Shown piece after piece: positions 1 through 64,000 of a stretch of 64,000 nucleotides of DNA. The stretch's first letter is position 1. Each line of letters opens with the position of its first letter. The translations under genes and the position numbers were made by a program. Below the pieces are notes generated by a model, which did not search any database, had not been told where the DNA came from, and saw only the letters and a list, made by a program, of their open reading frames with translations. Source of the DNA: Aestuariivirga sp. (GTDB lineage Bacteria; Pseudomonadota; Alphaproteobacteria; Rhizobiales; Aestuariivirgaceae); NCBI GenBank assembly GCA_030680855.1, contig JAUXUN010000057.1, forward strand, positions 95,539-159,538, written 5' to 3'.

Positions 1-981
1 CCGGATGATTCGGTATCCCGCTTTTTCCGACCGGTTCCACGATCCATGCTCGGCCACCAAAGCCGTGCCGTTCAGCGCCGCATCCGCCTGATTCCGCAAA
101 AACCGGATCGAAAGGGCGGCCACATGCCCGCCAAGCCCATGGAATTGCATTACCGGGGAAAGCCCCGGCGGCATGGCAGCATAAAGCTCGGGATCCGGCA
201 CATCGGCACCATGCACATAGGGCCAGCCATAGTGCTTTCCCGCCTCGATGCGGTTCACCTCGTCGTCGGGAATGTCATCCCCCAGGTTGTCGCGGCCATT
301 ATCCACCCCAAACAGCGCCCCCGTCCCCGGCTGCCAGTCAAAACCCACCGTATTGCGCAGGCCCGTGGCAAACAGCTCAGGCGCCGCTCCCTCCTTGAAC
401 CGCAGGATTGCCGCCCGCCAGGCATGCTCCTCAATGCAGGAATTGCAGCTGGAGCCAATCGACAGATAGAGATATCCGTCCGGCCCCCGCTTGAGGGTGC
501 GTGACGAGTGTCCACCTCCCCCGGGGATGCCTTCAAGAATCACCCGTTCATTTTCAAGCTTCGCGCCATCGAAATCATAGCGCACCACGCGCTGCTCTTC
601 AGCCACATGAAGTGTTGATCCCTCCAGCAGCAGGCCATGCGGCTGGTTTGCGCCTTCAAGCAGGTCCTGCTGCCCATCGCTGCGTCCATCGCCATCACGG
701 TCAGCCTTCACCAGCAGGATGTTTCCATCGCGATGGCCCGAAACAATGAGATCGCCATTTTCCGTCATCTGCATCAGACGCAGCCGCCCCAGGTCACGGG
801 CAAAGACGTCGAGCCGGTAGCCCTCCGGCAATTTTATCCGTTCACGGAGCAATGTTTCCCACTGGTCGCGCGGCGGTGGCCGCGAGGGTCCATTGAAGGG
901 GCCGTATTGGGAGTAGGCATAGCCCGCCGCAATGAGCAGCACCGCCCCGAGGGAAACCAGGAGTTTGCGCATCCACCACAT
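1..981 (-). CDS. PQQ-dependent sugar dehydrogenase (glucose/sorbosone dehydrogenase-like), C-terminus truncated by window edge
   Basis: Manual reverse-strand translation from ATG at 981 (MWWMRKLLVSLGAVLLIAAGYAYSQYGPFNG...LPEGYRLDVFARDLGRLRLM...NQPHGLLLEG...GPDGYLYLSIGSSCNSC...FATGLRNTVGFDW...GVDNGRDNLGDDIPDDEVNRIEAGKHYGWPY...LVAEHGSWNRS) stays open to base 1. N-terminal signal anchor and beta-propeller motifs typical of the family. Absent from the ORF track because it has no stop in the window. Confidence 0.88.
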   Translation of the reverse strand, partial: MWWMRKLLVSLGAVLLIAAGYAYSQYGPFNGPSRPPPRDQWETLLRERIKLPEGYRLDVFARDLGRLRLMQMTENGDLIVSGHRDGNILLVKADRDGDGRSDGQQDLLEGANQPHGLLLEGSTLHVAEEQRVVRYDFDGAKLENERVILEGIPGGGGHSSRTLKRGPDGYLYLSIGSSCNSCIEEHAWRAAILRFKEGAAPELFATGLRNTVGFDWQPGTGALFGVDNGRDNLGDDIPDDEVNRIEAGKHYGWPYVHGADVPDPELYAAMPPGLSPVMQFHGLGGHVAALSIRFLRNQADAALNGTALVAEHGSWNRSEKAGYRIIR

Positions 982-1192
982 CTAAGCACAACGGCAAGGC
1001 CACGAAAGGGTTCCGTCGCTATGTCCCCATCACACTTTGGTGAGGGCTTTGAACCGCGCGGCTATCTGCTCTTTCGCCTTAGGCCAAAGTTAACCGGTCG
1101 TTTACCAGACCCTGACGCCAGCATGAATACGGCATGCACGGAGAATTCAGTGTCGGATCCTAAGAGTGAGGAATTGAAGATAGGAGTAATCC

Positions 1193-1567
1193 GTGACCAA
1201 GGAACGCACACTCGACTTTCGCATATTCAAGGATCTCGACATCCCAGAAATGTCCATAGCTGCCGGACAGCTTGTCCTGGCCGAAGGCAGCACCGGATCA
1301 GCCATGTATATCATCCGCAACGGCTCCGTGGCCGTCAGGTTGAATGGCATAACGGTTGAGGAAATTGGCGAAGGCGGAATTTTCGGTGAAATGGCCATCA
1401 TCGAACAGTCCACCCGCAGCGCCGAAATCCTGGCACTTACCGATGTGACCGTGGTCATGCTCGATGAGAAAAAGTTTCTCCAGTTGGTGGCCAAGGTGCC
1501 GCATTTTTCCGTGATGGTCATGCGCACCCTCGCCCGCCGCATCCGCAGGATGAACGCCAAGAGTTAA
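1193..1567 (+). CDS. cyclic nucleotide-binding domain protein (single CNB domain, no HTH)
   Basis: 124 aa; GxxGxxGEMAIIE...RSAEILALTDVTVVMLDEKKF pattern of CNB/CRP-type sensor domains. Confidence 0.85.
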   Translation: MTKERTLDFRIFKDLDIPEMSIAAGQLVLAEGSTGSAMYIIRNGSVAVRLNGITVEEIGEGGIFGEMAIIEQSTRSAEILALTDVTVVMLDEKKFLQLVAKVPHFSVMVMRTLARRIRRMNAKS

Positions 1568-1577
1568 AGAGCGGAGC

Positions 1578-3257
1578 TTAGAAAAGCCCGGCGATCTGCC
1601 CTTTTGCATCCAGCCCGATGACTTCCGCCGAAGGCGCCTTGGGCAAGCCCGGCATGGTCATGATGTCGCCGCACACCACCACGATGAATTCGGCGCCCGC
1701 CGAAAGCCGCACTTCGCGGATGGGCACGATGTGGTTGATGGGGGCACCCTTCAAATTGGGATCGGTCGAGAAGGAATACTGCGTCTTGGCCATGCAGATC
1801 GGGAACTTGCCGTAACCTTGCGACTCATAGGACCTGAGCTGGTCGCGCACCGATTTGTCGGCCACGATGTCGTCGGCCCGGTAGATTTCCCGGGCGATAG
1901 TTTTGATCTTTTCCCACAACGGCATATCTTCGCCATAGATGGGCTTGAACTGCACCGAGCTCCGGTCGGCAAGCTCCGCCACATGCTTGGCCAGCGCCTC
2001 CGTGCCCTTGCCGCCCTCGGCCCAATGCGTGCATTTGAAGGCCTCAACCCCATGCTCCTTGCAGAAGCTGCGGATGACTTCAATGTCCGCGTCCGTATCG
2101 GTCACGAAATGATTGATGGCCACCGCAATCGGCACGCCGAACTTTTTCATGTTCTCGATGTGCCGGCCAAGATTGACCATGCCCTTCTTGAGCGCCTCGG
2201 TGTTTTCCTTCTTCAGCTCTTCCTTGGCCACCCCGCCATGCATTTTGAGCGCCCGGATGGTGGCAACGATCACCGTGGCGGCAGGGGTAAGCCCCGCCTT
2301 GCGGCATTTGATGTCAAAGAATTTCTCGGCTCCGAGATCGGCCCCGAAGCCCGCTTCGGTCACCACGTAATCAGCAAGCTTCAGGCCCGCCTTGGTCGCC
2401 ATCACCGAATTGCAGCCATGGGCAATGTTGGCAAACGGCCCGCCATGCACAAAGGCCGGATTGTTTTCCAGTGTCTGCACCAGGTTCGGCATCAGCGCAT
2501 CCTTGAGCAGCACAGTCATGGCCCCCGGCGCCTTGATGTCCTTGGCAAGGATTTGTCCCTTGTCGCGCTTGGCGCCGATCACGATCTGCCCGATACGCCG
2601 TTCCAGATCTTCAATGGAGGTGGAAAGGCAGAGGATCGCCATGATCTCGGAAGCAACCGTGATGTCAAAACCCGCTTCCCGTGGATAGCCGTTGGCAACG
2701 CCCCCCAGCGAGCAGACGATTTCACGCAGCGCCCGGTCATTCATGTCCATCACCCGGCGCCACGTCACGCGACGCGTGTCGATGCCAAGCTCGTTGCCCC
2801 AATAGATGTGATTGTCGATCATTGCGGACAGAAGATTGTGGGCCGAGGTGATGGCGTGGAAGTCGCCGGTGAAATGCAGGTTGATGTCTTCCATCGGAAC
2901 GATCTGGGCATAGCCGCCGCCCGCCGCCCCGCCCTTCATGCCGAAGCAAGGACCGAGCGAAGGTTCGCGCAGGCACACCATGGCCTTTTTGCCAATGCGG
3001 TTGAGGCCGTCGCCCAGGCCAACCGTCGTTGTCGTCTTGCCTTCGCCGGCGGGCGTTGGGCTGATTGCCGTCACCAGAATGAGCTTGCCGTCCTTTTTGG
3101 ATGAAAGTGTGTTGATATAATCGAGATGCACCTTCGCCTTGGTGTGGCCATAGGGAATGAGATCTTTCTCGGGGATTCCCAGGGCCTTGCCCACCTCCAT
3201 GATCGGCTTCATTTTTGCTTCGCGGGCAATTTCAATATCGCTCTTTACCGTGGCCAT
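1578..3257 (-). CDS. fhs: formate--tetrahydrofolate ligase
   Basis: 559 aa; [19 protein letters not shown]-loop, [22 protein letters not shown], strong family signature. Confidence 0.97.
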
Positions 3258-3461
3258 GGCGAGGTCGTCCTTCCTTTAGAGAAAATATTATTCATGATGG
3301 GAAACAGCACATTTCATCCCGGATGTCTACGCCTGTTGGCAGAAGTGCCAATTTCCGGCAAGAGCAAGTTGCTGGCTTTCTTGCAATGTCCATCATCACA
3401 ATGCGATGCTGCTTGCGACAGTTTTGAGACAATTTTTGCCGCAAGCGGAAAAGGATGAGGC

Positions 3462-5039
3462 ATGAGAAATTTCGACCAGCCGGGAAGATCAGTGGCCGTT
3501 GGGACAAACGGCATGGCGGCCACCTCCTCTCCGCTGGCAACGCTTGCCGCCATTGACGTGTTGCGCGCCGGCGGTAACGCGGTTGATGCGGCCGTCACCG
3601 CCTCCGCCATTCTCTGTCTCACCGAACCCCACATGACCGGTATCGGCGGTGATTGTTTCGCCCTCATCGGCAAGCCCAATGGCACCGTGCTTGGCCTCAA
3701 TGGTTCCGGGCGTTCCAGCGCCAGAGCCGATGCCGATTGGCTGAAAGCCGCTGGCCTCACGGAAATTGCCCCGCACAGCGTCCACGCCGTCACCGTGCCC
3801 GGCGCCATTGATGCCTGGGACCGGCTTTTGAAACAGGAAGGCACCATGACGCTGGGCGAAGCGCTGAAGCCCGCCATCAAGCTGGCGGAAAAGGGTGTGC
3901 CCACCACGCCGCGCGTGGCAAGGGATTGGCCCGAAAGCGAAGCCTTGCTCGCCGCCGATGAAGGCGGCTCCAGACATTATTTGAAAAATGGCCGCAGCCC
4001 CCGCGAAGGCGAGGTCATGGCCTATCCCGCGCTGGCCAAAACCCTGAAAACCATTGCCAAGAAAGGTCGCGCCGGATTCTACGAGGGCGAAATCGCCGCT
4101 GAAATCGTCAGGCACTTGGCAGCACGCGGTGGACTGCTGACGGAGGAAGATTTTGCCAAAACCGAAGCAACCTGGGTCAAGCCCATAGCAACCCGCTTTG
4201 CCGATCACGATATTTTCGAAATTCCCCCCAACGGCCAGGGCCTCACCGTTCTCATCACCCTGAACATTCTGAAACATTTTGGCCTGCGCCGCTTTGAACC
4301 CGAAAGCCCCGAGCGCCGCCACCTTGAAATTGAAGCCCTGAAACTCGCCTGGATCCTGAGAAATCGCCACATCGCCGATCCTGATTTCGCCGATGTGCCC
4401 GTGAGTGAACTCCTGAGCGAAGAAACCTCACAAAGATTGGCAAGCTTCATCGACACGAATCGCGCCACCGATGCCAATGTCTCGCTGCCCAGTTCCGATA
4501 CGGTCTATCTCAGCGTTGTCGACAAGCACCGCCTCAGCATCTCCTTCATCAATTCCATCTATTATGATTTTGGCTCCGGCATCATCACGCCAAAGTCCGG
4601 CATCGCCCTGCAAAACCGGGGAAAAGGTTTCATCACGCAGGCCGGACATCCCAATTGCATCGGCCCGTCGAAGCGCCCCCTGCACACCATCATTCCAGCC
4701 ATGGTCAAGAAAGACGGCAAGATCGACATGAGCTTTGGCGTCATGGGCGGCGATTTCCAGCCCATGGGCCACGTCAACGTGCTGGTGAACCGCTATGTTT
4801 ACGGCATGGACCCGCAAGCCGCCGTCGATTTCCCCCGTCTCTTTCCACAAGGCGGCAACGTCTTGACGGAAACCACCGTTCCCGCCGTAGTCTTGGCCAG
4901 CCTCGCCGCCAGGGGCCACCGTATCACGCCCGCGAACGAACCCCTGGGTGGCGGCCAGGCCATCGTCATCGATTACGCACGAGGCCTTCTGATCGGCGGC
5001 TCGGACCACCGCAAGGATGGCTTTGCCTTGGGTTACTAG
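3462..5039 (+). CDS. ggt: gamma-glutamyltransferase family protein
   Basis: 525 aa; AxxDVLRAGGNAVDAAVTASAILCLTEPHMTGIGGDCF and DTVYLSVVD nucleophile-Thr context. Confidence 0.92.
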   Translation: MRNFDQPGRSVAVGTNGMAATSSPLATLAAIDVLRAGGNAVDAAVTASAILCLTEPHMTGIGGDCFALIGKPNGTVLGLNGSGRSSARADADWLKAAGLTEIAPHSVHAVTVPGAIDAWDRLLKQEGTMTLGEALKPAIKLAEKGVPTTPRVARDWPESEALLAADEGGSRHYLKNGRSPREGEVMAYPALAKTLKTIAKKGRAGFYEGEIAAEIVRHLAARGGLLTEEDFAKTEATWVKPIATRFADHDIFEIPPNGQGLTVLITLNILKHFGLRRFEPESPERRHLEIEALKLAWILRNRHIADPDFADVPVSELLSEETSQRLASFIDTNRATDANVSLPSSDTVYLSVVDKHRLSISFINSIYYDFGSGIITPKSGIALQNRGKGFITQAGHPNCIGPSKRPLHTIIPAMVKKDGKIDMSFGVMGGDFQPMGHVNVLVNRYVYGMDPQAAVDFPRLFPQGGNVLTETTVPAVVLASLAARGHRITPANEPLGGGQAIVIDYARGLLIGGSDHRKDGFALGY

Positions 5040-5149
5040 ATCCTTGCGCCAAATAGTTAGCGGCAAATTAATCACAGATTTTTTGCTCTTGTTTACGATT
5101 GCTCGGCTAGTTTGCCGTCGTAAATTTTGCGTAAGCTCTTGGAGGCTTC

Positions 5150-7159
5150 TTGAGCACCGAAGACCCAACCGAAACGGCATTTTCCTTCCGGACTGAAGAG
5201 TTTACCGGTCCGCAGGCAACGCCGGCGGAATCTCCTGCCCCCCGTTTCAGCGAAACCAGCGACAGCACCGTCCTGCAGAACATCCAGCGTGCCGTGGAGG
5301 CCGTGGGCGAAGCCACTTACCACTGGATCACTGAAACCGACGTGATCGCCTGGAGCCCCAACATGGAGGCGGTCATCGGCTGCAAGCCCGAAGCCGCGGC
5401 CTCCGGCCGGGCCTATGCCAATCTCCTTGATGGTGACAATATCACCAGCCGCTATGACACGGTCATGCGCAGCCATGCCGTCGATGAAGGCGATGGCGTT
5501 GCCTTCCAGATCGAATATCTGTTCCGCCCCGATGGCCGCACCGGCCGCCGCGCCGTTTGGCTTGAAGACCGCGGCAAGTGGTTTGTCGGAAAGAACGGCA
5601 GGCCAGCGGAAGTCTTCGGCACCATCCGCCGAATCGATGACCGCCACAGCCGTGACCAGCACCTGAGCTTTCTCGGCAACTGCGATCCCCTCACTGGCCT
5701 GATGAACCGCGGCCGCCTCGCCGAAGCCCTGGGCGAAACCCTGTCAACCGCCAATCACGAGCAAAACAATTGCGCCTTCCTCATCGCCGCCGTGAATAAT
5801 CTTGGCGTGGTCAATGAAGCCTATGGCTTTGAGGTGGCCGATGAGGTGATCGTGGCCCTGAGCCGGCGCTTGCGCCAGGTGGTGCGCACCGGTGACGCCA
5901 TCGCCCGCTATTCCGGCAGCAAGTTCGGCATCATCCTGAACAATTGCCAGGAAGAGGAATTGCAGACCGCCATTGACCGCTTCATCAACATCGCCCGTGA
6001 AAGCGTCATTGAAACCGAACACGGCCCTGTCTGGGCCATGCTCTCCATCGGCGCCGTGGTGGTTCCCAAATATGCCCCCGATGCCAATATCGCCATGGCC
6101 CGCGCCGAAGAGGCCCTCGCCGAAGCACGGCGCCTGCCGTCCGATGGCTCGGCCATTTACCGCCCCTCGTCAAAGCGCGTGGCTGAACGCGGGCTCAACG
6201 CCAGATGCGCCACCGAGATCGTGAAATGCCTGAAGGAAGACCAGTTCAAACTCGGCTTCCAGCCCATCGTCAGTGCTGCCACCCGCGACGTGGTCATGCA
6301 CGAAGCGCTGCTCCGCATGAACGACACGAACGGCGACCTGATTGCCGCCGCTCATCTCATTCCGGTCGCCGAAAAGCTCGGCCTGGTGCGCCTCATTGAC
6401 CGCGCCGTGGCCCAGATGACCATTTCGACGCTGCACAATTATCCCCAGGCCCAGTTGGCCATGAATGTCTCGGGCTCGACTGCCACCGATCCGCGCTGGT
6501 TTAACCAGCTCACCGAGATCATTGCCGCCAACCAGTCCGTGGCCGATAGGCTCACCGTGGAAATCACCGAAACCATTGCCCTGGGTGATCTCAAGGAAAC
6601 CTTCAATTTCGTCGAAGCGCTGCGCAACATCGGCTGCAGCGTTGCCATCGATGATTTCGGCGCGGGCTTCACTTCGTTCCGCAACCTGCGCGACTTGCCG
6701 GTCAATATTGTGAAGCTCGACGGCTCGTTCTGCCGCAACCTCAAGCATAACGCCGCCAACCAGTATCTGGTGCGCACCCTCATCGACCTCACCCACAAGT
6801 TCGACCTGAAAACCATTGCCGAATGGGTGGAAACCCCGGAAGATGCCGAGATCCTGAAGGATTCCAATGTCGATCTCATGCAGGGAAATCTTTTTGGCGA
6901 AGTCGCCGCTGGGCTGCCCTGGGCCCGCAAGGAAGAGCGAGGCTTTGCCAGCCTGGAAACGACAGACCAGCTCACCGCCGCCGTGGAAGAGACCAAGGTA
7001 ATCATCCAGAATCCGCCCGTCACGCCGCCGCTGCTAATTGACGTGGCCGAAATGCCCGACAGCGCTGAAATGGAAGAAGGCCTGTCGCGCCTGAAACTCG
7101 CCATCAAGGCCCTCGACGACCAGTTCCGTTCCGAACAGCCGCTGGCTGAAGCGAGTTAG
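5150..7159 (+). CDS. PAS-like/GGDEF(degenerate)/EAL protein, probable c-di-GMP phosphodiesterase
   Basis: 669 aa, TTG start; DPLTGLMNR... GGDEF domain with SGSKF in place of GGDEF; EAL domain with HEALLRM, VEITET, DDFGAGF, DLMQGNLFG. Confidence 0.88.
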   Translation: MSTEDPTETAFSFRTEEFTGPQATPAESPAPRFSETSDSTVLQNIQRAVEAVGEATYHWITETDVIAWSPNMEAVIGCKPEAAASGRAYANLLDGDNITSRYDTVMRSHAVDEGDGVAFQIEYLFRPDGRTGRRAVWLEDRGKWFVGKNGRPAEVFGTIRRIDDRHSRDQHLSFLGNCDPLTGLMNRGRLAEALGETLSTANHEQNNCAFLIAAVNNLGVVNEAYGFEVADEVIVALSRRLRQVVRTGDAIARYSGSKFGIILNNCQEEELQTAIDRFINIARESVIETEHGPVWAMLSIGAVVVPKYAPDANIAMARAEEALAEARRLPSDGSAIYRPSSKRVAERGLNARCATEIVKCLKEDQFKLGFQPIVSAATRDVVMHEALLRMNDTNGDLIAAAHLIPVAEKLGLVRLIDRAVAQMTISTLHNYPQAQLAMNVSGSTATDPRWFNQLTEIIAANQSVADRLTVEITETIALGDLKETFNFVEALRNIGCSVAIDDFGAGFTSFRNLRDLPVNIVKLDGSFCRNLKHNAANQYLVRTLIDLTHKFDLKTIAEWVETPEDAEILKDSNVDLMQGNLFGEVAAGLPWARKEERGFASLETTDQLTAAVEETKVIIQNPPVTPPLLIDVAEMPDSAEMEEGLSRLKLAIKALDDQFRSEQPLAEAS

Positions 7160-7275
7160 CATTCCGCAAACTTCCCGTTTCACGGGCGAGGATGAAGTTG
7201 GAATCATCTTTCACTGGACGGCCTCGCTGATTCCTGAGAAAACTCCCGCTTCCTCATGCAACCAGGAGCGCAGCC

Positions 7276-8031
7276 ATGAACAAGCCCCATGATCCGACAT
7301 CAGCCCAAAGCGCGGCCTTCGCCCGGGCCCAGCAATTCATGTCGCCCTCGCCGGTGCCCTCCATTTCCACCGAGCTTCTCTCCACCGCCGATGGCGAGTT
7401 GAACCGCGAACTCAACCATTTTCTCTTCGATCCGCCGTCAAATCCCAGCCTGCTCAAAGGCAAGAAGATCGCCATCTGCTGCACCAATGGCGTGGAGGAA
7501 GTGGAAATCCTCGGCTCCATGCGCTGGCTCACCGAGCATGGCGCCACGGTCCATATCGTGGCCCCGCGCGTCGGCGAATTTCCCCCAAGCCTCGGCCTGC
7601 GCTTTCCGGAAATTTCCAAAACCCATGTCATGGCGATCCGCCTGATGGAAAATGCCGGCTGGCTGAAAATCGATTGCTATCTTGATGAGGCAAGGGTTGC
7701 CGATTATGACGCGGTGATCCTGCCCGGCGGCTGCTGGAATCCGGATTTCCTCCGCGCCGACAAGGACGCGCAGAATTTCACCCGCGACATGCATGCGGCC
7801 GGCAAGCCCACCTGCGGCATCTGCCACGGGCCCTGGGTCATGGTCAGTGCCAAGATGTTGAAAGGCAAGAAGGCCACCGCCGTATGGAACATCCAGATCG
7901 ATCTGGAAAACGCCGGCGCCACCGTCATCGACGAACCCTGCGTCGTCGACGGCAACCTCATCACCGCCAGGTTCCCCTACGACCTGCCGCGCATGATCGA
8001 CGCGCTGGTGAAGCAACTGGTAGCGGCCTAA
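7276..8031 (+). CDS. DJ-1/PfpI family protein
   Basis: 251 aa; LKGKKIAICCTNGVEEVE...VILPGGCWNPDFLR...PTCGICHGPWVMVSA. Confidence 0.88.
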   Translation: MNKPHDPTSAQSAAFARAQQFMSPSPVPSISTELLSTADGELNRELNHFLFDPPSNPSLLKGKKIAICCTNGVEEVEILGSMRWLTEHGATVHIVAPRVGEFPPSLGLRFPEISKTHVMAIRLMENAGWLKIDCYLDEARVADYDAVILPGGCWNPDFLRADKDAQNFTRDMHAAGKPTCGICHGPWVMVSAKMLKGKKATAVWNIQIDLENAGATVIDEPCVVDGNLITARFPYDLPRMIDALVKQLVAA

Positions 8032-8100
8032 CAGTTTTACGGGACAGGAATTTTCCAGCGCCGGAATGTCGGCACCGTCGGAGCCGCTTCAAGTACATAG

Positions 8101-8320
8101 GAATTTAATGATTGACAATATAATCCTATCATGCTATTTGTGGCCTGTTCATCCCGGAAAGGTGCTGATCATGACAGTGATCTCGAAGGGGTGGATGGGG
8201 CCTCCGGGCTTGGGAAGTAACGTTCCCTCAATTCCGGGAGCTTCAGGTGGAGATCACCACCGCCGCTGTTTGACATTGTGAAATCTACTCCGGAAGCGGA
8301 GCACCGCTTTCTTCCCGGGC
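8101..8320 (+). repeat. dispersed intergenic repeat, copy 1
   Basis: gaatttaatgattgacaatata...gctgatcatgacagtgatctcgaaggggtggatggggcctccgggcttggg...gctgtttgacattgtgaaatc...ggaagcggagcaccgctttc aligns with the reverse complement of 58861-59077. Confidence 0.9.
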
Positions 8321-8451
8321 GAGGCTTTGCCTGGCACGCGCAGAAAATTGAATCAAATTGAAGTCACCGCAGATGTTTTATTTTGCGCGGCGGCGTGCGT
8401 TGAATTTATATTTTGCTTCCACATTGAGCCACCCCAACCATGGAGCCCGAC

Positions 8452-8745
8452 ATGATCCGCAAAACTTTTATCGCTGCCGCAGCGCTGCTTGCAATTTCAG
8501 CAATGGGCACTAGCCCAGCCAAGGCGGATATCGACATCAATCTTGGTTTCAGTGGCGGCTATCGCGGCAAGATTTCCTGTCACCAGGGCGCGAGGATTGT
8601 CGATTTCCGTTTCAACAACGTGGTGACGCGTAATTGCCGCGGCCTTCACTATCAATACTCGGGTAGCCGTAATGGCAAATGGTATAACGTCACCGTGAAC
8701 TCAAGAACCGCGCGTATTGTCGCCATTCGGCGCTGGTGGAGCTAG
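8452..8745 (+). CDS. small secreted hypothetical protein
   Basis: Clear signal peptide MIRKTFIAAAALLAISAMGTSPAKA; mature part YRGKISCHQGARIVDFRFNNVVTRNCRG. Confidence 0.75.
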   Translation: MIRKTFIAAAALLAISAMGTSPAKADIDINLGFSGGYRGKISCHQGARIVDFRFNNVVTRNCRGLHYQYSGSRNGKWYNVTVNSRTARIVAIRRWWS

Positions 8746-8772
8746 GGTTCGGTCCCACTGCCCAAAATCCCT

Positions 8773-8799
8773 TCACGCCCGTATCAAGTGCGGGCGTGA
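8773..8799. terminator. terminator-like hairpin between convergent genes
   Basis: tcacgcccg-tatcaagtg-cgggcgtga, 9 bp perfect stem between the stops of the + small protein and - phaR; no strong U-tract. Confidence 0.5.
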
Positions 8800-8841
8800 C
8801 GGGAAAGAAAAGTCTGGTTCGCCAAGATTGCTTAACGGCAG

Positions 8842-9447
8842 TTAATTCTTCGACAGCGTGTTGATCTTTTCCTGCATCGCCGTGAGCTGGTCCTTCATCG
8901 CCTGAAGGTCGTCCTTTGACGGGGCCTGCGCCGGTGCGGAACTTTGCTTCGGGGGTGCTGCCCCCGCACCCGGGTTCATCGCCATCGCCGCAAACGGGTT
9001 GAACAGCTTCATCGCGTCACTGAACATCGCCATGTTGCGCTTGGCGTGTTCTTCCATGTTCTTGAACGGCTCGCCGGTAAAGGCGTCCAGCATCTGCTCG
9101 CGGATCTTGTCGTGTTCCTTGGTCAGGTTCTCCAGCGAAAATTCCAGGTAGCCCGGAACCAGGGTCTGCATGCTGTCGCCGTAGTAGCGGATGAGCTGGC
9201 GCAAAAAATTGATTGGCAGCAGGTTGGTGCCCTTGTTTTCTTCCTCGAAAATGATCTGGGTCAGGACCGAGCGGGTGATTTCCTCGCCGGTCTTGGCATC
9301 ATAAACCACGAAATCCGTGCCCGACTTCACCATGGCCGAGAGGTCATCAAGGGTCACATAGGTGCTTGTTGCCGTATTGTAGAGTCTGCGGTTCGCGTAT
9401 TTCTTGATCACCACCGCATCTTTTGGCGCCGATTTTTCGTCACTCAC
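8842..9447 (-). CDS. phaR: polyhydroxyalkanoate synthesis repressor PhaR
   Basis: 201 aa; IKKYANRRLYNTATSTYVTLDDLSAMVKSGTDFVVYDAKTGEEITRSVLTQIIFEEE, a PhaR hallmark. Confidence 0.96.
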   Translation of the reverse strand: MSDEKSAPKDAVVIKKYANRRLYNTATSTYVTLDDLSAMVKSGTDFVVYDAKTGEEITRSVLTQIIFEEENKGTNLLPINFLRQLIRYYGDSMQTLVPGYLEFSLENLTKEHDKIREQMLDAFTGEPFKNMEEHAKRNMAMFSDAMKLFNPFAAMAMNPGAGAAPPKQSSAPAQAPSKDDLQAMKDQLTAMQEKINTLSKN

Positions 9448-9504
9448 CGTTCACACTCCTCCAATGCGGGCCGTCACCGATTGTCCCCCGGATGCCTTGC
9501 CCGC

Positions 9505-9553
9505 AGTGCAAAAACTTGCTCCCCGCAATGCACAATTGCAAGTGCAAAAAACT
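9505..9553. promoter_or_regulatory. TGCA-rich repeated motif in the phaR/phaA intergenic region, candidate PhaR operator
   Basis: AGTGCAAAAACT at 9505-9516 and AGTGCAAAAAACT at 9541-9553 flank TGCACAATTGCA (9529-9540). PhaR is known to bind TGC-rich DNA. Confidence 0.5.
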
Positions 9554-9621
9554 GTGGCAGGTCTTGTTTCAAATGCTATGACTAATGGAACATTCCCCAT
9601 CCCGCCTTCAGGAGTAAGCCC

Positions 9622-10809
9622 GTGGCAACCCCAAATTCCCAAGACATTGTCATCGTTTCCGCCGCCCGCACCCCGGTTGGCTCCTTCAATGGAGCACTGA
9701 GTTCGGTTGCCGCATCCTTTCTCGGCACCGTGGCCCTGAAGGCCGCCATGGAGCGCGCCAGGGTTTCACCCGATGAGGTAAACGAGGTGATTTTGGGCCA
9801 GGTCCTGACCGCCGCCCAGGGCCAGAACCCCGCCAGGCAAGCTGCCATCCATGCCGGCATTCCAAACTCGGCCACTGCCTGGGGCCTGAACCAGGTCTGT
9901 GGCTCGGGGCTTCGCGCCGTGGCACTTGGCATGCAGCAAATCCAGTCGGGAAGTGCGGCGATTGTGGCCGCCGGCGGCCAGGAATCCATGAGCAAGTCCA
10001 CCCACGCGGCGCACCTGCGCGATGGCGTGAAAATGGGTGACTGGAACTTCATCGACACCATGATCAAGGATGGCCTGTGGGATGCTTTCAATGGCTATCA
10101 CATGGGCACGACCGCCGAGAATGTTGCCAGGCAATGGCAGATCACCCGTGAAATGCAGGACGCCCTTGCCGTTGCCTCGCAGAACAAGGCGGAAGCCGCC
10201 CAGGCCGCCGGCAAGTTCAAGGATGAAATTTGCGCCGTGACGATTGCCGGCCGCAAGGGTGACGTGATCGTCTCTGACGATGAATACGTCAAGAAGGGCG
10301 TGACCCTTGAAAGCATCGCCAAGCTGAAATCCGCCTTCATGAAGGATGGCACCGTAACCGCCGCCAATGCCTCAGGCATCAATGATGGCGCCGCCGTTCT
10401 CATTCTGATGAGCGCTGCCGAAGCGTCAAAGCGCGGACTTACGCCGCTCGCCCGCATCGCGTCCTGGGCGACAGCTGGCGTTGACCCCGCACTCATGGGT
10501 TCGGGCCCGATCCCCGCTTCGCAAGCCGCTTTGAAAAAAGCCGGTTGGAAAGCCGCCGACCTTGATCTCGTCGAAGCCAACGAAGCCTTCGCCGCCCAGG
10601 CCTGCGCCGTGAACAAGGACATGGGCTGGAACCCCGACATCGTGAATGTGAACGGCGGCGCCATCGCCATCGGCCACCCCATCGGTGCGAGCGGAGCCCG
10701 CGTGCTCACCACGCTGATTCATGAAATGCAAAAGCGCAAAAGCAAAAAGGGCCTCGCCACCCTGTGCATCGGCGGCGGCATGGGCATTGCCATGTGCGTA
10801 GAAAACTAA
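9622..10809 (+). CDS. phaA: acetyl-CoA C-acetyltransferase
   Basis: 395 aa, GTG start; NQVCGSGLRAVALG, NVNGGAIAIGHPIGASGARVL, CIGGGMGIAMCVE thiolase motifs; followed by phaB. Confidence 0.96.
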   Translation: MATPNSQDIVIVSAARTPVGSFNGALSSVAASFLGTVALKAAMERARVSPDEVNEVILGQVLTAAQGQNPARQAAIHAGIPNSATAWGLNQVCGSGLRAVALGMQQIQSGSAAIVAAGGQESMSKSTHAAHLRDGVKMGDWNFIDTMIKDGLWDAFNGYHMGTTAENVARQWQITREMQDALAVASQNKAEAAQAAGKFKDEICAVTIAGRKGDVIVSDDEYVKKGVTLESIAKLKSAFMKDGTVTAANASGINDGAAVLILMSAAEASKRGLTPLARIASWATAGVDPALMGSGPIPASQAALKKAGWKAADLDLVEANEAFAAQACAVNKDMGWNPDIVNVNGGAIAIGHPIGASGARVLTTLIHEMQKRKSKKGLATLCIGGGMGIAMCVEN

Positions 10810-10815
10810 GGGGGC

Positions 10816-11544
10816 ATGATGGGCAGGGTAGCAGTCGTCACCGGTGGCAGCCGCGGCATAGGTGCTGCCATTTCAAAAGCATTGAAGGCAGCGGGCTACA
10901 AAGTCGCCGCCACTTACGCCGGCAATGACGAAGCCGCCAACGCCTTTAAGAGCGAAACCGGAATTCCGGTTTACAAATGGGACGTGTCAAACACCGATGC
11001 ATGCGCCGCTGGCTTGAAACAGGTTGAAGCTGATCTTGGTCCCATCGAGGTCTTGATCAACAATGCCGGGATTACCCGTGACAGCGCCTTTCACCGCATG
11101 ACTGCCGAGCATTGGCATGCCGTGATCAACACCAATCTCAATTCGCTGTTCAACATGACAAGGCCCGTGATCGAAGGCATGCGGGCGCGGAAGTTCGGAC
11201 GCATCATCAACATCTCATCAATCAATGGCCAGAAGGGTCAGTTCGGCCAGACAAATTACTCGGCTGCAAAAGCTGGCGATCTCGGCTTTACCAAGGCGCT
11301 GGCCCAGGAAAGCGCCAAGCTTGGCATCACGGTCAACGCCATCTGCCCGGGTTACATCGCGACTGAAATGGTCATGGCCGTGCCGCAGGACGTGCGCGAG
11401 AAAAGCATCATTCCGCAAATCGCCGTGGGCCGCCTGGGCGAGGCCGAGGAAATCGCCCGTTGCGTGGTCTTCCTTGCCGCCGATGAGGCAGGCTTCATCA
11501 CCGGCTCAACCCTGTCCGCCAACGGCGGCCAGTACATGATTTAG
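10816..11544 (+). CDS. phaB: acetoacetyl-CoA reductase
   Basis: 242 aa SDR; TGGSRGIG, NNAGITRD, INGQKGQFGQTNYSAAKAG. Confidence 0.95.
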   Translation: MMGRVAVVTGGSRGIGAAISKALKAAGYKVAATYAGNDEAANAFKSETGIPVYKWDVSNTDACAAGLKQVEADLGPIEVLINNAGITRDSAFHRMTAEHWHAVINTNLNSLFNMTRPVIEGMRARKFGRIINISSINGQKGQFGQTNYSAAKAGDLGFTKALAQESAKLGITVNAICPGYIATEMVMAVPQDVREKSIIPQIAVGRLGEAEEIARCVVFLAADEAGFITGSTLSANGGQYMI

Positions 11545-11549
11545 CGTTG

Positions 11550-12149
11550 ATGCAGCTGTCGGCCGAGAATCTGGCTTGCGAGCGCGGCGGCCGGACAGTT
11601 TTCAGCAACCAGAACTTCACCCTCGGCAGCGGCGAACTCCTGCAGCTCACCGGCCCCAACGGTTCCGGCAAATCATCGCTGCTCCGCCTTCTCGCAAGCC
11701 TTGGCGAACCCAGCCATGGCAGAATATCACTCGCAGGCGGCGCGCCGGATATGAACCCGGGGCAGCAGGCCCACTACATCGCCCACAGCGACGCCAGCAA
11801 ATCTGCACTCACCGTCACGGAGAATCTAATTTTCTGGCGCGACTTCCTCGGGGGTGGTGATCTCATGCGCGCCATGCAGGCCGTTAATCTGGCGGCACTT
11901 GCAGATTATCCTGCGGCACTGCTCTCTGCCGGCCAAAGACGCCGCCTTGCGCTTGCAAGATTGGCTCTTGTCCCCCGTGCCATCTGGCTGCTCGATGAAC
12001 CCAGCGTGGGATTGGACGAATCCGCCCAGAAACTGCTCGCAGCCCTCATGAATGGGCATCTCAGGGAAGGCGGGCTTATTGTTGCCGCAACTCATGTTCC
12101 GCTTGGGCTGAACCCCGACAAAAATCTCCACCTCGGGGGAACGCCATGA
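11550..12149 (+). CDS. ccmA: heme exporter ATP-binding protein CcmA
   Basis: ABC ATPase with TGPNGSGKSSLLRLL, LSAGQRRRLALARL, LLDEPSVGLD; followed by ccmB and ccmC. Confidence 0.94.
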   Translation: MQLSAENLACERGGRTVFSNQNFTLGSGELLQLTGPNGSGKSSLLRLLASLGEPSHGRISLAGGAPDMNPGQQAHYIAHSDASKSALTVTENLIFWRDFLGGGDLMRAMQAVNLAALADYPAALLSAGQRRRLALARLALVPRAIWLLDEPSVGLDESAQKLLAALMNGHLREGGLIVAATHVPLGLNPDKNLHLGGTP

Positions 12150-12805
12150 AATTGCTTCTCGCCCTTCTCCGACGCGACCTCATCCTTGCCGCCCGCCAGG
12201 GCGGCGGCGTTGGAACCGCCCTTGGATTTTTTCTGACCGTGCTTGTGCTGCTGCCCATCGGCATCGGCCCCGACCAGGTTACCTTGCAGCGGCTCGCCCC
12301 CGGCATCCTGTGGATCACCCTGCTCCTCTCCGTGCTGCTTTCCGCCGACCGCATTTTCCAGCAGGATTTCGAGGACGGCTCGCTGGAGATCATGGTCATG
12401 GCGCCCGCCTCCCTTGAACTTGTGGCCCTCACCAAGGCTATCGCCCACTGGCTATCCACCAGCCTGCCGCTCAGCATTGCAGCACCCTTTCTCGGCATCC
12501 TGCTCAACCTGAGAACAGAGATCATTTGGCCCCTGACGCTCGCCATGGTTCTGGGCTCCTCAGCCCTTTCGCTTCTCGCCAGCATCGGCGCGTCCCTCAC
12601 CCTCAATCTCCGCCGCGGCGGCCTGCTCATTTCCATTCTGGTTCTGCCGCTTTATGTGCCCGTCCTCGTCTTCGGCATGTCCGCCACGACCGGAAATCCG
12701 GAGGTGATCGCCCCATCGCTTCTCATTCTGGCGGCCATCACTTTGGCAAGCCTCGTGCTTGCCCCCATCGCCGCCGCTGCGGCGCTACGGGCCTATCTCA
12801 AATGA
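12146..12805 (+). CDS. ccmB: heme exporter protein CcmB
   Basis: 219 aa membrane protein; DRIFQQDFEDGSLE; overlaps the ccmA end. Confidence 0.94.
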   Translation: MKLLLALLRRDLILAARQGGGVGTALGFFLTVLVLLPIGIGPDQVTLQRLAPGILWITLLLSVLLSADRIFQQDFEDGSLEIMVMAPASLELVALTKAIAHWLSTSLPLSIAAPFLGILLNLRTEIIWPLTLAMVLGSSALSLLASIGASLTLNLRRGGLLISILVLPLYVPVLVFGMSATTGNPEVIAPSLLILAAITLASLVLAPIAAAAALRAYLK

Positions 12806-12827
12806 TCCAATTTTCGTAGAATAAAAC

Positions 12828-13550
12828 ATGCAGCAATTCGCCAACCCAACCCGTTTCTTGAGCCTTGCCAACAGGGCCCTGCCCACAATCTGGGTGGTGA
12901 CCATCATCCTCTTTGCCATTGGCCTCTATGGCGCGCTCGTCTCCGCGCCGCCCGATTACCAGCAGGGAGAAACCGTGCGCATCATGTTTGTCCACGTGCC
13001 CGCCGCATGGCTAGCGATGCTTGTCTATACAGTCATGGCGCTGGCCAGCGCCGTGGCCATCATCTTCCGCCATCCCCTCGCCGATGTGGCCGCAAAGACC
13101 GCCGCTCCCATCGGCGCCGTCTTCTGCTTTCTGGCCCTTGCCACAGGCTCCCTCTGGGGTAAGCCCATGTGGGGGGCCTGGTGGGTGTGGGACGCACGGC
13201 TTACTTCAATGTTTGTGCTTTTCCTTCTGTATGTGGGTTACATCGCCATCTGGCAGGCCATCGAGGAACCAACACGCGCCGCGATGATTGCCCGCATCGT
13301 GGCCCTTGTCGGTTTCGTAAACATCCCCATCATCAAGTTTTCCGTCGACTGGTGGAACACCCTGCACCAACCGGCCAGCGTGCTCAGAATGGACGGCTCC
13401 ACTATCGATTGGTCAATACGTTGGCCTTTACTTGTTTTAGGCTTGGCCTACTCGTTTCTCTTTCTCGCTCTCCATCTCATGTCCATGCGCAGTGAGATTG
13501 CCACGCGGAAATTGCGCAATCTCCAGATTGCCCGAAGCGGAGAGGCGTGA
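12828..13550 (+). CDS. ccmC: heme ABC transporter permease CcmC
   Basis: 240 aa; VRIMFVHVPAAWLAM, GSLWGKPMWGAWWVWDARLTSMFVLFLLY. Confidence 0.97.
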   Translation: MQQFANPTRFLSLANRALPTIWVVTIILFAIGLYGALVSAPPDYQQGETVRIMFVHVPAAWLAMLVYTVMALASAVAIIFRHPLADVAAKTAAPIGAVFCFLALATGSLWGKPMWGAWWVWDARLTSMFVLFLLYVGYIAIWQAIEEPTRAAMIARIVALVGFVNIPIIKFSVDWWNTLHQPASVLRMDGSTIDWSIRWPLLVLGLAYSFLFLALHLMSMRSEIATRKLRNLQIARSGEA

Positions 13551-13696
13551 TGGACTGGAACGCGGATCACGCAAGCTTCGTTGCCGCCGCCTATGCCCTG
13601 AGCCTCGCATTTATCGCGGGCCTCATTATTTATGTATTCAGCCGTGACGCCCGCGCCAGGAAACGGCTCGCGCAGTTTCAAGAGACAAAGAAGTGA
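13550..13696 (+). CDS. ccmD: heme exporter protein CcmD
   Basis: 48 aa, below the ORF-track cutoff: MDWNADHASFVAAAYALSLAFIAGLIIYVFSRDARARKRLAQFQETKK; overlaps both ccmC and ccmG. Confidence 0.9.
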   Translation: MDWNADHASFVAAAYALSLAFIAGLIIYVFSRDARARKRLAQFQETKK

Positions 13697-14259
13697 CGGC
13701 CGTACCAACACGCCGGCGGCTTGGCTTTGCCCTTCTGCCCATTGTCATTTTTGTTGGCCTCGCACTTGTGTTTTGGAAGGGCCTGTCCGGCGATCCGAGC
13801 AACTTGCCCTCAGCCCTGATCGGCAAACCCGCGCCGGATTTTTCCCTATCGGCACTCGAAGGATCAAACATTCCCGGCCTGACCTCCGCCGATCTCAAAA
13901 CCGGCGGCGTCTCCGTGGTGAACATCTGGGCCTCCTGGTGCGGTCCCTGCCGCCTTGAACATCCCATTCTCATGGAGCTTTCCAAGCGAACCGACATTCG
14001 CCTCTATGGCATCAACAACAAGGACAAACCCGAAAATGCCAGGCGTTTCCTCGGCACCTTGGGCCAGCCCTTCGCCGCCATTGGCGCCGACACCAGCGGA
14101 CGCGCGACAATTGACTGGGGAAGCTACGGCGTGCCCGAAACCTTTATCGTCGATGGCAGGGGAATCATCCGCTTCAAATGGATCGGCCCGCTATCGCCGG
14201 AAATCATGGCCGGGACTTTTGCTGGTGAAATTGAAAAGGCCAAACAGCCTCTGCCTTGA
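13693..14259 (+). CDS. ccmG: thiol:disulfide interchange protein CcmG/DsbE
   Basis: 188 aa; SVVNIWASWCGPCRLEHPIL; end of the ccm cluster. Confidence 0.93.
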   Translation: MTAVPTRRRLGFALLPIVIFVGLALVFWKGLSGDPSNLPSALIGKPAPDFSLSALEGSNIPGLTSADLKTGGVSVVNIWASWCGPCRLEHPILMELSKRTDIRLYGINNKDKPENARRFLGTLGQPFAAIGADTSGRATIDWGSYGVPETFIVDGRGIIRFKWIGPLSPEIMAGTFAGEIEKAKQPLP

Positions 14260-14760
14260 TCAGCGGCCCTTGCGCGGCCGGACTTTTCGCACCGGCTTTT
14301 CCGGTTCCTTGTCTTCCACCTTGTCCATTTCGGCGGCAAGGCCGGTGAGGCATTCCAGCAGCGTCTTGCGGTCCGAGTTCGGCAAAGTGGCCAGAAGCTG
14401 GCGGTCAACTTCTTCCGCCCCCGATTGCGCCTGCTTCAGCATTTTCTTGCCGATGGGTGTCAGCCTGATGGCGTTGGTGCGCGCATCGTCCTTGGTGCGC
14501 CGGCGCTGCACATAGCCCTGCGCCATGAGGCGGGCCACGAGATCGGCCAGCGTCGAGCGGTCGATGCCGGTCATCTTCACAAGCTCCGTCTGGCTCCTGC
14601 CCTCATGGGCGTCGGCTGCCAACAACACCGTGAACTGACGATGTGTCAGGCCGGTCTTTCCTGTCTCGCTCATGTAAAGGTGGATGGAGTATTGCACTGC
14701 CCGCTTCAACAAATGCGAAAGTGATCGCGACAGTTGCTTTACGTCCCTGTTGCCGCTCAT
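14260..14760 (-). CDS. MarR family transcriptional regulator
   Basis: 166 aa; LTHRQFTVLLAA...QTELVKMTGIDRSTLADLVARLMAQGYVQRRRTKDDARTNAIRLTPIGKKML. Confidence 0.93.
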   Translation of the reverse strand: MSGNRDVKQLSRSLSHLLKRAVQYSIHLYMSETGKTGLTHRQFTVLLAADAHEGRSQTELVKMTGIDRSTLADLVARLMAQGYVQRRRTKDDARTNAIRLTPIGKKMLKQAQSGAEEVDRQLLATLPNSDRKTLLECLTGLAAEMDKVEDKEPEKPVRKVRPRKGR

Positions 14761-15013
14761 TGGCCCCTACTCCTGCGCCGGTGAATCAAACGGATTTTGA
14801 TCCCCTGCTGTGTTGCTTGCCCCATTGCTTTCCGCCCGTCGCGTCATCCCCCTGCCCGTGCAACGATGACTGCGCCTTGAATTCAGAAAGCCGGTGAGTC
14901 CTAGCGTTTCAACTTCGAAGCGGCAAGCAAAAAAGCACGCGCCCGCCGCATTGCAAAGCATCTAAAATCATCCGGGCACGGATTACAACTCTTGACTTCT
15001 GAAAATCGGCTGC

Positions 15014-15583
15014 TCAAGCGGATGGCGCGTCAGGCTTGGAGGCCTCATCCTCGATCATGTGCTTGGCCATATAGGGCGCGTTCGCAAGTGCGAATGCCAG
15101 GGTCAGCCCGAGCAAACCGAACACCTTGAAGTTGACCCACATGTCAGTGCTGACATTCCGCCAGATCAGTTCATTGAGGAGAGCCACCACCAGGAAGAAG
15201 ATGCCCCAGCGCAGGGTGAGCACGCGCCACGCCGCGGTGGGAAGATTGACCGCCTCGCCAACCACGTATCTTATGAACAATTTGCCGTAATAGAGCCCGC
15301 CCAAGAGCAGGGCACCGAAGAACACGTTGATCAGTGTCACCTTCACCTTGATGAAGGTGTCGTCGTGCATCCAGATTGTAAGCCCGCCGAAGATGCCGAC
15401 AAAGATGGCGCTGAACAGCGGAACCTTGGCAATCTTTCGCGTCATGATCCACGAGGCGGCAAGCGCCACGGCAGTCGCCACCATGAAAATGCCCGTGCCC
15501 CAGAACACCCCGCCCTTCCAGTTGCCGATGAAGAAGGCAAGCAGCGGGCCCATCTCGATGAGGAATTTGGGAAGTGGTTTCAT
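15014..15583 (-). CDS. yciB: inner membrane-spanning protein YciB (septation protein A family)
   Basis: 189 aa; GPLLAFFIGN, MHDDTFIKVKVTLIN, LNELIWRN, MWVNFKVFG. Confidence 0.94.
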   Translation of the reverse strand: MKPLPKFLIEMGPLLAFFIGNWKGGVFWGTGIFMVATAVALAASWIMTRKIAKVPLFSAIFVGIFGGLTIWMHDDTFIKVKVTLINVFFGALLLGGLYYGKLFIRYVVGEAVNLPTAAWRVLTLRWGIFFLVVALLNELIWRNVSTDMWVNFKVFGLLGLTLAFALANAPYMAKHMIEDEASKPDAPSA

Positions 15584-17133
15584 GGCTCGGCTATTCCTGA
15601 AATGGCGCGGGCAAAAGCGTCCGCGTCGAAGGGTTGAAGGTCATCGATGGTTTCGCCAACCCCAATGGCGTGGATGGGGAGCGCAAATTTTTCCGCGATT
15701 GCCACAAGAATACCACCCCGCGCCGTGCCATCAAGCTTGGTCATGATCAGGCCGGTGACTCCCGCCACCTTGGTGAAAATTTCAGCCTGCGAAATGGCAT
15801 TCTGCCCTGTCGTGGCATCGAGGATCAAGAGCACCGCGTGCGGCGCCGTCTCGTCTTGTTTCTTGACCACCCGCACGATCTTGTCGAGCTCGTCCATCAG
15901 ATAGGCCTTGTTCTGCAGCCGCCCCGCCGTGTCGATGAACAGAATGTCAGTGCCGTCTTCCTTGGCAGTTTGCATCGCATCATAGGCCAGCCCCGACGAA
16001 TCAGAACCCGTGGGCCGCGACAGGGTTTTGGCCCCGATGCGCTCGCCCCAAATGGTGAGCTGCTCGATAGCCGCGGCACGGAAGGTATCACAGGCGACAA
16101 ACATCACCTTGAAGCCTTCGCCCGTGGCGATGGCCCCCAGCTTGCCGATGGTCGTGGTTTTGCCAGCTCCGTTGACCCCCACCACCAGAATGACAAAAGG
16201 CTTCTCGCTGCCGAAATTGAACGGCACCTCAACGGGTTTCAGAACCTTGGCCACTTCTTCAGCCAGAATGCGCTTCACTTCTTCGGGCTCGATTTCCTTG
16301 TCATAGCGCCCGGCAGACACCGCCTTGATGATGCGCTCTGAAACCGCAATGCCGAGGTCCGCCTGGATCAGCACATCTTCCAGTTCCTCAAGCGTCGTCG
16401 CATCCAGCTTGCGCTTGGTGAAGATCGAGGTGATCGACGTGGTGATCGATTTGGAAGACTTGGACAGTCCTTGCGTGAGTCGCGACAGCCAGCCCTTGGC
16501 TTGAACAGGTTCCGGCTCGGGCGCAACAGGAACAATGACCGGGAACGGCGCGGGAGCTTCTTCAACAACCGGCGGCGGCGCAGCAACTTCGATTTTCGGA
16601 ACTGGGACTTCAACTTCAATCTTTTCTTGCGGTGCGGGTTTCGGCGGCGGAACAATTTTTTTAGGTTCCGGCCTGATTGGCTCCGGCTTGTTCGCCTCAA
16701 CCTTTTTGGGTTCTGGCTTTACCGGCTCAACTTTCTTGACTTCGACCTTTTTGGGTTCAACTTTCTTTGATTCGGGCTTCTTTGGTTCGGGCTTCTTGAC
16801 CTCAGCCTTCTTTGGTTCCGGCTTAACCGCTTCAACCTTTTTGACTTCGACTTTTTTCGGTTCTGCCTTCTTTGGCTCAGGCTTCACGGCCTCAGCCTTT
16901 TTGGGCTCCAGTTTTGCCTTAGGCTTGGGTTCAGCCTTTTTCGGCTCAGGTGCGGCCTTTGCCTTGGGTTCTGGTTTTACCTCGGCCCGTGGCTCGGGCT
17001 CAACCGGCTCCGGAATAGCTTTAACGATGACCGGCGCAGGCGCTTCAAGCTGTTCCACAACAGGTGGAGGCGGTGGCGCTTCTTCAGTCTTGCCGACAAT
17101 CCGGTTGAAAAGCTTCTTGAAGAACCCGCTCAT
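15580..17133 (-). CDS. ftsY: signal recognition particle receptor FtsY with long Lys/Pro/Glu-rich N-terminal region
   Basis: 517 aa; GVNGAGKTTTIGKLGA, DTFRAAAIEQL, DTAGRLQNK, TKLDGTARGG; ~190 aa KPEPKKAEVKKVE-type N-terminus. Confidence 0.96.
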   Translation of the reverse strand: MSGFFKKLFNRIVGKTEEAPPPPPVVEQLEAPAPVIVKAIPEPVEPEPRAEVKPEPKAKAAPEPKKAEPKPKAKLEPKKAEAVKPEPKKAEPKKVEVKKVEAVKPEPKKAEVKKPEPKKPESKKVEPKKVEVKKVEPVKPEPKKVEANKPEPIRPEPKKIVPPPKPAPQEKIEVEVPVPKIEVAAPPPVVEEAPAPFPVIVPVAPEPEPVQAKGWLSRLTQGLSKSSKSITTSITSIFTKRKLDATTLEELEDVLIQADLGIAVSERIIKAVSAGRYDKEIEPEEVKRILAEEVAKVLKPVEVPFNFGSEKPFVILVVGVNGAGKTTTIGKLGAIATGEGFKVMFVACDTFRAAAIEQLTIWGERIGAKTLSRPTGSDSSGLAYDAMQTAKEDGTDILFIDTAGRLQNKAYLMDELDKIVRVVKKQDETAPHAVLLILDATTGQNAISQAEIFTKVAGVTGLIMTKLDGTARGGILVAIAEKFALPIHAIGVGETIDDLQPFDADAFARAISGIAEP

Positions 17134-18377
17134 GCGGCGAGCCTTGCTTCAAGATAGTGACCGTTAGCGCCAGTGACATGGGCCCTGACGATGGCACCGG
17201 GCGAAAGACTTTGGGTGAATTTTACCTGCGCGAATTGTTCGTTGCGGCCTGAATTCAGGGTTTCGACCAACACGCGTTGTGTGGCCCCGATGGAATTGTT
17301 GAGGAAGCGGAACAATCGCTCATCGCCCTTCGCGCGCAATCGCTGGGCCCGCTCCCTGATCACCAGCTTGTCCAGTTGCGGCATGCGCGCCGCCGGAGTT
17401 TCCGGCCGCGGCGAGAACGGAAAGACATGCAGATAGGTAAGGCCGCACTCATCAACGATCTTCAGCGAGTTCTCGAACATTCCTTCAGTTTCGGTCGGGA
17501 AGCCCGCGATGATGTCGGCCCCGAACACCATGTCGGGACGGCGCGATTTCAGCTCATGGCAAAAGGCGATGGAATCTTCCCGTGCATGCCGCCGCTTCAT
17601 CCGCTTCAGGATCATATTGTCGCCGGATTGCAGCGAGAGGTGAATATGCGGCATCAGCCGCGCCTCTCCCGCCATTACCTCCATCAGTTCCGGATCAGTC
17701 TCAATGGAATCAATCGACGAGAGCCGCAGGCGCTTGAGATCGGGCACATCTTTCAAAATGCGATTGACCAGCGCCCCAAGTTTCGGCGCGCCATCGAGAT
17801 CAGCGCCCCACGAGGTGATATCAACCCCCGACAAAACTACTTCCGCATAGCCATTCGCCACCAGCCGGCGCACCTGTTCCAACGCCTGCGCAATTTCAAC
17901 CGAGCGTGAGTTGCCGCGTCCAAAGGGAATGATGCAGAACGTGCAGCGATGGTCGCAGCCGTTCTGCACCTGCACGAAAGCCCGCGTTCGTTCCGTCAAT
18001 CCGTCAATCATGTGCAGATGGTTCTTGCGCGGGCTCATGATCTCGCTCACCCGCACCCTGTCATTGGCGCCAGGCAGCCAGTTCTGCGGCTGCAATTTTT
18101 CTTCATTGCCGAGCACCATTGCAACTTCCGGCATGGCGGCAAACATTTCCGGCGTTGTCTGCGCCGCGCAGCCCGTGACGATGATTTTTGCCTCTGGCCT
18201 GTCCTTGTGCGCCTTGCGGATGGCCTGCCGCGCCTGCCGTGTGGCTTCCGCCGTCACCGCACAGGTGTTGAAGACAATCGCATCCCTTAGGCCGGCCTTC
18301 TCAGCATGGCTACGCATCACTTCCGACTCGTAGGTATTGAGCCTGCAGCCAAAGGTGACGAATTCGCTTTCGCTCAT
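17130..18377 (-). CDS. mtaB: tRNA (N6-L-threonylcarbamoyladenosine(37)-C(2))-methylthiotransferase MtaB
   Basis: 415 aa; FGCRLNTYESE, NTCAVTAEA, CDHRCTFCIIP radical-SAM motif. Confidence 0.94.
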   Translation of the reverse strand: MSESEFVTFGCRLNTYESEVMRSHAEKAGLRDAIVFNTCAVTAEATRQARQAIRKAHKDRPEAKIIVTGCAAQTTPEMFAAMPEVAMVLGNEEKLQPQNWLPGANDRVRVSEIMSPRKNHLHMIDGLTERTRAFVQVQNGCDHRCTFCIIPFGRGNSRSVEIAQALEQVRRLVANGYAEVVLSGVDITSWGADLDGAPKLGALVNRILKDVPDLKRLRLSSIDSIETDPELMEVMAGEARLMPHIHLSLQSGDNMILKRMKRRHAREDSIAFCHELKSRRPDMVFGADIIAGFPTETEGMFENSLKIVDECGLTYLHVFPFSPRPETPAARMPQLDKLVIRERAQRLRAKGDERLFRFLNNSIGATQRVLVETLNSGRNEQFAQVKFTQSLSPGAIVRAHVTGANGHYLEARLAA

Positions 18378-19231
18378 GCGGCCAGCTCTTGCGGCAGCAC
18401 GCCGTCAAATTCATAGGCCACGGGTCCGGTCATCAGCACATGGTCATCGCTCTCGCGCCATTCCATCATCAGGTCGCCGCCCGGCAAGGTGATCCGGCAC
18501 TTCCGGTCAATGATCTTGATCCGCGCCCCCGCCGCCATCACGGCGCAGGCCGCCGTGCCGCAAGCCTTGGTGAGGCCAGCGCTGCGCTCCCACACCTTCA
18601 GCGTCACATGATCGCGCGCATCGACACGCGCCAGCGAAATATTCGCCCGCTCCGGAAACAGGTGATGATGCTCCAGCATAGGGCCAACCTTGGAGAGATC
18701 GACCACATCGAGATCATCAACCCAGAAGATGCAATGCGGGTTGCCCACATTCACCACCGACGGCGAATGAATGAGTGGCGCATCGATGGGCCCCACCTGC
18801 AATTCGATATGGCGCGTGTCGTGGAAAGGCTCGGACAGCGGAATGTCCTTCCAGTCAAAGCGCGGCACGCCATTGTCGATGGTCACCACCCTGTCGCCCG
18901 CCTTGCGCGCCACCAGGAAGCCGCCCAGCGTATCGATGGTGGCTGACGTCGTTTTATTCTCGTCAAACAGCATGTTGGCAATGCAGCGCGCGGCGTTGCC
19001 GCAGCTTTCAACCTGCCCGCCGCCGCTGTTCCACACCAGCATGCGCACATCGGCAATATCGGATTTCTGCAGGATGATGATCTGGTCGCAGCCGATGCCG
19101 GTTTTGCGGTCGGCAATCGCCCGCGCCCGTACGTCATCCATGGAAATCGCACGGCTTCGCCCGTCAAGCACGACAAAATCATTGCCGAGCCCGTTCATCT
19201 TGCGAAAGGGGATGCTGACAGCCTGGGTCAT
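18374..19231 (-). CDS. dapF: diaminopimelate epimerase
   Basis: 285 aa; FRKMNGLGNDFVVLDGR, ESCGNAARC, ERSAGLTKACGTAACA. Confidence 0.97.
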   Translation of the reverse strand: MTQAVSIPFRKMNGLGNDFVVLDGRSRAISMDDVRARAIADRKTGIGCDQIIILQKSDIADVRMLVWNSGGGQVESCGNAARCIANMLFDENKTTSATIDTLGGFLVARKAGDRVVTIDNGVPRFDWKDIPLSEPFHDTRHIELQVGPIDAPLIHSPSVVNVGNPHCIFWVDDLDVVDLSKVGPMLEHHHLFPERANISLARVDARDHVTLKVWERSAGLTKACGTAACAVMAAGARIKIIDRKCRITLPGGDLMMEWRESDDHVLMTGPVAYEFDGVLPQELAA

Positions 19232-19425
19232 TTCAGGGGGTTATATGGTGAAACGGGCCGAAAAAGCTAGCCGCAACTCATTCCCCTCCCCCTTGCGGGG
19301 AGGAGTTAGGGGTGGAGGTCGGGAATTACGTCAGTTGAGGGAAGAATGCTTTCACTTTTTTCGGGCCCTGAGCAGTACAATTTTCATACTAGCCGAAGCC
19401 CCTTGGGTCATGCTCAACAGTGTCC

Positions 19426-20652
19426 ATGACCGCGAAACCCCGCATCAATCCCTGGATCATCGTGTGGCTCTGTTTTGCCACGCTTTCCATTGTCATGTCC
19501 GCCCGCCAGTCCGTTTCCGTCATGACCGACGAATGGGCCAACACCCTCGGCTGGTCAAAAACCTTTATTGGCTCCGGCCAATCCGTGGCGCTGATCATGG
19601 TGGCAATTTTCTCGCCCGTGGCCGGCAATCTGGCGGACCGCTTTGGGGCCCGCATCATGCTGGTGGCAGGCCTTCTGCTGGTCGGAACCGGGCTGCTGGC
19701 CTTCGCCGTGGTGCCCGTCGCCGCCATTTTCATTATTGGCTACGGCCTCATCGCCGGGGTGGGCTTTGCCACCGCCAACATGCACCTCATCTCCACCGCT
19801 GTTGCCAAGCTCTTCAAGGAAAACCGCGGGCTCGCCACGGGCATCGCAAATTCCGGCGCAACGGCAGGGCAGTTCATCACCGTGCCGCTGCTTGCCATCG
19901 GCCTCAGCTATTTTTCCTGGCGCTGGAGCATCATGGCCGCCGCCGCGGCCTGCGCCCTGATGGCCCTTGTCATCTGGATCATGCTGAAACCCACTGAAGA
20001 AGAGGCCGCAGAGAAATCCGAGACCATTTCCGACGAACCCCTGGGGACCCGCCTCAAGTTCTTGGCTACCAGTCCCACCTTCCACATTCTCTATTGGAGT
20101 TTCTTTATCTGCGGCATCACCACGACCGGGGCCATTGAAACCCATTTCCTGCCCTATGCCGCCTATTGCGGCTTTCCGCCCGTGCCGGCCTCGGGGATTT
20201 ACGGCCTCACCGCCGCCATAAACTTCGCCGCCATGTTCGCCTCCGGCTACCTCACCGACCGGGTGAACCGCCCGCTCCTGCTCGGCTCTATCTATCTCGT
20301 GCGTTCGCTCTCCTTCATCGTGCTGATGAACGTGGGCACCAGCTATGAAATGATGTTCCTCTTCGCCGTCATCTACGGCATCTTCGATTATTCCACCGTG
20401 CCGCCCACCGCCAGCCTCGTGGCCTCGCACTTGGGATTGAAGATCATGGGCCTTGCCATGGGACTCATCTCAGGCGGCCACGCCCTGGGCGGCGCGCTGG
20501 GCGCTTTCCTCGGCGGCTACCTCTTCGACCTCTTCGCCCGCTATACCGAAATGTGGTGGTTCGCCTTTGGAACCGCGATTCTTGCGGGGCTGATGGTGTT
20601 CATGCTGCGGGAGAACCGGGCCGAGCGCGGGGCTTTGGCTGCGGCGCATTGA
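19426..20652 (+). CDS. MFS transporter
   Basis: ~12 TM, GNLADRFGARIMLVAGLLLVG; C-terminal MFS half with GGHALGGALGAFLGGYLFD. Confidence 0.88.
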   Translation: MTAKPRINPWIIVWLCFATLSIVMSARQSVSVMTDEWANTLGWSKTFIGSGQSVALIMVAIFSPVAGNLADRFGARIMLVAGLLLVGTGLLAFAVVPVAAIFIIGYGLIAGVGFATANMHLISTAVAKLFKENRGLATGIANSGATAGQFITVPLLAIGLSYFSWRWSIMAAAAACALMALVIWIMLKPTEEEAAEKSETISDEPLGTRLKFLATSPTFHILYWSFFICGITTTGAIETHFLPYAAYCGFPPVPASGIYGLTAAINFAAMFASGYLTDRVNRPLLLGSIYLVRSLSFIVLMNVGTSYEMMFLFAVIYGIFDYSTVPPTASLVASHLGLKIMGLAMGLISGGHALGGALGAFLGGYLFDLFARYTEMWWFAFGTAILAGLMVFMLRENRAERGALAAAH

Positions 20653-20873
20653 AGTGACACCGAGGGGCCTTGCCGGATCAAATTGATCAGGATTGCTTTT
20701 TCGAACTTCGAACTACCAGACTGAGTAGAGGGACAAACTTTACCTGAATTTCAACTCCCTCTGCCTGCATACCAATTACTAGAGCGGAATGAGGTTTGAT
20801 GGAATCGGAATGGGGATTCCCGAAGCAGCTGAAATGTGATTCAAACTGGCCGCTGGGTTGGAGGCCAGCAGAG

Positions 20874-21233
20874 ATGACCAAGCCTTATGCGATGGAGCTG
20901 CGAGAGCGGGCGGTTCGGTTTGTGAATGCAGGCGAGAGCCGCCATGCGGTTGCCGGGCGGCTCGGGGTGAGTGCGTCCTGCGTGATCAAATGGCTGGACC
21001 GCTATCGCAAGACCGGCAGTGTGAAGCCAGCGAAGATCGGCGGCCACGTGCCCCCAAAGATATCGGGTGAGCACAGGGATTGGGTTTTGGCACAGATCGC
21101 GGCTGGCGATGTGACGCTGCAGGGACTTGCCGATGGCTTGGCGGAGCGCGGCCTGAAAGTGGACTACCGGACCATGTGGAACTTCGTCCACCGCGAGGGC
21201 AAGAGCTTCAAAAAAAACGGTTCATGGGGCTGA
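20874..21233 (+). CDS. IS630-family transposase, N-terminal HTH part (orfA)
   Basis: MTKPYAMELRERAVRFVNAGESRHAVAGRLGVSASCVIKWLDRYRKTGS; ends just after an A8 run. Confidence 0.9.
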   Translation: MTKPYAMELRERAVRFVNAGESRHAVAGRLGVSASCVIKWLDRYRKTGSVKPAKIGGHVPPKISGEHRDWVLAQIAAGDVTLQGLADGLAERGLKVDYRTMWNFVHREGKSFKKNGSWG

Positions 21234-21342
21234 GCAGGCAAGGCCTGATGTTGCGCGGCGCAGGTATTGGTGGCGCAAATACCAGAACAGGATTGATCCC
21301 GGCCGTCTCGTCTTCATTGACGAGACCTGGACCAAGACCAAC

Positions 21343-21816
21343 ATGGCCCCGTTGCGCGGCTGGGGAGAGAAAGGCGAGCGTCTCCGGGCGTTGGTGCCCC
21401 ACGGCCACTGGAAAACGCTGACCTTCCTTGCTGCCCTTCGCCATGATGGCATCACCGCACCTTGTGTCTTCGATGGCCCCATCAACGGGGAGAGCTTCCT
21501 GCGCTATGTCGAACAGTTCCTGCTGCCGACGCTCAAGCCAGGCGATGTCGTGATCATGGACAATCTCGGCAGCCACAAGGGCGATGCGGTCAGGGCCGTC
21601 ATCAGGTCCGCCGGTGCACGGCTGCTCTTCCTGCCGCCCTACAGTCCGGACCTCAATCCCATCGAGCAAGTGTTTGCAAAGCTGAAACATCTCCTCAGAA
21701 AAGCAAAAGAGCGAACCATCGAAGCCACATGGCAACGCATAGGGTCGCTCCTCAACACTTTCTCTCCTGCCGAATGCTCAAACTACTTCACAAATGCCGG
21801 GTATGGTTCCGTCTAG
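21343..21816 (+). CDS. IS630-family transposase, DDE catalytic part (orfB; frame extends upstream to the A8 run)
   Basis: In-frame upstream sequence gives FIDETWTKTN; then MDNLGSHKG and SPDLNPIEQVFAKLK: a complete D-D-E set. Confidence 0.9.
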   Translation: MAPLRGWGEKGERLRALVPHGHWKTLTFLAALRHDGITAPCVFDGPINGESFLRYVEQFLLPTLKPGDVVIMDNLGSHKGDAVRAVIRSAGARLLFLPPYSPDLNPIEQVFAKLKHLLRKAKERTIEATWQRIGSLLNTFSPAECSNYFTNAGYGSV

Positions 21817-22305
21817 GGTCATTCCGCTCTAGCTTCTCAAACTTCACGAGATAGGCAACAAGAATATCAGGTATCCTGTCCACATTGATGACAGTGATAG
21901 AGTATGGAGGTTTGGTCGAATTTATCTGCCCTGCCACAAGCGAGTCCCACAAAGCATCAAGATTGTGTCCGTGCCAGTTTGGCGCTCCCAATTTGGGAAG
22001 AAGCGCAATGAAAAAATCTTCTTGCGATTTCCAACCGTCGGCATCCAGGTTTATCTCTTTCACAATGAAATATTCCAATTTGTTTGCAGTCAGCCACACC
22101 TTAACCGGATTGGTCTGGAATGGTATCCCCTCCAATTTGACTTCTCCCCCCGTTTCCCCTATGTCCCCCTCAATTCCGTCAGACGCTTGAACGATCTGGC
22201 GCCACCTTATACATGAAAGTTAACCTTTCGGGAGATGAGGCGGCCAACATCCGGCAACGAGTATCGTTTCCGGGTGTCATTTTCGTTTGGGTTTTTGGCA
22301 AACTT

Positions 22306-22440
22306 TCCCCTCTCCCCTTGAGGGAGAGGGTGGCAGCCGAAGGCTGACGGGTGAGGGGTATGGTTGACGCGAGTGTTACCGCGTCTGGCATACCCCTCAT
22401 CCGGCGCTTACGCGCCACCTTCTCCCTCAAGGGGGAAGGA
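22306..22440. repeat. palindromic intergenic element (long inverted repeat with nested small hairpins)
   Basis: ccccttgagggagagggtggc-agccgaaggct-gacgggtgaggggtatg ... catacccctcatccggcgcttacgcgccaccttctccctcaaggggg. Confidence 0.85.
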
Positions 22441-22459
22441 AGATTAAAAGAGAGACTGG

Positions 22460-24028
22460 ATGTTTGAAACCTTAAGCGATCGCCTGTCAGGCATTTTCGA
22501 CAAGCTCACCGGACGCGGGGCGCTGTCGGAGGCTGATGTCGATGTGGCCATGCGCGAAGTGCGCCGCGCCCTGCTTGAGGCCGACGTTGCCCTCGAAGTG
22601 GTCCGCACCTTCATCGACAAGGTGAAGGAGCGCGCCGTGGGCGCCGAGATCGTCAAGTCGATCAAGCCTGGCCAGATGGTGGTGAAGATTGTCCATGACG
22701 TGCTGGTGGAAACCCTGGGGAGCGACCAGTCCGCGCTGAACCTCCGCGCGGCACCCCCCGTGGCCATTCTCATGGTGGGCCTGCAGGGTTCCGGCAAAAC
22801 CACGACGACAGCCAAGATCGCCAAGCGCCTGCAGGAGCGCGAGAAGCGCAAGGTTCTGATGGCCTCCCTCGATACAAGCCGCCCCGCCGCCCAGGAACAG
22901 CTCGCTATCCTCGGCCAGCAGGTGAAGGTCGCCACCTTGGCCATCGTCAAGGGCGAAACGCCGACCCAGATCGCCAGACGCGCCATGGCAGAAGCTCGCA
23001 TCAGCGGTTACGACGTGGTGATGCTCGATACCGCCGGCCGCCTGCACATCGATGAAGAGCTGCTCGCCGAAGCAGCCAGCGTCCGCGATATCTGCAAGCC
23101 CAATGAAACGCTTCTCGTCGCCGATGCCCTCACCGGTCAGGACGCGGTAAACCTCGCCCGCGCCTTCGACGAGAAGATCGGCATTTCCGGCATCGTGCTC
23201 ACCCGCATCGACGGCGATGGCCGTGGCGGTGCAGCCCTCTCCATGCGCGCCGTCACCGGCAAGCCCATCAAGCTCATGGGCACCGGCGAAAAACTCGAAG
23301 GCCTGGAAGATTTCCACCCATCACGCATTGCCGGCCGCATTCTCGGCATGGGCGACGTGGTGAGCCTCGTCGAACGCGCCGCCATGGACATCGACCAGGA
23401 CAAGGCCCGCAAGATCGCCGAGCGCATGAAGAAGGGCGCCTTCGATCTTGATGACTTGGCCGACCAGCTCAAGCAGTTGCAGAAGATGGGCGGCATGGCG
23501 GGCATGATGAACATGCTGCCCGGCATGGGCAAGATCAAGAAACAGGTGGATGGCGCCAACCTCGACAACGGCATCCTGAAGCGCCAGGTCTCGATCATCT
23601 CGTCGATGACCCCTTATGAAAAGCGCAATCCGAAAATCATGAACGCCAGCCGCAAGAAGCGCGTGGCGGCGGGCTCCGGCACCAAGGTTGAGGAAATCAA
23701 CCGCCTGCTCAAGATGCACATGCAGATGGCAACCATGATGAAGCAGATGGGCCAGGGCAAGGGCATGCTCGGCAAGCTGATGGGTGGCAAGGGTGCCCCT
23801 GATGCGGCCGAACTTGAAAAGATGCAGGCCGAACTGGCAGCGCTTGATCCCAATGCGATCCCAGCCGACTTGAAAGACATGATGCAGGGCGGCTCACTTC
23901 CCGAAATGCCGAAGTCCCTGCCGGGTCTTGGCGGCGGCGGCCTTCCCGGCCTCGGCGGCCTGCCGGGCCTCGGCGGCAAAGCACCACCCTTCAAAGGATT
24001 CCCGGGCCTTCCGGGTAAGAAACGATGA
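22460..24028 (+). CDS. ffh: signal recognition particle protein Ffh
   Basis: 522 aa; GLQGSGKTTTTAKIA, DTAGRLHIDEEL, TRIDGDGRGG, Met-rich M domain. Confidence 0.97.
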   Translation: MFETLSDRLSGIFDKLTGRGALSEADVDVAMREVRRALLEADVALEVVRTFIDKVKERAVGAEIVKSIKPGQMVVKIVHDVLVETLGSDQSALNLRAAPPVAILMVGLQGSGKTTTTAKIAKRLQEREKRKVLMASLDTSRPAAQEQLAILGQQVKVATLAIVKGETPTQIARRAMAEARISGYDVVMLDTAGRLHIDEELLAEAASVRDICKPNETLLVADALTGQDAVNLARAFDEKIGISGIVLTRIDGDGRGGAALSMRAVTGKPIKLMGTGEKLEGLEDFHPSRIAGRILGMGDVVSLVERAAMDIDQDKARKIAERMKKGAFDLDDLADQLKQLQKMGGMAGMMNMLPGMGKIKKQVDGANLDNGILKRQVSIISSMTPYEKRNPKIMNASRKKRVAAGSGTKVEEINRLLKMHMQMATMMKQMGQGKGMLGKLMGGKGAPDAAELEKMQAELAALDPNAIPADLKDMMQGGSLPEMPKSLPGLGGGGLPGLGGLPGLGGKAPPFKGFPGLPGKKR

Positions 24029-24054
24029 TCTCGAACATTAAGGAGTAATGAGAC

Positions 24055-24453
24055 ATGGCAATGAAAATCAGGCTGGCGCGCGCCGGCACCAAGAAGCGCC
24101 CTTACTATCACATCGTGGTGGCAGATCATGCCGCCCCGCGTGATGGCAAGTTCATCGACGTGATCGGCGCCTTCAACCCGATGCTGGGCAAAACCGATGA
24201 GGCCCGCGTGAAGCTCGATGGCGCCAAGGCCGCCGAGTGGCTCAAGAAGGGCGCCCAGCCCACTGACCGCGTGCTGCGTTTCCTCGACAAGGCCGGCATC
24301 AAGAAGCGCGAAGCCCGCAACAATCCGCAGAAGGCCCTTCCCGGCAAGAAGCGTTTGGAGCGTGAAAAGCTGCAGGCCGATGCCGCCGCAAAGGTTGCCG
24401 CCGCTGCAGCCGCCGCTGTGGAAGCACCCGCCGCCGAGGCCCCACAGGCTTAA
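24055..24453 (+). CDS. rpsP: 30S ribosomal protein S16
   Basis: [43 protein letters not shown]; Ala-rich C-terminal extension. Confidence 0.97.
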
Positions 24454-24461
24454 GCTAAGTT

Positions 24462-24989
24462 ATGGGCACCCCGCGTGATCAGGTTCTCGTCGGCGTGATT
24501 GTGGGAGCCCACGGAATCAAGGGCGAGGTGAAGCTGAAAAGCTTCACCTCTGATCCCCCAAGCATTGGCCGCTACGGTCCCTTGCAATCTACCTCCGGCC
24601 AAAGTTTTGAAATTACAAAGCTCAAGGCCGCGAAGGATGACTTCATCGCCAGCCTCAAGAACGTAAATGATCGCAACGAAGCAGAGACGCTGAAAGGCGT
24701 TGAACTCTTCGTCGGTCGCGAAAAACTTCCAAAACTCAAAACCCACGAAGCCTATGCACATGATCTCATGGGTCTGGATGTGGTGTTGGAGAATGGCACT
24801 GCATTGGGAAAGCTCGTCGGCATGCCAAACTATGGCGCCGGCGATTTGCTGGAAGTCGCCGTTGACGGCAACGCCGAAACCGTCCTCATTCCCTTCACCA
24901 ATGCCTTCGTGCCGCAGGAAGATTTCAGCAGCGGCAAGATCATTGTGAATCTGCCTGAGGGTTATCTGGATGAGGGTGAACGGGAATGA
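24462..24989 (+). CDS. rimM: ribosome maturation factor RimM
   Basis: 175 aa; [21 protein letters not shown]-barrel C-terminus; between rpsP and trmD. Confidence 0.95.
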
Positions 24990-25678
24990 CCTTCACCGCC
25001 ACCATCCTCACCCTCTTTCCCGAAATGTTTCCCGGCTCCCTTGGCATTTCGCTGGCAGGCAAGGCCCTGAACGATGGCCTCTGGTCCCTCGACGCCCGCG
25101 ATATCCGCGCTTCGGCAACCGACAAACACCGCACCGTGGACGACCATCCCGCCGGCGGCGGCGCCGGCATGGTTTTGAAGCCCGATATTCTGGCCGCCGC
25201 CATCGATGCTGCCCCCCATGTGGGCCCGCGCCTGCTCATGAGCCCCCGTGGCATACCCCTCACGCAAGCCTTCGTCCGCGAACTGGCCGCAGGCCCCGGC
25301 TGCCTCATTGTCTGTGGCCGCTTTGAAGGCATTGACGAGCGCGTCATCGAAAACCGCAAACTCATCGAGGTCTCCCTCGGCGATTTCGTACTCTCCGGCG
25401 GCGAACCGGCGGCCTTGGCCCTTCTGGATGCCGTGGTCCGCCTGCTCCCCGGCGTCATGGGGAAGGCTGAATCCGGCGTGGAGGAAAGCTTCGAGGATGG
25501 CCTTCTGGAGCACCCCCACTACACTAAACCCCGCATCTGGGAAGGCCTTGAAATCCCTCAGATTCTGCTCTCCGGCGACCACAAGGCCATCGCCAAGTGG
25601 AAGCACGAACAGCGCGAGGCCTTAACCAAGCAGCGGAGGCCCGACCTCTGGCGGAAATATCTGCCCGATAAGAATTGA
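24986..25678 (+). CDS. trmD: tRNA (guanosine(37)-N1)-methyltransferase
   Basis: 230 aa; [39 protein letters not shown]. Confidence 0.97.
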
Positions 25679-25729
25679 TTTATGTGGCCTGACCCGCTAT
25701 AGCCCGCCCAACTCTAAAGGATATCTGTC

Positions 25730-26215
25730 ATGAACATCATTCAACAGCTCGAAAAAGAGCAGGTGGCCATCGTTGCCGCCCAGCGCGGCGTGCCGGTATT
25801 TGGCGCCGGCGACACGGTCATCGTCAACGTGAAAGTCGTTGAAGGCGAGCGCACCCGCGTTCAGGCCTATGAAGGCGTTTGCATAGCCCGCTCCGGCGGC
25901 AGCATCAATGAAAACTTCACCGTCCGCAAAATGTCCTACGGCGAAGGTGTTGAGCGTGTATTCCCGGTTTACTCCCCGCTGATCGACTCGATCAAGGTTG
26001 TGCGCCGTGGCGAAGTGCGCCGCGCCAAGCTCTATTACCTCCGTGACCGCACCGGCAAGTCGGCCCGCATCATCGAACGCCGCGCCAGCGAATTTGAAGA
26101 CCAGGTGGACATGGAAGTCGCTGCTTCCACCGCCGTCAGCGCCGCCGCCAGTGCGGAAATCAAAGCCAAGGCCAAAGCGGAAGCCAAGGCCAGCGGCAAA
26201 GGCAAGAAGAAGTAG
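25730..26215 (+). CDS. rplS: 50S ribosomal protein L19
   Basis: 161 aa; [47 protein letters not shown]. Confidence 0.97.
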
Positions 26216-26241
26216 TTCTTCGCAGGCTATGAATATGTCAG

Positions 26242-26270
26242 AGGCCGGCAGCGATGCCGGCCTTTTTCTT
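26242..26270 (+). terminator. Rho-independent terminator after rplS
   Basis: aggccggc-agcgat-gccggcct followed by ttttctttt. Confidence 0.92.
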
Positions 26271-26284
26271 TTGGAGCATAAGCC

Positions 26285-27103
26285 ATGACCGATTATCTCA
26301 AAGTCAATCTCGCCAACTGGAATGACCGCGCTGCCATCCATGTCAAGGACGAGGCGGGTGGTTACCGCGTCAGGGAATTCCTGAATGGCGCCGACAATCT
26401 CCATGGCATCGAAGACCGCGAGATCGGTGATGTCCGGGGAAAACGCATCGCCCACCTGCAGTGCCATTTCGGCATCGACACGCTCTGTCTTGCAAGGCGC
26501 GGCGCATCCTGCGTCGGCCTCGATTTCTCACCTGTCGCCATCGCCTCCGCGCGTGACCTGCAAAAGCAAACCGGACTTGATGCCAGCTTCGTCGAAGGCA
26601 ATGTTTACGACGCCCGCGACTTGATCACAGGCCATTTCGACATGGTCTATGCCACCTGGGGCGCCATCGGCTGGCTGCCGGATGTCACGCGCTGGGCCAG
26701 GGTCGTGTCGTCGCTGTTGAAACCAGGCGGCACGCTGTATTTGCTCGAAGGCCATCCCTCCCTCATGGCGCTCAATGAAAAAACCCCAAACCTCGAGCAC
26801 GGCTTTGACTGGCGCACACCACCGAATGCTCCCATCGTTGAAGAGGAGGCGACAACTTATACCGGCGACACAACGCCCGTCGCCGCAACAACAACCAACT
26901 CCTGGATTCACCCCCTGAGCGACATCATCAACGCCGTGATAAGCGCGGGGCTCCGCCTCGACTATCTCCACGAACACGAAGAGCTGGCCTGGCAATTCGC
27001 CCCCATCATGGTGGCGAAAGAAGACAAACGCCGCATGTGGGTGCTCCCCGAAGGATTCCCAAAACTCCCGCTCGCCTTCTCTCTCCACGCAACGAAGCCC
27101 TGA
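26285..27103 (+). CDS. class I SAM-dependent methyltransferase
   Basis: 272 aa; GKRIAHLQCHFGIDTLCLARRGASCVGLDFSPVAI. Confidence 0.88.
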   Translation: MTDYLKVNLANWNDRAAIHVKDEAGGYRVREFLNGADNLHGIEDREIGDVRGKRIAHLQCHFGIDTLCLARRGASCVGLDFSPVAIASARDLQKQTGLDASFVEGNVYDARDLITGHFDMVYATWGAIGWLPDVTRWARVVSSLLKPGGTLYLLEGHPSLMALNEKTPNLEHGFDWRTPPNAPIVEEEATTYTGDTTPVAATTTNSWIHPLSDIINAVISAGLRLDYLHEHEELAWQFAPIMVAKEDKRRMWVLPEGFPKLPLAFSLHATKP

Positions 27104-27192
27104 ATCCCGCAATCCCCCATGCAGGAACGGGCATTTGACATGGGCGCGGCAAGGACTAAATAGCAGCCACAACCTTCATTTTGAGACTGTAA

Positions 27193-28599
27193 ATGACCAA
27201 GCCGCGCACACTTTATGACAAGATCTGGGACGACCATCTGGTCCACGAGGCCGACGACGGCACCTGCCTGCTCTATATCGACCGGCATCTCGTCCATGAA
27301 GTGACCTCCCCCCAGGCCTTCGAAGGCCTGCGCCTGACCGGCCGCACGGTGCGCCATCCCGAGCGCACCCTGGCCGTCGTCGACCACAATGTGCCCACCA
27401 CCGACCGCAGCAAGGGCATCGCCGAAGAGGAAAGCCGCATCCAGGTTGAAACCCTGGCCCAGAACGCCAGGGATTTCGGCGTCGAATATTTCCATGAGCG
27501 CGACAAGCGCCAAGGCATTGTCCATGTGGTAGGGCCCGAACAGGGCTTCACCCTGCCCGGCACTACCATCGTCTGCGGCGACAGCCACACCTCCACCCAT
27601 GGCGCTTTCGGGGCCCTTGCCCATGGTATCGGCACTTCGGAAGTCGAGCATGTGCTCGCCACCCAGACGCTCATCCAGAAAAAGGCCAGGAACATGCTGG
27701 TCGATGTGACCGGCAAGCTGGCTGCCAGCGCCACCGCCAAGGACATCATCCTCTCCATCATCGGCGAAATCGGCACCGCCGGCGGCACAGGCTCGGTCAT
27801 CGAATTCGCTGGCGAAGCCATCCGTGATCTCAGCATGGAAGGCCGCATGACCGTCTGCAACATGACCATCGAGGGCGGCGCCCGCGCCGGCATGATTGCC
27901 CCGGACCAAAAAGCCTATGACTACCTCCATGGCCGCCCCAAGGCGCCCAAGGGCGACGCCTGGGACAAGGCGCGGACCTACTGGGATAGTCTGCGCACGG
28001 ACGAAGGCGCCCATTTTGACCGCATCGTGAAGCTCGACGCCGCCTCCCTGCCACCCATCGTTTCCTGGGGCACCTCGCCGGAAGACGTGGTTTCGGTTGC
28101 CGGTGCCGTGCCCAACCCCGATGACATCGCCGACGAAGGCAAGCGCCAGTCGAAATGGCGCGCCCTTGAATACATGGGGCTCAAGCCCGGCCAGAAGATG
28201 ACCGACATCCCGCTCGACGTGGTCTGGATCGGCTCCTGCACCAATGGCCGTATTGAAGACCTGCGCAATGTGGCAAGGATCGTAAATGGCAAGAAAATCG
28301 CGGGGAATCTGGCCTATGCCATGATTGTTCCCGGCTCCGGCCTGGTCAAGGAACAGGCCGAGGCCGAGGGCCTGGATAAGATCTTCAAGGCGGCAGGCTT
28401 TGAATGGCGCGAACCCGGCTGTTCCATGTGCCTTGGCATGAACCCGGACCAGTTGAAGCCCGGGCAACGCTGCGCGTCCACGTCCAACCGCAACTTCGAG
28501 GGACGCCAGGGCTACCGTGGCCGCACCCACCTCGTCAGCCCACAGATGGCTGCCGCGGCGGCTTTGGCCGGACATTTTGTTGATATTCGAAAATCTTGA
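27193..28599 (+). CDS. leuC: 3-isopropylmalate dehydratase large subunit
   Basis: 468 aa; [53 protein letters not shown]. Confidence 0.97.
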
Positions 28600-28710
28600 T
28601 TCGAACCACCCCGTTAACCATTGCTTCACCAAATTTTAAAGCTTATGACGAGCCGATATGGTAAGAGTGATTCACGTGCAGAGTGAGTCGCGTTTTGGTG
28701 GGGAACTATC

Positions 28711-28863
28711 TTGAATAACGCAGTACAGGCCGACACGAAGTTTTTGCGTCGTATTTTTGTGGCCCTTGTGTTGTTAACGCTCGCCGCTGGCGGAATGGTT
28801 GGCCTTACCACCGCGCAAGCCACTACCGATGCCCCCGCCGCCTGCACCGGAACCTGCCAATAA
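28711..28863 (+). CDS. possible small secreted peptide (50 aa)
   Basis: TTG-start ORF: MNNAVQADTKFLRRIFVALVLLTLAAGGMVGLTTAQATTDAPAACTGTCQ; signal-peptide-like core and two C-terminal Cys; weak upstream ggggaa. Confidence 0.4.
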   Translation: MNNAVQADTKFLRRIFVALVLLTLAAGGMVGLTTAQATTDAPAACTGTCQ

Positions 28864-28873
28864 TTTTTCGCGC

Positions 28874-30565
28874 TTAGTCTGGAAGCTCAAGAGGCTTCAG
28901 CGATTCAAATCTGTCGCCGGGTCCCGGATTATTTATGGGGCTTTCACCGCCCAGGTGATGCATGATTCCCCACACCGCGTTGAGCGCCGTTTGCACCGCT
29001 CCTTCCACCCAGCCCGGCGTCCACGACACGTCATCGCCCGCAATGAAGATGCCACGTTCCGCCGGCGGCATCTTGTCTTGCATGAAATGGCAATACATTC
29101 GGTGGTTATAGCGGTAGTGGCCCGGCAGCGCGCCTTTGAAGGCGCCCATGAAATTGGGGTCCGATTCCCATGACACCGTGATGGGATCGCCGATGATATG
29201 TTTTTCCAGCGCCAAGTCGGGATAAATCTTCTTCAGCGCATCCAGCGCCAGCGTCACCCGCTTTTCCACCGGCAGCGGCAGCATCTTCATCGCATCACTC
29301 ATCCATGAGTAAGTGAGGCAGATGACGCCCGGCTTGTCGTCGCCATTGTCGAACAGGTAAGTGCCGCGCGTCAGCCGGTCGGTGAGCGTCATGCTCATCA
29401 GGTCCCGCCCCGTATGCGGGTCCTTGTCTTTCCAGAACGGCCGGTCCGTCATCACGAAAGTTTTTGACGATTGCATGTAACGCGTGCGGTCAAGCGCCAT
29501 CCACATTTTCGGCGAAAACAAACTCTCCTCGCATTTCATGTAAGTCGTGAGCAGCCAGCTCTGCAGCGCCACCAGCACCGCGTCGTAAAGTTTGGTATCG
29601 CCCCAGCGGTCCGTCACCGCGATCTTGTCGCCATAGGCCCGGTCGATGCGGGTGACGCCGGGACGTGGCGCGCCGCGATGGAGTGATTCCAGAGTCGTGC
29701 CCTTGGGCCAATGCACTATGTTGGGCGGTGATGTCTTCCAGAGCCCCCGCGGGACCTGCTCGACACCGCCCACGATGTAATTCTGGTTCTCGTCGCAATC
29801 CGTTGCCACCACGCGCAGGATTTCCAGCATGGAATTGGGATAATCCGAGTCCCAGCCGCCAGTGCCAAAGCCCACTTGGCCAAAAACCTCGCGGTATTGA
29901 AAGGGCCGGTCGGCGAAGGCGTAGGAGGTCGCCACAAAATCATAGAAGCTGCGGTCATCCCAGATGGGAATGAGCCTGTCCCAGATTTCCTTCAGCGCCG
30001 CAACATCGCGCTCGCGGATGGCCTGCCGCAGTCCGGAAAGTCCGGCCCCCTCTTCAAGCGCCTTGGACCAGGCCGCACCAATTTCCTTGAACATGGGTGG
30101 CAGGTCAGCAATCTTCTCCACGTAAAGCGTCTTGCCCTCAAGATCGATCACCGTTTAAGGCGTGGCCGGCGACAGGGGATTGGGAAAGGATTTGGACTTC
30201 AATCCCAGCATATTCACATAGTGATAGAAGGCGGTGGAGGACTCCGGAAAGCGCATGCCGCCCAATTCCGCGATAATCCCTTCCGCCCCTTCGAAGGCCT
30301 GCGAGCGCAAGCGCCCGCCAATGCGCGCGGCCTCATAGACCACCGGCTTCAGGCCCATTTTCAGAAGCTCAAATGCCGCCGTCATGCCAGCCATCCCTGC
30401 CCCGATAATGGCCACCTCTTCGCCATGGCGGTGCGCCGGGACTGAGCCGAGCCCTGCCGGGTGCTTGATCCAGTCATCAAAGGCAAAGGGGAAATCCGGG
30501 CCGAAATTCGTGACCGGCCGTGAAACATCCTCGTCGGGAGCAAAAAGATTAGTCGAGGCAGTCAT
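28874..30565 (-). pseudogene. flavin-containing amine oxidase (monoamine/tryptophan 2-monooxygenase-like) interrupted by one in-frame TAA
   Basis: N-terminal EVAIIGAGMAGMTAAFELLKMGLKPVVYEA...NPLSPATP, then TAA at 30155-30157, then TVIDLEGKTLYVEK... to GIFIAGDDVSWTPGWVEGAVQTALNAVWG in the same frame. Confidence 0.82.
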
Positions 30566-30660
30566 GCGCCAGTCTCCGTTTTTCCAACCTTGCCACATAA
30601 AAAACGCCCCGGCCACGGGGAGATTGCGTGAGGGCACCTTGGCCTGTATGAACCCCCGCC

Positions 30661-31617
30661 ATGACCACGATTTTCATAGATGGCGAAGCTGGAACCACCG
30701 GCTTGCAGATCCGCGACCGGCTTAAAAGCCGTGAAGATATTGAGCTTGTCAGCATTGCGCCCGAAAAGCGCAAGGATGCGAACGCGCGCCGCGATCTGCT
30801 GAACAGCGTCAATGTTGCCATCCTCTGCCTGCCCGATGACGCCGCCCGGGAAGCGGTTGGCCTGATCGACGCAAACTCCAAAACCCGCGTCATTGACGCC
30901 TCAACCGCCTACCGGGTTGATCCCGCCTGGACCTATGGCTTTGCCGAGTTGAGCTCCGCCCAGGCCAAAAAAATCGCCGGCGCGGCCCGCGTCTCAAACC
31001 CCGGCTGCTATCCGCAGGGCTTCATCGCCGTGGTGAAGCCCCTGGTTGATGCGGGCGTCCTCTCCGCCGATGCGCTGCTCACCTACAATGCCGTGTCCGG
31101 CTATTCCGGCGGTGGCAAGAAAATGATCGAGGACTATGAAAAGGCGGGCGCCCAGGCCAGCTCCTACATGCCCTATGGCCTGACGCTCAACCACAAGCAC
31201 TTGGCCGAGATGAAGCACTACGCGGGCCTCGCCCATGACGCCATTTTCCAGCCCGTGGTTGGCAATTATGCCCAAGGCATGCTCGGCACCGTTCCCCTCT
31301 TCCTCGCCATGCTGAAGAGGAAAATCAGCAGTGCCAACATCCATGAAATTCTGGCCAATGCCTATGCCGCCAGCACCTTCATTGAGGTGGCCCCCCTTGA
31401 GCCGATTGAACGCTCTCCCGCGGTGGACCCGCAAGCCCTCAATAACACCAACCGCATGCGGCTATGTGTTTTTGGCAATGATGGCCGCGGCCAGGTCTTG
31501 CTAACCTCTATTTACGATAATCTCGGCAAGGGCGCTTCCGGTGCCGCCGTGCAGAATTTGAACCTGATGATCGGCGCCGGTGAAAGTCTCGGCGTTGATC
31601 TGCCTCTCGCAAACTGA
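30661..31617 (+). CDS. argC: N-acetyl-gamma-glutamyl-phosphate reductase
   Basis: 318 aa; [43 protein letters not shown]. Confidence 0.95.
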
Positions 31618-31629
31618 AAGAACGGTGTC

Positions 31630-32235
31630 ATGGAAAAATTTGAAACCTTGAATGGTGTTGCCGCTCCCCTCAACATCGTCAACATCGACACCGACATGAT
31701 CATCCCCAAGCAGTTCCTGAAAACCATCAAGCGCACCGGCCTGGGAAAATCCCTGTTCTACGAAATGCGCTACACGCAAGAAGGCAAGGAACTGCCGGAG
31801 TTTGTCTTGAACAAACAGGCCTACCGCAAGGCGCAGATTCTGGTTGCGGGCGACAATTTCGGCTGCGGCTCATCGCGCGAGCACGCCCCCTGGGCGCTCC
31901 TGGATTTCGGCATCCGCTGCGTGATCTCAACCAGCTTCGCCGACATCTTCTACAACAACTGCTTCAAGAACGGTATTCTGCCCATCGTTGTCTCCCCGGA
32001 GAATTTGAAGAAACTCCTGGACGATGCCGACCGCGGCAGCAACGCCACGCTCACCATAGATCTTCCCAAGCAGGAAATTCGCGGCCCCGACGGCGGCACT
32101 GTGAAATTCGATATCGATCCCTTCCGCAAGCATTGCCTGCTCAATGGCCTTGATGACATCGCCCTCAGCTTGGAGAAGGTCACATCCATCGATGCTTTTG
32201 AAAAAAAGCAGGCAGCCGCCCAGCCCTGGCTTTGA
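31630..32235 (+). CDS. leuD: 3-isopropylmalate dehydratase small subunit
   Basis: 201 aa; [42 protein letters not shown]. Confidence 0.97.
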
Positions 32236-32243
32236 TGTAAGAC

Positions 32244-33191
32244 TTGGAGTCGATCCTCACCACCGTACTCCCCGTCTTCGGCCTCATCGTCCTGGGTTAT
32301 GTCTTTGCGCGCCTGAAGCTTCTGGATAGCGCAACCGCCCGGGGTCTCACCCTGTTCGTCTTCATGCTCGCCATTCCGGCCCTTCTGTTTCGTACTGTCG
32401 CCCTGATGAAGCCGCTGGACGCCATGCCCTTTGGCCTCTGGCTTGCCTTTTTTGGCGGGCTTGCCGTCACCTGGGTTCTGACAACGCTCATTTCACAAAA
32501 ATTCGATAGCCTTGCAGCATCGGGAGGTGCGGCTGCCGCCATGGCGGTTGGCTTCGGCAATGTGGCGTTGCTCGGAACGCCGCTGGCCCTTGCCTATTAT
32601 GGCGAGGAGGCCGTCATTCCCCTTGGCCTCATCATCTCCATCCATGCACCCATTCTCTGGTTTGCGGCAACCTTCCAGCGCGAGCTTGCCCGCCACAGCG
32701 AAACCATTTCATACCGGCGCCTTGGCCGTGAACTTTTCTGGAGCCTTGCCGGCAACGCCATCGTGCTGGCCCTTGCGGCGGCAGCGCTTTGGCGGCTCAC
32801 CGGCCTTGGCCTTCATCCTGTTGTCGACCGCATGCTCGCCATGCTCTCCGATGCCAGCATCCCCACCGCCCTCTTTGCCTTGGGCCTGTCGCTCGCCACC
32901 TATTCCCTGCGCGGCCAGTGGAGCGGCATGGCCGTGCTGATTGTCATGAAGATGATGCTGATGCCCCTGCTGGTATTTCTGGCCTTGCATTACCTCGTGT
33001 CCGTACCGCCGCTCTGGGCCAAGGTCGCTGTCCTCCTGGCGGCCATGCCGACCGGGGCCAACGCCTTCCTTTTTGCCCATCGCAATGAGGAATCGGTCGC
33101 CGCCGTTTCAGCCGCAATCGCCCTGGGAACGGGCCTAGCGGCCATTACCGTGTCGATTCTGCTTTACTGGATGGATTCCGGCGCAATCTAG
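32244..33191 (+). CDS. AEC family transporter
   Basis: 315 aa polytopic membrane protein; VLPVFGLIVLGYVFARLKLL, MPTGANAFLFA. Confidence 0.88.
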   Translation: MESILTTVLPVFGLIVLGYVFARLKLLDSATARGLTLFVFMLAIPALLFRTVALMKPLDAMPFGLWLAFFGGLAVTWVLTTLISQKFDSLAASGGAAAAMAVGFGNVALLGTPLALAYYGEEAVIPLGLIISIHAPILWFAATFQRELARHSETISYRRLGRELFWSLAGNAIVLALAAAALWRLTGLGLHPVVDRMLAMLSDASIPTALFALGLSLATYSLRGQWSGMAVLIVMKMMLMPLLVFLALHYLVSVPPLWAKVAVLLAAMPTGANAFLFAHRNEESVAAVSAAIALGTGLAAITVSILLYWMDSGAI

Positions 33192-34219
33192 CGCGGGATC
33201 AAAGCCCAATAATCCAGTTCCAGAATAACACCGGGCTTTTCTGCTGTTCCGTCTTCAACCGGAAATTCGGAGCAAGGCAAATCACGTGTCGCCCGCGTGA
33301 CGATACGCAAGGCGCCGACATCGCCTTGCACCGCCTTGTCCATGATTTCCGACCAGGCAAACACCGTTCCGCCCGCAAACAGCGGCGCAACATGGCGGCC
33401 CCCATTGATGCCGGCGATACGGAACGCATTGGCCAAACCGTTGAAGCTCAGGGCCCGCGCCAGTGAAATGACATGGCCGCCATAAATCAGGCGGCGGCCG
33501 AACCTTCCGCCCTGCTCCGCAAACTGGTTGAAATGCACCCGCGCCGTATTCTGGTAAAGACGTGTGGCAAGCTGATGTTCGGCTTCCTCCACCGTCATGC
33601 CGTCAAGATGATCAATCTTTTCACCGGCCGCATAATCATCAAAACGGTGCGGCGACCCGGACTGGGCAAAATCCCATTTCGCTGAATTCAAACGCGGCAT
33701 CCCAGCCTTGATGCTGGCAACCTTATTAAGTTCCGGCACAACAGCTGCAGGTGCTGCCGATTTTTCATCGCGCTTGCGCACCATCACCCAGCGCACGAAG
33801 CTCAGAACGTCTTCGCCTCTCTGGTTGACCCCTTTGCTCCGCACATACACCGTGCCGGTCTTTCCATTGGAATTTTCCTTGAGGCCAATGACCTCGGACC
33901 GTGCCGACAGCGTATCCCTCGCATAGACGGGAGTGGAGAACACGCATTCCGCGTAACCCAGGTTGGCAATGGCGTTCAGCGATATGTCCGGCACTGTCTT
34001 GCCGAACACTGTGTTGAAAACCAGAAGGTCATCCATCGGCGACGCCGGATATCCAATTGCCCTGGCGAACTCATCGGAACTCTGGACCGCGAAACGCGAG
34101 CCATAAAGTGCCGCGTAAAGCGCCCGGTCGCCATCATTCAGGGTACGCGGTGTCGCATGGACAATTTTTTGTCCAGGGCTGAAATCCTCAAAGAAATTGC
34201 CGACGACGGTCTTGCTCAT
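33188..34219 (-). CDS. mch: MaoC family dehydratase, likely mesaconyl-CoA hydratase
   Basis: 343 aa; NFFEDFSPGQKIVHATPRTLNDGDRALYAALYGSRFAVQSSDEFA and internal MaoC repeat, as in ethylmalonyl-CoA pathway Mch proteins. Confidence 0.82.
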   Translation of the reverse strand: MSKTVVGNFFEDFSPGQKIVHATPRTLNDGDRALYAALYGSRFAVQSSDEFARAIGYPASPMDDLLVFNTVFGKTVPDISLNAIANLGYAECVFSTPVYARDTLSARSEVIGLKENSNGKTGTVYVRSKGVNQRGEDVLSFVRWVMVRKRDEKSAAPAAVVPELNKVASIKAGMPRLNSAKWDFAQSGSPHRFDDYAAGEKIDHLDGMTVEEAEHQLATRLYQNTARVHFNQFAEQGGRFGRRLIYGGHVISLARALSFNGLANAFRIAGINGGRHVAPLFAGGTVFAWSEIMDKAVQGDVGALRIVTRATRDLPCSEFPVEDGTAEKPGVILELDYWALIPR

Positions 34220-34311
34220 CCCCTCTGCTTAGCCACAGAAATAAAATAAGTGAAGCCCGCTCATCCGCAGGCACTTGTGAGCAGGTCCGGGATTGGGCAG
34301 AATGTTTTGTC

Positions 34312-35484
34312 ATGGAACATGTCGATGTAGCGATTGTGGGCGGCGGCGTTGTTGGAAGTGCCGCCGCCTACTACCTCAAAAAGCACGGATTTTCAGGTTC
34401 AATTGCCATCATCGAGAAAGACACGACCTATCAGTTTGGTTGCACCGGAAGGTCATTGGGGGGCCTCCGCCAGCAGTTTTCAACCCCGGAGAATATCGAG
34501 CTTTCCAAGTTCGGCCTCAGGCTCATGCGAAACCTCAAGCAGGAATTCGGGCCGGAGGCCGATGTGAGTTTCCACGAGAACGGCTACCTCATCATGGCTT
34601 CGCCAGAAGGCCTTCCCATCCTTGAAGAAAATCACCGCATCCAGCTGGCCAATGGCGCTGACAACGTCATCCTCAGGGGTGCTGACCTCACCGCACGGTT
34701 TTCCTGGCTGATGGGCGATGGCGTGGCGGGCGGCTGCTTCGGATTGTCCGGCGAAGGCTGGCTCGATCCCTATTCCCTGATGACGCTCCTGCGCAAGGCA
34801 GCGGTTTCCCGAGGCGTCAAGATCATCGCCCATGAACTCACGGGCGTAAGCAGCGCCGCTGACAGGATAATCTCCATCACCCTGTCGAGTGGCGAAACCC
34901 TGTCCTGTTCCCATCTGGTGAATGCTGCCGGAACCGGTGCCGGCCATGTGGCGGATCTTGCAAACATCGCCTTGCCCGTGGGCCCCCGCAAGCGCTACGT
35001 CTATCTCCTGGATTGCCCCCAGGCCGGCGAGGCGCTGCATGGCGCGCCGCTCACCGTTGATCCCAGTGGCATTTACTTCCGCCCCGAGGGGCGCAATTTT
35101 CTCTGCGGCCTCTCGCCGGAGGAGCACGAAGAGCCGGCGGAGATGAATTGGGAGGTTGATTATTCCTGGTTCGAGGAGCGCATCTGGGCCCAGCTTGCCG
35201 AACGCGTGCCGCAGTTTGAAACCATCAAGGTGATCAACGCCTGGGTCGGCCAGTATGACTACAATGCGCTGGATCAGAACGCGATTATCGGCCCCCATCC
35301 CCGCATCGGAAATTTTTATTTTGCCAACGGCTTTTCCGGCCATGGCCTGCAGCAAGGCCCAGCGGTCGGAAATGCCATCGCCGAACTCATCATCCATGGC
35401 GCTTACCGCACCATTGATCTCGCCCGCCTCGGCTACGGCCGCGTGGCCCGCAACGAGCCTCTGTTTGAAAAAAACGTCATCTGA
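34312..35484 (+). CDS. FAD-dependent oxidoreductase (DAO family)
   Basis: 390 aa; VDVAIVGGGVVGSAAAYYLKKHGFSG dinucleotide-binding motif; NGFSGHGLQQGPAVGNAIAELI. Confidence 0.9.
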   Translation: MEHVDVAIVGGGVVGSAAAYYLKKHGFSGSIAIIEKDTTYQFGCTGRSLGGLRQQFSTPENIELSKFGLRLMRNLKQEFGPEADVSFHENGYLIMASPEGLPILEENHRIQLANGADNVILRGADLTARFSWLMGDGVAGGCFGLSGEGWLDPYSLMTLLRKAAVSRGVKIIAHELTGVSSAADRIISITLSSGETLSCSHLVNAAGTGAGHVADLANIALPVGPRKRYVYLLDCPQAGEALHGAPLTVDPSGIYFRPEGRNFLCGLSPEEHEEPAEMNWEVDYSWFEERIWAQLAERVPQFETIKVINAWVGQYDYNALDQNAIIGPHPRIGNFYFANGFSGHGLQQGPAVGNAIAELIIHGAYRTIDLARLGYGRVARNEPLFEKNVI

Positions 35485-36278
35485 TGCCACGCCAGATTCT
35501 CAGCATCTCCTCGCAAGTGGCTTACGGACCCGTGGGAAACTCGGCTTCTGTTCCAGCACTCCAGGCGGCGGGCTTCACCGTATCGCAAGTTCCTACCATC
35601 ATCCTCTCCAATCATCCCGGCCTCGGCAAACCTTCCGGTGTAAAACTGCTCGCCACGGAACTTGAGGCCATCCTGAAATCATTGGTTGCACTTGGAGTCC
35701 TTGATACCTGCGTGGGCGTGATGACCGGCTATTTCGCCAGCGCCGACCAGATCAAGGTGGCCGCTTCCTTCATTCGCAAGATGAAAGATAAAAATCCGTC
35801 ACTCTACGTGCTTGTCGATCCCGTGCTGGGCGATGACGGCAGTCTCTATGTCTCGAACGAAGTCGCCAATGCCATCCGCGATGACTTGTTGCCTTTGGCG
35901 TCCTGCATCACCCCCAATTGCTTTGAACTGGGCTGGCTCACGGGCAAACCCGTTTCCAACAAAGCAGAGGTCCTGCTTGCGGCGGCAGCTTTTCCTTACA
36001 AGGAAATCCTTGCAACCTCAATTCCTCTCGATGCTAACAATCTCGCATCTCTTGCGATCACCGGAAGCGAATATGCGGAAACGAGCACGACAATAAGACC
36101 AGCCGTGCCCTACGGCACCGGGGATTTTCTGGCGGGCCTTTATTTCGCGGCCCGCCTCAATGGCTTTGAATCACGCGAAGCCCTGAAACTTTCCGCAGGG
36201 ATTCTGGACTCTGCTATCTCCCGCAGCCTTGGCGAGCCCTGCCTCGACATCATCGGAGCCCTGCACACCCCATCATGA
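35484..36278 (+). CDS. pdxY: pyridoxal kinase-like protein
   Basis: 264 aa; ILSISSQVAYGPVGNSASVPALQAAGFTVSQVPTIILSNHPG, VDPVLGDDGSLY, TPNCFELGWLTG, YGTGDFLAGL. Confidence 0.88.
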   Translation: MPRQILSISSQVAYGPVGNSASVPALQAAGFTVSQVPTIILSNHPGLGKPSGVKLLATELEAILKSLVALGVLDTCVGVMTGYFASADQIKVAASFIRKMKDKNPSLYVLVDPVLGDDGSLYVSNEVANAIRDDLLPLASCITPNCFELGWLTGKPVSNKAEVLLAAAAFPYKEILATSIPLDANNLASLAITGSEYAETSTTIRPAVPYGTGDFLAGLYFAARLNGFESREALKLSAGILDSAISRSLGEPCLDIIGALHTPS

Positions 36279-37216
36279 CAATCACGCGCGCCACTATTGC
36301 TCAAGCGGCAACCCGCATAGCGCCCTTCATCCGCCGGACTCCGGTAATGGATATCGTCCTGCCCGGCCTTGAAAACCCGGTTTGCCTCAAGCTTGAACTT
36401 TTCCAGCACACCGGCAGCTTCAAACCGCGCGGTGCCTTCACCAATCTTGTCGGCGCGAAAATTCCCAAGGCCGGTGTGGCCGCCGCATCTGGCGGCAATC
36501 ATGGCGCGGCAGTTGCCTATGCCGCAAATGTCCTCGGCATCAAAGCCCGCATTTTCGTGCCCACCATTTCTTCTCCGGCCAAGGTCGCCCGCATTGCCGG
36601 CTATGGTGCCACCATTGTGCGGCAGGGCGCCAACTATCAGGCGGCCCTGGCGCTGTGCCAGGACTATGTCCGTGAAAGCGGTGCCATGAACATTCACGCC
36701 TATGACATGGAAGCAACCCTCGCGGGCCAGGGCACCTTGGGCCGCGAGCTTGAGGAGCAGGCTCCGGACCTGGATAAAATCCTTGTGGCCGTGGGCGGAG
36801 GCGGCCTGATCGGCGGCATCACCAGCTGGTATCAGTCGAAATCAAAAATCATCGGCGTCGAACCTGAAACCTGCAATTGCCTGCATGCCGCCCTCGCCGC
36901 AGGCAGCGCGGTCACCGTCAAGCCTTCGGGCCTTGCCACCGACAGTTTGGGCGCAAGCGCGGCCGGTTCCCTCATGTTCCCCATCGCGCAAAAATTTGTG
37001 GGCCACGTCGCCCTTGTCACCGACGAAGACATCCGGAACGCCCAGCGCTGGCTCTGGACCCATGCGCAGATCATAGCCGAGCCCGGCGGTGCCACGGCCC
37101 TCGCCGCCCTGCTTTCGGGAAGCTACAGGCCGGCAAAGGGCGAGCGTGCTGGCGTCATTGTCTGTGGCGCCAACACGCCGCTTGCAACCTTCAACGAGCT
37201 CTTCGCCACGGCTTAA
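36275..37216 (+). CDS. PLP-dependent serine/threonine dehydratase-like protein
   Basis: 313 aa; LELFQHTGSFKPRGAF (PLP Lys), AASGGNHGAAVAYAA, VAVGGGGLIGG. Confidence 0.9.
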   Translation: MTITRATIAQAATRIAPFIRRTPVMDIVLPGLENPVCLKLELFQHTGSFKPRGAFTNLVGAKIPKAGVAAASGGNHGAAVAYAANVLGIKARIFVPTISSPAKVARIAGYGATIVRQGANYQAALALCQDYVRESGAMNIHAYDMEATLAGQGTLGRELEEQAPDLDKILVAVGGGGLIGGITSWYQSKSKIIGVEPETCNCLHAALAAGSAVTVKPSGLATDSLGASAAGSLMFPIAQKFVGHVALVTDEDIRNAQRWLWTHAQIIAEPGGATALAALLSGSYRPAKGERAGVIVCGANTPLATFNELFATA

Positions 37217-37413
37217 AGAATCCGGTTGCGGTGCATGACGTTCATGAGCTGCGCATGCTCCCGCGCCAGCCGGAGTTCAGACAGCATCCGGCTCAGCTCG
37301 CGCGGGTTCATCTCGGAATTGGGCGGATGGCTGCGCCTGAGGTTGATCTTCCTGGCATAGTCTTTGGCTTCGACAAGCATGGAAACAAACAGGTTTGATT
37401 TAAGCGAAAACAT
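37213..37413 (-). CDS. small hypothetical protein (66 aa)
   Basis: MFSLKSNLFVSMLVEAKDYARKINLRRSHPPNSEMNPRELSRMLSELRLAREHAQLMNVMHRNRIL with SD gggag before ATG. Confidence 0.6.
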   Translation of the reverse strand: MFSLKSNLFVSMLVEAKDYARKINLRRSHPPNSEMNPRELSRMLSELRLAREHAQLMNVMHRNRIL

Positions 37414-37586
37414 AGGATTCTCCCTCGCCAGACGCGCATGAATCGCGGGCGAAAATGAGCCACGGCTTCAAAGACGTAAGCAAATACGCTTCAGAAAACC
37501 TGGCAGTTAAATGATGATTTGATTAAGTTGCGCCTCTGGCGCGTGCAACGCTATCTACCGAGGCCCAAGCCTCGACAGCCCGGGGA

Positions 37587-37613
37587 TCAGCAGCGCGAAA
37601 AATTCCTTGTCAT
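37587..37613 (-). CDS. putative 8-aa leader peptide MTRNFSRC
   Basis: aaagggagatcgacATGACAAGGAATTTTTCGCGCTGCTGA; good SD and spacing, followed by hairpins and then the 66-aa ORF. Confidence 0.35.
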   Translation of the reverse strand: MTRNFSRC

Positions 37614-37718
37614 GTCGATCTCCCTTTCAGTTACAACCTGTGGGCCTCATACGCGAGCGCGTTGAATCTGAAAAGAGCTATTCTGAAAAATAGTGAGCAC
37701 TGTGGCAGGGCGGACACA

Positions 37719-39584
37719 TTATCGCGCAAAGGCCCGCGTCAGCACATTCGCCATGCGCCGTGAAAAGCCCGCCGGATCGCTCACTGGCTCACCTTCGAGA
37801 ACATGGGCCTGATCCAATAGAAGCCGCGCCGCGTCGGCAATTTCAGGCGACGAAGCGCCAGCATCCGCCACCGCAGCCAGGGCTACGATAAGCGGATGGC
37901 CCGCGTTTATTTCCAGAACCGGAGCGCTCACATTCACTCCTGAATCCTTCTGGCGCGCCAGAAGCTTTTCCAGGGTGCGGTCTAATTCACCATCGGCAAC
38001 TAGGCAAACGGCACTGTCCGTCAACCGCGTCGAACTGCGCACATCCCTCACCTTGTCGCCGAGCGCTTCTTTCATTGCAGCGATGAGCTTGGCCGTTGCC
38101 GATTCCTGCACCTCATTTTTGGCGGGCGCATCCTTCACCGCAATCAAATCCAGATCAGCCGTCCCCTGCGTGACCGATTTGAACGGCTTGCCGTCAAAGC
38201 CCATGGCCGTGCGCACCCAGAAGGAATCAACCGGATCAATGAAGAGCAGCACTTCAACATCCCTGGCCTTGTAGCCTTCAAGCTGCGGGCTGGCCGCCGC
38301 CTTCACCGCGTCCTCGCCAGCAAGATAATAGATTGCCGTCTGGTTCTCCTTCAGCCCCGCCACATAATCTTTTAAACTAACCGAAGCATTCTTCGTCGAT
38401 CTGAACCGCGCGAACTCGAACAGCTGGTCGCGGTGCTCCATGTCTTCATAGAGCCCTTCCTTGATCACCGGGCCGAAGATCTCCCACATCTTCAGGAATT
38501 TTTCCGGGTCGCTTTCGGAAAACCTCTTGATCTCGCTCAGCACTTTATTGGTGACCGCCTTGCGAATCGCCGCGACTTGCGGATTGTGCTGCAGCATTTC
38601 GCGCGAAAGATTGAGCGGCATGTCCTCTGAATCAATCACGCCGCGCACGAAGCGCAGGTATGGTGGCAAAAGCTGCGCATCATCGGCAATGTAAACCCGC
38701 TTCACATAAAGCTTCTGCCGGCCCCTGCGCTCCGGGTCATAGAGATCAAAGGGTCGCTCGGCAGGCACATAGAGAAGCACCGTGTATTCATGCCGTCCCT
38801 CGGCCCGGTAATGAATGGTCATCGCCGGATCGGAATAGCTCCCCGAAACATGGCCGAAGAACTCCTTGTGCTGCTCCGCCGTGACCTCGGCCTTGGGCCG
38901 CGTCCAGATGGCATTGGCCGTGTTGATTTGTTTGGCCGCTTCGCTGCCTTCAGCCAGCATGATCGGATGGCCGATATGGTCGGAATAGGCCCGCACCACC
39001 TGTTCGATTTTCCAGCCCTCGAGAAATTCAAGCGCCTCATCCTTGAGATGGAGCACGATTGCGGTGCCGCGCGGCCCCTTCTCCGCCGGAACCACCGTAA
39101 ACGTGCCCAGCCCTTCCGAGGCCCAAGTGAAGGATTCCTCGGTTCCGGCCTTGCGCGAAGTGACCTCCACCCGGTTTGCCACGATAAAGGCAGAATAGAA
39201 GCCAACCCCGAACTGGCCGATGAGATTGACCCCCTGGCCCGCCTTTTCCACAAAGGCCTGGGTGCCGGATTTGGCGATGGTGCCCAGATTGTCGATAAGC
39301 TCGTCCTCGCCCATGCCGATGCCGCTGTCGGCGACGGTGAGCGTCCTGGCCGCCTTGTCGGCGGAGATGATGATGTTGAGCAGCGGCGCGTCTTCGATAA
39401 GACCAGGCGCGGCAATGGCCTCATAGCGCAGCTTGTCCAGCGCATCAGCCGCATTGGAAATCAGTTCACGCAGGAATACATCCCGGTCGGAATAAACCGA
39501 ATGCACCATGAGCTGCAGAAGCTTGGCCACTTCCGCCTGGAATACGTGGGATTCCGTCTTTGGTTTTTTCGCCGCTTTCGCCAT
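37719..39584 (-). CDS. htpG: molecular chaperone HtpG
   Basis: Starts MAKAAKKPKTESHVFQAEVAKLLQLMVHSVYSDRDVFLRELISNAADALDKLRYEA; SD gagggg before ATG at 39584. Confidence 0.97.
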   Translation of the reverse strand: MAKAAKKPKTESHVFQAEVAKLLQLMVHSVYSDRDVFLRELISNAADALDKLRYEAIAAPGLIEDAPLLNIIISADKAARTLTVADSGIGMGEDELIDNLGTIAKSGTQAFVEKAGQGVNLIGQFGVGFYSAFIVANRVEVTSRKAGTEESFTWASEGLGTFTVVPAEKGPRGTAIVLHLKDEALEFLEGWKIEQVVRAYSDHIGHPIMLAEGSEAAKQINTANAIWTRPKAEVTAEQHKEFFGHVSGSYSDPAMTIHYRAEGRHEYTVLLYVPAERPFDLYDPERRGRQKLYVKRVYIADDAQLLPPYLRFVRGVIDSEDMPLNLSREMLQHNPQVAAIRKAVTNKVLSEIKRFSESDPEKFLKMWEIFGPVIKEGLYEDMEHRDQLFEFARFRSTKNASVSLKDYVAGLKENQTAIYYLAGEDAVKAAASPQLEGYKARDVEVLLFIDPVDSFWVRTAMGFDGKPFKSVTQGTADLDLIAVKDAPAKNEVQESATAKLIAAMKEALGDKVRDVRSSTRLTDSAVCLVADGELDRTLEKLLARQKDSGVNVSAPVLEINAGHPLIVALAAVADAGASSPEIADAARLLLDQAHVLEGEPVSDPAGFSRRMANVLTRAFAR

Positions 39585-39607
39585 TTTGCCCCTCGTTAAG
39601 TCAAACA

Positions 39608-39639
39608 GCGATATTGGCTGGCCCGCCCCTTTGGTCAAG
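39608..39639 (-). promoter_or_regulatory. candidate RpoH-type promoter for htpG
   Basis: Minus strand CTTGACC-N15-CCAATATCG, ending 24 nt before the htpG start; resembles CTTG-N17/18-CYTATNT. Confidence 0.4.
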
Positions 39640-39648
39640 CCCGGATAC

Positions 39649-39677
39649 AAAAAAAGCGGCCGGGGTGAACCGGCCGC
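39649..39677 (-). terminator. Rho-independent terminator on minus strand with no annotated upstream gene
   Basis: Minus strand gcggccgg-ttcacc-ccggccgc-ttttttt. Confidence 0.85.
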
Positions 39678-39992
39678 GAATTATACTCCAACGCCTCACA
39701 AACAAACGCGTGGATTGGGGGGCCCGGCCAGATCATAAGCTCCGGGGGGCTGGGGGGCTGAGATTCCGACGCTCAACTCCAGCCGGGCCTTAGAGGCAAC
39801 AAGGGGAATATTTACCTCCATCTTGGCGAAGACTTGCCGTAATTGCGGCAAAACTGCGAAATCTAGACGCATGACAAAACTGCAGGCTGCCCGTAAAACT
39901 GAACAGCTTTCCATAACAACCTGGCGACAATTGCATGAAGAATGATCCGGATTCTGCCCGCCAAAACCCATAAAACGTGATATTTTCGGGTG

Positions 39993-40397
39993 ATGAAACA
40001 ACATATCACGGCAGTGACACTGCTGGTTCCAGACTATGACGAAGCGATCGCCTACTATGTGGCAAAGCTCGGATTCCGGCTGGCCGAAGACACGGTCCTT
40101 TCCCCCACCAAGCGCTGGGTCGTCGTCGCCCCGCCTGGAAACGGCGAAACCGGCCTCCTCCTCGCCCAGGCTGATTCGCCCAATCAGCGGCAGGCCATCG
40201 GCAACCAATCAGGCGGCCGCGTCTTCCTCATCCTGAAAACCGATGATTTTGACCGCGACTTTGCCCGCTTCAAAAAGGCCGGGATTGAATTTCTGGAGGA
40301 CTCCCGCCTGGAGGCTTATGGCAAGGTCGCGGTGTTTCGCGATGCCTTCGGAAACAAGTGGGATTTGATCGAACCGCTTGCCAAGCAAGCCCTCTAG
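39993..40397 (+). CDS. VOC/glyoxalase family protein
   Basis: HITAVTLLVPDYDEAIAYYVAKLGFRLAEDT...AVFRDAFGNKWDLIEP. Confidence 0.92.
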   Translation: MKQHITAVTLLVPDYDEAIAYYVAKLGFRLAEDTVLSPTKRWVVVAPPGNGETGLLLAQADSPNQRQAIGNQSGGRVFLILKTDDFDRDFARFKKAGIEFLEDSRLEAYGKVAVFRDAFGNKWDLIEPLAKQAL

Positions 40398-40435
40398 GTT
40401 CATCATTGCCTTCCACAAAGGCGGAGATACGACGT

Positions 40436-40816
40436 TTGAGTGACGGGGAACCCATAATCCCATTCCCTCGTTCCCAGCCCGGACGGGGGATCCCAGGCCA
40501 GGGAACCAGCGGCCCAACCCAAATTGCCTTTGATCGCAAAGAGTTAAACCTTATTCTTAATCTCTACGGCATGCATGTGGCCGAGGGCGATTGGCGCGAT
40601 TACGCCATGGACTTCGGCCGCGAAGTGGCAACTTTTTCCATCTTCCGCCGCACCAGCGAGGTGCCGCTCTACCGCATCGTGAAAAACCCGGCGCTGGCCC
40701 GCAAACAGGGCCTCTATGCCGTGATAGCCCAGGGCGGGCTTATCCTGAAGCGCGGCCATGACCTGGCCCAAGTCTTAAGGGTGCTGATCAAGAAACCCCA
40801 GCTTGCCGCCACATAA
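40436..40816 (+). CDS. DUF2794-family protein
   Basis: IAFDRKELNLILNLYGMHVAEGDWRDYAMDFGREVATFSIFRRTSEVPLYRIVKNPALARKQGLYAVI; TTG start inferred. Confidence 0.8.
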   Translation: MSDGEPIIPFPRSQPGRGIPGQGTSGPTQIAFDRKELNLILNLYGMHVAEGDWRDYAMDFGREVATFSIFRRTSEVPLYRIVKNPALARKQGLYAVIAQGGLILKRGHDLAQVLRVLIKKPQLAAT

Positions 40817-40819
40817 AAA

Positions 40820-40851
40820 CCCCGGGTGTTTCCACCCGGGGCATTTCTTTT
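40820..40851. terminator. bidirectional Rho-independent terminator
   Basis: ccccgggtg-tttc-cacccgggg-catttctttt between convergent genes. Confidence 0.9.
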
Positions 40852-40871
40852 CAATCGACTGACTGTTGAGC

Positions 40872-41594
40872 TTATTCGCGGCCCATGATGCCCAGAATGT
40901 TCAGGATATGAACAAACAGGGTCACGAAGCTGCCGTAGAGGGCAAAGGCGCCGAAGATCGACTTGCCCTTGGCAACGCCAACCGCGTCACCTTCCACATA
41001 CATTTCCTTGATCATCTGGGTCTCATAAGCCGTAATCCCTGAGAACAGGAGAACGGTGACGATCGAGGTGATCAGGCTGAACATGGAACTCTGCACGAAG
41101 AACACGTTGACCAGCATGGCAATGATGATGCCGATGGCGGCCATCATGAAGAAGGCGCCAAAGCCTGAAAGATCACGCTTTGTGACATAGCCTGCCAGGC
41201 TGGTGGCGCCAAAGGTCGCCGCCGAGATCAGGAAGGCCCGGTAAACCATGCTGGGATCAAGTCCCAGGTAATGGCCAACCATGGGCGCAATCATGAGGCC
41301 CCAGAGGGCGCAATAGCCCCAGTAGGCGGCATGTGCCAGCGCCGTGTTGCCGGAAAAAATCAGGCGGGGGGCAAAGAAGCCCAAGCCCAGCACGGCAATG
41401 AAAAACACCCATTTCAGGGAATAAACCGCAGCGAGCGCTGCAGGATTTGCCGCAACCGCCATGACGATGATGGCGGTGAAAGCCACGCCCAGCGCCATAT
41501 AGTTGTAAACACCCATCATGTAGGAGCGAAGACCCTCGTCAATTTGGGTCCGCGCGCCTGTACGCACCTGGGTTTGATATCTTGTGTCGGCCAT
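40872..41594 (-). CDS. Bax inhibitor-1/YccA (YbhL) family membrane protein
   Basis: MADTRYQTQVRTGARTQIDEGLRSYMMGVYNYMALGVAFTAI, 7 TM pattern. Confidence 0.94.
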   Translation of the reverse strand: MADTRYQTQVRTGARTQIDEGLRSYMMGVYNYMALGVAFTAIIVMAVAANPAALAAVYSLKWVFFIAVLGLGFFAPRLIFSGNTALAHAAYWGYCALWGLMIAPMVGHYLGLDPSMVYRAFLISAATFGATSLAGYVTKRDLSGFGAFFMMAAIGIIIAMLVNVFFVQSSMFSLITSIVTVLLFSGITAYETQMIKEMYVEGDAVGVAKGKSIFGAFALYGSFVTLFVHILNILGIMGRE

Positions 41595-41645
41595 TAAGGT
41601 CTCCTCCAAAAACAACTTGGACCAAATATGGGGAGGTCCCGCCCC
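41595..41645 (-). ncRNA. ybhL-leader-like 5' UTR structure upstream of the BI-1 gene
   Basis: gggacctccccatatttggtccaagttgtttttggaggagaccttaATG: CCTCC/GGAGG plus GG/CC pairing places the SD in a stem. The ybhL leader is a known Rhizobiales motif upstream of ybhL genes. Confidence 0.6.
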
Positions 41646-41673
41646 TTCGTCAAGTTACCGCCTTGTAACTGAA

Positions 41674-41970
41674 TTAACGGGCAAATGCATCCATTTTACG
41701 CGCCAGGGCAATATCCTTCTCGGTGACGCCGCCCGCCGAATGGGTGGAAAGCGTCACATCGACCCGGCCATAAACGTTAACCCATTCCGGATGATGGTCC
41801 ATTTTTTCAGCCAGAAGGGCCACCCGGCTCATCCATCCCCAGGCCTGGCTGAAGGATTTGAACTGGAAGGTCTTGACAATCGCGTCTCGGCCCTTGGCCT
41901 CCGACCAGCCGTCGAGTTCACCCAGGATTTTTGCCCGCGGTGTTCCCACCAGAACCTTGTCAGTCATCAC
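41674..41970 (-). CDS. phhB: 4a-hydroxytetrahydrobiopterin dehydratase
   Basis: 98 aa; [56 protein letters not shown]. Confidence 0.95.
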
Positions 41971-42506
41971 GCCGCTTGCAGGTCATAGGATTCCTCAACC
42001 GCATAGGGCCCGCCGCCCCGCGTGGGCCGCGACGAGAATAGCACGAAACGGTCAACCTCGAACATCCGGCTCCGGTAAAGATTGTGCGAGGCCACGAAGC
42101 GGTGCAAGCCAAGCAAATCCGGTTCCTTGAGCCGTGCCAGGCTCACATGGGGCACAAATTTCCGCTGTTCCGCCGGAAGCCCAAGCACCTGGGCAATCCG
42201 TTCATGAATGGATTGCAGCCGCCGCAGTTCGGCACTTTCCTCGATTCCGGCAAAAAGCGTATGGGGCTTGTTGCCCCCCATCACGTCAATGCCTTTCAGC
42301 CGGAGCGAAAAGGGCCGCGCCTCAACCCCGTCAAGCTCATAGGCAATTTCGCGGGCTAGATTCCCGTCAATATCACCGATAAACCGTAATGTGATGTGGA
42401 GAATTTCCCTGTCCAGCCAGCGGGCGCCGATGATGCCCCCCTTCATGATTTCTAGATCAAAGGAAACATCGGTGGGAATTTCAACGCCGGTAAACAGTCT
42501 TGGCAT
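41967..42506 (-). CDS. thpR: RNA 2',3'-cyclic phosphodiesterase
   Basis: [11 protein letters not shown]...[12 protein letters not shown]...[11 protein letters not shown]: two HxT/S motifs. Confidence 0.92.
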
Positions 42507-42584
42507 GGCGGGCATCCTTCTGAAAATAAGGGTGACTCGGAACGCTGGGTAACAAGCTAACGTGATTCGAGCTTTTGCCAAGTG

Positions 42585-43208
42585 CTATTTTACCGGCACT
42601 TTCCCTATTAATTCCTCAACATGCGGCATGACTTTCAACACAATCGCGTCAACGCCGGAGGCGTTGGGATGAATGCCATCAGCCTGATTGAGGCCCGAAT
42701 TGGCGGCAACGCCATCAAGAAAAAACGGATAAAGCGATGCGCCATGTTTTTTCTCCAGCCGCGGATAAAGACCATCAAAGGCCGCAACATAATCAGGCCC
42801 CATATTGGGCGGGGCTTTCATCCCCAGAATGAGAACCGGCAGGTTCCGCTGCTGCGCCTTCAGCATGATCCCATCCAGTGCCGTTTCCGTCTGTGCCGCA
42901 TCAAGTCCGCGCAGTGCATCGTTGGCGCCCAGCCCGACAATGAGGCCGCCCACGTCATCGGTCAGCGCCCAGTCCAGCCGCGCCAGGCCATCGGCGGCGG
43001 TATCACCGGAAACCCCGGCATTAACGATTGAGAGATCCGGATAGCGGGGCTTAAGCGCTGCCTCCAGCTTTGCTGGAAAGGCATCCTCGGGCTCAAGACC
43101 GAGCCCGGCGGTGAGGCTGTCACCCAGCACCAAAAGCGTCAACGGCTTGGCAAAAGCCAGCTGAACTGAAAGCAGGAGGATGGCAGCAAGTGACAGAATT
43201 CTAAGCAT
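42585..43208 (-). CDS. arylesterase / TesA-like SGNH hydrolase
   Basis: 207 aa with signal peptide; LVLGDSLTAGLGL, GANDALRGL, DGIHPNASG. Confidence 0.93.
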   Translation of the reverse strand: MLRILSLAAILLLSVQLAFAKPLTLLVLGDSLTAGLGLEPEDAFPAKLEAALKPRYPDLSIVNAGVSGDTAADGLARLDWALTDDVGGLIVGLGANDALRGLDAAQTETALDGIMLKAQQRNLPVLILGMKAPPNMGPDYVAAFDGLYPRLEKKHGASLYPFFLDGVAANSGLNQADGIHPNASGVDAIVLKVMPHVEELIGKVPVK

Positions 43209-43291
43209 TGCCCCAGAGATAGGCGCTCAGGCCCCAAGTCTCAAGCCGAGGGAACTCGACAAATCGTAAGCCATCTCCCATGTGTAGGCCC

Positions 43292-43975
43292 ATGACCCAA
43301 TCCGCCGTTCTCCTGAAAGACGTCACCCTCACCCTTCCCAGCCGCGCCGGAAACGTTGAAATCCTGCGAGGCGTTGACCTTAGCGTCAACGCAGGCGAAG
43401 CCATCGGCATTGTCGGTCCTTCGGGATCCGGCAAGACCTCCCTGCTCATGCTCATCGCCGGCCTCGAGCGCGCCACCTCCGGCATCCTTGAAGTTGCTAG
43501 CACATCGCTCAAGGACAAAAACGAAGATGCCCTCGCCGCTTTCCGCCGCGATAGCATCGGCATCATCTTCCAGTCCTTCCATCTCATTCCCACCATGACT
43601 GCCCTGGAAAATGTTTCCGTGCCGCTTGAGTTCAGGGGCGTCGCCAACGCCATGCAGGTGGCGGAAGAAAAACTGAAGCGTGTGGGGCTCGCTCACCGGC
43701 TTACGCATTATCCCGGCCAATTGTCCGGCGGCGAACAGCAGCGCGTCGCCATCGCCCGCGCTCTTGCCTCAGGCGCCCGAATCCTGCTCGCCGACGAACC
43801 CACCGGTAACCTCGACCAGGAAACCGGCGAGCAGATTATCAAGCTGCTCTTCGAACTGAAAAAGCAGGAAGGCGCGTCGCTGCTGCTCATCACCCATGAC
43901 CGCGCCCTGGCCAAGCGCTGCGACCGGATTGCCGAAGTGCGCGACGGCAAAATCATTTCCGGCAATCATCCATGA
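43292..43975 (+). CDS. ABC transporter ATP-binding protein (LolD/YbbA-like)
   Basis: GPSGSGKTSLLMLIAGLE, LSGGEQQRVAIARAL, LLADEPTGNLD. Confidence 0.93.
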   Translation: MTQSAVLLKDVTLTLPSRAGNVEILRGVDLSVNAGEAIGIVGPSGSGKTSLLMLIAGLERATSGILEVASTSLKDKNEDALAAFRRDSIGIIFQSFHLIPTMTALENVSVPLEFRGVANAMQVAEEKLKRVGLAHRLTHYPGQLSGGEQQRVAIARALASGARILLADEPTGNLDQETGEQIIKLLFELKKQEGASLLLITHDRALAKRCDRIAEVRDGKIISGNHP

Positions 43976-46494
43976 ATGTTTCCCTGTGGCTCCGCTTCGC
44001 TGCCCGTGATTTGCGTTCAGGCCTGCAGGGCTTCTGGATATTTCTTACCTGCCTTACATTAGGCACGGCAGCCATCGCCATTATCGGCTCCCTCTCGGCG
44101 TCCATCGAACGGGGATTGGACGAACAGGGCCAGCCCCTGCTTGGTGGCGACGTGGAATTTTCCCTTATCCACCGCGAAACAACCGACGCTGAACTGAACT
44201 TCATTGCGAGCAACGGCACCGTCAGCAAAGTGGCAACGCTCCGCGCCATGGCTGTTGCCCCAGAAACCACGACCCTGGTTGAGATCAAGGCAGCGGATGC
44301 GGCCTATCCGCTTTACGGGAAGATCATTCTCGAAAACAACGGCCCGCTTCAAAATGCGATCGCCTTGCAAGACGGCACCCATGGCGTGGCCGCCGATCCC
44401 CTGCTTTTGGGAAGGCTCGGGGTAAAGCTCGGCGACAAGATCAAAGTCGGCACCCTCGATGTTGCGATACGCGGCGTCATCACAACCGAGCCTGACCGCA
44501 TTTCCGATGGTTTCATCTTAGGTCCGCGCCTGCTGATGAGTGCCGATGCATTGAATGCAACCGGCCTGATCCAGCCCGGCAGCCTCGTCACCTATCGCTA
44601 CCGAGTGAAGCTTGCAAATGACCAAAGCCTCCAGGCGGCCCGTGATCTCGTCGTTGAGGCGCGGGAACAGTTTCCCGATGCGGGCTGGCAACTGCGCTCC
44701 CGCGACCGGGCCGCCCAGGGTGCCGAAAATTTTGTCGACCGCCTCTCCTATTTCCTCACGCTCGTGGGGCTGACCTCGCTCATCGTCGGTGGTGCCGGCA
44801 TCGCCAATGCGGTATCCGCCTTTGTTGATCGCCGTATCGGAACCATCGCAACCTTGAAATGCCTTGGCGCACCGGCGCGTGATGTCTTCGCCATCTATCT
44901 CACGGAAATTATGCTCGTGGCTTTTCTCGGCATCGCCACCGGCCTGGCGGCAGGGGCGGCAACCCCCATTCTCGCCCACACCTTCCTGCAGAACATTCTC
45001 CCCCTGCCCCTGACAACGCAAATCGAGCTTGCGCCCCTGGCTTTGACGGCAGCCCTTGGCCTGTTGGTGACGATTGCCTTTTCCATCTGGCCTCTCGCCC
45101 GCACCCACCGGATTCCGGCCTCCGCCCTGTTCCGCCACCGCATCGTCCATCTCCATGGCTTTCCCCGCTGGCCCTACCTCTTAAGCATTGCGGCAGCTCT
45201 CGCCTGTATCGCCGCCTTGATATTCCTGAGCTTCGAAAACCAGCGCGCCACCGCCTATTATCTCGGCGGCCTGCTGGCGAGTTTTGTAATCCTGCTTGGC
45301 CTCGCCTTTGCCATCATCAAGCTTGCGGAAAAATCGCCAAAGCCCAAAGCTGCGATTTGGCGCTATGCCGTCGCCAACCTCTATCGCCCCGGTTCATCTG
45401 CTGTTTCCGTCATCCTCGCTCTTGGTCTTGGCCTCACGCTCTTTGTCACCCTTGCCTTGACTGATCGAACCATCAGCCAGGAATTGCGCGCCGGCATTCC
45501 GGAAAATGCCCCCGCCTTTTTCTTTCTCGATGTCAGGAATGAACAGCTTCCGGCCTTTGTCGAAGCCACGAAGAAATTCGACGGCGTTCAGGACGTTGCA
45601 AACGCGCCCATGCTGCGCGGCCGCATCGCCAGAATCGGTGACACGCCCGCCGAAAAGGTGAAGACCGGTGGCGACAGCAGTTGGGCGCTCCGCGGTGATC
45701 GCGGCCTCACCTATGCCGAAGATTTGCCCGAAGGCTCCACGCTGGTTGACGGGCAATGGTGGGGGAAAGATTACAACGGCCCGCCTCTTGTTTCCTTCGT
45801 TGATGAGGTCGCTCATGATATCGGTTTGAAAATCGGGGACAGCGTCACCGTGAATGTCCTCGGACGTGAGATCACCGCCCAAGTTGCCAATTTCCGCAAA
45901 GTGAATTGGCGCACCATGGGCATAAATTTCGTCATGGTGTTTTCACCCAACACCCTGAAATCCGCCCCCCACAGCCATGTCGTTACCATTGAAATGGAAG
46001 GCGGCGACGAAGCAAAATTGCTGAACAGCATGGCCCGTGAGTTTCCATCGGTCACAGCCGTGCGCGTCAAGGAAGCTCTTGTCACTGTAAGCGATCTGCT
46101 CGGCAAAATGCTGGGCGCCATCCGCAGCGCCAACGCCTTGACCCTGCTCACCGGAATCCTGGTCCTGGCCGGCGCACTTGCAGCGGGACTCTCCAACCGC
46201 GTCTATGACGCGGTGGTCCTGAAAACCTATGGCGCCTCGCGGGCCCAGCTCATGGGTGCCTTCATTATCGAATATGCGGTATTGGGCCTGGCCGCCGCCA
46301 TCTTTGGAATTGCCGTGGGCTCGCTCGGCTCCTGGTTCCTTGCCACCTGGATTTTGGACATGCAGTGGAGTTTTTCCCTCGCCGTGGCTGTCACCACGGC
46401 CCTTCTCGCCATGCTCATTACCATCGCCGCCGGGCTTATGGTGACGTGGGCAGCGCTGGCCGCGAAGCCCGCGCCAATCCTAAGAAACGAGTAG
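43972..46494 (+). CDS. ABC transporter permease, FtsX-like (YbbP type)
   Basis: 840 aa with two FtsX modules; overlaps the upstream ATPase by 4 nt. Confidence 0.92.
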   Translation: MNVSLWLRFAARDLRSGLQGFWIFLTCLTLGTAAIAIIGSLSASIERGLDEQGQPLLGGDVEFSLIHRETTDAELNFIASNGTVSKVATLRAMAVAPETTTLVEIKAADAAYPLYGKIILENNGPLQNAIALQDGTHGVAADPLLLGRLGVKLGDKIKVGTLDVAIRGVITTEPDRISDGFILGPRLLMSADALNATGLIQPGSLVTYRYRVKLANDQSLQAARDLVVEAREQFPDAGWQLRSRDRAAQGAENFVDRLSYFLTLVGLTSLIVGGAGIANAVSAFVDRRIGTIATLKCLGAPARDVFAIYLTEIMLVAFLGIATGLAAGAATPILAHTFLQNILPLPLTTQIELAPLALTAALGLLVTIAFSIWPLARTHRIPASALFRHRIVHLHGFPRWPYLLSIAAALACIAALIFLSFENQRATAYYLGGLLASFVILLGLAFAIIKLAEKSPKPKAAIWRYAVANLYRPGSSAVSVILALGLGLTLFVTLALTDRTISQELRAGIPENAPAFFFLDVRNEQLPAFVEATKKFDGVQDVANAPMLRGRIARIGDTPAEKVKTGGDSSWALRGDRGLTYAEDLPEGSTLVDGQWWGKDYNGPPLVSFVDEVAHDIGLKIGDSVTVNVLGREITAQVANFRKVNWRTMGINFVMVFSPNTLKSAPHSHVVTIEMEGGDEAKLLNSMAREFPSVTAVRVKEALVTVSDLLGKMLGAIRSANALTLLTGILVLAGALAAGLSNRVYDAVVLKTYGASRAQLMGAFIIEYAVLGLAAAIFGIAVGSLGSWFLATWILDMQWSFSLAVAVTTALLAMLITIAAGLMVTWAALAAKPAPILRNE

Positions 46495-46526
46495 AATTTC
46501 AAGGCGGTTCACGCTACTCAGAAGCC

Positions 46527-47111
46527 ATGGTCGTACTCAACCGCATCTACACCCGCACCGGCGACAAGGGCGACACAGCCCTGGGTTCGGGAGCCCGCGT
46601 CTCCAAGGCCCATCTCCGCATCCAGGCCTACGGCACCGTGGATGAAACCAATGCGGTTCTGGGAATCATCAGGCTCCATACCAACACCGAAGCCTTCGCC
46701 AAGCTCGATGCCATGCTGGCCCGCATTCAGAATGAATTGTTTGATCTCGGTGCCGACCTCTGCGTGCCCGAAACGGGCGAGAAACTGAGCTATGAGCCTT
46801 TGCGGATTTTGCCAAAGCAGGTGGACCGTCTCGAAAGCGAGATTGATGACCTCAATCAAGACCTCGCGCCCCTGCGTTCCTTCGTCCTTCCCGGCGGCCA
46901 CGTTGCAGCAGCCCATCTCCATCTGGCCCGCACCATCTGCCGCCGCGCCGAACGCCTGATCGTTGAACTCAAGTCCCATCAGGGCGAGCATGTCAGCGAA
47001 CCAGCACTGACCTACATCAACCGCCTTTCCGATTTCCTCTTTGTCGCCAGCCGCTGGGCCAATGCCAAGACCTCCGGCGACATCCTCTGGGTGCCGGGAA
47101 AGACCCGGTAG
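46527..47111 (+). CDS. PduO/CobO-type cob(I)yrinic acid a,c-diamide adenosyltransferase
   Basis: MVVLNRIYTRTGDKGDTALGSGARVSKAHLRIQAYGTVDETNAVLG...FVLPGG...CRRAER. Confidence 0.95.
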   Translation: MVVLNRIYTRTGDKGDTALGSGARVSKAHLRIQAYGTVDETNAVLGIIRLHTNTEAFAKLDAMLARIQNELFDLGADLCVPETGEKLSYEPLRILPKQVDRLESEIDDLNQDLAPLRSFVLPGGHVAAAHLHLARTICRRAERLIVELKSHQGEHVSEPALTYINRLSDFLFVASRWANAKTSGDILWVPGKTR

Positions 47112-47803
47112 TGTTTGTTCCGCTCCACGACGACACGCCCCTGAAGGTCATCCGCTTTCAGTTCGTGACGCTGACCATCATCGCAGGCAACGTCATCATC
47201 TTCCTCATGACCGGCGCCTTCCAGTCGGATACGGTTTTGGCGGGCATTGCCACCAGTTTTGGCGTCGTGCCCTCCGATTTCACCACTGTCTTTTCCCAGA
47301 GCATTCCCTATAGCCCCATCCCCGAACCCCTGACTTTTCTCACCTACATGTTTCTTCATGCCGGCTGGCTGCACCTGATTTCCAACATGCTGTTCCTGTG
47401 GGTCTTCGCCGACAATGTCGAGGATGCCTTCGGCTATTTTGCCTTTGTGCTGTTTTACCTGCTGTGCGGCATCGCCGGGGCCCTTGCCCATGTGGCGATG
47501 AGCCCAACGTCAGCGGCCCCGCTCATTGGCGCATCAGGCGCCGTTTCGGGTGTGATTGGCGCCTATGCGCTGCTCTACCCCAAGGCCCGCGTCTGGATTC
47601 TGCTGTTTTTCCGCATTCCCTTGCGCATTTCAGCCATTTGGGTTCTGGGCGGCTGGTTCCTGCTGCAGATCTACAGTGTGCTGACAGCCGAGAAATCTGC
47701 CGAAATCGAGGTTGCCTGGTGGGCCCATATCGGGGGCTTTGCGGCGGGCCTTGCCATCACTTTTCTGCTGCGTTCACGGCTGCTTATCCGCACTTCCCGC
47801 TGA
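47111..47803 (+). CDS. rhomboid family intramembrane serine protease
   Basis: 230 aa; HLISNMLFLWVFADNVEDAFG, GASGAVSGVIGAY (GxSG), WWAHIGGFAAGL (His). Confidence 0.94.
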   Translation: MFVPLHDDTPLKVIRFQFVTLTIIAGNVIIFLMTGAFQSDTVLAGIATSFGVVPSDFTTVFSQSIPYSPIPEPLTFLTYMFLHAGWLHLISNMLFLWVFADNVEDAFGYFAFVLFYLLCGIAGALAHVAMSPTSAAPLIGASGAVSGVIGAYALLYPKARVWILLFFRIPLRISAIWVLGGWFLLQIYSVLTAEKSAEIEVAWWAHIGGFAAGLAITFLLRSRLLIRTSR

Positions 47804-47887
47804 GGCAAGGCGTCGCAAGCAGATGGGGCATGTCGGTGGCAGAATTGACTTGGCCTAGGTGGTTCACTAGGTTCCGCCGCAAATTAT

Positions 47888-47933
47888 GGCATGTTGCGGC
47901 AAAGTTGCACGACTTTGCCGATAACAACATGCC
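47888..47933 (+). promoter_or_regulatory. strong nested stem-loop in the etfB 5' leader
   Basis: ggcatgttg cggcaaagt tgcacg actttgccg ataa caacatgcc: two perfect 9-bp stems with a 4-nt bulge, 21 nt before the etfB ATG. Confidence 0.75.
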
Positions 47934-47954
47934 CAAAACGAATTGAGGATGCCA

Positions 47955-48701
47955 ATGAAGGTTCTGGTCGCCGTTAAGCGGGTTGTCGATTACAACGTGA
48001 AAATCCGCGTCCGTGCCGATGGCTCCGGCGTCGAACTGGCCAACGTGAAAATGTCCATGAACCCCTTCGATGAGATCGGCGTTGAAGAAGCCGTGCGCCT
48101 GAAGGAAGCGGGCAAGGCAACGGAAGTTGTGGCCGTCACCATCGGCCCTGCCCAGGCCCAGGAAACGCTGCGCACCGCGCTGGCCATGGGCGCCGACCGT
48201 GCCATTCTGGTGAAAAATGATGAATATGTTGAGCCGCTGGGTGTGGCCAAGATTTTGAAAGGCGTCGTCGAAGCCGAAAAGCCCGATATCGTGATCCTCG
48301 GCAAGCAGGCCATTGACGATGACTGCAACCAGACCGGCCAGATGCTCTCCGCCCTTTTGGGCTGGGCCCAGGCCACCGCCTGCTCCAAGCTCGAACCCGG
48401 CGCTGGCGAAGCAACCATAACCCGCGAAATCGACGGCGGCCTTCAGACGCTCAAGGTCAAGATGCCTTTGATCGTCACCACGGATTTGCGCCTCAACCAG
48501 CCGCGCTACGCCTCGCTGCCCAACATCATGAAGGCCAAGAAAAAGCCGCTTGATGAAAAGACCCCGGCCGATTACGGCGCCGATGTGAAACCGCGGCTGA
48601 AAGTATTGAAAACCGATGAGCCGCCAAAACGCCTCGCCGGTGTCAAGGTCAAGTCCGTTGCCGAACTCGTTTCCAAACTCAAAGAAGCAGGAGCAATCTG
48701 A
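47955..48701 (+). CDS. etfB: electron transfer flavoprotein subunit beta
   Basis: [42 protein letters not shown]. Confidence 0.97.
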
Positions 48702-48703
48702 TC

Positions 48704-49645
48704 ATGGCCGTGCTTCTCATTGCCGAACACGATAACAAGTCTCTCAAGGATGCCACCCACAAGGCGCTAACTGCCGCGGCTCAAATGGGTGGCGACGTCC
48801 ATGTGCTGGTGGCCGGCAACAATGCCGCTGCCGCTGTGGCTCAAGCGGCGAAGCTCACAGGCGTGAAAAAAGTTCTTCATGCCGAAAGCGCTTCCTTTGA
48901 GCGCCCCCTCGCTGAACCCATGGCCGACATGATTGTGGCGTTGGCCGGAGGCTATGACCACCTCGTGGCTGCCGCCACAACCAACGGTAAGAATTACATG
49001 CCGCGCGTGGCCGCCCTTCTCGATGTCATGCAGATCTCCGATATTTCTGAAGTGAAATCCGCCGACACTTTTGTGCGGTTGATTTACGCCGGCAACGCCG
49101 TTCAAACCGTGCAGTCAACCGACGCCAAGAAGGTCATCACGGTGCGCACCGCGAGCTTTGCCGCAACGGATGAAACCGGTTCCGCCGCAATCGAAAAAAT
49201 AAACGCCGCCGCCGATCCCGGCCTCTCGGCCTATCAGAGTGAAAATCTCACCAAGTCTGACCGCCCCGAGCTCACCTCCGCCAAGGTCATCGTCTCCGGC
49301 GGCCGCGGCATGCAGAACGGCGAAAACTTCAAGATGCTGGAAGCCGTCGCCAAGAAACTGGGCGCTGCCGTTGGCGCCTCGCGCGCCGCCGTCGATGCGG
49401 GTTACGTGCCCAATGATTACCAGGTAGGCCAGACCGGCAAGGTCGTAGCCCCCGATCTCTACATCGCCGTAGGCATCTCGGGCGCCATCCAGCATCTCGC
49501 CGGCATGAAGGACTCCAAGATCATCGTCGCCATAAACAAGGACGATGAAGCCCCCATCTTCCAAGTGGCGGATTTTGGCCTTGTCGCCGATCTTTTCCAG
49601 GCAGTGCCGGAACTTGATGCCGAGCTGGCCAAACAGGCGAAGTAG
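48704..49645 (+). CDS. etfA: electron transfer flavoprotein subunit alpha
   Basis: 313 aa; [60 protein letters not shown]. Confidence 0.97.
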
Positions 49646-49668
49646 CCCAAAATCACCCCGATCTCACA

Positions 49669-51885
49669 TCAAGCTGTGAGGCCCTTGGCGAAGGGTAGCG
49701 TCCGCACCCGTTTCTTGGTTGCCTGATAGACCGCATTTGCCAGTGCCGGGCCAATAGGCGGGACGCCCGGCTCTCCCGCACCGGTCGGTGGATTTTCCGA
49801 GGGCAGGATATGGACCTCAATCACCGGCATTTGATCAATGCGGAGCGGCGCATAGGTATCATAGTTTCCCTGATCAACCACGCCACCGGTGAGGGTGATT
49901 TCCTCGGCGAGGATTGAACCCAGACCAAAGCCAATGCCACCTTCCATCTGGGCCACGACCTGGTCTGGGTTGATTGCCGTGCCGCAATCGACCACACAGA
50001 TAACCTTTTCAACTTTCACCGCGCCAGGTGAGGGAATGCTGATTTCCACCACCTGCGCCACCACGGTATTGAAGGATTCAGCCACCGCAACACCACGGAA
50101 CCGCCCGGTCGCAGGCGTTGTGCCCCAGCCCGCTTTTTCCGATGCAAGCCTAAGAGCCGCGGCATGACGCGGATGATCCTTGAGCAGCGCGAGACGGAAC
50201 TCCACCGGATCCTTGCCGGCCGCTTCCGCCACCTCATCCAGGAAAGCTTCAACCGCATAGGCCGTGTGTGTCGAGCCGACAGCGCGCCACCACAACACGG
50301 GAACGCCCGTTGTCATGGTGGTGAGGCCAACTCCGAGATTGGGAATGGCGTAGGGAAGATTGGCGGCGCCCTCGACAGACGTAAAGTCGATGCCGTTTTT
50401 CACTGCCATGCCCTCGAACAGAGTTCCGGTCATGATCGACTGGCCGACGATATGGTTAGCCCAGGCGATAAGATTGCCTTTCCCGTCGAGGCCCGCCTTC
50501 ATGGCGTGGACATAGGCTGGACGATAGCGCCCGCCACGCATGTCGTTTTCGCGCGTCCATTGCACCTTCACTGGCCGTGACCAGTCAAGCGCTTTGGCGA
50601 CTTCGACCGATTCCGCCACCACATCGGCATCGAACACGGCGCGGCGCCCGAAGCCGCCACCCGAACGCATGACGTGGAGTTTCACCTTGTCGGGAGTTAC
50701 ACCCGCAATCTGCGAGGCGATGTACTGGTAAAGGTCCGGCATCTGGTGCCCGCCCCAGACTTCGACCACGCCATCCTTCATCATGGCTGCGGCATTGAGC
50801 GGTTCAAGTGCGGCATGGGCCAAATAGGGGAAAGTGTACGTCGCTTCGAGCACCTTCGCCGCGCTGGCAAAGCCCGCAGCCAAATCGCCATCGTTGCGCG
50901 CCATGTTGGCGGGGGCCTGCTTCGCGGCTTCCCGATAGGCGGCGAGAATTTCCGGCGACCCGCGCTGCTCGGCTTTGCTCTCATCCCATTCGACGGTGAC
51001 GAGGTCACGGGCCTTTGTCGCGATCCACATGTTCTCGGCAACCACCGCAATGCCGCGCGAAATCTGCACAACATCGACGATACCCTTCAGCGCCTTGGCC
51101 TTCGCCGCATCAAAGGTTTTGACCGTAGCCCCGAATTTCGGCGGATGGATCATCACCGCTGTTGCCATCCCGGGAAGCTGCACATCGATGGTGTAGGGCA
51201 GTGAGCCATTGGTTTTCGGTTTCGAATCGAAGCGTTTGAGATCAACCTTGCCGATCTGTGTCCACATTTCGCGGGGCTTTAAGGGAATTTCGGCGGGAAG
51301 CACCAGGCCATCGGTTTTGATGGCCATCTCGCCGTAACTCGCGAGTTTTCCGGAAGCATGCGTGAGGTTGCCCATCTCGGCCTTGATTTCGGAGGCGGGA
51401 ACCGCCCATTCGCGGGCCGCTGCTTCAACCAGCATGATGCGCATGGCGGCACCTGCCTTGCGGTAGCGCTCCCATGACGAGGTCATCGATGTCGAGCCGC
51501 CAGTACCCTGGGCCGCACCTCCCCAGGCAAGATTGCCATAAGCCGCGACGTTGCCGGCTCCACCTTCAACGCTGATCTGCGCCCAGTCAGCGCCAAGCTC
51601 TTCATTCACCAGCGTTGCGATGCCGAAATAGGATCCCTGCCCCATTTCGAACTGCGACGAGGTGATGGTGACGGCGCCATCCGGCGCGATCGCGATATAG
51701 GGCTGGAAAGGATGAACCGGGGCAGCAGCGGGTGCGTCTTCTGCTCTGGCTGGACCTGTCATCCGATAGCCGATGGCAAGTCCGGCAGCAGTCGCCACTG
51801 TGCCAAGAATGAATGAACGCCGTGTCGAAACAAGGCTCGCTAACGGCTTGGCAAAAGATTGATCCTGAAAAATCTTGGGGTACAT
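49669..51885 (-). CDS. molybdopterin-binding aldehyde oxidase/isoquinoline 1-oxidoreductase-type large subunit
   Basis: 738 aa; Tat-like [18 protein letters not shown]; molybdenum hydroxylase motifs ([25 protein letters not shown]). Confidence 0.93.
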
Positions 51886-51888
51886 GGC

Positions 51889-52347
51889 TTAGGCCTCCAA
51901 ACGGCGGGCAGCTTCGTGAATGGCTGAGCGGATGCGGGCATAGGTTGCACAACGGCACAGATTGCCCGACATGGCGGCATCAATGTCCGCGTCACCGGGT
52001 TTCTGGTTTTCGCTGAGCAGGGCAACCGCCGACATGATCTGTCCGGACTGGCAATAGCCGCACTGCGGCACGTCGAGTTCTGTCCAGACTGCCTGAACTG
52101 TTTCAGCCACGTTGCCGGAAACCCCTTCAATGGTTGTAATTTTTCCGGCCCCAATGTCGCCAATTGCAGTAACGCACGAGCGTACTGGCTGGCCGTCGAG
52201 GTGCACGGTACAGGCACCGCATTGCGCCATGCCGCAGCCGAATTTGGTTCCGCTCAGATGCAATACGTCGCGCAGCGCCCATAAAAGAGGCATTTCCGGT
52301 TCGGCATCGATATCCCGCTGCACGCCGTTGATGTTGATCTTGATCAT
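51889..52347 (-). CDS. (2Fe-2S)-binding protein, small subunit of the molybdenum hydroxylase
   Basis: 152 aa; [20 protein letters not shown]...[11 protein letters not shown]...NLCRCATY. Confidence 0.95.
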
Positions 52348-52535
52348 TCAGCAATTCCTCCCAATTTATGCAGAAGCTTTGATTTGGGTTCCAACAATAG
52401 CAATTGGTAGAGCGTTCACGGGAACGTGATAGTACAATTTTTTGGGACTTTTGCGAACTTCAAGAAGTGTTGGTATTAGCCTCCAAGTGACCGCATGCTG
52501 ACATAATTGGTTCAGAGCACTGATAGATCATAACT

Positions 52536-53222
52536 ATGATTCTCTACTCCGGCCCCCTCAGCCTGTTTTCGCGCAAGGTTGAAATAGTCCTCGCCGAAAA
52601 GAAACTTGCGTTCGAGCGCGTGCTGGTGCCTTTCAGCCAGACCAAGGGTTACGCTCCAAAACATCCCGCCGTGCTGGCCGCCAACCCCAAAGGCCAAGTG
52701 CCCGTGCTGGTTGACGGCGATGTCACCGTCTATGATTCAACCGTCATCGCCGAATATCTCGAAGACAAATATCCCAGCCCTCCGCTTTTTCCGCGCGGGC
52801 CCGAAGCACGCGCCAGATGCCGCCTTCTGGAACTTGAAGCCGACGAGATTCTCCTGGTGCCGGTTCGCGCCCTCATGTTCCGCAGCGAACCGCCGGGGCC
52901 GGATTCCGCGCGGCGTGCGGAACAGGAACGCGCTGCACTCAAAGCCGATGGCGTAATCTTGGAAAACTACGCAAGGCTTGCCGCAAAACTTGGAACCCAG
53001 GAATATTTCTGCGGCACCTTCTCCGTGGCCGACATCGCGACCTTCATGAATATCCATCACGGGTTGCGCCTCGGCGCTCCGCCCGTGTCAGGTCATCAAA
53101 ATCTTTCCGTTTGGCACGCAAGGCTTGCCAAACGCCCAAGCTTTGCCACCGTGATCACCGAGATGGCCGCAGCTGACCGGGAGTTATCCTATCCCGTTCC
53201 CGCCTATCGCAAGGCCCTATGA
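52536..53222 (+). CDS. glutathione S-transferase family protein
   Basis: 228 aa; LFSRKVEIVLAEKKLAFERV, VPVLVDGDVTVYDSTVIAEYLEDKYP. Confidence 0.92.
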   Translation: MILYSGPLSLFSRKVEIVLAEKKLAFERVLVPFSQTKGYAPKHPAVLAANPKGQVPVLVDGDVTVYDSTVIAEYLEDKYPSPPLFPRGPEARARCRLLELEADEILLVPVRALMFRSEPPGPDSARRAEQERAALKADGVILENYARLAAKLGTQEYFCGTFSVADIATFMNIHHGLRLGAPPVSGHQNLSVWHARLAKRPSFATVITEMAAADRELSYPVPAYRKAL

Positions 53223-54382
53223 GCCAGCTTCGTTGCGGCAACCGACATGACGATTGCCAGCACAAGAAAGCCAAGCGCCATCCAGACAGCACTTGCCGAA
53301 ATGCCGTCCTTGATCGCAAACCCGCCCGTGGCCGCCCCCACCGACTGCCCGAGATAAACGGCGGAAGTATTGAGCGCCACGGTTGCGGCGGCAAGTGTGG
53401 GCGCGATGACAACCAGCCTGCTCTGCTGCAGTGAGTTGGACGAGAATGTTCCCAGCCCCCAGATGAAACAGGCAATGCAGCCCAGGATGTAGTTACCGAA
53501 GAACACCCCGAACATGCCAAGTCCCGCAAGCAGGAAACACAGCGCCACAAGAATGGCCCGGTCGACACCAAACCGTCCGATGGCCTTGGTCGCAAGATAA
53601 TTCCCCAGAACCCCGGCGATCCCGAATATACCGAACATCAAGGCAATGCCGCGCGGCGTTGCGGCAAATGCCTCACGCAAGATCGGCGCGAGATAGCTCA
53701 CCACGGTGAACTGCCCGGACATGCTGAGAAGCGTCACCGCCATGATGCATAGCAAGATGGGATTTTTGAAAACCGCAACCCATGATGAAAACTGCAAAGG
53801 TTCAACGCGCATGCCCCGCGTGAGTGAAGATAAGACTCCGATGCAGGACACGGCTGAAAGGCCGGCCATAACGAAGAATGTGGCGCGCCAGCCAAACTCG
53901 GCGCCCAATATGCTCCCCAGCGGGATGCCCACCACCGAGGCCAGCGACCAGCCGATGAAGATGAAGGCGATGGCCTCGGATCGCCTTTGGGGCGGGACCA
54001 TCAACCCGACAGTCGCCGCCGCCTGCGGCGTGAACAGGGCCGCCGCCGCCATGGTCACGGTGCGGATGACGAGCAGGGACCAAAATTCCGGCGTAAGCGC
54101 TGCAAATGCGTGGCCAAGGGCGTAAATGGCGGCGGTCACGGCCAGCAACATCCGCCGGTCAAAACGGCTGGTCAGCCCCGCCAGCAGCGGCGCGCCGATA
54201 CCCACAACCAGGCCGCCGGCAAACAGCAGCAGGCCCGCCGTGGCCGGCGGCACATGGAGATCGGCCCCCAGAACATTCAGCAGTCCGGCCGGGAGCAAAA
54301 CTCCGGTTCCGATGACAAAATTGCCAAACAGCAGCGACCAAAGCGCCAGGCGTTGGGAAGCCGCATCGGGAATGGCTGTCAT
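53204..54382 (-). CDS. MFS transporter (arabinose efflux-type)
   Basis: MTAIPDAASQRLALWSLLFGNFVIGTGVLLPAGLLNVLGADLHVPPATAG; start trimmed from the ORF-track start. Confidence 0.9.
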   Translation of the reverse strand: MTAIPDAASQRLALWSLLFGNFVIGTGVLLPAGLLNVLGADLHVPPATAGLLLFAGGLVVGIGAPLLAGLTSRFDRRMLLAVTAAIYALGHAFAALTPEFWSLLVIRTVTMAAAALFTPQAAATVGLMVPPQRRSEAIAFIFIGWSLASVVGIPLGSILGAEFGWRATFFVMAGLSAVSCIGVLSSLTRGMRVEPLQFSSWVAVFKNPILLCIMAVTLLSMSGQFTVVSYLAPILREAFAATPRGIALMFGIFGIAGVLGNYLATKAIGRFGVDRAILVALCFLLAGLGMFGVFFGNYILGCIACFIWGLGTFSSNSLQQSRLVVIAPTLAAATVALNTSAVYLGQSVGAATGGFAIKDGISASAVWMALGFLVLAIVMSVAATKLAHRALR

Positions 54383-54548
54383 GAAGCCTGCCTTCACAAA
54401 ACCAAAACGAAAGCAGCCCACGCCAAACCTGTCCAGCGCCCGTAAAGCATGGGCCCGTGCATTAATGCTGCACCTGCGAAATAGACTTGCTCTAAATCCT
54501 TGCGCGTTATAGGCTAAAACGCTGAAATCAAGCGAGTTACGAACGGAC

Positions 54549-55424
54549 ATGAAGATCAAGAAAGTCGGCATCATTGGTGCTGGGCAAATGGGCAGTGGCA
54601 TTGCGCATGTCTGCGCCCTCGCCGGATTTGACGTCGGCGTCAACGATGTCAGCAAGGAGCGCATTGATGCGGGCCTCAACACCATCAGCGGAAACCTCGG
54701 GCGGCAACTGAAATCCGGCAAGATCACTGACGCGGACCGCAACGCCGCGCTGAAGCGCATTACCCCGGTTGCGAATTTCGAAGGCTTTGCCGACTATGAT
54801 CTGGTCATCGAGTCGGCAATTGAAGACGAGCAGGTCAAGCGCAAGATTTTCCAGGCGCTGTGCCCCCATCTGAAGCCCGACACCATTGTGGCTTCCAACA
54901 CTTCGTCAATTTCCATCACGCGGCTTGCCGCGGTCACCGGCCGACCCGAAAAATTCATGGGCATCCACTTCATGAATCCCGTGCCCGTCATGGAGCTGGT
55001 GGAACTCATCCGCGGAATCGCCACCGAAGAAGCGACCTTTGCCAGCGTCAAGGAATTCACTCTCGCCCTCCACAAGACCATCGCGGTGGCCGAGGATTTC
55101 CCAGCCTTCATCGTGAACCGCATCCTGCTCCCCATGATCAACGAAGCGATCTATACGCTGTATGAGGGTGTAGGCGGCGTCGAAGCCATCGATACGGCCA
55201 TGAAGCTGGGCGCCAGGCATCCGATGGGGCCGCTCGAACTGGCTGACTTCATCGGATTGGATACCTGCCTTTCCGTCATGCAGGTGCTTTACGAAGGCCT
55301 GGCCGATTCAAAATACCGCCCCTGCCCGCTTCTGGTGAAATATGTCGAAGCCGGCTGGCTCGGACGCAAGGCCAACCGCGGCTTCTATGACTACCGCGGC
55401 GAAAAGCCGGTCCCTACCCGCTAA
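54549..55424 (+). CDS. 3-hydroxybutyryl-CoA dehydrogenase
   Basis: 291 aa; VGIIGAGQMGSGIAHVCALAG, FMGIHFMNPVPVMELVELIRG, GPLELADFIGLD. Confidence 0.95.
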   Translation: MKIKKVGIIGAGQMGSGIAHVCALAGFDVGVNDVSKERIDAGLNTISGNLGRQLKSGKITDADRNAALKRITPVANFEGFADYDLVIESAIEDEQVKRKIFQALCPHLKPDTIVASNTSSISITRLAAVTGRPEKFMGIHFMNPVPVMELVELIRGIATEEATFASVKEFTLALHKTIAVAEDFPAFIVNRILLPMINEAIYTLYEGVGGVEAIDTAMKLGARHPMGPLELADFIGLDTCLSVMQVLYEGLADSKYRPCPLLVKYVEAGWLGRKANRGFYDYRGEKPVPTR

Positions 55425-56035
55425 TTTTCTTCGGCAATCGCGGCCTTCATCAGGGCAACGGCTTCCGCGCTGTTCCATTCGGCCGGCCCCAGCAGGCGTC
55501 CGATTTCGCGGCCCTTGCGGTCAATGAGAAGGGTGACCGGCAGGCCCGGGGCCTGCAGCATATTGAGCGATGTGGTCGTCTCGTCGATATAAAGGCCAAG
55601 GGCGTCCGCTCCGGTCTCCTTCAAAAACGCCGCCGAGGCGTCAAGCCCCTTGCGGTCAACGCTCAGGGCCACAACCTCAAAATCCTTTGAGCCCAATTGC
55701 TTCTGCACCTCGTTCAGGGTGGGCATTTCCCTGCGGCAGGGCGCGCACCAGGTGGCCCACAAATTGAGCAAAACCACCCGGCCCTGCCATTTGCTCAACT
55801 TTACCTCGCTCCCCGTCGAATCCTTGAAAACCAGATCGGGAACAGTCGGCCGATCGGCTTTAACCAGAAAGGCGGCCATGTGCCCTACGGCAAAAGCCTT
55901 GAATCCGCCCCCGCTGTTAACCTCCACCACCTTGCGCGGATCATCGCCGGACAGGTAAATGCCAATGCCCCCGGCAATAAAGGCAAGCAGGACAACGTAA
56001 ATCAGGGAATTCCGGTTTCGCTTTAGGTCATTCAT
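55421..56035 (-). CDS. tlpA: TlpA-family thiol:disulfide oxidoreductase
   Basis: 204 aa; N-terminal anchor, VVLLNLWATWCAPCRREMPTL. Confidence 0.93.
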   Translation of the reverse strand: MNDLKRNRNSLIYVVLLAFIAGGIGIYLSGDDPRKVVEVNSGGGFKAFAVGHMAAFLVKADRPTVPDLVFKDSTGSEVKLSKWQGRVVLLNLWATWCAPCRREMPTLNEVQKQLGSKDFEVVALSVDRKGLDASAAFLKETGADALGLYIDETTTSLNMLQAPGLPVTLLIDRKGREIGRLLGPAEWNSAEAVALMKAAIAEEN

Positions 56036-56072
56036 GGCTAAAAGGCTTACTCGTTCACATTAAGGATTTCCA

Positions 56073-57452
56073 ATGACCAATAAAATGTGGGGCGGCAGGT
56101 TCAAATCCGGGCCCGACGCCATCATGCAAGAGATCAATGCTTCCATCGGCTTTGATAAGCGCCTCTATGCCCAGGACATCGCAGGCTCGAAAGCCCATGC
56201 AGCAATGCTGGCCCAGCAGGGCATCATTTCAAAGTCCGACGCCAAGGAAATTACCCGTGGCCTCGATCAGGTTCAAGCCGAGATCGAAGGAGGCCAATTC
56301 ACCTTTTCGACAGCCCTTGAAGACATCCACATGAATGTCGAGCAGCGCCTGAAGGACATCATCGGCGAGCCTGCTGGCCGTTTGCATACGGCGCGCTCGC
56401 GCAATGACCAGATTGCCACGGATTTCCGCCTTTATATCAGGGACGCAGTCGAACATCTCGATGGCCAGTTGAAGGGCCTGCAATTGGCGCTCGCCGAAAA
56501 AGCCGAAAGCCATGCCAAAACCATCATGCCCGGCTTTACCCATCTGCAGGTGGCCCAGCCCATCACCTTCGGTCATCATTGCCTCGCTTACGTGGAAATG
56601 CTGGCGCGTGACCGCTCAAGATTGGCGGACGCAAGAGTGCGGATGAACGAAAGCCCCTTGGGTGCCGCGGCCCTTGCCGGCACATCATTTCCCATTGACC
56701 GCACCATGACGGCCAGGGCCCTGGGCTTTGACCGGCCCATGCGCAACTCACTGGATGCGGTGGCTGACCGTGATTTTGTTCTGGAGCTTCTCTCTGCCGC
56801 CGCCATTTGCGCCACGCATCTCTCGCGGCTCGCCGAAGAAATTGTCATCTGGTCCACCACGCAATTCCGCTTTGTGAAACTCTCCGACAAATTCACGACG
56901 GGCTCCTCCATCATGCCGCAAAAGCGCAATGCCGATGCGGCGGAACTGGTGCGCGCCAAGCCCGGACGGATTTTGGGTGCGCTCACCTCCCTGCTTGTTG
57001 TCATGAAGGGCCTTCCGCTCACCTATTCCAAGGACATGCAGGAAGACAAGGAACCGGCCTTCGACGCCATTGATAATCTGTCGCTGGCCATTGCGGCGAT
57101 GGCCGGCATGGTGCGTGACCTTGTGCCCAACGCCGAAGTCATGCGCCTTGCCGCTGCAAGCGGGTTTTCAACCGCCACCGATCTGGCCGACTGGCTCGTC
57201 CGTACACTGAAGATGCCGTTCCGCGAGGCCCACCATGTGGCGGGTGCGCTTGTGGCACTCGCCGAAAAGCAGGGCTGCGATTTGCCGGAGCTGAAACTGG
57301 AAGACATGCAAAAAATCGAAAAGCGCATTACAAGGGATGTCTACAAGGTGCTCACCGTCGAAGCCTCCGTTGCCTCGCGCACGAGTTTTGGCGGAACCGC
57401 ACCGGCAAATGTGGCGCGCCAAGCCAGGCGTTGGCTGAAACTGTTGAAGTAA
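56073..57452 (+). CDS. argH: argininosuccinate lyase
   Basis: 459 aa; [35 protein letters not shown]. Confidence 0.97.
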
Positions 57453-57462
57453 GGGGAAACAC

Positions 57463-57570
57463 ATGAAACTCATCATCACTTTGCTGCTCCTGGCGGGCAT
57501 CACCACCACGCTGAATAGCTGCGGCCGGCGCGGCGATCCGGAAGCGCCGAAATTGCAGCAGGCCCAGTAA
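57463..57570 (+). CDS. small lipoprotein (LptM-like)
   Basis: 35 aa, below the ORF-track cutoff: MKLIITLLLLAGITTTLNSCGRRGDPEAPKLQQAQ; lipobox LNSC, SD aagggg, between argH and lysA. Confidence 0.8.
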   Translation: MKLIITLLLLAGITTTLNSCGRRGDPEAPKLQQAQ

Positions 57571-57573
57571 TTA

Positions 57574-58848
57574 ATGCATCACTTTGACTACCGTGATGGC
57601 GTGCTTCATGCGGAGGATGTTGATATCAGCATCATCGCCGATGAAATCGGCACGCCCTTCTATTGCTATTCCACCGCCACCCTGGAGCGCCATTACCGCG
57701 TCATGAGCGAAGCCTTCAAGGACAGCGAACACACCATCTGCTATGCCATGAAGGCCAATTCCAACCAGGCCGTGATCAGGACAATGGCCGATCTGGGCGC
57801 CGGCATGGATGTGGTCTCCGAAGGCGAGCTGCGCCGCGCCCTGGCCGCCGGCGTTCCCGGCCGCAAGATCGTCTTTTCCGGCGTCGGCAAAACTGCTCGC
57901 GAAATGGCCCTTGGCCTGAAAGAAGGCGTTTCCTGCTTCAATGTGGAATCAGAGCCGGAGTTGGAACTGCTCTCGCAAGTGGCCCAGCGCACCGGCCAGC
58001 GCGCCACCATTTCGATCCGCGTCAATCCCGATGTCGATGCCAAAACCCACGCCAAGATCACCACCGGCAAGGCCGACAATAAATTTGGAATTTCCTTCAC
58101 CCGCGCCTCGCAAGTCTATGCCCGCGCCGCGGCTCTTCCCGGCCTTGATGTCGCCGGCATCGATATGCATATCGGCAGCCAGATCACCGACATCGAGCCC
58201 TTCGAACAGGCTTTCAAGCTGATGGCCGAACTTGCGGTGCGGCTGAAATCGGAAGGCCACAACATTCGCCATCTCGATCTGGGCGGCGGCCTTGGCGTGC
58301 CCTATCGCGGCACCAATGACGTGCCGCCCCACCCCGATGAATATGCCGCCATGGTGAAGCGCACGCTCGGCCACCTCGGCCTGAAGTACGTCCTCGAGCC
58401 CGGCCGCATGATTGTTGGCAACGCCGGAATCCTGGTGTCCCGCGTGATTTACGTAAAGGAAAACGACGGGAATTATTTCGTCATTCAGGATGCGGCGATG
58501 AACGATCTCATCCGGCCAACCCTCTATGACGCCTTTCACGAGATCATCCCGGTGAAGAAGCCCGCAGACAAAGCCGCGGAAATCACCGCCGATATCGTGG
58601 GCCCTGTCTGCGAAACTGGAGATTACATTGCCAAGGCACGGCGTTTGCCCACGCCCGAACCGGGTGACCTCCTCGCCACCATGACCGCCGGGGCCTATGG
58701 CGCCGTTCAGTCCGGCACCTACAACACAAGGCCGCTGGTTGCCGAAGTCCTGGTGAAGGGCAGCACCTGGTCACTGGTCAGGCCCCGCCAAACCTATGAG
58801 GATTTGATTGGGCTGGACCGGCTTGCCCTTTGGCAAGCGAAAAATTGA
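57574..58848 (+). CDS. lysA: diaminopimelate decarboxylase
   Basis: 424 aa; CYAMKANSNQAVI, DLGGGLGVPYRG, EPGRMIVGNAG, CETGDYIAK. Confidence 0.97.
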   Translation: MHHFDYRDGVLHAEDVDISIIADEIGTPFYCYSTATLERHYRVMSEAFKDSEHTICYAMKANSNQAVIRTMADLGAGMDVVSEGELRRALAAGVPGRKIVFSGVGKTAREMALGLKEGVSCFNVESEPELELLSQVAQRTGQRATISIRVNPDVDAKTHAKITTGKADNKFGISFTRASQVYARAAALPGLDVAGIDMHIGSQITDIEPFEQAFKLMAELAVRLKSEGHNIRHLDLGGGLGVPYRGTNDVPPHPDEYAAMVKRTLGHLGLKYVLEPGRMIVGNAGILVSRVIYVKENDGNYFVIQDAAMNDLIRPTLYDAFHEIIPVKKPADKAAEITADIVGPVCETGDYIAKARRLPTPEPGDLLATMTAGAYGAVQSGTYNTRPLVAEVLVKGSTWSLVRPRQTYEDLIGLDRLALWQAKN

Positions 58849-58860
58849 GCACGAGTCTCC

Positions 58861-59077
58861 GGGGATGAAAGCGGCCCTCCGCTTCCCGGGTGGATTTCAC
58901 GATGTCAAACAGCGGCGGCGGGATGTCCCCGCCTGAAGCTTCCGGAGTTGAAGGAACGTTACGCCCCAGCCCCGGAGGCCCCATCCACCCCTTGAGATCA
59001 CTGTCATGATCAGCAACCGTCCGGAATGAACTCGCCATCCTTGCCATAATAGGAATATATTGTCAAGGAATAAATTC
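58861..59077 (-). repeat. dispersed intergenic repeat, copy 2
   Basis: The reverse complement aligns end to end with 8101-8320, with conserved hairpins. Confidence 0.9.
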
Positions 59078-59169
59078 ACGGAACGGTTCGCGGCGGTTCC
59101 GCCGCTCATGAAAAAGTGATGAATAATCCCGGGCACAATTTTGCCGAGGTGTGCTATTATCTCTCAGGC

Positions 59170-61692
59170 ATGGCTGAACTCACACAGGCTCGCATTGAGC
59201 GTAAAATTGCGGCAGCGCGCTTGGCCCTTTTCTGGGAAAGCCTGTGGGATGCCCTGTGCTGGCCCCTGATATTAACCCTGGTATTGGCCGCAACGGCCCT
59301 GTCCGGCTTGCTGACCCTGCTCCCTGACCTGCTGCGCTATGGCCTCCTGGGCTTTCTCGTTGTGGCGATTATCTGGTCGCTGCGGCACGTTTTTAGAATC
59401 ACCTGGCCCAGCCCCTACGCCGCCATGCGCCGGATCGAGGCCCATTCCAGTCTTTTCAACCGTCCGCTGTCCACAAGCAATGATACGCTTGCAGGAGACG
59501 GCCTTGACGAAAGAAGCCTCGCCCTCTGGGAAGAACACAAGCGCCGCCAATTGGCCAAGCTGTCCGGCCTCAAGGTTGGAACCCCGCAGTCCAACTGGCG
59601 CGATCTCGATCCCCGCTCTTTAAGGGTGCCCGCCAGCCTTGCCCTGCTCGCGGTTCTTTTCCTGTCCCAGGGCGAAGGCGTCTCAAATCTCAAGGACACC
59701 TTTCAGGTGGGACCGGCTGTCGCCCAAAAGCCCATAAGCCTCGATGCCTGGCTGAAGCCTCCGGCCTATACCGGAAAACCGCCGTTGCTGCTCACTAGCC
59801 CGGCCCAGATTGAGAAACTGAAAACCGACAGCAGCATCCGCATCCCCGAGAACAGTGGCCTCGTGCTGCGCCTCGACGGCGCCAAGAATCCGCAGCTTGC
59901 TTTCTATGACCTGTCAAAACCGGATGAGGAATTGAAAAGCCAGACGGCGACGACCAAATCAGCCAATGGCCTGTTCGAAGCCGAAGCCAAACTCAGCGTA
60001 GCCACGCTAATCAGGGTTCTCGACGGCAACACCGAACTGGCGGCCTGGCATGTTTCCCTCATTCCCGACAATCCGCCGAGCGTCTCCATTGTCGAAGAGC
60101 CGAAATCGGAAAGCCTCGGCTCCCTCACCGTGAAGTGGATGGCTAGCGATGACTACGGCGTGTCCGGCATCACCTCGCAGGTCGACCTGTCGGACAACCA
60201 GCAGGATGGCGTTGGCTTCGCCAGCAATGGCGTGTTCCTGTTTGATCCGCCGAAATTTCCCGTGAGCCTGCGCAAATCATCGCCGCGAGAGGAACTGGGA
60301 TCAACCAGTGCCGATCTCACCGCCCATCCCTGGGCCGGCCTTTTCGTGGACCTCACCCTTGAAGTCACCGACGCCGCCAGGCAGGCCACCAAAAGCGAAG
60401 TGAAATCATTCAAGCTTCCTGAACGGTTTTTCACCAAACCCCTGGCCCAGGCCCTGATCGAGCAGCGCAAGGCCCTGATCATGGATCCAGACGAAGCGGG
60501 CACCGTGGGAAAATTGCTGCGGGCCCTGTTGATCTACCCCGCCGGCCTCATCGAAAACAGCGGAACCCAAATTGCCATCGCCACGATAATCTCGCGCATA
60601 AACAATGTGCGAGGTCACAGTGATGTGAAAGAAGCCGTCGATCTCCTCTGGCAGACGGCACTGGGCATTGAGGAAGGCGACCTTTCCGATGCCCGCGCCG
60701 AACTCGAAGCCGCCCGCAAGGCGCTGGAGCGCGCCCTGGCTGAGGGTGCCACGCCTGAGCAATTGCAGGAATTGATGAAGAACCTGCGCGGCGCCATGGA
60801 CCGCTACATGCAATCCATGCAGAGGGAAGCGGAAAAGCGCATGGCCCAGGGCCAGCAAAACAAGAACCGGCGCGCCCCCAACGGCAAGATGATCACCCAG
60901 CAAGACCTGCAGGAGATGCTCGACACGATTGAAAAGCTGACCCAGAACGGCGCCAACGAAGCGGCCCAGGAACTGCTCGCCCAGCTTGACGAGATTCTGA
61001 AAAATCTTGAACCCGGCATGGCCCAGCAGGGCGGGCCTCCCGGCGATTCGGCAACAACTGAAATGCTCAACGAACTTTCCGAACTCATGCGCCGCCAGCA
61101 GGAGCTGATGGATAGAACCCAGCGCGCCCAGCCCGGAGACGAAGGCGACCCCCTGGGCCAGGAAGGCGATGATCCCGGAAACCGCAGCGGGAACCAGGGC
61201 CAGGGCACCAACGGGCTTGCCGGCGAACAGGGCGACCTTGGCCGCATGCTCCAGCAATTCATGCGGCAATTGGGCCAGAACGGCCTGCAGGCTCCGCCCT
61301 CCTTCGGTGAAGCCGGAAAGCAAATGGGAGAAGCCGAGCAATCCCTCCAGCAGCAGCAGCGCGAACAGGCCCTGGGCGCGCAGGGCGAGGCCCTGAACCA
61401 GTTGCGCCAGGGCGCCCAGGAGATGGCCCGCCAGATTCAGCAGCAGGGCCAGTCCGGCCAGGACAACACGGGGCGTGATGGACAGGCGAGAGGCGACACC
61501 CATGATCCGTTGGGCCGGCCCATGCCCAATAGCGGCGACCAATTTGGCCCCAAGGAAAACATGTTGCCGTCCGAGCTTGCCATCCGCCGCGCCCGGGAAA
61601 TCCTCGAACTCCTGCGCTCGCGCGCCAACACCCCGGACCTGCCGCGCATCGACAAGGATTACATCGACCGTCTGCTCCGCGGACTCTACTAA
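59170..61692 (+). CDS. TIGR02302 (DUF4175) family protein
   Basis: MAELTQARIERKIAAARLALFWESLWDALCWPL; two N-terminal TMs, Gln-rich C-terminus ending PDLPRIDKDYIDRLLRGLY; downstream of lysA. Confidence 0.88.
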   Translation: MAELTQARIERKIAAARLALFWESLWDALCWPLILTLVLAATALSGLLTLLPDLLRYGLLGFLVVAIIWSLRHVFRITWPSPYAAMRRIEAHSSLFNRPLSTSNDTLAGDGLDERSLALWEEHKRRQLAKLSGLKVGTPQSNWRDLDPRSLRVPASLALLAVLFLSQGEGVSNLKDTFQVGPAVAQKPISLDAWLKPPAYTGKPPLLLTSPAQIEKLKTDSSIRIPENSGLVLRLDGAKNPQLAFYDLSKPDEELKSQTATTKSANGLFEAEAKLSVATLIRVLDGNTELAAWHVSLIPDNPPSVSIVEEPKSESLGSLTVKWMASDDYGVSGITSQVDLSDNQQDGVGFASNGVFLFDPPKFPVSLRKSSPREELGSTSADLTAHPWAGLFVDLTLEVTDAARQATKSEVKSFKLPERFFTKPLAQALIEQRKALIMDPDEAGTVGKLLRALLIYPAGLIENSGTQIAIATIISRINNVRGHSDVKEAVDLLWQTALGIEEGDLSDARAELEAARKALERALAEGATPEQLQELMKNLRGAMDRYMQSMQREAEKRMAQGQQNKNRRAPNGKMITQQDLQEMLDTIEKLTQNGANEAAQELLAQLDEILKNLEPGMAQQGGPPGDSATTEMLNELSELMRRQQELMDRTQRAQPGDEGDPLGQEGDDPGNRSGNQGQGTNGLAGEQGDLGRMLQQFMRQLGQNGLQAPPSFGEAGKQMGEAEQSLQQQQREQALGAQGEALNQLRQGAQEMARQIQQQGQSGQDNTGRDGQARGDTHDPLGRPMPNSGDQFGPKENMLPSELAIRRAREILELLRSRANTPDLPRIDKDYIDRLLRGLY

Positions 61693-61733
61693 ACCGCAGT
61701 CAGGTTCAACAAGCGCCGGCTATGTTCTGTGTT

Positions 61734-62066
61734 TTAAGAGAACGTCTCACCATCAGGGATGTTAGGAAGAGTAACTCCCCTAAAGTCCCCACTCCCCGAC
61801 GACTTTAGGCCCAAATTGAAAAGTCCCAACAAATTATCTCGGAGAAAAACCCCCACTTTGGTTTCCTGCTTGTTCCAGCGGACACTTAGGTCAGGCTCGG
61901 ACTCCATTGTTATTTCATATGGCAGGCCAATTGCGCCGACAATTTTTTTACCGTCAAGGATGCCGAGTGAATACAAATAAAAATACGAGGTTTCACCATC
62001 GTATTCGAATACTCCAGCGTAATCGCCTTTGGTTCTAGTCGACGTGATAAAAATATCGTCTGCCAT
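61734..62066 (-). CDS. hypothetical protein (110 aa; possible DUF2251-like)
   Basis: MADDIFITSTRTKGDYAGVFEYDGETSYFYLYSLGILDGKKIVGAI; start chosen at ATG 62066 after the hpt stop. Confidence 0.6.
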   Translation of the reverse strand: MADDIFITSTRTKGDYAGVFEYDGETSYFYLYSLGILDGKKIVGAIGLPYEITMESEPDLSVRWNKQETKVGVFLRDNLLGLFNLGLKSSGSGDFRGVTLPNIPDGETFS

Positions 62067-62077
62067 CTTCGTGCAAT

Positions 62078-62629
62078 CTAAGTTGCCGTCACCACATGCC
62101 CGACAAAGGGCAGTTCCCTGAACTGGTGCGCCATGTCCATGCCGTAGCCCACCACAAATTTGTCCGGGCATGAAAAGCCGCAGAAATCTGCCTTGATATT
62201 GGCCGCGAGATGCCCCGGCTTTTCCAGGAGCACGGCCGTCAACACGCTGGAAGCGCCGCGCGCCATCAGCAGGTCCTTGGCAAAGGCCAGCGTCCGGCCC
62301 GATTCGAGAATGTCATCGACCAGCATCACGTCCCGGTTCTTGATCGGCGATTCGATGTCGCGCAGAACTTCAACCTGCCCCGAAGAAACTTGGGCCGTCC
62401 GGTAGCTCGCCAGAATCATGAAATCCACTTCCGGCGAAAGGCCCGCATGATGCATGGCGCGGATCAGGTCGGCTGCAAAGATGAAGCTGCCTTTCAAAAC
62501 CGGAACCACCAGCAGGTTCTTGGGCTTTCGCGCCGCGATTTCGCGGGCAAGTATGGTGATGCGTTTTGCAATGTCGGCTTCCGAGAACAGGACCGAAATG
62601 CGGTGGCCGTCGATGGTAATGTCGCTCAT
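62078..62629 (-). CDS. hpt: hypoxanthine phosphoribosyltransferase
   Basis: 183 aa; VPVLKGSFIFAADLIRAM, VMLVDDILESGRTLAFAKDLL. Confidence 0.96.
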   Translation of the reverse strand: MSDITIDGHRISVLFSEADIAKRITILAREIAARKPKNLLVVPVLKGSFIFAADLIRAMHHAGLSPEVDFMILASYRTAQVSSGQVEVLRDIESPIKNRDVMLVDDILESGRTLAFAKDLLMARGASSVLTAVLLEKPGHLAANIKADFCGFSCPDKFVVGYGMDMAHQFRELPFVGHVVTAT

Positions 62630-63336
62630 GGAGAAGGGTTTGAGCCGATTTCATCCCTGTGTGCAAAGCGAATTTGCAGATTCTTCGCAGTTTCCGGCGG
62701 CGAGGCGACGCGCGTCACAAAATTCGTGGATTCACCCGCCCGCAAGGGCCTTGCCCCCGTATCCAGGGTCCAGGTGTAAACCTCGGCCCGTTGCCCGTCA
62801 TTCAGGGCAAAGCGCAGCCACGGTATTTTCTGGCTGCTGCTGGAAATATTGCTGATCTCGCCTTTGATGCTCAGCACCCGCACCCCGTCGACAAAGGCAT
62901 GTTGCTGCTCAACGCGCCGGACCTCGAGCCCGTAGATATTGACGTTATAACCCACGGCGTCATAGGCCCGCACCGTGACGGGAGCCACGCTCACCACAAA
63001 TTCCGGAAACGATGCGGCCGCGGCCACCGGCATCAGCACACAGGCGCCAAGAATGGCCCAGCCCCGCAACCGGCCCAGCCTTTGGCGCTTTTTCACCGCA
63101 AAGGCCTCCTTCGCCCGCCGCGACGCCTCCACCAGGCGCTTTACTTCGCTATCCGGCTCAAAGCCATGCTCAATGACGGCGGGCACCTTGCGCGGCGAAA
63201 TATCGACGATTTCAATGGCGCGGGCTTCGATCCAGCTGTGGCCGCAGGCCGAACAGCTGATGGCCATGCCATCGCCCGACAGGCGCTGGTCCGGAAAATT
63301 GTAGTGCGTAGCGCAGGAAGGACAAGAAATTATCAT
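62626..63336 (-). CDS. zinc-ribbon (MJ0042-type) domain membrane protein
   Basis: 236 aa; MIISCPSCATHYNFPDQRLSGDGMAISCSACGHSW; single TM. Confidence 0.88.
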   Translation of the reverse strand: MIISCPSCATHYNFPDQRLSGDGMAISCSACGHSWIEARAIEIVDISPRKVPAVIEHGFEPDSEVKRLVEASRRAKEAFAVKKRQRLGRLRGWAILGACVLMPVAAAASFPEFVVSVAPVTVRAYDAVGYNVNIYGLEVRRVEQQHAFVDGVRVLSIKGEISNISSSSQKIPWLRFALNDGQRAEVYTWTLDTGARPLRAGESTNFVTRVASPPETAKNLQIRFAHRDEIGSNPSP

Positions 63337-63477
63337 CTGAAGATCATATCATCCATTGATTCGCCTGCGCCCTCCGCCTAAAGCCCAAGCACCCCTCATT
63401 TGTTAACAGCAAACAGGGTTAATGCGGCGTTAAGACCGGTCGTGCGTGGCAGCTATTTCGGCTTGGAGTTCGGTTTA

Positions 63478-64000
63478 GTGGTTCGTCTTGACAGTGTGGG
63501 CCTGCGTTACGGCGATGGGCCCGAAATTTTGAAGGATGTCAGTTTTCACCTGCAGCCCGGCTCCCTGTGCTTTCTCACCGGGCCCTCGGGAGCGGGGAAA
63601 ACTTCCCTGCTCCGCCTGCTGTTCCTCGCCCTCAAGCCGACGCGCGGCATCATCAACATTTTTGAAAAGGATGTCTCCCAGGTGAGCCGCTGGGAATTGC
63701 CGCTGCTCCGCCGCCGCATCGGCGTCGTGTTCCAGGAGTTCCGCCTTCTCGACCATCTCACCACCTTCGACAATGTGGCGCTCCCCTTGCGTGTCATGGG
63801 CCAGCGCGAAGACAGCTACCGCGCCGACGTCATGGACCTGCTGAATTGGGTGGGGCTTGAAGATCAGGCCCAGGCCTATCCCCCAGTGTTGTCAGGCGGC
63901 GAGAAACAGCGCGCCGCAATTGCCCGCGCCGTCATATCAAAACCGGAACTTCTGCTCGCCGACGAGCCCACCGGAAACGTCGATCCCGTTTTGGCCAAGC
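63478..64000 (+). CDS. ftsE: cell division ATP-binding protein FtsE (truncated by window edge)
   Basis: VVRLDSVGLRYGDGPEILKDVSFHLQPGSLCFLTGPSGAGKTSLLRLLFLALKPTRGIINIFEKDVSQVSRWELPLLRRRIGVVFQEFRLLDHLTTFDNVALPLRV...SGGEKQRAAIARAV...LLADEPTGNVDP; no stop in window, so absent from the ORF track. Alternative TTG start at 63463. Confidence 0.93.
   Translation, partial: MVRLDSVGLRYGDGPEILKDVSFHLQPGSLCFLTGPSGAGKTSLLRLLFLALKPTRGIINIFEKDVSQVSRWELPLLRRRIGVVFQEFRLLDHLTTFDNVALPLRVMGQREDSYRADVMDLLNWVGLEDQAQAYPPVLSGGEKQRAAIARAVISKPELLLADEPTGNVDPVLAK

Follow-up and report, generated by a model that had tools for sequence, protein, structure and literature searches.

The two related intergenic segments in the window (the whole 64,000-nucleotide stretch of Aestuariivirga sp. 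DNA that was analysed) are almost certainly short forms, ~190 nt in length, of a family of structured RNAs whose long form measures ~390 nt. The members of this family are very probably structured RNA genes transcribed independently from their own promoter, transcription being inferred, and the long copies likely disperse as a DNA unit. We give the joint reading, a structured RNA gene family that also disperses as a promoter-plus-RNA DNA unit, a probability of roughly 0.8; its dispersal clause is the softer of the two and the route of mobility is inferred. The family itself, its fold, the fixed spacing of its promoter, its synteny and its turnover between relatives are computed results.

A whole-genome search with copy 1 (8101-8320, plus strand) found copy 2 (58861-59077, minus strand) at 82% identity over 222 bp (E about 4e-56), together with four more sites that matched only the first ~130 nt of the query. 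Hairpin 1 reads GGTGG/CCACC in copy 1 and GGCGGG/CCCGCC in copy 2, and hairpin 2 reads GGAAGCGG-AGCA-CCGCTTTC and GGGAAGCGG-AGGG-CCGCTTTC, respectively. Nine short-form copies from five genomes aligned at a mean column identity of 86%. Among these, 98% of the cells in hairpin 1 were paired and 5 of its 7 pairs were doubly changed, with variants such as GGUGG/CCACC, GGCAGGA/UCCUGCC and GGUGAAA/UUUCACC; in hairpin 2, 97% of cells were paired and 3 pairs were doubly changed. The window copies contain P1/H1, H2, an H3-like hairpin (hairpin 1) and the 3' hairpins (including hairpin 2), and are without the P4 domain of the long form. In copy 1, H2 corresponds by homology to the long-form H2, a 10-bp stem with strong covariation; in the short form the stem is weaker. 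Positions are listed in Table 1.

Table 1. Features of the two copies, in window coordinates, with the basis for each.
Feature	Position	Strand	Basis
Copy 1 promoter/operator	8097-8145	+	Sequence; family-wide fixed TTGAC-to-RNA 5' end spacing versus random control
Copy 1 -35 (TTGACA) and -10-like (CTATTT) boxes, 16-nt spacer	8112-8117; 8134-8139	+	Sequence
Copy 1 inverted repeat ATAGGA/TCCTAT	8097-8102/8124-8129	+	Sequence
Copy 1 predicted transcription start	about 8145-8149	+	Prediction, no transcription data
Copy 1 short-form RNA core	8146-8316	+	Model R1 match; short-form covariation; core conserved versus flanks
Copy 1 P1 helix, CATCC/GGATG	8150-8197 (8150-8154/8193-8197)	+	Family covariation
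Copy 1 H1 inside P1, GATCAT/GTGATC	8167-8172/8177-8182	+	Family covariation
Copy 1 H2, ACG conserved in loop; inner stem GGGAA/TTCCC	8204-8238 (stem 8212-8216/8223-8227)	+	
Copy 1 hairpin 1, H3 counterpart	8246-8261 (8246-8250/8257-8261)	+	Short-form covariation
Copy 1 hairpin 2 (GGAAGCGG/CCGCTTTC), counterpart of long-form P5	8292-8311	+	Short-form covariation
Copy 1 3' tail: GGGCGAGGCTTTGCCTGGC hairpin and AAAATTGAATC, common to long-form 3' tails	8317-8352	+	Sequence comparison
Copy 2 promoter region: TTGACA and TATATTCCTA spacer box	59033-59081 (TTGACA 59066-59061)	-	Sequence; family-wide spacing
Copy 2 short-form RNA core	58860-59033	-	R1 match; syntenic copy in G039
Copy 2 hairpin 1	58917-58933 (58933-58928/58922-58917)	-	Sequence; short-form covariation

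The original prediction, made from sequence alone, had claimed two copies homologous over nearly their full length, TTGACA near one end of both, two conserved hairpins with a compensatory change, and a 1-nt indel that argues against constraint at the protein level. All four claims held: the sequences, read directly, and the coordinates of TTGACA confirmed the first two, the nine short forms covary in both hairpins, and the indel (TCGAAGGGG/TCAAGGGG) is real, with the other coding evidence also negative. That evidence bears on a rival in which the element is a short protein-coding gene with coincidental hairpins. Some open frames do exist, for example 49 aa in locus L039 and up to 100 aa in L060; against this, close copies are separated by frame-breaking indels, the start codon is lost in some, lengths differ by 1-2 nt and vary modulo 3, open frames are not conserved, and the helices covary. 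We therefore rejected protein coding, which can be regarded as all but ruled out.

The four partial matches proved to be a longer element: it shares the promoter and both 3' hairpins, has a related 5' region and carries ~200 nt more sequence. By DNA search, this long element has 34 hits in its own genome (85 contigs), many lying at contig ends, where the assembly broke on the repeat, and long forms are present in 15 of 37 congeneric genomes. A covariance model, R1, trained on 13 diverse long forms only (5' 134 positions, four helices), recovered both window copies, neither of which was in the training set: copy 1 at 8149-8265 (E=1.1e-8) and copy 2 at 59029-58913 (E=2.6e-7). R1 gave 20 matches in the genome of origin and matches in 31 of the 37 congeners (E up to 0.01; the weakest single matches are uncertain), leaving 6 without any, as well as in 13 of 298 genomes of the order. 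A refined model matched 23 of the 398 genomes searched in the order (12 of 141 genera), several of them with at least eight copies; in some Hyphomicrobiales (Rhizobiales), a genome carries up to about 20. At a cutoff of 1e-4, the 385 genomes screened from the class yielded nothing beyond the genome of origin, a search that doubles as a negative control of the model. The E-values are rough, resting on a short calibration, and many of the genomes are fragmented bins. A coincidence of two copies is rejected by the genome and congener matches.

Two further observations concern the long copies. The genome of origin also holds a second long subtype with a different middle domain (GGCAGTTAGGCAG...; L027 and L028 on contigs 59 and 5, with L030 and L034), which is split across contig ends there; related intact forms occur in G009 and G024 (L069, L059, L060). 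In L011, L013, L014 and L032, a REP-like palindromic repeat (such as CACTTCATCCTCGCCCCCAATGCAATTGGGGGAGAGG) directly follows the 3' tail of the RNA.

The fold, which we read as maintained by selection, is supported by covariation at several levels. In 13 long forms, 96.7% of cells were paired and 14 of 26 pairs were doubly changed, compared with 41-48% paired after the partners were slid. Across 59 members, 92.3% of cells were paired (slid controls, 46-52%), all 26 pairs showed compensatory double changes, and 348 cells were doubly changed versus 109 after shuffling. The structures were derived from the same sequences used for the pair counts, a bias that the slid and shuffled controls remove only in part, and fitting the alignment of 59 members to the model biases it towards the structure. 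Independent support for the long-range helix P2 comes from a comparison of subfamilies: its strands lie over 130 nt from each other, yet both change in concert (GUGGCG/CGCCAC, GCGGCG/CGCCGC and GGCAGG/CCUGCC). RNAalifold, applied to 11 full-length long forms, predicted 80 pairs, 25 of them with double changes, including the long-range P2 and P4. The resulting layout places P1 at the extreme 5' end with H1 inside it; P2 (columns 56-61 with 224-229) encloses H2 (8-10 bp, nearly all pairs covarying, ACG in the loop), P3 and H3 (loop YAYUANGR); a second domain follows, formed by P4 (12 bp) with an inner hairpin, and then the 3' hairpins. One row of the alignment (A4, L043) is 12 nt short in the last hairpin, and no claim uses that stretch. 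Within the helices we counted 209 G.U pairs versus 32 A.C, an excess that likely points to an RNA of this strand rather than to DNA hairpins or the opposite strand.

The promoter keeps a fixed distance from the RNA. Of 49 members checked, 28 had TTGAC at -33 to -42 relative to the model start, against 0.9% in the random control; 24 had TTCCTA 20-34 nt upstream of that start, against 0.3%. Other families use a second promoter class, in which TTATCCCC / AACTTATCCCCGC stands at about -41 and a TANNNT-like box lies closer to the start. Adjoining genes occur in either orientation relative to the copies, so that both marks of a stand-alone RNA gene, its own promoter and independence from adjoining genes, are present. 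Transcription from P1 is likely, although inferred in the absence of expression data; there is no terminator with a U-run, and the 3' end is undefined. Upstream of RNA genes (for example window 8097-8129; L198, L200, L205), inverted copies of ATTCCT/AGGAAT flank the -35 box or directly follow it. This repeat is a candidate operator, common to the RNA genes and, in part, to a protein family with an SOS box described below.

These results weigh on a second rival, in which the copies are palindromic DNA repeats of the REP/RIME kind that act at the DNA level, for instance by binding protein or stabilising mRNA 3' ends. In its favour, the copies are intergenic, mosaic and palindromic, and REP-like repeats adjoin some long copies. 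However, the G.U bias, the promoter at fixed spacing, covariation that is long-range and spans several domains, and an orientation independent of the neighbouring genes all speak against it, and we consider this explanation very unlikely.

Comparison with relatives revealed both fixed and variable copies. Copy 1 is syntenic in two relatives, where it lies between a DJ-1/PfpI-like gene (Pfam) and a small ORF; two syntenic relatives bear public names, the metagenome-assembled genomes Rhizobiales sp. RBC017 and Hyphomicrobiales MAG-143. In syntenic relatives the core of copy 1 is 86-89% identical, comparable to the adjoining coding sequence (76-92%), and the intergenic flanks are 39-71% identical, and from this difference between core and flank we infer that copy 1 is probably under purifying selection. 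Copy 2 is syntenic in G039 (contig 25), where it is 90% identical over 493 bp including flank. Both window copies are inherited vertically. Some long forms are also syntenic across species, for example upstream of what we take to be a lepA-like gene, named from its start sequence only. Other long forms come and go: one site of this genome (G000) is empty in G009, G039 and G030, where two convergent genes abut, and at two further long-form sites of this genome the element is absent in relatives. Presence/absence at orthologous sites was established for the long form and not for the two window copies; some of the site variation may reflect loss or gene conversion rather than insertion.

One locus links the RNAs to something else. 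It carries the long RNA form in this genome (L018), another subtype in G009 (L069) and, in G024, a protein gene flanked by the promoter and 3' tail of the RNA element (L142). Because a single locus can hold RNA subtypes or a protein gene between the same promoter and tail, promoter, body and tail appear to form an exchangeable unit. Simple copying through the transcript is unlikely because each copy carries its promoter, and DNA-level transposition or recombination is the better inference. The elements end in GAATAAAT...TTGAATC; no clear terminal repeat was found in them, no autonomous copy bearing a transposase was seen, and no target-site duplication was established, the empty-site junctions being too diverged to show one.

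The protein at that locus (L142 380-1340, G024 contig 129) belongs to a set of at least 14 paralogous, mostly helical proteins of ~230 aa (L146-L151, L035 and L038 in the genome of origin). They had no match in Pfam, NCBIfam or PHROG, were found only within the genus, and gave a predicted structure of low confidence (pLDDT 60). GTTC-N7-GTTC, the alphaproteobacterial LexA/SOS box, lies 35-39 nt upstream of the ATG in 8 of 8 genes checked, and some of the genes have the promoter end of the RNA elements and, in G024 and G039, their 3' tail as well. An obligate partnership of this protein with the RNA was rejected, since the protein is restricted to the genus and the RNA is not.

The wider claims of the original prediction can now be judged. 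It had proposed a structured-RNA family, possibly with its own promoter, which held through covariation, further copies, recognition by a model not trained on them and a promoter at fixed distance, with transcription inferred. The alternative it offered, a miniature mobile element, held only in part: long copies are gained or lost between relatives, while the window copies are inherited vertically, and we saw neither terminal repeats nor a target duplication or transposase. It would have been refuted by only two copies genome-wide without covariation, or by a match to a known catalogued repeat. Neither applies: many more copies exist and covariation is strong, and no catalogued family matched in the Rfam 15 search. 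Three of the checks it had named, a genome-wide search, a covariance model and a look for empty sites, gave the DNA and model matches listed above for the genome of origin, a model that finds both window copies with covariation counted against slid and shuffled controls, and empty sites for the long form and not for the window copies. It understated the extent of the family, the window copies being a shortened form of the ~390-nt RNA.

What maintains the family is left open, and we regard two rivals as nearly balanced, neither of them reaching even odds. One, given slightly more weight, holds that the family is a mobile element, selfish and non-autonomous: a transposase or recombinase acting in trans would recognise its RNA (or its DNA hairpins), much as in guide-RNA elements that lack an ORF, and the fold would be kept only because mobile copies need it. 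Multiple copies, similarity within a genome and turnover between relatives fit this, as do protein-coding elements with the same promoter end and, in G024/G039, the same 3' tail, one of which occupies an RNA locus in G024. Against it, there is no recurring linked ORF, no terminal inverted repeat or target duplication was seen, and copies 1, 2 and the lepA-linked copies are syntenic, copy 1 being constrained, which is not expected of purely selfish relics. The other rival, a little more doubtful, holds that these are regulatory or housekeeping RNA genes that benefit the host, multiplied and homogenised by gene conversion without mobility of their own; the shared ATTCCT box would suggest stress control. 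It is favoured by the conserved promoter/operator box common to the SOS-box protein family, by purifying selection on a syntenic copy and by diverged subtypes at the same site in sister species (L018/L069). However, the distribution is patchy, with 6 of 37 congeners and most genera lacking a match, and sites are empty in three relatives.

Under the reading we prefer, a structured RNA gene family dispersing as a DNA unit, RNA polymerase would start at the promoter just upstream (TTGACA and the TATATTCCTA box, itself a possible operator) and the transcript would begin at helix P1. The long form (~390 nt) would then fold into P1/H1, P2 enclosing H2, P3 and H3, a further domain that P4 closes, and a pair of 3' hairpins. 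Promoter, RNA and tail would move together as one DNA unit and so spread within genomes, partly recently; copying would occur at the DNA level and not through RNA, as inferred from the promoter being carried along. Individual copies, such as both in the window, would have become fixed and been inherited vertically under purifying selection. The RNA might act in trans, as a ribonucleoprotein or as a regulatory RNA; this is inferred, and which of the two is unknown. A bolder reading is also possible, though rather improbable, that of an RNA-only mobile unit without a protein of its own, a bacterial counterpart of SINE-like elements. The self-promoted, complex RNA might drive or guide its own dispersal via machinery supplied in trans, and some copies, such as those in the window, might have been domesticated, becoming shorter and fixed as RNA genes of the host.

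Few bacterial RNAs are large and built of several domains, and a number of these have proved central as ribozymes, RNA-guided nucleases or RNA assemblies. An RNA of ~390 nt with strong covariation, a promoter, many chromosomal copies and no Rfam entry is a concrete, testable object. Recently dispersed long copies occur side by side with fixed, shortened and selected ones, which makes the question of whether selfish RNAs turn into host genes directly testable. Short-read assemblies break at repeats of this kind, and the family may have stayed unannotated for that reason.

The family is likely to be previously uncatalogued, having no Rfam entry. Rfam 15 at the gathering threshold gave 0 matches in the window, and 22 loci across the diversity of the family, searched at E up to 5-10, gave only a flanking tRNA and chance-level matches, with no meaningful score anywhere on the RNA itself. 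Six-frame ORFs around 64 copies, compared all-against-all, yielded no recurring flanking protein except syntenic neighbours and frames within the RNA; a linked nuclease, transposase or reverse transcriptase was rejected, as none recurs near these 64 copies. A group II intron was not supported, with no Rfam intron match (window, 22 loci) and no recurring ORF (64 copies). Possible carriers were considered separately. A phage search gave no match, and a viral-contig carrier was rejected: there were two exact 18-mer matches, but the model found no RNA there. A plasmid carrier was rejected on a single weak match, judged to be chance, and two distant members had no plasmid match. That one match lies on a Microvirga ossetica plasmid (NZ_CP016617; L071 1501-1556): over 56 bp (79%, E=9e-3), the long RNA is similar in its 5' part to the beginning of a gene for a kup-like potassium transporter, a similarity that is probably due to chance. 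We found no description of the family in the open-access literature; most subscription papers lay outside that search.

Several known systems invite comparison, but the family lacks the defining features of each. Closest in architecture and in the behaviour of its copies is ORF-less HEARO. HEARO (Rfam RF02033) is the omega RNA of IscB/IsrB elements and, like the present family, is a large structured RNA that occurs many times per genome at scattered sites; it frequently lacks an ORF. Our family differs in having no HEARO match in Rfam and no recurring nuclease ORF, and in carrying the promoter inside its conserved unit. Compared with the large ornate bacterial RNAs GOLLD, ROOL and OLE (PMC12286853), it is smaller, is present in many chromosomal copies and has no Rfam match. 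The RIME, Sm and AB/C elements of Rhizobium number dozens of intergenic structured repeats of unknown function (PMC2573895) and share with our family both this character and the order of bacteria. They are short palindromic repeats, whereas our family consists of RNAs of ~390 nt that have several domains, long-range helices and a promoter of their own (the sequences were not directly compared). Br-REP1 and Br-REP2 of Bradyrhizobium are likewise repetitive intergenic structured elements of the order, but their published consensus, palindromes of 20-40 nt associated with 3'-UTRs (PMC5082802), is unlike the family. Finally, MRSC-65-2, a mobile/repeat sequence candidate, is a covarying motif with dozens of copies per genome that was read as selfish (PMC11109978). 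It consists of a single long stem, whereas the family described here has no fewer than eight helices, carries a promoter and includes copies that are fixed and inherited vertically.
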